DNA of 21,467 nucleotides from the IMG/VR virus record IMGVR_UViG_3300032265_002399, positions 1-21,467 of that record; one strand, written 5' to 3'. Below are positions 1-21,467 of the stretch, piece after piece. The DNA is from a virus. The position numbers were made by a program, and so were the translations under genes. The stretch's first letter is position 1, and each line of letters begins with the position of its first letter. A model generated the notes under the pieces. The model was not told the origin of the DNA, ran no database searches, and saw only the letters and a list, made by a program, of their open reading frames with translations.

Positions 1-1
1 C

Positions 2-781
2 GGAATGATTACTACTATATTAACCGCTTGTGTTAATGCCAAATATCGATTTGGTCTAACAGGCACACTTGATGGCACCAAAACACATAAACTGGTATTA
101 GAAGGTTTGTTTGGTCCTGTTAAAAAGGTAATCACCACAAAAGAACTGATTGATAAAAATCAATTATCTAAATTTGAAATTAAATGTTTATGCCTTAAAC
201 ATGATGAAGAATCGTGTCGATTAGTTAAAGAAAAATCGACATATCAAGAAGAAATTGAATTTCTCATTTCAAATGAGGCAAGAAATAAATTCATTAAAAA
301 TCTGGCGGTTAGCTTAGGAAAAAATACTTTGATTTTGTTTCAAATGGTTGACAAGCATGGCAGAATCCTGTATGATATGATAAAGGATACAAAAAAGATT
401 GGCAATAGAAAAGTGTTCTTTGTTTATGGCGGTACTGAAACTACCGACAGAGAAGAAATTAGAAGAATTATGGAGATTGAAAATAATGCTATTGTTGTGG
501 CTAGTTTTGGGACTTTTTCTACTGGAATTAACATTAGGAATTTGCATAACATTATTTTTGCAATGCCAACTAAATCAACAATACGCACTTTGCAAAGTAT
601 TGGAAGAGGTTTACGACAAAATGATGGAAAAGAAATAGCCACTTTATATGATATATCGGATGACTTGCGAGTTGGTAAACACATGAACTTTACTTTAAAA
701 CATTTTGTGGAAAGAGTTCGTATATATAATGAGGAGAGCTTTCCTTTTAAAATATACAAAATAGGCTTAAAAAATGGATAA
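2..781 (+). CDS. uvsW: UvsW-type ATP-dependent DNA/RNA helicase, 5' end outside window
   Basis: C-terminal part of a superfamily 2 helicase resembling T4 UvsW, which unwinds branched DNA and R-loops and helps switch the phage from origin-dependent to recombination-dependent replication. The frame is open to the window edge, so the N-terminal part with Walker A and DEAD-box motifs is missing. Numbering from the first ATG at position 5, visible motifs are FGLTGTL (motif III-like, residues 16-22), VASFGTFSTG (motif V, about 165-174) and QSIGRGLR (motif VI, 197-204) with arginines R201 and R204 placed as arginine fingers. The ending, with HFVERVRIYNEE, resembles the UvsW C-terminus. The next gene overlaps its last 8 bases, suggesting co-transcription. 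UvsW identity is confident because of the motifs and the T4-like neighbours; only the fold of the missing half is unseen. Confidence 0.9.
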   Translation, partial: GMITTILTACVNAKYRFGLTGTLDGTKTHKLVLEGLFGPVKKVITTKELIDKNQLSKFEIKCLCLKHDEESCRLVKEKSTYQEEIEFLISNEARNKFIKNLAVSLGKNTLILFQMVDKHGRILYDMIKDTKKIGNRKVFFVYGGTETTDREEIRRIMEIENNAIVVASFGTFSTGINIRNLHNIIFAMPTKSTIRTLQSIGRGLRQNDGKEIATLYDISDDLRVGKHMNFTLKHFVERVRIYNEESFPFKIYKIGLKNG

Positions 782-1151
782 CATTAAAATAATCAAATTA
801 CATAATGGGATAGATTTGATTGCCAATGTTTCTATGAATAATGATCATTATCTTTTAGAAGAACCAATGGAATTTGATTTGGAATATCGTCAGGCTAGTC
901 CTGGTTTAATCATGAGGCATTGGTTACCAGTACAATTATTAAAACAAAATGAAATAGAAATTAAAAATGAAGATGTTCTTTCTGTTTTGGAACCCAATGT
1001 TGATTTTTGTGAATATTATTTAAATACTGTGGAAAAAATTAAAGATTTGTTAAAAGCAAAAAATCTAATGGAATCTATAGATGAAGATGATATGCAAAAC
1101 ATTATGAGTGAATTTAAAGATTTAAGAAATAATGGAGATACACTGCATTAA
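774..1151 (+). CDS. Small phage protein of Sm-like type, paralogue of the gene at 16058
   Basis: A 125-residue protein whose start overlaps the end of uvsW by 8 bases. The first 90 residues follow the pattern KLxNGxxLIAxV, then YLLEEPMEF, then a WLPVQLL strand, an IxIxxxxVLSVLEP strand and FCEYY. The same pattern recurs in the protein at 16058-16369, so the two look like paralogues. The short-strand layout and the LEEP/LENP turn resemble Sm-like beta-barrel proteins of marine T4-like phages; that comparison is from memory. The C-terminal 35 residues are acidic and probably helical. No catalytic residues are evident. If the Sm-like assignment holds, an RNA-binding or assembly role is possible, but function is unknown. 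Confidence 0.75.
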   Translation: MDNIKIIKLHNGIDLIANVSMNNDHYLLEEPMEFDLEYRQASPGLIMRHWLPVQLLKQNEIEIKNEDVLSVLEPNVDFCEYYLNTVEKIKDLLKAKNLMESIDEDDMQNIMSEFKDLRNNGDTLH

Positions 1152-1165
1152 TATTGGTATTCATC

Positions 1166-1195
1166 TTGAAAGCAGGACATAGACGATAATATACT
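1166..1195 (+). promoter_or_regulatory. Sigma-70-type promoter for gene 55
   Basis: TTGAAA at 1166-1171, an 18-base spacer, and TATACT at 1190-1195. The predicted start is near 1202, giving a leader of about 57 bases before the gp55 ATG at 1259. The leader is AT-rich, contains AATATT twice (possible weak hairpin around 1217-1234) and has no clear Shine-Dalgarno. An out-of-frame ATG at 1249 opens a 7-codon reading frame that overlaps the gp55 start. This would let the host polymerase transcribe the late sigma gene. Confidence 0.55.
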
Positions 1196-1258
1196 TTTGT
1201 CAAGCACAAGTCAAGCAATATTGTGGTAAATATTTAAATAAAGAAAAGATGAATAATT

Positions 1259-1801
1259 ATGGCAACAACTAAAAAACCTAAGCAATATGTGAACAACGCT
1301 GATTTTTTAAAAGCACTTGTTGATTATAAAGAAGGATGTAAGAAGGCCAAGAAAGAAAAAACTGAACCTCCTCCTATTCCTAATTATATTGGTGAATGCT
1401 TTATGAAAATAGCAGAAGGTTTATCACATAAACCAAACTTTATTAACTATACCTATCGTGATGAAATGATATCGGATGGCATTGAAAATTGCCTGATGTA
1501 TTTCAACAACTTTGATCCTACCAAATCCAAAAATCCTTTTGCTTACTTTACGCAGATAATTTATTATGCTTTCCTCCGTAGAATACAAAAAGAAAAAAAA
1601 CAGACTTATGTGAAATACAAAGCCACAGAACAAATGGGTATTATGGATGAATTTGAATTGTTAGAATTTGAAGATGGCACCTCACGACAGTTTGAACTTT
1701 ATGACAATATTGCCGAATTCATTGAAACCTATGAAGAAGCTAAAGAAAATAAAAAAGTGGCAAAGAAGCCAAAAGGGATTGAAAAGTTCTTAGACGAGTG
1801 A
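1259..1801 (+). CDS. 55: gp55-like sigma factor for late transcription
   Basis: A 180-residue protein, close to the 185 of T4 gp55, the small sigma-70-related factor that directs host RNA polymerase to late promoters. The YVNNADFLKALVDYK stretch near the N-terminus, IAEGLSHKPNF, the MISDGIENCLMYFNNFD helix and the NPFAYFTQIIYYAFLRRIQKEKK stretch (read in parts) match the sigma region 2 core of gp55. The last eight residues, GIEKFLDE, correspond in position and character to the hydrophobic/acidic tail through which T4 gp55 binds the gp45 clamp, so clamp-activated late transcription is expected. The chosen ATG aligns with the T4 start, although no good ribosome site precedes it. Its own promoter lies at 1166-1195. 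Identity is confident. Confidence 0.92.
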   Translation: MATTKKPKQYVNNADFLKALVDYKEGCKKAKKEKTEPPPIPNYIGECFMKIAEGLSHKPNFINYTYRDEMISDGIENCLMYFNNFDPTKSKNPFAYFTQIIYYAFLRRIQKEKKQTYVKYKATEQMGIMDEFELLEFEDGTSRQFELYDNIAEFIETYEEAKENKKVAKKPKGIEKFLDE

Positions 1802-1807
1802 TATAAT
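1779..1807 (+). promoter_or_regulatory. Sigma-70-type promoter for gene 47, predicted leaderless transcript
   Basis: TTGAAA at 1779-1784, a 17-base spacer, and TATAAT at 1802-1807. It straddles the stop codon of gene 55. A start 7 bases after the -10 box would fall at about 1814, three bases before the gene 47 ATG at 1817. No Shine-Dalgarno sequence precedes that ATG, which agrees with a leaderless or nearly leaderless mRNA. Confidence 0.65.
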
Positions 1808-1816
1808 AATTAGATT

Positions 1817-2887
1817 ATGAAAATTGCAATTATAACTGACCAGCATTTTGGAGCAAGAAATGACTCCACACATTTTTTAGATTATTATGAGAAATTTTAT
1901 CGAGATACTTTCTTTCCCGTTCTAGATTCAAATGGTATTGATACCGTTCTTATTCTTGGTGATACTTTTGACCGAAGAAAATACATAAATTTTTATTCAT
2001 ATAAACGATCACGAGAAATGTTTTTTGATAAGTTATATGATAAAAAAATAAAAGTATTCATGTTGGCAGGTAATCACGATACCTATTTTAAAAACACCAA
2101 TGACGTTAATTCAGTTAATTTATTATTAGGTGAGTATACCAATATTGAAGTAATAGATTCACCAAAAACAATCGCCGTTAAGGATACGGATATCTGTATG
2201 CTTCCTTGGATATGTGCAGAAAATTACGAACAATCAATGTTGGAAATTAAAAACACATCAGCCAATATTTGTATGGGACATTTGGACATTTCTGGATTTC
2301 AAATGCATCGAGGATTGACTTCCAATGAAGGATTAGACCAAACAATATTCAATCGTTTTGATATGGTTTTTAGTGGCCACTTTCATCATCGATCCAGTAG
2401 CAACAATATATACTATCTCGGCAATCCATACGAACTCACTTGGCAAGATTACAATGATCCTAGAGGATTTCATTTATTTGATTTGTCTGACCGCACTTTG
2501 GACTTTATTAAAAATACCAATGTGATGTTTCACCGTATTGTTTATGATGATCGTGAACAAACTATTACTGAAATTACCAATAAAAATTTAAGCAAATATA
2601 CCAATACTTATGTTAAAGTTGTGGTATTAAACAAAACCAATCCTTATTTGTTTGATAAGTTTATGAATAACTTGTATGCCGTCAGTCCTCTTGATATTAC
2701 CATTGCTGAGGACTTTACTGACTTGACAGAAGGCGTAGAAGATGATATACTAGATCAAGCAGAAGATACGGTCACAATAATTAATAAATTTGTGGATGGT
2801 ATTAAAGAAGAACACATTGACAACTCTCGGCTAAAAACAGTATTGCGTGAACTATATGTCGAGGCATTAAACCAAGAACAGGCATGA
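1817..2887 (+). CDS. 47: gp47 recombination nuclease subunit (Mre11/SbcD family)
   Basis: A 356-residue calcineurin-like metallophosphoesterase, the nuclease half of the gp46/gp47 complex that resects DNA ends for recombination-dependent replication and degrades host DNA. Metal-binding motifs are in order: DQH (D8, H10), GDTFDRR (D49, D52), GNHD (85-88), GHLD (154-157) and GHFHH (187-191). T4 gp47 has 339 residues. The C-terminal part is acidic and probably forms the contact with gp46. The stop overlaps the gene 46 start in an ATGA arrangement, giving coupled translation of the two subunits. The start has no Shine-Dalgarno but sits 10 bases after a TATAAT box. Identity is very confident. Confidence 0.95.
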   Translation: MKIAIITDQHFGARNDSTHFLDYYEKFYRDTFFPVLDSNGIDTVLILGDTFDRRKYINFYSYKRSREMFFDKLYDKKIKVFMLAGNHDTYFKNTNDVNSVNLLLGEYTNIEVIDSPKTIAVKDTDICMLPWICAENYEQSMLEIKNTSANICMGHLDISGFQMHRGLTSNEGLDQTIFNRFDMVFSGHFHHRSSSNNIYYLGNPYELTWQDYNDPRGFHLFDLSDRTLDFIKNTNVMFHRIVYDDREQTITEITNKNLSKYTNTYVKVVVLNKTNPYLFDKFMNNLYAVSPLDITIAEDFTDLTEGVEDDILDQAEDTVTIINKFVDGIKEEHIDNSRLKTVLRELYVEALNQEQA

Positions 2888-4599
2888 TTATATTCCAAAA
2901 GGTCAGATGGCGTAATTTTTTAAGCACCGGCGCAGCATTTACCGAAATCAATTTTCAAAAATCTCCAAACACACTCATTATTGGCAACAATGGTGCAGGT
3001 AAGTCCACTATATTGGACGCTTTGTGTTTTGGTTTGTTTGGTAAACCATTTCGTAAAATCAATAAACCACAACTATTAAATTCTATCAACCAAAAAGATT
3101 GTGTTGTTGAGATTGAATTTTCTATTGGTAAAAAACAATATAAAATTATTCGTGGTATTAAACCAAATATATTTGAAATCTATTGTAATGATATTCTTGT
3201 CAACCAAGATGCTGCCTCTAAAGATTACCAAGAAATTTTAGAAAAGAACCTTCTTAAATTAAACTTTAAATCATTTACTCAGGTAGTTATTCTTGGTTCA
3301 GCTTCTTTCGTTCCTTTTATGCAATTGAGTCCTTCTGACCGAAGAACCATCATAGAAGATTTGTTAGACATTGGTATCTTTTCATCAATGAATAGTTTGG
3401 TCAAAACCAAAATGTCTGAAATTAAAGATGCCAACATAAAGAACAAATATGAAATGGATTTAACTACCGAAAGAATTAATTTTCAGAAGCAAAGTATTGA
3501 GGACCACAAAACTCGATCAAATGAAGAAATTGAAAAGAAAAAAACAGAAGTTTTAACAAATATAAATCAAACTTTTACTCTACAAAAAGATATTGAATTA
3601 ATCCAAAAACACATTGATATTCTTCAGAAAAAAATTGAAAATAAAATTTCTGTAGAAAAGAAAAGTAGGAAGTTGTTGCAGTTAGAATCAAAAATTGAAA
3701 CCAACATTAAAAAAAATGAAAAGGACATAGCATTCTATGAAGAACACGACAATTGCCCAACCTGTAAACAAACCATCGATGGAGAATTCAAAATCGAACA
3801 GGTCAATGAAAGAAAAAACAAAGTCACTACTCAACGGCAAGGCCTTGAGGAAATTGCAACACAGATTGCTCAAACAAACAGCAGAATAGAAGAAATACAC
3901 GGCATAATTAAACACATCACCGAACACAACAACGAAATTGTTAAACACAATTCTACCGTTAATGCTATTAACAAATATATCAATAAACTCCAAAGAGAAA
4001 TTGAAGAACTTAAAAATAGAAAAGATAATTTGGAAGAAGAAAATGCAAAGCTCAAAGAGTTGCGTGATCAACTATTAGAATTGTCGGATAAACAAGAACA
4101 ATTGGCAACCGAAAAACAATATTATGAGTTTGCTGGTAATCTTTTAAAAGATACTGGTATTAAGACAAAAATTATCAAACAATATTTACCAATTATGAAT
4201 AAATTGATTAATAAGTATTTGACTGCAATGGACTTCTTTGTAAACTTTAACATCAATGAATCCTTTGAAGAAACAATCAAGAGTAGACACCGTGATGAAT
4301 TTAGTTATTCCAATTTTTCAGAAGGTGAGAAAATGCGTATTGATTTGGCACTATTATTCACTTGGCGTCAGATTGCTAAATTGAAAAATTCAACAAACAC
4401 CAACTTGTTGATTTTAGATGAAGTGTTTGATTCTTCTTTGGATGGTGTTGGTACTGATGAATTTTTAAAATTAATTTATGAAATGGGAACAGAATCTAAT
4501 GTGTTTATTATTTCACACAAAGGCGATCAATTATTTGATAAATTCCGGAGCGTAATCCGATTTGAGAAACATAACAATTTTAGTAGGATATCAACATGA
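2884..4599 (+). CDS. 46: gp46 recombination nuclease ATPase (Rad50/SbcC family)
   Basis: A 571-residue SMC-like ATPase, partner of gp47. Walker A is GNNGAGKST at residues 34-42. A long coiled coil with many K, E and N residues fills about residues 180-420 and carries a CPTC zinc hook (C291, C294) at its apex. The ABC signature FSEGEK lies at 478-483 and Walker B LLILDEVFD near 508-516, with D512 and E513 as catalytic acids, followed by IISHKGDQ with the switch histidine. Length is close to T4 gp46 (560). The start overlaps the gene 47 stop by 4 bases (ATGA) and its own stop overlaps the deformylase start likewise. All expected functional residues are present. Confidence 0.95.
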   Translation: MIIFQKVRWRNFLSTGAAFTEINFQKSPNTLIIGNNGAGKSTILDALCFGLFGKPFRKINKPQLLNSINQKDCVVEIEFSIGKKQYKIIRGIKPNIFEIYCNDILVNQDAASKDYQEILEKNLLKLNFKSFTQVVILGSASFVPFMQLSPSDRRTIIEDLLDIGIFSSMNSLVKTKMSEIKDANIKNKYEMDLTTERINFQKQSIEDHKTRSNEEIEKKKTEVLTNINQTFTLQKDIELIQKHIDILQKKIENKISVEKKSRKLLQLESKIETNIKKNEKDIAFYEEHDNCPTCKQTIDGEFKIEQVNERKNKVTTQRQGLEEIATQIAQTNSRIEEIHGIIKHITEHNNEIVKHNSTVNAINKYINKLQREIEELKNRKDNLEEENAKLKELRDQLLELSDKQEQLATEKQYYEFAGNLLKDTGIKTKIIKQYLPIMNKLINKYLTAMDFFVNFNINESFEETIKSRHRDEFSYSNFSEGEKMRIDLALLFTWRQIAKLKNSTNTNLLILDEVFDSSLDGVGTDEFLKLIYEMGTESNVFIISHKGDQLFDKFRSVIRFEKHNNFSRIST

Positions 4600-5168
4600 G
4601 TGAAATCATTAAATTTAATACGGAAGAATTAGCAAAAAATCCTTCAACATTAACACAACAAATACCAATTTTTGATTTGGTTCCAGAAAAGCATCCTGTT
4701 TTAAAACAAGTTTTGTCGGATTTTGATTTTAGTAATCCTCCTGTAAATCCAAATGAGTTTGCATCCTCATTGGTGGAAACTTGTAAAATTCATAAAGGTT
4801 ATGGTCTATCTGCCAACCAATGCGGATTTACCCATCGTGTGTTCGTGATGGGTGCTGGTGATGATTTTGTGGCATTTTTTAATCCAAAAATTTTGGCTTC
4901 TTCTGGTGAGGCACACATGGTTGAAGGTTGTTTATCTTTTCCATTCTTAGGATTAAGAATTACAAGGCCAGCAAATATTGATGTTGAATATCAAGATTTT
5001 AATGGTATCAAAAGAACGGCAACTTATCATGGCATATCTGCTCGTTGTTTCCTTCACGAGCTTGATCATTTGAATGGAATCGTGTATACTAGTCGATGTA
5101 AGCCAATGGCTTTAGAACAAGGTAACAAAAAGCGTAATAAAATTATGAAAAATTTGAGAATCCGTTAA
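4596..5168 (+). CDS. pdf: Peptide deformylase
   Basis: A 190-residue metalloenzyme that removes the formyl group from the N-terminal methionine of new proteins. All three family motifs are intact: GYGLSANQ (68-75), EGCLS with metal ligand C112, and HELDH with H154, catalytic E155 and H158. About 35-40 residues precede the usual start of the fold. Deformylase is a known host-derived metabolic gene in aquatic T4-like phages, where it is thought to keep protein maturation going during infection. It sits downstream of gene 46 with an ATGA overlap and an AGGA ribosome site 7 bases before its ATG, and its stop overlaps the next start (TAATG). An active enzyme is expected. Confidence 0.93.
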   Translation: MSEIIKFNTEELAKNPSTLTQQIPIFDLVPEKHPVLKQVLSDFDFSNPPVNPNEFASSLVETCKIHKGYGLSANQCGFTHRVFVMGAGDDFVAFFNPKILASSGEAHMVEGCLSFPFLGLRITRPANIDVEYQDFNGIKRTATYHGISARCFLHELDHLNGIVYTSRCKPMALEQGNKKRNKIMKNLRIR

Positions 5169-6433
5169 TGGCAACACCAATTGAATTTGTAGAAAATCAA
5201 TGGCAAAAATGGTCAGAAGCCAATCCTGTCGAAAAGTTTGAACATATTGATGAAGAATCGATGAAAGAAAAACTCATCGAGGACTTAACTTATGCTTCTC
5301 AGATGGATGTTCGTGAGTATACTTTATATCAAAAATGGTGTGAGGTAAAGGAAAGATATCCTGTTCAAGAAGTGTCTACGTTATTTGGTGATGATATTCA
5401 GATGGTTGATCCTGAACAAAACAAATTGGTTGATAAAGTTAAAAAGAACTTTTGGGTACCACAAAGTCCTGATGACTTTGAAAACCTTAAACCTAAAATG
5501 GTTCTTTCAAATGGTCCTGATGCCGAAAGATGGAATGCCATTCGTACCTTTTCTTCTACAATGAAGAATAATTCTAACATTGGCCGTAATCTATTTTATG
5601 TTTTAACTGATGAAGTAACTGGTAAGTACCTTGGTGTTATCTGTATCTCCTCTGACTTCTTGGACTTAACTCCAAGAGATAATGCAATCGGATGGTCGAG
5701 AGATGTTAAAACACAGCAACACATGATTAATCATACAGCAATTGGATCCACCATCGTTCCGTTACAACCCCTTGGTTATAATTACATGGGTGGTAAATTA
5801 CTGGCACTAATGTGTTTATCGGATACAGTTCAAGCAGATTGGAAAAGGCAATATGGCGACACTCTTGTTGGCGTTACTACAACGTCATTATATGGAAAAA
5901 CAAAAGCTGGGGGCCTTTCGCAGTATGATGGTCTTGAGCATTGGAATCCTATGGGCTTTTCTTCTGGCTCGGTCGCTTTCGAACCATCGAGAGCAACTAA
6001 AAAATTAGTATTCGATTGGATCAAAGAAAATCATACTCGTAAATATTTTGAATGGTGGGAAGCCAAAAATCCACAAGGTCTTCCACTCAAGCGTGACCAC
6101 AAGAATCGTTCCTTAAATTTTGCATATTCTAAGTTACAGATACCAAAAGAATTGATTCGTACCGAACATCAACGTGGAATTTATTTTAGTCCACTATACA
6201 ATAACACTAATGAATTTCTCCGTAAGGAGATTACAGATTCGGAACTGGTAAAGTCATTTGATACCAGCGAAGAAGCTTTGGCAAACATTTGGAAAACCAA
6301 ATATGCCAAAGGTAGAATCAGGCAATTACAGAAAAAGAATAATGTTTCATATGAAACCCTTTTCTATGATGACTTGATTTGGTTATCTTGGGAAGAAACC
6401 AAAGCCAAATATTTACCACAAGTTGGTAGATAA
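5168..6433 (+). CDS. DUF4338-like protein, related to Druantia DruA (tentative)
   Basis: A 421-residue protein of unsure function. The central part, residues about 140-250, reads like DUF4338, the family of DruA from Druantia anti-phage systems: NLFYVL, then YLGVICISSDF, then RDNAIGW (170-176), an N-H-T-A-I-G strand, a segment rich in L and G ending GGKLLALM, and a W-x6-YGDTLVG block (Y229, G230, D231) followed by TTTSLYGK. The RDxAIGW and W...YGD...V elements are what I recognise; the usual GT-Y-AANW ending is not obvious. The flanking N- and C-terminal thirds are not recognised. It begins in a TAATG overlap with the deformylase, so it belongs to the 47-46-pdf operon rather than to a defence island. 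The role might be acting on DNA or countering host defence, but that is inference. Confidence 0.55.
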   Translation: MATPIEFVENQWQKWSEANPVEKFEHIDEESMKEKLIEDLTYASQMDVREYTLYQKWCEVKERYPVQEVSTLFGDDIQMVDPEQNKLVDKVKKNFWVPQSPDDFENLKPKMVLSNGPDAERWNAIRTFSSTMKNNSNIGRNLFYVLTDEVTGKYLGVICISSDFLDLTPRDNAIGWSRDVKTQQHMINHTAIGSTIVPLQPLGYNYMGGKLLALMCLSDTVQADWKRQYGDTLVGVTTTSLYGKTKAGGLSQYDGLEHWNPMGFSSGSVAFEPSRATKKLVFDWIKENHTRKYFEWWEAKNPQGLPLKRDHKNRSLNFAYSKLQIPKELIRTEHQRGIYFSPLYNNTNEFLRKEITDSELVKSFDTSEEALANIWKTKYAKGRIRQLQKKNNVSYETLFYDDLIWLSWEETKAKYLPQVGR

Positions 6434-6449
6434 TTGTTGTGAACCGCTG

Positions 6450-6467
6450 TGTTGGTAGTAACCAACA
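6450..6467. repeat. Perfect 7-4-7 inverted repeat upstream of the ParB-like gene
   Basis: TGTTGGT-AGTA-ACCAACA, 18 bases, in the 59-base gap between two genes and ending 25 bases before the ATG at 6493. A second, outer complementary pair (GTTGT at 6436-6440 and ACAAC at 6470-6474) could extend it as an RNA or cruciform structure with an internal loop. No T-run follows, so it is not a standard terminator. It may be an operator, a ParB-type binding site or an mRNA structure. Confidence 0.6.
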
Positions 6468-6492
6468 TTACAACCTGAAATAAGGAAATAAA

Positions 6493-7602
6493 ATGAAAAT
6501 TGATTTAAATATAGAAACATCTTTAAAGAATTGTCCGCCAAGTAAAAATCCGGCATTAAAGAACATTCCAGCCGCCGAATTGAAAAACATTATACACGTT
6601 GGTCGAAAAAGGATCGATGTTAATAATGTAACATATAAAGTGGAAGACCAAACGAGAGAATTAAAAGTTGTGCAAGAAAGCGTTGCACCAATTAAAATTT
6701 CTTTTGATTTAAATGGTTTTATTCATACCGAATATCCTCCTGTTGTTGTTGAAGATTCCAATAAACCTGGCCACTATTTTGGAATTATAGGACACACAAG
6801 AGACCAAGCAATTAAACAGTTAAATATTGAGTTTATGATGTATGATGTATATCAATTTAATTCTCCTTTGTCCAGGAGATATTTTAATAACATTTCAAAC
6901 CAAGAACATACTCCTAAAAATCCACATACAAAAACCGATATCATTTTTCAAACACTACAAGCAATTGATTTTGAAGAATTAACTAATACCGAAGATAAGA
7001 TTATGGAATTTATTGATGTGGTTGCTTCAGATAAATCTAAGAAAGAACGAAAATCAATCTACAAAGGTGTTCGAGAAAGGAAATCTGAATATGCAAATTT
7101 GGCCACATATCATTGTGGTAATGGTTTAAATTCAACGGTTGAAGCTGCAAAGAAATTTAATATTCCATACAAAGGTATGTCCGGACATCCAACCACAGGA
7201 AAAATTGGTTATATTCCACCTTATGCGGATCCAATTACAAATTTTGCAGCTTCTAAAAAATTATTAAAAACGCATGGTTGGCAGCCTGTGTATTTTACAT
7301 TTTATATTCCTAAACCTCAACCTGAACCCGCTTTAACAAAACAAAGGTGTTCTTGGGAAGATGAATTTGATTCTGCCGTAAAAGATGAAGCCGAATGGAT
7401 CCAAATGGTAATGAATCAATTAGGCCACGATGTAGATTTGAAAAAGATTATTAATGTTTTACCTTGGACAAAAAACAATTGGCTTCCATGTAATTTGGAT
7501 CCCGTTGCTCAAAAGGGTGGCAAACCAAAAGAAGAAACCATTGTTAACAAATATGGTAATCCTGTTGGTGATAGTGCCAAAATCATTAAATTTGGTACTT
7601 AA
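6493..7602 (+). CDS. Protein with ParB-like N-terminal region, function unknown
   Basis: A 369-residue protein. Residues about 68-160 follow the ParB/sulfiredoxin-fold pattern: a strand with DLNG, then YPPVVV, a GIIGHTRDQAIKQLN stretch matching the usual G-x-x-R-x-x-A motif, two short strands, then a NxxxxxPxxPHTKTDII helix where ParB proteins have their second conserved box. The rest is unrecognised; it contains a helix rich in K and E (170-200), a NPxG-poor middle with CGNG, and a proline-rich hinge (PKPQPEPA near 275). Start chosen by a clear AAGGAA site 6 bases upstream. ParB-like domains occur in partition proteins, nucleases and DNA modification enzymes, so no reaction can be assigned. 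It follows the DUF4338-like gene and a palindrome at 6450. Confidence 0.5.
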   Translation: MKIDLNIETSLKNCPPSKNPALKNIPAAELKNIIHVGRKRIDVNNVTYKVEDQTRELKVVQESVAPIKISFDLNGFIHTEYPPVVVEDSNKPGHYFGIIGHTRDQAIKQLNIEFMMYDVYQFNSPLSRRYFNNISNQEHTPKNPHTKTDIIFQTLQAIDFEELTNTEDKIMEFIDVVASDKSKKERKSIYKGVRERKSEYANLATYHCGNGLNSTVEAAKKFNIPYKGMSGHPTTGKIGYIPPYADPITNFAASKKLLKTHGWQPVYFTFYIPKPQPEPALTKQRCSWEDEFDSAVKDEAEWIQMVMNQLGHDVDLKKIINVLPWTKNNWLPCNLDPVAQKGGKPKEETIVNKYGNPVGDSAKIIKFGT

Positions 7603-7623
7603 TAAAGTATACCACACATTAAC

Positions 7624-7653
7624 TTGACAAACACACATACATAATGATATGAT
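7624..7653 (+). promoter_or_regulatory. Sigma-70-type promoter for the winged-helix gene
   Basis: TTGACA at 7624-7629, 18-base spacer, TATGAT at 7648-7653. The predicted start near 7660 gives a leader of about 46 bases. It lies in the 103-base gap between the ParB-like gene and the winged-helix gene. Confidence 0.65.
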
Positions 7654-7660
7654 GTGAGAA

Positions 7661-7675
7661 CTTGCATTACGCAAG
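7661..7675 (+). promoter_or_regulatory. Leader hairpin in the winged-helix gene mRNA
   Basis: CTTGC-ATTAC-GCAAG, a 5-base-pair stem with a 5-base loop, at the very 5' end of the predicted transcript and followed shortly by GATTTTTTAA. It could act as a weak attenuator, as a stabilising 5' stem, or as a dyad operator overlapping the transcription start. The role is inferred only from position. Confidence 0.4.
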
Positions 7676-7705
7676 GATTTTTTAACTTTACTATGGAGTA
7701 TTATT

Positions 7706-7975
7706 ATGAGCAAGAATTTATCTGCTAAAGAAAAGATGTTAGCCGCTTTGTCAAAACAAGAAGGTTATAACACTTTTACTGTCAAACAAGCACAACGCCG
7801 TTTTGGCATTACCAATGTTACAGCACGCATTGACGAACTCCGTCAAGAAGGTCATGTAATTTACACCAACAAGAAAACTGTTGATGGTAAGAAAGTTGCT
7901 TTCTATCGTATGGGTAAACCAACCAAATCTTTGGTTAAGGCTGCTTTAAAATCTGGTTATTCTTTGAGTGCCTAA
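7706..7975 (+). CDS. Small winged-helix DNA-binding protein
   Basis: An 89-residue basic protein. Residues 20-70 form a winged helix: FTVKQAQRRFGITNVTARI is the helix-turn-helix, DELRQEGHVIYT leads into the wing, and a lysine-rich hairpin (NKKTVDGKKVAFYRM) is the wing. This matches a family of small phage DNA-binding proteins with the A-x-x-RFGI-x-N-x-x-ARI-x-ELR pattern. GGAG at 7695-7698 lies 7 bases before the ATG. It is a monocistronic unit with its own promoter (7624) and a strong terminator (7986), which suggests a high, independently timed level. It could be a regulator or nucleoid-type protein; its targets are unknown. Palindromes at 6450 and 15589 are candidate binding sites by speculation only. 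Confidence 0.75.
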   Translation: MSKNLSAKEKMLAALSKQEGYNTFTVKQAQRRFGITNVTARIDELRQEGHVIYTNKKTVDGKKVAFYRMGKPTKSLVKAALKSGYSLSA

Positions 7976-7985
7976 GTTGTAAGTG

Positions 7986-8009
7986 GAGGGACTTAGGTCC
8001 CTCTTTTTT
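7986..8009 (+). terminator. Rho-independent terminator after the winged-helix gene
   Basis: GAGGGAC-TTAG-GTCCCTC, a perfect 7-base-pair GC-rich stem with a 4-base loop, directly followed by six T residues. It lies 11 bases after the stop codon at 7975. Confidence 0.9.
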
Positions 8010-8029
8010 ATTTAATTTTTGGAGCGCAA

Positions 8030-8848
8030 ATGGAAATCTCGATTAAAAAAGAAGAATTACAAAAGAAAAGCCTATTCGTTGCCACACCAATGTATGGCGG
8101 TATGAATCATGGTTTATACATGAAGGCGTGTTTAGATTTGCAAAGTATTTGCACTCAATACGGAATTCCTATTAAGTTCTCATTCTTATTTAATGAGTCC
8201 TTAATTACTCGAGCAAGAAATTATCTTGTCGATGAGTTTATTCACAGGTCTGATTGTTCACATATGTTGTTTATCGATTCAGACATTCATTTTAATCCAC
8301 AAGACGTTATTGCTTTGTTAGCTTTAGATAAAGATGTTTCTGGTGGTCCTTATCCTAAAAAAGCCATCAAATGGCGATCTGTCAAAAAAGCAGTAGAAAA
8401 AAATCCAGATATTGATGCTGGTATGTTAGAAAAAATTACTGGTGACTATGTGTTTAATCCCGTTAAAGGCACAGCACAATTCCAGGTTACAGAGCCATTA
8501 GCCGTATTAGAAATTGGCACGGGATTTATGTTAATTAAGCGTGAAGTGTTCAAAAAAATGGAAAATGCTTATCCAATGATTCGTTATAAACCAGACCATG
8601 TTGGCCAAGCAAACTTTGACGGATCACGTTATATCCATGCTTACTTTGATACTGTGATTGATACTACTGATAGTATTACCGGTGGCGGATCTGATCGTTA
8701 TCTTTCAGAAGATTATATGTTTTGCCAAATGTGGCGCAAGATTGGTGGAGAAATTTATCTTTGTCCGTGGATGAAAACATCTCATATTGGCACTTATCAC
8801 TTCCAAGGAGATATGCCAGCAGTTGCTAATTTTGTTGGAGAAATGTGA
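8030..8848 (+). CDS. Glycosyltransferase-like protein, GT-A fold
   Basis: A 272-residue protein resembling family 2 type glycosyltransferases found in phages. The N-terminal strand reads LFVATPMYGG (15-24), followed by LITRARNYLVDEF (58-70), and then MLFIDSDIHF with the DxD metal and nucleotide-sugar binding motif at D83-S84-D85. A later SEDYMFCQMWRKIGG segment matches the acidic acceptor-side helix of this fold. There are no membrane segments or signal peptide, so it acts in the cytoplasm. Acceptor and sugar cannot be told: phage DNA bases, virion proteins or host surface sugars are possible. GGAG at 8021-8024 fixes the start. It begins after a terminator and its stop overlaps the MazZ-like gene, so it likely heads the clamp operon, though no clear promoter is visible between 8010 and 8029. 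Confidence 0.7.
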   Translation: MEISIKKEELQKKSLFVATPMYGGMNHGLYMKACLDLQSICTQYGIPIKFSFLFNESLITRARNYLVDEFIHRSDCSHMLFIDSDIHFNPQDVIALLALDKDVSGGPYPKKAIKWRSVKKAVEKNPDIDAGMLEKITGDYVFNPVKGTAQFQVTEPLAVLEIGTGFMLIKREVFKKMENAYPMIRYKPDHVGQANFDGSRYIHAYFDTVIDTTDSITGGGSDRYLSEDYMFCQMWRKIGGEIYLCPWMKTSHIGTYHFQGDMPAVANFVGEM

Positions 8849-9249
8849 TGTCGCCGGAAGAATTAAAAATAAACAGTTGGTTAAATCATAACTATGATAC
8901 CAATGTTGTGAGAGCATCACAAACGGCTACAACAGGTGGTCGCAAATTTGATGGAGGCAAATTACAGTATGGTTTGATTCCACCAAACGCATTAAAAGCA
9001 ACAGTAGAGATACTGACTTTTGGTGCCGAGAAGTATGAACCCGATAATTGGAAATGGGTTCCCGATTCTAAGCGTAGGTATTTTGATGCTGCTCAACGAC
9101 ATCTTTGGGCTTGGAAATCTGGAGAACAAATTGACCAAGAATCTGGTAAAAATCACTTGGCACACGCCTTGTGCTGCTTGATGTTTTTATATGAACATGA
9201 TACAATTGATTTTTTAAATAATGGAGAAGTAAATGAAGTTATCAAATGA
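8848..9249 (+). CDS. MazZ-like dATP/dGTP diphosphohydrolase (DUF5664 type)
   Basis: A 133-residue protein with the family pattern GGRKFDGGKLQYGLIPP, then TFGAEKYEPDNW, then the helix RYFDAAQRHLWAWKSGE and finally D-x-ESGKNHLAHALCCLMFL. This is the all-alpha MazG/MazZ-like superfamily; acidic residues in AEKYEPD and DQESG are the likely metal ligands. In cyanophage S-2L, MazZ splits dATP and dGTP to monophosphates and supports 2-aminoadenine DNA, but relatives occur in many phages without PurZ, and no PurZ is in this window. The ATG at 8848 is preferred over an in-frame GTG at 8845 because GGAG at 8837-8840 is then 7 bases away and the stop of the previous gene overlaps it as TGATG. The clamp gene starts inside its end. 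Confidence 0.8.
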   Translation: MSPEELKINSWLNHNYDTNVVRASQTATTGGRKFDGGKLQYGLIPPNALKATVEILTFGAEKYEPDNWKWVPDSKRRYFDAAQRHLWAWKSGEQIDQESGKNHLAHALCCLMFLYEHDTIDFLNNGEVNEVIK

Positions 9250-9907
9250 AACCCTTGCCGTATTAAAGAATTTTTCAACTATCAATCAAGGTATTGAATT
9301 TAAAAAAGGCAAAAAACTAAAAACCATGTCGACCGGTAAAACTGTTTTGGCTGAAGCTAATCTTAAAGATGATTTTCCTAAAGATTTTTGTGTTTATGAT
9401 TTAAACCAATTTTTGTCGGTTCATGGATTATTCAAAGATTCCGCTGAACTTAATTTTGATGATAAGAATGTTATATTTACAAGCGGCAAGCGTAAAACAA
9501 ATTATCGTATGACCGAAAAATCTATGATCGTCACTCCTCCAGAAAAAGAACTTAATCTTTCTTCTGCTGAATGTGCCTTCACCTTAACCGCTGAAGATTA
9601 TGAATGGATCATGAAAAACGCTAGCGTGTTATCTTCACCTAATGTGGCAGTACAGTCTGACGGTGAAATCATTGAAGTTATTACTTTTGATGCCAATGAT
9701 AACTCAACACACACCAATTCAACTCAAGTTGGTACTGGTGATGGTAAGAAGTATAAGATTGTTTTCAAAACTGAAAATATCAAATTAATTCCTGGAAGTT
9801 ATGATGTTAAAATTTCTTTCAAAGGAATTGGCCATTTTAAAAACACCAAAGAAGATATTCAGTATTGGATTGCCTTTGAAGCTAAAGAAACTAAAATTGG
9901 AGAATAA
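9233..9907 (+). CDS. 45: gp45 sliding clamp
   Basis: A 224-residue protein, close to the 228 of T4 gp45. The N-terminus MKLSNETLAVLKNFSTIN is nearly the T4 sequence, with YDLNQFLSVHGL and a later LIPGSYDVKIS strand corresponding to T4 YDLNGFL and MQPGNYKL. T4 gp45 forms a trimeric ring that tethers polymerase to DNA and, when bound by gp55, activates late promoters. The start overlaps the preceding gene by 17 bases and follows a GGAG site. It is followed without a gap by a small protein and then by the clamp loader genes, the standard order for the group. Identity is confident. Confidence 0.93.
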   Translation: MKLSNETLAVLKNFSTINQGIEFKKGKKLKTMSTGKTVLAEANLKDDFPKDFCVYDLNQFLSVHGLFKDSAELNFDDKNVIFTSGKRKTNYRMTEKSMIVTPPEKELNLSSAECAFTLTAEDYEWIMKNASVLSSPNVAVQSDGEIIEVITFDANDNSTHTNSTQVGTGDGKKYKIVFKTENIKLIPGSYDVKISFKGIGHFKNTKEDIQYWIAFEAKETKIGE

Positions 9908-10102
9908 ATGCTACTAACTTTTTCAGAATTTGGAAGTAACATTCCAATCGCAGTTAATCCAAAATATGTTGTATGTGTTTTTGAGAATACTGACGATAAA
10001 GGACTTACAAAAACTTTCATCAATTTGTTGAATGGTAATATTTCTGTTAATGAAGATTATTTAAGTGTTGTCGGTCAAATTCAAGGCCAATTGAAGCAGT
10101 AA
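9908..10102 (+). CDS. Small FlbD-like protein between clamp and clamp loader
   Basis: A 64-residue protein starting on the base after the gene 45 stop, with GGAG 6-7 bases upstream. The layout, NPKYVVCVFE, then a strand, then FINLLNGNISVNEDYLSVVGQI, resembles small FlbD-type proteins (short strands, an NG turn and a final helix). The resemblance is by eye. It is probably translated with the clamp. No function is known; a replisome accessory role is possible from its position only. Confidence 0.6.
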   Translation: MLLTFSEFGSNIPIAVNPKYVVCVFENTDDKGLTKTFINLLNGNISVNEDYLSVVGQIQGQLKQ

Positions 10103-10119
10103 TTTTGTTGTATTATATT
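10091..10119 (+). promoter_or_regulatory. Possible weak promoter before gene 44
   Basis: TTGAAG at 10091-10096, 17-base spacer, TATATT at 10114-10119. The predicted start near 10126 falls at the end of the GGGAG ribosome site (10122-10126) for gene 44, which would weaken translation of such a transcript. Read-through from gene 45 is the simpler source of gene 44 mRNA. Confidence 0.25.
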
Positions 10120-10132
10120 ATGGGAGTTTTGA

Positions 10133-11065
10133 ATGGAACATTTATTATGGGTCGAAAAGTATCGGCCGAAAAAAGTGGAAGATTGTATCCTACCGGATGC
10201 AATCAAATCTACATTCTTAGAATATGTCGTTAGAAAAGAAATACCGAATTTATTATTATCGGGTACGGCAGGTGTTGGTAAAACGACAATTGCTAAAGCC
10301 CTCTGTGAAGAAGTTGGTTGTGACTATATTGTTATCAATGGCTCTGATGAATCTGGCATTGATGTTCTTCGTAATAAAATTAAAAACTATGCTTCGTCAG
10401 TTTCTCTTGCGGGTGGCCGCAAAGTAATCATTATTGATGAAGCAGACTATCTAAATCCTAATTCCACACAACCAGCGCTGCGTGGTGCCATCGAGGAGTT
10501 CTCCTCAAACTGTTCATTCATCTTTACTTGTAACTTTAAGAATCGTATTATTGATCCGATTCATTCTCGGTGTTCCGTTATCGATTTTAAGATTAATGGT
10601 TCAAAACCAAAAATGGCAGCTGCCTTTTTCAAACGAGTAGAGTGGATTTTAGAACAAGAAGGAATTACATATGACAAAGCGGTTGTCGCAGCGGTTATTA
10701 CAAAACACTTTCCAGACAATCGTAGGGTTCTTAATGAGCTTCAGCGATATTCTGTTTCAGGCAACATTGATAAAGGCGTCCTTTCTAATATTGCTGATAT
10801 ACAACTTGATGCTCTGGTTACATCCTTAAAAGAAAAAGACTTTGCATCAACTCGTAAATGGGTTACTTCTAATCTTGATAATGATCCTGTAAAAGTTTAT
10901 CGTAAACTTTATGATGGTCTTTATGAAATATTGAAACCACAATCAGTTCCACAATTGGTTCTCATTCTTGCTAAGTACCAATATCAAGCGGCCTTTGTAG
11001 CAGACCACGAAATCAATATGGTAGCTTGTTTGACTGAAATTATGGTGGAATGTGAGTTTAAGTGA
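10133..11065 (+). CDS. 44: gp44 clamp loader large subunit (AAA+ ATPase)
   Basis: A 310-residue AAA+ protein; T4 gp44 has 319. It begins with the clamp-loader signature LWVEKYRPKKVEDC. Walker A is GTAGVGKTT (44-52), Walker B IIIDEADYL with D102 and E103, sensor I in the FTCNFKNRI strand, and the SRC motif at S145-R146-C147, which supplies the trans arginine finger. Four gp44 with one gp62 open and load the gp45 clamp onto primer ends. GGGAG at 10122-10126 precedes the ATG. Its stop overlaps the gene 62 start (TGATG). All catalytic elements are present. Confidence 0.95.
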   Translation: MEHLLWVEKYRPKKVEDCILPDAIKSTFLEYVVRKEIPNLLLSGTAGVGKTTIAKALCEEVGCDYIVINGSDESGIDVLRNKIKNYASSVSLAGGRKVIIIDEADYLNPNSTQPALRGAIEEFSSNCSFIFTCNFKNRIIDPIHSRCSVIDFKINGSKPKMAAAFFKRVEWILEQEGITYDKAVVAAVITKHFPDNRRVLNELQRYSVSGNIDKGVLSNIADIQLDALVTSLKEKDFASTRKWVTSNLDNDPVKVYRKLYDGLYEILKPQSVPQLVLILAKYQYQAAFVADHEINMVACLTEIMVECEFK

Positions 11066-11454
11066 TGCCGGATTTATTCAAAGAAATCTTACCATCCATA
11101 CTACAAACTAAAAAAAGTGTCTTTCGTGATGAATTGGACTATAATGAATATAAGCCCTTTATAGTCAACCGAGCCTTATCCTATCACATGGATTGCGTGC
11201 TTTATGTGAATGAATTGAATGTTCGACCATCGATTGATGTGGATCAGCAATATTCTTTTTATCTAAATACCATAAGACCAATGAAACGGAAATTTCAACC
11301 GTGGCAGAAATCAGAGGTCGACAAGGATTTAGAATGTGTCAAACTGTACTTTGGTTACTCCAATGAGAAAGCTAAAGAAGCTTTGCGGATTCTTAATAAT
11401 GAACAGATCGCTGAAATAAAAGCAAAAACAACAAAAGGCGGAGTGACCAAGTAA
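11065..11454 (+). CDS. 62: gp62 clamp loader small subunit
   Basis: A 129-residue protein placed exactly between genes 44 and regA, as in T4-like phages. Similarity to T4 gp62 is weak but visible as YNEYKPFIVNRALSYHMDCVLYVNEL against the T4 segment with KFMVENALSQFPECM, and the R-P-x-K-R-K-F-x-x-W-x-K stretch against T4 GKRYGKWAK. It is shorter than T4 gp62 (187). It lacks ATPase motifs, as expected for the subunit that only bridges the gp44 ring. The ATG at 11065 overlaps the gene 44 stop; an in-frame GTG at 11062 is less likely. The ribosome site is poor, so translation is probably coupled. Assignment rests mainly on order plus these segments. Confidence 0.85.
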   Translation: MPDLFKEILPSILQTKKSVFRDELDYNEYKPFIVNRALSYHMDCVLYVNELNVRPSIDVDQQYSFYLNTIRPMKRKFQPWQKSEVDKDLECVKLYFGYSNEKAKEALRILNNEQIAEIKAKTTKGGVTK

Positions 11455-11861
11455 TGATTTCAATTATTGATTTAGTTGAAGTTACCCTAGGCGAAAAAGA
11501 TGACTTTTTAAAAGTTCGTGAAACTCTTACTCGTATCGGTGTAGCTTCCAAAAAAGATAGAATATTGTACCAGTCGTGTCATATACTACACAAACAAGGT
11601 AAGTATTACATCGTACATTTCAAAGAACTATTTGCATTAGATGGTAAACCAACCGATATTTCCGAAAATGATTTATCTCGTAGAAATGCCATTGCCAAAC
11701 TCCTACAAGATTGGGGTTTAGTAAAAGTGGTAAATATTAAACAGATTGAAACACCACCACCGATATTCCTTTCTCAGATTAAGATACTTTCCCACAAGGA
11801 AAAAGATGATTGGGAACTGACACATAAGTATAATATTGGTAAGAAACCACAGGCCTATTGA
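11454..11861 (+). CDS. regA: RegA translational repressor
   Basis: A 135-residue protein with strong similarity to T4 RegA (122 residues): DDFLKVRETLTRIG, LYQSCHIL, YYIVHFKELF, and RRNAIAKLLQDWGL match almost residue for residue. In T4 RegA binds AU-rich sequences around the start codons of many early mRNAs, including 44, 45 and rIIB, and blocks ribosome binding. The N-terminus is a few residues longer and the C-terminal tail differs. Translation starts in a TAATG overlap with gene 62 and has GGAG at 11441-11444. Identity is confident; its targets here are not determined. Confidence 0.94.
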   Translation: MISIIDLVEVTLGEKDDFLKVRETLTRIGVASKKDRILYQSCHILHKQGKYYIVHFKELFALDGKPTDISENDLSRRNAIAKLLQDWGLVKVVNIKQIETPPPIFLSQIKILSHKEKDDWELTHKYNIGKKPQAY

Positions 11862-11888
11862 CATTTCAGTAGGACTGTGTTATAAATA
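11858..11888 (+). promoter_or_regulatory. Promoter combining sigma-70 boxes and a T4-type late TATAAATA
   Basis: TTGACA at 11858-11863 overlaps the regA stop codon, the spacer is 17 bases, and TATAAA begins at 11881. The same position reads TATAAATA (11881-11888), the exact consensus of T4 late promoters recognised by gp55. The predicted start near 11893 leaves a 52-base leader to the ATG at 11945, with a small ATGC/GCAT hairpin near 11898-11911 and a CA-rich run before the ribosome site. Confidence 0.7.
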
Positions 11889-11944
11889 TACTTGTAGATG
11901 CAATTAAGCATTTACATTTTAAACACACACACAGAGGAAACAAA

Positions 11945-12217
11945 ATGTCAAAAGATATCAGCACACAATTACCAGAAGTAAAATTCAACAAAAACGGATA
12001 TGAAATCCGCACAGAAGTCCTCGATATGGCCAAAGGTCTTATCACCGAGGAATACCACTCAAAATTTGCCGGTTGGGAAATGTCAGTTGCTAAAGATGAA
12101 AAAACTGGTCAAGTTGTTACCACAGTCGGTATGCCAACATTTCCAGGTCTTGATGAGGTATTAACTGCCGCAGAAAAGATGTATGCATTTGTAAATACTG
12201 GTTCAGGTAAAAAATGA
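11945..12217 (+). CDS. Conserved small phage protein, function unknown
   Basis: A 90-residue protein with a FNKNGYEIRTEVL start to its conserved part, then FAGWEMSVAKDEKTG, a TTVGMP turn and a C-terminal helix LDEVLTAAEKMYAFVN. I associate this pattern with uncharacterised proteins of aquatic T4-like phages, from memory. There is no signal peptide, membrane segment or catalytic motif. It has a strong dedicated promoter (11858) that looks readable by both host sigma-70 and gp55, plus an AGAGGAAAC ribosome site, so it is probably abundant. A 20-residue ORF follows with an ATGA overlap, then a terminator. Confidence 0.8.
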   Translation: MSKDISTQLPEVKFNKNGYEIRTEVLDMAKGLITEEYHSKFAGWEMSVAKDEKTGQVVTTVGMPTFPGLDEVLTAAEKMYAFVNTGSGKK

Positions 12218-12276
12218 ACTGGTGGCCTGTTACAGATGAGGAATGGGAACAGTTGAACTACCCAAACGGTAAATAA
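12214..12276 (+). CDS. Candidate 20-residue micro-ORF
   Basis: Begins in an ATGA overlap with the preceding stop and ends at 12276, immediately before the terminator at 12279. The peptide is rich in tryptophan and acidic residues (three W, starting MNWWPVTDEE). Overlap-coupled starts are the norm in this window, which favours real translation, but 20 residues are too few to judge by composition. No function can be given. Confidence 0.4.
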   Translation: MNWWPVTDEEWEQLNYPNGK

Positions 12277-12278
12277 TA

Positions 12279-12306
12279 AAAGGGGCCTTGACTGGTCCCT
12301 TTTTTT
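12279..12306 (+). terminator. Rho-independent terminator whose loop holds the next -35 box
   Basis: AAAGGGGCC and GGTCCCTTT form a 9-base-pair stem (one G-T pair) around the 6-base loop TTGACT, and T residues run on to 12306. It ends the 11945 unit. The loop sequence TTGACT at 12288-12293 doubles as the -35 hexamer of the promoter for 12324. Confidence 0.85.
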
Positions 12307-12316
12307 GAGTTATACT
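12288..12316 (+). promoter_or_regulatory. Sigma-70-type promoter embedded in a terminator, predicted leaderless transcript
   Basis: TTGACT at 12288-12293, a 17-base spacer made of the terminator's 3' arm and T-run, and TATACT at 12311-12316. The predicted start is near 12323, one base before the ATG at 12324. That ATG has no Shine-Dalgarno in range. Confidence 0.65.
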
Positions 12317-12323
12317 TTATATT

Positions 12324-12518
12324 ATGAAAATCAAAAAACCAATTGTTCGTAAGGTGCGTAATCGTTTGCATCATGACGAAATCTATTACACCTGGTCGAA
12401 TTGGGAACCCAAAGAGATCGATGGTATTCTTTTTATTCCCGTTACAAAGAGTTATCCTGATAATAAGTTGCAACGATTACATTATGTTAAAAAAGATAAT
12501 ATGGAGTTTGTGAAATGA
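12324..12518 (+). CDS. Small basic protein, function unknown
   Basis: A 64-residue, strongly basic protein starting MKIKKPIVRKVRNR. It has a YYTWSNWEPKEIDGILFIPV stretch suggesting beta strands, and ends in a K-rich region. Not recognised. The ATG is at or next to the predicted transcription start, so the mRNA should be leaderless. It is the first gene of a three-gene set (12324, 12515, 12715) linked by ATGA overlaps. Confidence 0.65.
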   Translation: MKIKKPIVRKVRNRLHHDEIYYTWSNWEPKEIDGILFIPVTKSYPDNKLQRLHYVKKDNMEFVK

Positions 12519-12718
12519 ATAAGCTTGAAATGATGTTGCAAAACAAAAGAAATAATTTTGATCCCACTTTTCATGATGATATGGTTTGTGCAAAAGAATA
12601 TCTTACACATAGTAAATGGGGTCAACAAGGTTGTCCATTCTTTTTAGAATGGCCATATCTGGATATTCCATCCATGTTAAAAGATAAAATTGCCAAACAC
12701 GCCTTGGGTATATTATGA
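12515..12718 (+). CDS. Small protein, function unknown
   Basis: A 67-residue protein that overlaps the previous stop (ATGA) and has GGAG about 12 bases upstream. It shows NNFDPTFHDDMVCAKEYL, then HSKWGQQGCPFFLEWPYLDIP and a short C-terminal helix with KDKIAKHALG. Two cysteines and several histidines are present but not in a clear metal-binding spacing. Not recognised. Likely co-translated with its neighbours. Confidence 0.6.
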   Translation: MNKLEMMLQNKRNNFDPTFHDDMVCAKEYLTHSKWGQQGCPFFLEWPYLDIPSMLKDKIAKHALGIL

Positions 12719-12885
12719 ATTGGTTAAAATATTCCGGATGCAATATTATTCTAAAATTAAATCCTTATCATTGGAGAATTTCTTTTGATTATTTCAAGAC
12801 CAATGAAGCATGGGAACAAGATGCGTTTATATTAGAATTACTACCTTTAACAATTCGTGTTTGGTTTGATGACGGCCAATGGTGA
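12715..12885 (+). CDS. Small aromatic-rich protein, function unknown
   Basis: A 56-residue ORF starting in an ATGA overlap with the preceding stop. It begins MNWLKYSG, has LKLNPYHWRISFDYF, and ends with LLPLTIRVWFDDGQW. The alternating strand pattern (NPYHWRI, LTIRVWFDDG) resembles small phage hypothetical proteins with an L-N-P-x-H-W-R motif, from memory. It ends 11 bases before the dCMP deaminase start. The overlap and the balanced composition support a real gene. No function can be assigned. Confidence 0.6.
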   Translation: MNWLKYSGCNIILKLNPYHWRISFDYFKTNEAWEQDAFILELLPLTIRVWFDDGQW

Positions 12886-12896
12886 TTTAAATAATT

Positions 12897-13355
12897 ATGA
12901 AAAGTAAATTTATTGATGCTTACATGGATGTTGCAAAACGATTTGCCAAATTGTCTACCGCTAAAAGATTAAAAGTTGGTGCCATTGTTGTAAAAAATGA
13001 CCGAATTATTAGTATTGGTTATAATGGAATGCCATCAGGATGGACCAATGAGTGTGAAGAAGTAATTGAACAGCATGAAGATGGCGGTCAAGTCACACAA
13101 ACTAAATTAGAAGTAATTCATGCAGAAGCTAATGCGATTGCTAAGTTAGCTAAAAGTATTGAATCGGGAGAAGGTGCTAAAATGTTCTTAACTCATGCTC
13201 CTTGTATACATTGCGCAAAACAAATTTATACAGCCGGCATAAATATAGTATACTTTGGTCAACATTACCGAGATACTCTTGGCGTTGATTTTCTAAAAAA
13301 ATGTCACATAAAGGTAATACAATGGCCTGGGGAAAACACCTCATCCTTGATGTAA
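12897..13355 (+). CDS. dCMP deaminase
   Basis: A 152-residue zinc-dependent deaminase that converts dCMP to dUMP for dTMP synthesis. Zinc and catalytic residues are intact: HAE at H75-A76-E77, with E77 the proton shuttle, and PCIHC with C103 and C106. The N-terminal RLKVGAIVVKNDRIISIGYNGMPSG block (in parts) is typical of the dCMP deaminase/ComEB family, distinguishing it from cytidine deaminases. The ribosome site is weak and only 11 bases separate it from the previous gene. The SpeD-like gene starts inside its 3' end. It supplies thymidine precursors for this AT-rich genome. Identity is confident; whether T4-like allosteric control exists is not visible. Confidence 0.92.
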   Translation: MKSKFIDAYMDVAKRFAKLSTAKRLKVGAIVVKNDRIISIGYNGMPSGWTNECEEVIEQHEDGGQVTQTKLEVIHAEANAIAKLAKSIESGEGAKMFLTHAPCIHCAKQIYTAGINIVYFGQHYRDTLGVDFLKKCHIKVIQWPGENTSSLM

Positions 13356-13678
13356 AAGGATGCGAATTAATTCGAGCAAATGATCCTGAATATATCAAAC
13401 ACTTCACAAAAGAATTGGTAAGATTAATTGAAATGGTACCATACGGAGAACCACAATTGGTACATTTTGCTGATAATACCGATAAAGCTGGTTGGACCGT
13501 AATACAATTAATCACAACTTCAAGTATTGTTGGGCATTTTTTAGACCACAATGGAGACCTTTACCTTGATGTTTTTAGTTGTAAAGACTTTTCGGAACAT
13601 ACTGTAATTTCTGCTTTAAGACAGTTCTTTTCACCTGGTGAAATTAAACACCAAGTCATTCAACGAGATGCAAATTGA
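13322..13678 (+). CDS. speD: S-adenosylmethionine decarboxylase-like protein (SpeD type)
   Basis: A 118-residue protein of the AdoMet decarboxylase proenzyme family, which makes decarboxylated AdoMet for spermidine synthesis. Visible blocks are WGKHLILDVKGCE at the N-terminus, GWTVIQLITTSSIVGH and LYLDVFSC. Aligned with the Thermotoga enzyme (S63, H68, C83), the pyruvoyl-forming serine, proton donor and cysteine fall at S67, H72 and C87, all with the same offset of four. The residue before the serine is T instead of E and the one after is S instead of H, so self-cleavage should be tested. The ATG at 13322 (AAGG 7 bases upstream) is preferred over 13301 because similarity begins at MAWGKH. The gene overlaps the dCMP deaminase by 34 bases. 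Confidence 0.8.
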   Translation: MAWGKHLILDVKGCELIRANDPEYIKHFTKELVRLIEMVPYGEPQLVHFADNTDKAGWTVIQLITTSSIVGHFLDHNGDLYLDVFSCKDFSEHTVISALRQFFSPGEIKHQVIQRDAN

Positions 13679-13685
13679 ATAAATA
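13678..13685 (+). promoter_or_regulatory. Possible late-type promoter before the SprT-like gene
   Basis: AATAAATA, one mismatch from the T4 late octamer TATAAATA, lies in the 72-base gap before the ATG at 13751. Such AT-rich octamers are frequent in this DNA, so the match is weak evidence. Confidence 0.25.
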
Positions 13686-13750
13686 AGCGGATGTGAGCAA
13701 CAACGGAGTTATGCAATTATTGGGTCAACTTATTAAGGAGAGACCTAAAA

Positions 13751-14284
13751 ATGCAGTTAAGTATAGTCGGTTGTCCCGATAAAAAGCTATTTCGTCCGTG
13801 GGTAAAAAAAGCGGCGTTATTTTATGCTGATCAACTTTTAACCAAAAAGTTGTTAGAAAACATATACTTGCGTATTAGATTTAATCCAAAATTAGATGCT
13901 TATGGATACGCTCAAATTTTAGAATATAATAATAGCCGTAAAGCTAGAGAATTTGAAATTGAATTGCATCCAGGAATTGGTGCTGTAGAAATTCTAAAAA
14001 CTTTGGCACATGAAATGACACACATTAAACAATATGTGTATGGTGAAACCAATGAAACCTTAACTCGTTGGAAGGGTATTAAGGTTGATTCAGATAATTT
14101 GGATTATTGGGTTCAACCATGGGAAATTGAAGCACACGGAATGGAATCAGGATTGTTTAGTAAATTTGCCGTAAAAGAAAAATTATGGGAAGTATTCAGA
14201 GGTGTTCAAAATCCTGATAGTCCTATTGTACCAGAAAGTTTAGGTTGGAAAGAAGAAGATGTATTGACAATTCGTTTTGAATAG
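13751..14284 (+). CDS. SprT-like metalloprotein
   Basis: A 177-residue protein with a zinc metallopeptidase core: LAHEMTHIKQ gives HExxH at H87-E88-H91, and WEIEAHG further on supplies E125 or E127 and H129 as the likely third ligand region, as in SprT/minigluzincin-type proteins. The N-terminal half has strands and an R-x-R-F-N segment. It has no signal peptide, so it acts in the cytoplasm. Members occur in aquatic T4-like phages without known substrate; a protease acting on DNA-bound proteins, as Spartan does, is a possible analogy. AAGGAGAG lies 9-10 bases before the ATG. A perfect promoter for the next gene is embedded in its 3' end. Confidence 0.75.
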   Translation: MQLSIVGCPDKKLFRPWVKKAALFYADQLLTKKLLENIYLRIRFNPKLDAYGYAQILEYNNSRKAREFEIELHPGIGAVEILKTLAHEMTHIKQYVYGETNETLTRWKGIKVDSDNLDYWVQPWEIEAHGMESGLFSKFAVKEKLWEVFRGVQNPDSPIVPESLGWKEEDVLTIRFE

Positions 14285-14292
14285 TTTATAAT
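14264..14292 (+). promoter_or_regulatory. Perfect consensus sigma-70 promoter before 14313 and the tRNAs
   Basis: TTGACA at 14264-14269, exactly 17 bases, TATAAT at 14287-14292. It overlaps the end of the SprT-like gene. The predicted start is near 14299, inside the GAGAGG ribosome site region (14300-14305) of the next gene, giving a leader of about 14 bases. The same transcript would run into tRNA-Thr and tRNA-Asn. Confidence 0.85.
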
Positions 14293-14312
14293 TATTATTG
14301 AGAGGTTATATC

Positions 14313-14528
14313 ATGGCAACTAAAGGTACAAATCAAAAAACTCGTAAAGCAAATCCAATGTTGACCAAAACAGGAAAACAGCGTTTAGGTCCACTTAATA
14401 TTGCACAACTAACTAAAATGTTAGATGGCGCTCGTAAGAAGCATGTATCTAAAATTAAAAGAGCAATTGCAAAACGATTACAGACGCAGCAATTTGGTAA
14501 AGATACTGAGCCTGTAGTTACAGAATAA
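14313..14528 (+). CDS. Small very basic protein, function unknown
   Basis: A 71-residue protein with MATKGTNQKTRKANPMLTKT at the N-terminus, a GPLNIAQLTKMLDGARKKHVSKI helix and a K/R-rich helix before an acidic tail. The charge suggests nucleic acid binding; no family is recognised. The ATG at 14313 is chosen over an upstream in-frame TTG (14298) because GAGAGG at 14300-14305 is then 7 bases away and the transcript starts near 14299. It is driven by a perfect promoter and is followed six bases later by tRNA-Thr, so protein and tRNAs probably share a transcript. Confidence 0.7.
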   Translation: MATKGTNQKTRKANPMLTKTGKQRLGPLNIAQLTKMLDGARKKHVSKIKRAIAKRLQTQQFGKDTEPVVTE

Positions 14529-14534
14529 AAAATT

Positions 14535-14608
14535 GCCCTTTTAGTTAAATGGTATAACGCTAGATTTGTAATCTTGAATTGGTAGTTCGATTCTATCAAG
14601 GGGCACCA
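14535..14608 (+). tRNA. tRNA-Thr (anticodon TGT)
   Basis: Cloverleaf folds by eye: acceptor GCCCTTT with AAGGGGC (one T-G pair), D stem GTTA/TAAC, anticodon loop TTTGTAA with anticodon TGT reading ACA, T stem GGTAG/CTATC with loop TTCGATT, discriminator A and an encoded CCA end. The anticodon stem CTAGA/TCTTG has one T-T mismatch. ACA is a frequent Thr codon in AT-rich phage genes. Confidence 0.85.
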
Positions 14609-14614
14609 AAATAT

Positions 14615-14690
14615 TCCTCGATAGCTCAGTTGGTAGAGCAGCAGACTGTTAATCTGTTGGTCCCTGGTTCAAGTCCAGGTTGAGGAGCCA
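14615..14690 (+). tRNA. tRNA-Asn (anticodon GTT)
   Basis: Standard 76-base cloverleaf: acceptor TCCTCGA/TTGAGGA, D stem GCTC/GAGC, anticodon stem GCAGA/TCTGT with loop CTGTTAA and anticodon GTT, T stem CCTGG/CCAGG with loop TTCAAGT, discriminator G and encoded CCA. It lies six bases after tRNA-Thr and is probably processed from the same transcript. Confidence 0.93.
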
Positions 14691-14708
14691 TTAAAGATTC
14701 ATTAAATT

Positions 14709-14816
14709 ATGATAAAATCAAACACAGAACAAAAGTGGGGAAAAACTTTAACCCCCCAACAATTAACAGAACTATTGAGATTGTTGGACGAAAAGAAAAA
14801 AGAAAGAAACAAATAG
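14709..14816 (+). CDS. Candidate 35-residue small ORF
   Basis: The 175-base stretch between tRNA-Asn and the outer-membrane-type gene contains an ATG-to-TAG frame of 35 codons. The peptide has WGKTLTPQQLTELLRLLDEK as a likely amphipathic helix and a lysine/arginine-rich end, which looks protein-like. No Shine-Dalgarno precedes the ATG, so support is limited. After it, 14817-14865 holds a TATAAT at 14825-14830 without a convincing -35 box and an AAAGGAG ribosome site for the next gene. Confidence 0.35.
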   Translation: MIKSNTEQKWGKTLTPQQLTELLRLLDEKKKERNK

Positions 14817-14865
14817 TTCATATATATAATTTAGCAGTACATTTTTTTAACAAAAGGAGTAGTAA

Positions 14866-15345
14866 ATGAAGAAATCACTTTTAGCAATATTATTTTTAGT
14901 AGCCGGCGTAGCTTCCGCTGCAGAAGTTGGTATTTACGGTTTATACGGTAAAGGCACCAATGGATATAGTGAAGATGCTCTTGGAGTTTCTGTTGGTGAC
15001 CATTTTGGTAAGATTGATCCGAGTTTAGCTAAAGTTGGTGGCCAATTAACTTTTGACCGTAGCACATCAAACGTAACCAATTTAAATCGTTATACAGCAA
15101 CAGTTAGCTATGATGTATATAAAATTGGTGATGTACAGACCAATGTTCGTGCGGGTGTAGCTTATCTACAACCACAAACTTTAAAGGCTAGTAACGGCGG
15201 CGCAGGATTGATTGGATTTGGTGTTGCTTATCCTGTCGTTAAAGATATTAATCTGGTTGCAGACTATTCTTATCAAAAAGGTAATAACATTACCAAGAAC
15301 TATAATGGTAATATTTTTACCGTAGGCGCTAAGTATTCATTTTAA
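14866..15345 (+). CDS. Exported beta-barrel outer-membrane-type protein
   Basis: A 159-residue protein with a clear signal peptide: MKK, a hydrophobic stretch LLAILFLVAGVASA, and a signal peptidase I site after about A18. The mature part is rich in G, Y, V and T with alternating strand patterns (VGIYGLYGKG, YTATVSYDVYKIG, VRAGVAYLQP, GLIGFGVAYPV, LVADYSYQKG) and ends in VGAKYSF. A terminal Phe with alternating aromatics is the usual outer-membrane beta-barrel assembly signal. Roughly 6-8 strands would fit the length. AAAGGAG lies 6-7 bases before the ATG. A phage gene like this probably remodels the host surface, for example to block superinfection; that is inference. It lies between tRNA genes, a common insertion place for accessory genes. 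Confidence 0.8.
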   Translation: MKKSLLAILFLVAGVASAAEVGIYGLYGKGTNGYSEDALGVSVGDHFGKIDPSLAKVGGQLTFDRSTSNVTNLNRYTATVSYDVYKIGDVQTNVRAGVAYLQPQTLKASNGGAGLIGFGVAYPVVKDINLVADYSYQKGNNITKNYNGNIFTVGAKYSF

Positions 15346-15366
15346 TTTTTTGTAATTAAAGGTTAT

Positions 15367-15441
15367 AGCGGAGTAGCTCAGGAGTAGAGCGCTGGACTCA
15401 TAATCCAGAGGCCGTTGGTGCGATTCCATCCTCCGCAACCA
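15367..15441 (+). tRNA. tRNA with CAT anticodon (Met or Ile2 type), irregular
   Basis: Cloverleaf: D stem GCTC/GAGC, anticodon stem CTGGA/TCCAG with loop CTCATAA, encoded CCA end. The acceptor pairs GCGGAG with CTCCGC; position 1 against 72 would be an A-A mismatch, recalling the unpaired 1-72 of initiator tRNAs, but the three G-C anticodon-stem pairs of initiators are absent. The T arm GTTGG/CCATC has a T-T mismatch and the loop reads TGCGATT instead of TTC-. CAT may be lysidine-modified to read ATA (Ile); the bases alone do not decide. Confidence 0.8.
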
Positions 15442-15446
15442 AATAT

Positions 15447-15596
15447 ATGAATACTTATAATCCTACAGACCAGAATTCTGTAAATGAAGATGATGAATTT
15501 AAAAGAATTGAACTTGAGATTCAACTTAGGCAAGAACGGTTGAACGCATCGGCAAATAATACAAATATAAAAACCAATATACTTGACAATCAATAG
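15447..15596 (+). CDS. Candidate 49-residue small ORF
   Basis: ATG-to-TAG frame just after tRNA-Met. The peptide is polar, with DEFKRIELEIQLRQERL as a probable helix and an asparagine-rich tail. No ribosome site is visible, and its last codons contain the -35 box of the promoter at 15583. The helix composition looks protein-like, but evidence for translation is weak. Confidence 0.4.
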   Translation: MNTYNPTDQNSVNEDDEFKRIELEIQLRQERLNASANNTNIKTNILDNQ

Positions 15597-15611
15597 CGGT
15601 ATTGATATAAT
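15583..15611 (+). promoter_or_regulatory. Perfect consensus sigma-70 promoter reading antisense through the minus-strand gene
   Basis: TTGACA at 15583-15588, exactly 17 bases, TATAAT at 15606-15611; predicted start about 15618. The minus-strand gene's stop codon lies at 15614-15616, so the transcript would be antisense to its whole coding region before reaching the leader of 16058. The spacer is filled by a perfect palindrome (15589-15606). Confidence 0.8.
15589..15606. repeat. 7-4-7 palindrome in the promoter spacer, candidate operator
   Basis: ATCAATA-GCGG-TATTGAT. It occupies the whole spacer between TTGACA and TATAAT and includes the first T of the -10 box. A dimeric repressor bound here would block RNA polymerase. 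On the minus strand it could also act as a weak 3' hairpin for the secreted-protein gene, but no T-run follows. Confidence 0.65.
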
Positions 15612-15613
15612 GT

Positions 15614-15892
15614 TCAGAGTACATTTTCTTTACCTGTAGCTAATACACAAGAATATTCACCAATCATTTCAATTAATGTCCAAGAACCTGTTTCTTTATT
15701 TTGAAACATTATAATGATAGTTTTATTTTGTGTAACTGCGTTTCTATAAAAGAATATAGGTTTTTCTTTATATTCAGTATCAATAGTATAAAGAAAATTT
15801 TCGGTAGAAAAACATTGAACGGGTTTTTTGGATAACTGTCCAAAGGCCAACATAGGAACCATAATGAAAAAAGCAAACAATAGCTTTTTCAT
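15614..15892 (-). CDS. Small secreted (periplasmic) protein, function unknown
   Basis: The only convincing minus-strand gene: 92 residues with a signal peptide (MKK then LLFAFFIMVPMLAFG, cleavage near residue 18). The mature part has C27 and C82, which could form a disulfide, and the pattern EKPIFF, IIIMFQNKETGSWTLIE, EYSCVLATG. This G-S/T-W-T-L plus C-x-L-x-x-G pattern is familiar from small uncharacterised secreted proteins of proteobacteria and marine phages, from memory. AGAAAGG lies 6-7 bases upstream of its ATG, and an AATAAATA late-type octamer lies about 30 bases upstream on the same strand. A perfect plus-strand promoter fires antisense through it. Confidence 0.75.
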   Translation of the reverse strand: MKKLLFAFFIMVPMLAFGQLSKKPVQCFSTENFLYTIDTEYKEKPIFFYRNAVTQNKTIIIMFQNKETGSWTLIEMIGEYSCVLATGKENVL

Positions 15893-15920
15893 TTTAACCT
15901 TTCTAATTTTGGTATATAAG

Positions 15921-15928
15921 TATTTATT
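15921..15928 (-). promoter_or_regulatory. Possible late-type promoter for the minus-strand secreted gene
   Basis: On the minus strand the sequence reads CAATAAATACTTAT. AATAAATA is one mismatch from the T4 late octamer TATAAATA, and the following CT also agrees with the extended T4 form TATAAATACT. It lies about 30 bases upstream of the ATG. AT-rich background makes chance matches common. Confidence 0.35.
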
Positions 15929-15930
15929 GC

Positions 15931-15959
15931 TTTACAAATGTATAATTGTGTAGTATAAT
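15931..15959 (+). promoter_or_regulatory. Sigma-70-type promoter for 16058 and DNA polymerase
   Basis: TTTACA at 15931-15936, 17-base spacer, TATAAT at 15954-15959. Predicted start near 15966, leaving a leader of about 92 bases before the ATG at 16058. With the promoter at 15583 it gives two tandem starts for the polymerase operon. Confidence 0.75.
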
Positions 15960-15970
15960 TATCAAATAAT

Positions 15971-16052
15971 GCGGTGTGTAATAGTACGATTTGAGATACC
16001 CTCTTGAATTATCTGAGCATAGCAGACCACCGCTCCAACTTTCCTTTCGGAG
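15971..16052 (+). promoter_or_regulatory. Possibly structured mRNA leader of the polymerase operon
   Basis: GCGGTG (15971-15976) can pair with CACCGC (16028-16033), enclosing an AGATA/TATCT hairpin in the 15993-16016 region. CTCC at 16033-16036 is complementary to the GGAG ribosome site at 16049-16052. The pairings could compete, which would allow translational control. I recognise no known riboswitch; the pairing may be chance. Confidence 0.3.
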
Positions 16053-16057
16053 AAATT

Positions 16058-16369
16058 ATGAAAATTCTAGCATTTAAATTAATCACAGGCGAAGAAGTTC
16101 TTAGCGAAATTGAATCTGAATCTGAATCTGAATTTGTACTTGAAAATCCTGTTGGTATTGCCGTAGTTCGTGGCAAAGATGGAACACCAAATATAGGATT
16201 TGCTCCTTTTCCACTACACTCAGAACAAAAGAGCGGTGCAACTATTGTCATTTCTAAAAAGAATGTAGTATACTCTTATACACCAGCAGAAGATTTCATT
16301 AAGAATTATAATCAAATTTTTGGTTCTGGTATTGTTCTTCCACCAACCAAATCTTTGATTACAGGTTAA
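16058..16369 (+). CDS. Small phage protein of Sm-like type, paralogue of the gene at 774
   Basis: A 103-residue protein: KLITGEEVLSEI, then FVLENPVGI, a GFAPFPL strand, an ATIVISKKNVVYSYTP strand pair and DFIKNYNQIFGSG. The same elements in the same order are found at 774-1151, so these are probably paralogues. The start is the ATG at 16058 with GGAGAA 6 bases upstream; an upstream in-frame TTG (16004) has no support. An ESESESE stretch is encoded by a TGAATC tandem repeat (16111-16133). It directly precedes DNA polymerase, with only one base between stop and start. An RNA-related or replisome accessory role is possible but unproven. Confidence 0.8.
   Translation: MKILAFKLITGEEVLSEIESESESEFVLENPVGIAVVRGKDGTPNIGFAPFPLHSEQKSGATIVISKKNVVYSYTPAEDFIKNYNQIFGSGIVLPPTKSLITG
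16111..16133 (+). repeat. TGAATC hexanucleotide tandem repeat in a coding region
   Basis: Three exact TGAATC units plus most of a fourth. It encodes alternating Glu-Ser. Gain or loss of a unit would keep the frame and change only the length of a loop after the first strands of the Sm-like protein. Confidence 0.7.
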
Positions 16370-16370
16370 C

Positions 16371-18917
16371 TTGAACGATTTTTATACGAATGTACAATCT
16401 TTTGGTAACAACATCCTTTTTCGTGGTATTGTTAACGGTAAAAGAGTAAAAGAGAAGATTGAATATTCTCCATCTCTTTTTTTACCATCTAAAAAAATAA
16501 CTAATTTCACCACACTAGATGGTGATTATCTAGATCAAAAAATCTTTAGTTCCATTCGTGATGCTAAAGATTACATTAAACAATTTGAAGGTGTTTCTAA
16601 TGCGTCAAAAATTTATGGCCAAACTCGGTTTGAATATGCTTTTATTGCAGATCAATATCAAGGTATGGTGGATTATGATCAAGAAAAAGTTCTCATTGCG
16701 GTAGTTGATATTGAGGTTGGTTCTGATAATGGATTTCCTAATCCTTATGAAGCCAACGAACCTATCACTGCTATCGCTATCAAATATATCAACGGACCAA
16801 TGTATGTGTTTGGCTGTGGCATCTACGAAACCCAAGGAGATGAAATTTATGTAAAGTGCAAAGATGAATATTCTCTTTGCAGACAATTCATGGAACTCTG
16901 GACTAAAAAATGTCCTGATATTTTGACTGGTTGGAATACCAAATTCTTTGATGAACCTTATATCATCAATCGTTTCCGTAAAATTCTTGGAGAAGATGCG
17001 ACCAAGAAGTTATCACCATGGAATTATCTAGGTGAACGTAAAACAGTAATTAATGGTAGACAGATGATTGCCTATAATATAATGGGTGTTGAATCGCTTG
17101 ATTATATTGAACTATATAAATGGTATGCTCCTGGCGGTAAGTCACAGGAGAACTATAAACTTGATTCTATTGCCAGCGTTGAACTCGGTGAAAGAAAACT
17201 CTCGTTTACTGAATATGATAGTTTACATGATTTATACAAACACAACTATCAAAAGTTTATTGAATATAATATCAAAGACGTAGAACTCATCATCAAGATG
17301 GAAGAAAAGTTAAAGTTATTGGAAATGGCAGTAACTTTGGCTTATGATACCAAAACAAATTACGAAGATGTGTTTGCACAAACTCGTATGTGGGATTCAT
17401 TGACTTATGCTTATCTAATTGAAAAGAATATTGTTGTTCCTCCAAGGATTACTAAAGAAAAAGATTCTGCGTTTGAGGGTGCTTATGTTAAAGAAGTACA
17501 GGTAGGTATGCACCATTATGTCGCCAGCTTTGACCTAAATTCACTTTATCCACATTTAATAATGCAATATAATATTTCTCCTGAAACAATTATTGATCCA
17601 GAAAACTATACCGATGAGATGCGAAAAATACTTTCTTCTGGTGTTTCTGTTGAGAAATTATTAGAAAAGAAAGTTGATTTAGATTGGTTACAAAAATCAA
17701 AGGCCACGATCACACCAAATGGCCAATTCTTTCGTACCGACATACAAGGTTTCTTACCTAGGATGATGGAAGAAATGTATGAAGATCGGAAGAAGTTTAA
17801 AAAATTAATGTTACAAGCAAAAAAAGAATATGAAATTGAAACTGATGATTCAAAAAAATACGAGATTGAAAAACGAATTGCTCGTTATGATAATCTTCAG
17901 TTAGCAAAAAAAGTATCACTAAACTCCGCTTACGGTGCTTTAGGTTCGCAATACTTTAGATTCTATGATTTGCGTATGGCTCTTGGTGTCACCACAGCGG
18001 GTCAATTGTCTATTCGATGGATAGAAAACAAACTTAATGAATATATGAATAAATTGTTAGGAACAAAAGAAGATGACTACGTTATTGCGAGCGATACTGA
18101 TTCGATTTACTTACGACTTGAAGGTCTTGTTAGAAAAATTTATGACGGTAGAGTGGTTGATCCAGCACTCATCATTAAGTTTATGGATAAAGTTTGTAAT
18201 GATAAAATTCAACCGTTTATCGATGCTTCCTATCAAGAACTTGCAGATTATGTGCGAGCATATGATCAAAAAATGCAGATGAAACGAGAAGGTTTGTCTG
18301 ATAAGGGTATCTGGACAGCCAAAAAGCGTTACATTTTAAATGTGTATAATAATGAAGGTGTCCAATACAAAGAGCCTCAGATGAAGGTGATGGGTTTGGA
18401 AATGATTAAATCATCTACTCCTGCTGCCATTCGTGAGAAGATGAAAGAGGCTATCACAATTATGATGCGTGGTACCGAAGAAGATATTCATATATTCATT
18501 AATCAGGCAAAAAAAGATTTTATGAATCTTCCCGCCGAAGATATCTCCTCACCACGTGGTTGTAATGGATTATCTAAATACTCTGACGCATTGACATTAT
18601 ATAAATTGGGAACACCAATTCATGTAAAAGGTGCCATATTGTATAACCATTATCTTAAACAAAAGAATCTTACCAAAAAGTATCCACTCATACAAGAAGG
18701 TGAAAAGTTAAAATATACCTATCTCAAAATGCCTAATCCTTTTAAAGATACGGTGATTTCATTTCCATCTAGATTACCAAAAGAGTTTGAATTACAGGAA
18801 TATATTGATTATGATACTCAATTTGAAAAATCATTTTTAGAACCAATCAAAGTAATTCTAAATTGTATGAAATGGTCTACCGAAAAAGTAAGTAGCTTAG
18901 AGGACTTTTTCTCATGA
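16371..18917 (+). CDS. 43: gp43 DNA polymerase (family B)
   Basis: An 848-residue replicative polymerase with proofreading; T4 gp43 has 898. Exonuclease motifs: VVDIE with D113 and E115 (Exo I), TGWNTKFFDEPYI (Exo II) and YNIKDVE (Exo III). Polymerase motifs: FDLNSLYPHLI (A), KKVSLNSAYGALG (B) and ASDTDSIY with D575 and D577 (C). The C-terminal SLEDFFS corresponds to the T4 clamp-binding tail SLDFLFG. The N-terminus MNDFYTNVQSFGNN aligns with T4 MKEFYISIETVGNN, so translation must begin at the TTG at 16371, which has only a weak AGGT site. T4 represses this gene by gp43 itself and RegA; here weak initiation may play a similar limiting role. Its stop overlaps the membrane protein start (ATGA). 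Confidence 0.95.
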   Translation: MNDFYTNVQSFGNNILFRGIVNGKRVKEKIEYSPSLFLPSKKITNFTTLDGDYLDQKIFSSIRDAKDYIKQFEGVSNASKIYGQTRFEYAFIADQYQGMVDYDQEKVLIAVVDIEVGSDNGFPNPYEANEPITAIAIKYINGPMYVFGCGIYETQGDEIYVKCKDEYSLCRQFMELWTKKCPDILTGWNTKFFDEPYIINRFRKILGEDATKKLSPWNYLGERKTVINGRQMIAYNIMGVESLDYIELYKWYAPGGKSQENYKLDSIASVELGERKLSFTEYDSLHDLYKHNYQKFIEYNIKDVELIIKMEEKLKLLEMAVTLAYDTKTNYEDVFAQTRMWDSLTYAYLIEKNIVVPPRITKEKDSAFEGAYVKEVQVGMHHYVASFDLNSLYPHLIMQYNISPETIIDPENYTDEMRKILSSGVSVEKLLEKKVDLDWLQKSKATITPNGQFFRTDIQGFLPRMMEEMYEDRKKFKKLMLQAKKEYEIETDDSKKYEIEKRIARYDNLQLAKKVSLNSAYGALGSQYFRFYDLRMALGVTTAGQLSIRWIENKLNEYMNKLLGTKEDDYVIASDTDSIYLRLEGLVRKIYDGRVVDPALIIKFMDKVCNDKIQPFIDASYQELADYVRAYDQKMQMKREGLSDKGIWTAKKRYILNVYNNEGVQYKEPQMKVMGLEMIKSSTPAAIREKMKEAITIMMRGTEEDIHIFINQAKKDFMNLPAEDISSPRGCNGLSKYSDALTLYKLGTPIHVKGAILYNHYLKQKNLTKKYPLIQEGEKLKYTYLKMPNPFKDTVISFPSRLPKEFELQEYIDYDTQFEKSFLEPIKVILNCMKWSTEKVSSLEDFFS

Positions 18918-19843
18918 CATACCTAGTATTTCTTGCCGCATTTCTTTTGTCAGGAATATCGGCTTATTATTCTATAATCGGTTTAGCTGCAATCTTTTCT
19001 GGAGCATTTTGGCCAGTTGTGTTTATGGGCTCAGCATTAGAATTTTCTAAATTAGTAACCGCATCTTGGTTATATCGTAATTGGAAGACGGCACCAGTAT
19101 TATTAAAAACATATCTCACTATTGCTGTGGTAATCCTTATGCTTATTACTTCAATGGGCATTTTTGGTTTTTTGGCCAAATCACACATTGATTCCACATT
19201 AGATGCTGGTGCAAATACAGTAGAACTTAAAACACTCAATCAACAACAGAAGATTGCCGAAGAAAGATTAAATTATCTTCTTGCTCGTGCCAAGGATCCA
19301 TCAATAGCAAGTAATCGTTTGGATAATCAAATCCAAAATACTCAAAAAGAACTTACCGATATTAACAAGAAACGTTTGCCGCTGTTAAGGGAATCCAATA
19401 AACTTGTGGCAGATGTTGGTCCAATCAAGTATGTGGCAGATATGTTTTTCGGTGACGGAGATGGTGCATTGGACAAAGCTGTGCGTATGGTAATCTTTGC
19501 TATTATGCTTGTATTTGACCCATTGGCCGTGTTATTATTGATAGCTGGAAATATTAATTTAAAACCAAGAGAAGAAGTAATAGGACCGACCGATGAAGAA
19601 GTTGAAGAAACTAAAGAATGGTTCAAAAATATTAGGGTGAAGTCCAAAAAATTAGATGAAGATAAAATTGAAATTGCCAAAGAGAACATTGCAACAGTAA
19701 AAGAGAATGTGGCGACAGAAGTACAAAAGGTAACAACACAACATGCGCCTGGTGTTTATTCCGAAACATTAGAACCAGTTAAAAAATTAGAACCTAAGTA
19801 TGATTATGAGGCAGAATTAGCATTTCGTGAAAAAGGAAAATAA
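18914..19843 (+). CDS. Membrane protein with coiled coil, between polymerase and uvsX
   Basis: A 309-residue protein with predicted membrane segments at about 3-24, 25-42, 66-88 and 191-213. Between the third and fourth lies a 100-residue polar region rich in E, K, Q and N, likely a coiled coil (about 98-170). The C-terminal 95 residues are charged and cytoplasmic-looking. There is no cleavable signal peptide. It resembles uncharacterised membrane proteins of aquatic T4-like phages, from memory, and no enzymatic motif is visible. It starts in an ATGA overlap with DNA polymerase and ends at the base before the uvsX start, so all three are co-expressed. Anchoring replication at the membrane, or lysis/inhibition control, are possibilities only. 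Confidence 0.8.
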   Translation: MTYLVFLAAFLLSGISAYYSIIGLAAIFSGAFWPVVFMGSALEFSKLVTASWLYRNWKTAPVLLKTYLTIAVVILMLITSMGIFGFLAKSHIDSTLDAGANTVELKTLNQQQKIAEERLNYLLARAKDPSIASNRLDNQIQNTQKELTDINKKRLPLLRESNKLVADVGPIKYVADMFFGDGDGALDKAVRMVIFAIMLVFDPLAVLLLIAGNINLKPREEVIGPTDEEVEETKEWFKNIRVKSKKLDEDKIEIAKENIATVKENVATEVQKVTTQHAPGVYSETLEPVKKLEPKYDYEAELAFREKGK

Positions 19844-20926
19844 ATGAGTATACTTGAAAAAATCAAAAAAAATAGTAGTATTAAAGAATCTGCTATTCTA
19901 TCGAAATCAAAATTCTTTACACAGAAGGATATGATTCCAACATCGGTGCCCATTATCAACGTGGCACTTTCTGGTCGTCTTGATGGTGGTTTGACACCAG
20001 GTCTTACAATGTGGGCAGGTCCATCCAAACATTTTAAAACAGCTTTCTCTTTGTTGATGGCAAAATCTTATTTGGACAAATATAAAGACGCTGCACTTCT
20101 TTTCTATGATTCTGAATTTGGTACGCCACAATCTTATTTTGATTCTTTTGGTATTGATACTAATCGTGTATTACACACACCACTAACAGATATCGAACAA
20201 TTAAAATTTGATATCATGCAACAATTATCTGTTTTAGAAAGAGATGATAAATTAATTATTGTTGTTGATTCGATTGGTAATTTAGCATCGAAAAAAGAAG
20301 TTGATGATGCATTAGAAGGTAAATCGGTTGGTGATATGACCCGTGCTAAACAGGTTAAATCATTATTTCGTATGGTAACTCCCCACTTAAACCTTAAAGA
20401 TATTCCAATGATTGTCGTAAATCACACTTATATGGAAATTGGTATGTTTCCTAAAGCAATCGTTGGTGGCGGAACGGGTTCATATTATTCAGCAGATAAT
20501 ATTTTTATTATAGGTCGCCAACAAGAAAAAGAAGGTACAGAAATTGTTGGTTATAATTTTATAATTAACGTGGAGAAATCACGATATGTTAAAGAAAAAT
20601 CTAAAATTCCTGTTACTGTTTCTTTTGATGGTGGTATTAGCCGTTGGTCAGGCTTACTTGATATTGCGCTTGATTCAGGCCTTGTTATTAAACCAACTAA
20701 TGGTTGGTACTCAAGAGTGGACACAATATCTGGTGAGATAGAAGAAAAGAAATGGCGTATTAAGGATACCGACACCAAAGAATTTTGGTTGCCATTAATT
20801 TCTAGTAAAAAATTCCAAGATTATGTTAAAGACAAATACCAAATTGCATCTGGAGAAATTATGCAAGGCGGAGAAGAAAATTTGTTTGATGATGTGGTTA
20901 CTATGAATGGAGCTGAAGATGATTGA
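19844..20926 (+). CDS. uvsX: UvsX RecA-like recombinase
   Basis: A 360-residue strand-exchange protein; T4 UvsX has 391. The N-terminal TSVPIINVALSGRLDGGLTPG leads to a Walker A of UvsX type, GPSKHFKT at 59-66. Walker B is LIIVVDSIGN with D142, followed by the DALEGKSVGDMTRAKQVK loop and the L2-like GGGTGSYYSADNIF region. UvsX coats single-stranded DNA and drives strand invasion for recombination-dependent replication with UvsY, gp32 and UvsW. AAGGA precedes its ATG, which follows the membrane protein stop directly. The next gene starts within its last codons. Identity is confident. Confidence 0.95.
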   Translation: MSILEKIKKNSSIKESAILSKSKFFTQKDMIPTSVPIINVALSGRLDGGLTPGLTMWAGPSKHFKTAFSLLMAKSYLDKYKDAALLFYDSEFGTPQSYFDSFGIDTNRVLHTPLTDIEQLKFDIMQQLSVLERDDKLIIVVDSIGNLASKKEVDDALEGKSVGDMTRAKQVKSLFRMVTPHLNLKDIPMIVVNHTYMEIGMFPKAIVGGGTGSYYSADNIFIIGRQQEKEGTEIVGYNFIINVEKSRYVKEKSKIPVTVSFDGGISRWSGLLDIALDSGLVIKPTNGWYSRVDTISGEIEEKKWRIKDTDTKEFWLPLISSKKFQDYVKDKYQIASGEIMQGGEENLFDDVVTMNGAEDD

Positions 20927-21239
20927 AGGAGTTGATTATTGCTTCATCTATCCTAAAGAGGATGAGCAAGGTGTTCATGTTAAATTTTTAGATGGACCAT
21001 ATAAAGATACTATATTTAAATATGGTAAAGTTAAATTTGAAGAAAAAGATAACTTGATGTATTTACTTTTTGGTTATGATGTGTTAGAATCAATAGTTGA
21101 TAAACCAAAAAAATTAGAAAAGGATGAATCCTTTAAGAATTATATTGGTGATTTGTTGGTAGAAATTATGAGTAGCAATATTGAACAGGAAGTAATTGAT
21201 GAAACTGGAACAAGCGATAATCAAATCATTAATTTATAA
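20919..21239 (+). CDS. Small protein between uvsX and 41, function unknown
   Basis: A 106-residue protein in the place where T4 has gene 40, but without the membrane character of T4 gp40, so I do not assign that name. The first half is strand-rich (VDYCFIYPKED, VHVKFLDGPYKDTIFKYGKVKF) and the second half has helices with LEKDESFKNYIGDLLVEIM. The ATG at 20919 is preferred to the one at 20907 because GGAG at 20909-20912 is 6 bases upstream. It overlaps uvsX by 8 bases and gene 41 by 41 bases, so coupled translation is likely. Confidence 0.7.
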   Translation: MIEGVDYCFIYPKEDEQGVHVKFLDGPYKDTIFKYGKVKFEEKDNLMYLLFGYDVLESIVDKPKKLEKDESFKNYIGDLLVEIMSSNIEQEVIDETGTSDNQIINL

Positions 21240-21467
21240 TGATGAATATTTAAGAAAAGTATTACCCTTTATTAAAGCCGAATATTTCTCCGACAGAACG
21301 GAGAGGACACTATTCAATGAAATTACATCATTCACGGAAACTTATAATAACTCGCCAACGACTGAAGCACTTAGTATTGCCGTCAAAGAAAAGAACAATC
21401 TCTCAGATGACGAAGTTCAGAAGTGTGAAGATTATATCAAAGAGGTTGAGGCAAATAGCAAAACAGA
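21199..21467 (+). CDS. 41: gp41 replicative helicase, N-terminal part (runs off window)
   Basis: The frame from ATG 21199 is open to the window edge (89 complete codons). The sequence IIKSLIYNDEYLRKVLPFIKAEYFSD aligns with the T4 gp41 N-terminus (IILSHLIFDQAYFSKVWPYMDSEYFE), and the following TLFNEITSFTETYNNSPT and ALSIAVKEKN also correspond. This is the DnaB-like helicase N-terminal domain that binds the primase. AGGA at 21187-21190 gives a ribosome site 8 bases upstream. The start lies inside the preceding gene. The ATPase domain is outside the window, so motifs cannot be checked. Confidence 0.85.
   Translation, partial: MKLEQAIIKSLIYNDEYLRKVLPFIKAEYFSDRTERTLFNEITSFTETYNNSPTTEALSIAVKEKNNLSDDEVQKCEDYIKEVEANSKT

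Follow-up and report, generated by a model that had tools for sequence, protein, structure and literature searches.

A DruA-family gene of the T4-type replication cluster in aquatic phages as a candidate GNAT-fold modifier of viral DNA

A gene of the DUF4338/DruA family (gene 1) is embedded in the T4-type replication cluster of a viral DNA of 21,467 nt (IMG/VR record IMGVR_UViG_3300032265_002399, positions 1–21,467; this whole stretch is the window), and in sister phages its slot holds genes of DNA-modification families instead. The reading we favour, tentatively and at somewhat less than an even chance, is that gene 1 encodes a replication-coupled GNAT-type enzyme, most likely one that acylates phage DNA and shields it from restriction, with an action like that of Mom but outside the Mom family. 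The protein would be produced together with the phage replisome, would place an acyl-type group on the bases of phage DNA, either while it is being replicated or afterwards, and the resulting mark would guard that DNA from host restriction; its slot would be exchangeable with other DNA-modification families, namely TAGT glycosyltransferases and C5 methylases.

Gene 1 (5168–6433, plus strand, 421 aa) begins within the stop codon of pdf, the peptide deformylase gene directly upstream (4596–5168, plus strand; Pfam PF01327, E = 1.2e-32); the two overlap as TAATG at 5166–5170, which suggests translational coupling. Gene 2 (6493–7602, plus strand, 369 aa) follows, and the slot is closed downstream by a winged HTH gene that is present at most loci (7706–7975, plus strand; PF14090, E = 6e-8). 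Next comes a glycosyltransferase-like gene (8030–8848, plus strand; phrog_1574, E = 3e-64, with weak matches to Anp1 and phage glycosyltransferases). A 46/47-type gene precedes pdf, and the order continues past the glycosyltransferase-like gene with a dATP/dGTP phosphohydrolase domain, the clamp gp45, the clamp loaders gp44 and gp62, regA, the gp43 polymerase and UvsX; window genes outside the profile scans carry the T4 names that we take them to merit from their sequence. The preliminary description, which had placed two adjacent genes between pdf and the clamp cluster in a T4-type replication setting, is accurate on both counts, and dN/dS against relatives marks both as true genes (0.06–0.09 for gene 1, 0.08–0.16 for gene 2). 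The corresponding values for gp44 (0.06–0.08), gp45 (0.12–0.20) and pdf (0.18–0.28) are, like these, approximate, since many dS values exceed 1. Gene 1 is under strong purifying selection, and is conserved like gp44 and more than gp45.

Several other features of the window were recorded in passing. The glycosyltransferase-like gene, part of the same cluster, has a dN/dS of 0.05–0.07 and is conserved to the same degree as gene 1. The spacer between genes 1 and 2 (6434–6492) contains a putative hairpin, TGTTGGT-AGTA-ACCAACA, and relatives carry candidate hairpins of 6–8 bp with other sequence at this place (L014 and L083: GTAATATCTCTGTGATATTAC). Ahead of the HTH gene, at 7624–7690, lies a conserved promoter-like TTGACA-18 nt-TATGAT, with a short hairpin (CTTGC/GCAAG) and a run of T behind it; the arrangement resembles a leader-attenuator, and relatives keep the hairpin with altered bases. 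Farther downstream are a gene for S-adenosylmethionine decarboxylase (13301–13678; PF02675, E = 9e-18), also annotated in some cyanophages, and, between DNA polymerase and UvsX, a gene for a 309-aa protein that is hydrophobic, probably sits in the membrane and has no clear family match (18914–19843).

Family membership of gene 1, proposed earlier from short motifs, is borne out by profile searches. The protein matches the Pfam DruA family PF14236 at 72.4 bits (cutoff 27, E = 4.7e-20), as do all 64 of 64 diverse relatives, and matches the PADLOC DruA model at E = 3e-16. An hhalign comparison with bacterial DruA, in which one side was free of phage sequences, gave a probability of 99.5 (E = 7.6e-23, 264 columns); it was used in place of a comparison of profiles A2 and A5, which was set aside as circular because A5 includes phage rows. 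Residues G139, G156, R170, P201, G208-G209-K210, G243, G263 and R336 are invariant in 64 phage and bacterial rows; near Y253 the bacterial rows of the 64-row automatic alignment are out of register, and that column was left out of the bacterial comparison. A scan of GTDB genomes with the phage gene 1 protein found nothing, and sequence searches of the PDB gave no convincing relative for either gene. We know of no defined activity for DruA. The viral structures that Foldseek placed closest include predicted proteins of giant viruses (Faunusvirus, Yasminevirus and Dasosvirus; BFVD A0A3G4ZXG3, A0A5K0UAJ3 and A0A3G4ZRA1; E = 1e-20 to 2e-9), which suggests that DruA-like proteins also occur in that group.

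Gene 1 is widespread, with at least 599 relatives in a scan of IMG/VR. Loci were sampled independently of gene 1 through the glycosyltransferase-like neighbour, which served as a neutral probe, and in 66 of the 71 loci obtained gene 1 lies between pdf and the HTH gene; the order of 46/47-type gene, pdf, gene 1, HTH gene, glycosyltransferase-like gene, dATP/dGTP phosphohydrolase domain, gp45 and gp44 was constant in the loci examined. Gene 1 is thus near-core in common freshwater T4-like phages with marine relatives. Among isolates it is found in the Pelagibacter phages Mosig, which has one DruA-like gene, and HTVC008M, which has two (56–59 per cent identity), and, more distantly, in some cyanophages, one of whose DruA-like proteins carries the annotation Mom.

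A search with the gene 1 profile recovered a second family member (B type, about 370 aa) in 17 of 20 longer records, roughly 13–29 kb from gene 1; along almost all of its length the B type is 45–51 per cent identical to a cyanophage protein. In the tree, rows of the slot type (A type), to which gene 1 belongs, form one group (support 96/98), B-type and cyanophage rows a second (100/100) and bacterial DruA a third (100/100), a topology that indicates A and B to be anciently diverged paralogs. The B type also adjoins replication genes: it overlaps the end of the gp41-like replicative helicase gene in the freshwater phage L551 and the end of the gp43 polymerase gene in HTVC008M, and in five cyanophages examined it is flanked by the two clamp-loader genes, gp44 and gp62. 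In L551 it follows shortly after uvsX; the window stops just past uvsX, ahead of the place where a B gene would be expected. A separate observation, made by eye only, is an apparent partial intein directly ahead of the Walker A motif in a gp41-like helicase in another record (L557, 1996–3171; TEGVSSHNTGVGKS).

The clearest pointer to function comes from the loci that lack gene 1. It is missing from five of the 71 (L335, L395, L422, L388 and L433), the last of which has an incomplete slot. In two of the four complete slots (L335 and L395) a TAGT glycosyltransferase (PF20691, E = 9e-46 and 5e-45) is found together with a 115-aa open reading frame. A third (L422) has a C5 cytosine DNA methylase (E = 6e-53), accompanied by a PP-loop protein and a second methyltransferase, and the fourth (L388) has neither kind of modification enzyme, only an endonuclease VII-type reading frame ahead of pdf and a reverse-strand frame that looks GIY-YIG-like by eye. 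Sampling from the TAGT side gave a matching picture, with TAGT mostly close after pdf and slot gene 1 in none of 79 further loci in the DNA covered. Conversely, TAGT was in none of the 20 gene 1 records, and of 18 TAGT records 16 were without any DruA-like gene, one had an intact B gene and one a 75-residue B remnant behind gp41. This exclusivity partly tracks phylogeny, sister phages are not independent, and many of the records are fragments.

Homologs of TAGT in RefSeq phages are named beta-glucosyl-HMC-alpha-glucosyltransferase. In T2 and T6, TAGT functions in DNA hypermodification (PMC13216743), its substrate there being glucosylated hydroxymethylcytosine (PMC13216743, PMC13390438). The takeover of the slot by a glycosyltransferase of a DNA-decorating type suggests, by analogy, that gene 1 chemically marks viral DNA, and this is our main ground for supposing that gene 1 acts on DNA. 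A role of TAGT on DNA in this clade itself is unproven, because the TAGT records are without recognisable genes for hydroxymethyl-base synthesis. Across 38 records, those with TAGT included, no thymidylate-synthase-type (PF00303) or C5 methylase (PF00145) gene was found; TET/JBP (PF12851) and Mom (PF25680) were likewise absent from the 38 in searches that had no positive control. The idea that Mom itself might fill the slot was also considered and rejected: the related Methylophilales phage Melnitz has Mom and no DruA, but its Mom sits elsewhere in the genome. The product of that gene (MZ577097.1, 69571–70380; L343) is Mom-like and has DUF465 as its only annotation.

The predicted structure is compatible with an acyl-transfer chemistry. 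An AlphaFold2 model of gene 1 built from an alignment of 64 relatives (mean pLDDT 90, pTM 0.85) has a core at aa 104–365 (5477–6262, plus strand) that matches Mom and other GNATs. Nearly all of the top PDB matches in Foldseek were acetyltransferases, at weak E-values (best 0.015). The first match in VIA was the Mom protein of phage Mu (8bv8, Z = 10.1, 172 of 202 residues aligned), followed by an IAA acetyltransferase (Z = 9.5), SpeG (Z = 9.3) and many GNATs at Z = 9; a lead of less than one Z unit over ordinary GNATs amounts to a tie. Gene 1 is accordingly predicted to adopt a GNAT acyltransferase fold, and DUF4338 has independently been called a GNAT domain (PMC10853773).

Such a fold would also suit the modification of a protein, and a GNAT that tunes replication by acylating the clamp, the clamp loader, the helicase or a host factor is the strongest alternative, albeit an unlikely one. 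The generic acetyltransferase signal of the structural matches would be explained, as would the overlap of DruA-like genes with genes for clamp loader, polymerase and helicase. Acylation of a protein would on its own leave unexplained why TAGT or a C5 methylase stands in the slot of gene 1 and not alongside it.

A second alternative dispenses with catalysis, and the motifs of the core bear on it. The QPLGYNYMGGKLL motif (aa 200–212; 5765–5803, plus strand) forms a strand-to-helix loop whose GGK, present in every phage and bacterial row, starts a helix following the strand at residues 190–198. In GNATs the strand-to-helix loop at this point holds the acyl-CoA pyrophosphate, and the GGK loop may, on the model, be the equivalent site in gene 1. 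The phage loop, QPxGYN and then GGK, varies little or not at all among phage rows; the canonical form is Q/RxxGxG/A, and the phage loop has N in place of G/A. A second motif, TTTSLYG...SQY (aa 237–253; 5876–5926, plus strand), has TTSLYG and Y253 invariant across phage rows, and Y253 stands at the usual position of the GNAT tyrosine, where it could serve in catalysis. Bacterial DruA has neither the Q nor the G found in the phage loop, which makes catalysis across the wider DruA family uncertain. Gene 1 could on this view be a DruA-like protein without catalytic activity that binds DNA or serves as a scaffold and aids replication or recombination at the fork. Strong conservation and coupling to the replisome would suit a scaffold too; GGK and TTS...G, invariant in phage rows at the ligand and active-site places of a GNAT, would not, and we rate this explanation slightly below acylation of a protein.

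Homology to DruA also allows a decoy, in which gene 1 would mimic host DruA and poison Druantia or a related host system. Near-universal presence in the clade and two ancient paralogs fit a standing role better than the targeting of one patchy defence, and with the deep divergence from bacterial DruA they make a decoy improbable. Counter-defence or DNA processing, two of the roles put forward in the preliminary description, are plausible, with the slot swap favouring DNA modification; a defence role of the gene's own has lost ground, because gene 1 is conserved within the replication cluster and no DruE-sized reading frame is nearby.

Gene 2 had been described as ParB-like from a G-x-x-R-x-x-A block, which is present as GHTRDQA; its G100 and R103 do not vary across an alignment of 12 sequences. 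It has no Pfam match, ParB_N included, and its model (pLDDT 72 overall) is poor beyond residues 36–140. That first domain (about aa 36–140; 6598–6912, plus strand, by the VIA model ranges) resembles KorB (VIA Z = 11.6), ParB (Z = 10.4) and Noc (Foldseek E = 2.3e-5), and gene 2 is predicted to have a ParB/Srx fold of the nucleotide-binding type, placed by fold and outside the ParB_N family. The suggestion that the two genes act as partners fared less well. Gene 2 occurs in three of the 71 loci, against 66 for gene 1; among 15 other loci with gene 2, gene 1 is adjacent in 13, one (L335) has TAGT in place of any DruA and one is incomplete. The pair does recur, contrary to the possibility, raised in the preliminary description, that the two genes would not be found together elsewhere, but it is not obligate. 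Gene 2 has been inserted downstream of gene 1 and ahead of the HTH gene's promoter-like stretch, which retains its sequence in loci with and without the insertion. The gene is best described as a rare, occasional accessory. Elsewhere ParB-like genes adjoin Mom-like genes, for example in Microbacterium phage Appa, and on that account gene 2 might reasonably, though only as a guess, be given an accessory role in DNA modification. A superinfection-exclusion system or inter-phage weapon built from genes 1 and 2 could draw on their recurrent adjacency and on the proposal that ParB-like proteins are effectors of conflict systems (PMC10853773), and is very improbable given that almost all gene 1 loci are without gene 2 and that gene 2 is also found beside TAGT without gene 1.

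There is reason to pursue the favoured reading, DNA modification by gene 1. Near-core, replisome-linked DruA relatives in a slot of DNA-modification type offer a concrete, testable activity for DUF4338 and, if the reading is true, would point to unseen DNA chemistry in aquatic viruses. A wider generalization, possible but doubtful, is that DUF4338 GNATs are a new replisome-coupled class of DNA-base-modifying enzymes, which many aquatic T4-like phages keep as a pair of ancient paralogs and for which sugar- and methyl-based modification modules can be exchanged; by extension, the DruA of Druantia may mark or read DNA.

Among the known systems, Druantia type I has a DruA that has in common with gene 1 the family profile and the invariant G139, G156, R170, GGK, G243 and G263. 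Phage clades are separated from bacterial DruA with full support, and the phage loop QPxGYN differs. Druantia comprises DruA with the large helicase DruE and partners; no genes of partner size lie near gene 1, whose neighbours are T4 replication genes, and the largest reading frame of the window is the 848-aa DNA polymerase. A Druantia system at this locus is ruled out by the lack of a DruE-sized frame in the window. Mom of phage Mu (PF25680) carries out a DNA adenine modification, and its structure, 8bv8, shares the predicted GNAT fold as the top-scoring solved structure, tied with other GNATs. The Mom profile had no match in the scan of gene 1, and an hhalign comparison of A2 with seven Mom proteins gave nothing; in addition, the conserved Ser/Asp of the Mom active site are not evident in gene 1, whose N- and C-terminal parts are longer. 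Without sequence-profile similarity, membership of the Mom family is ruled out.

DruA-like proteins of Synechococcus phages, already reported in the Phold paper (PMC12774648), belong to the same phage family. The cyanophage members that we considered have gp44 and gp62 on either side and fall with the B type, whereas the window gene is of the A type; gene order, the paralog pair and the slot swap do not feature in the part of that account available to us. ParB, Noc, KorB and sulfiredoxin-fold NTP-binding proteins have in common with gene 2 the fold of aa 36–140 and the GxxRxxA motif, the difference being that gene 2 does not match Pfam ParB_N. Finally, TAGT (PF20691; the beta-glucosyl-HMC-alpha-glucosyltransferase of T6), an enzyme family unrelated to gene 1, is what sister phages carry in the slot of gene 1.
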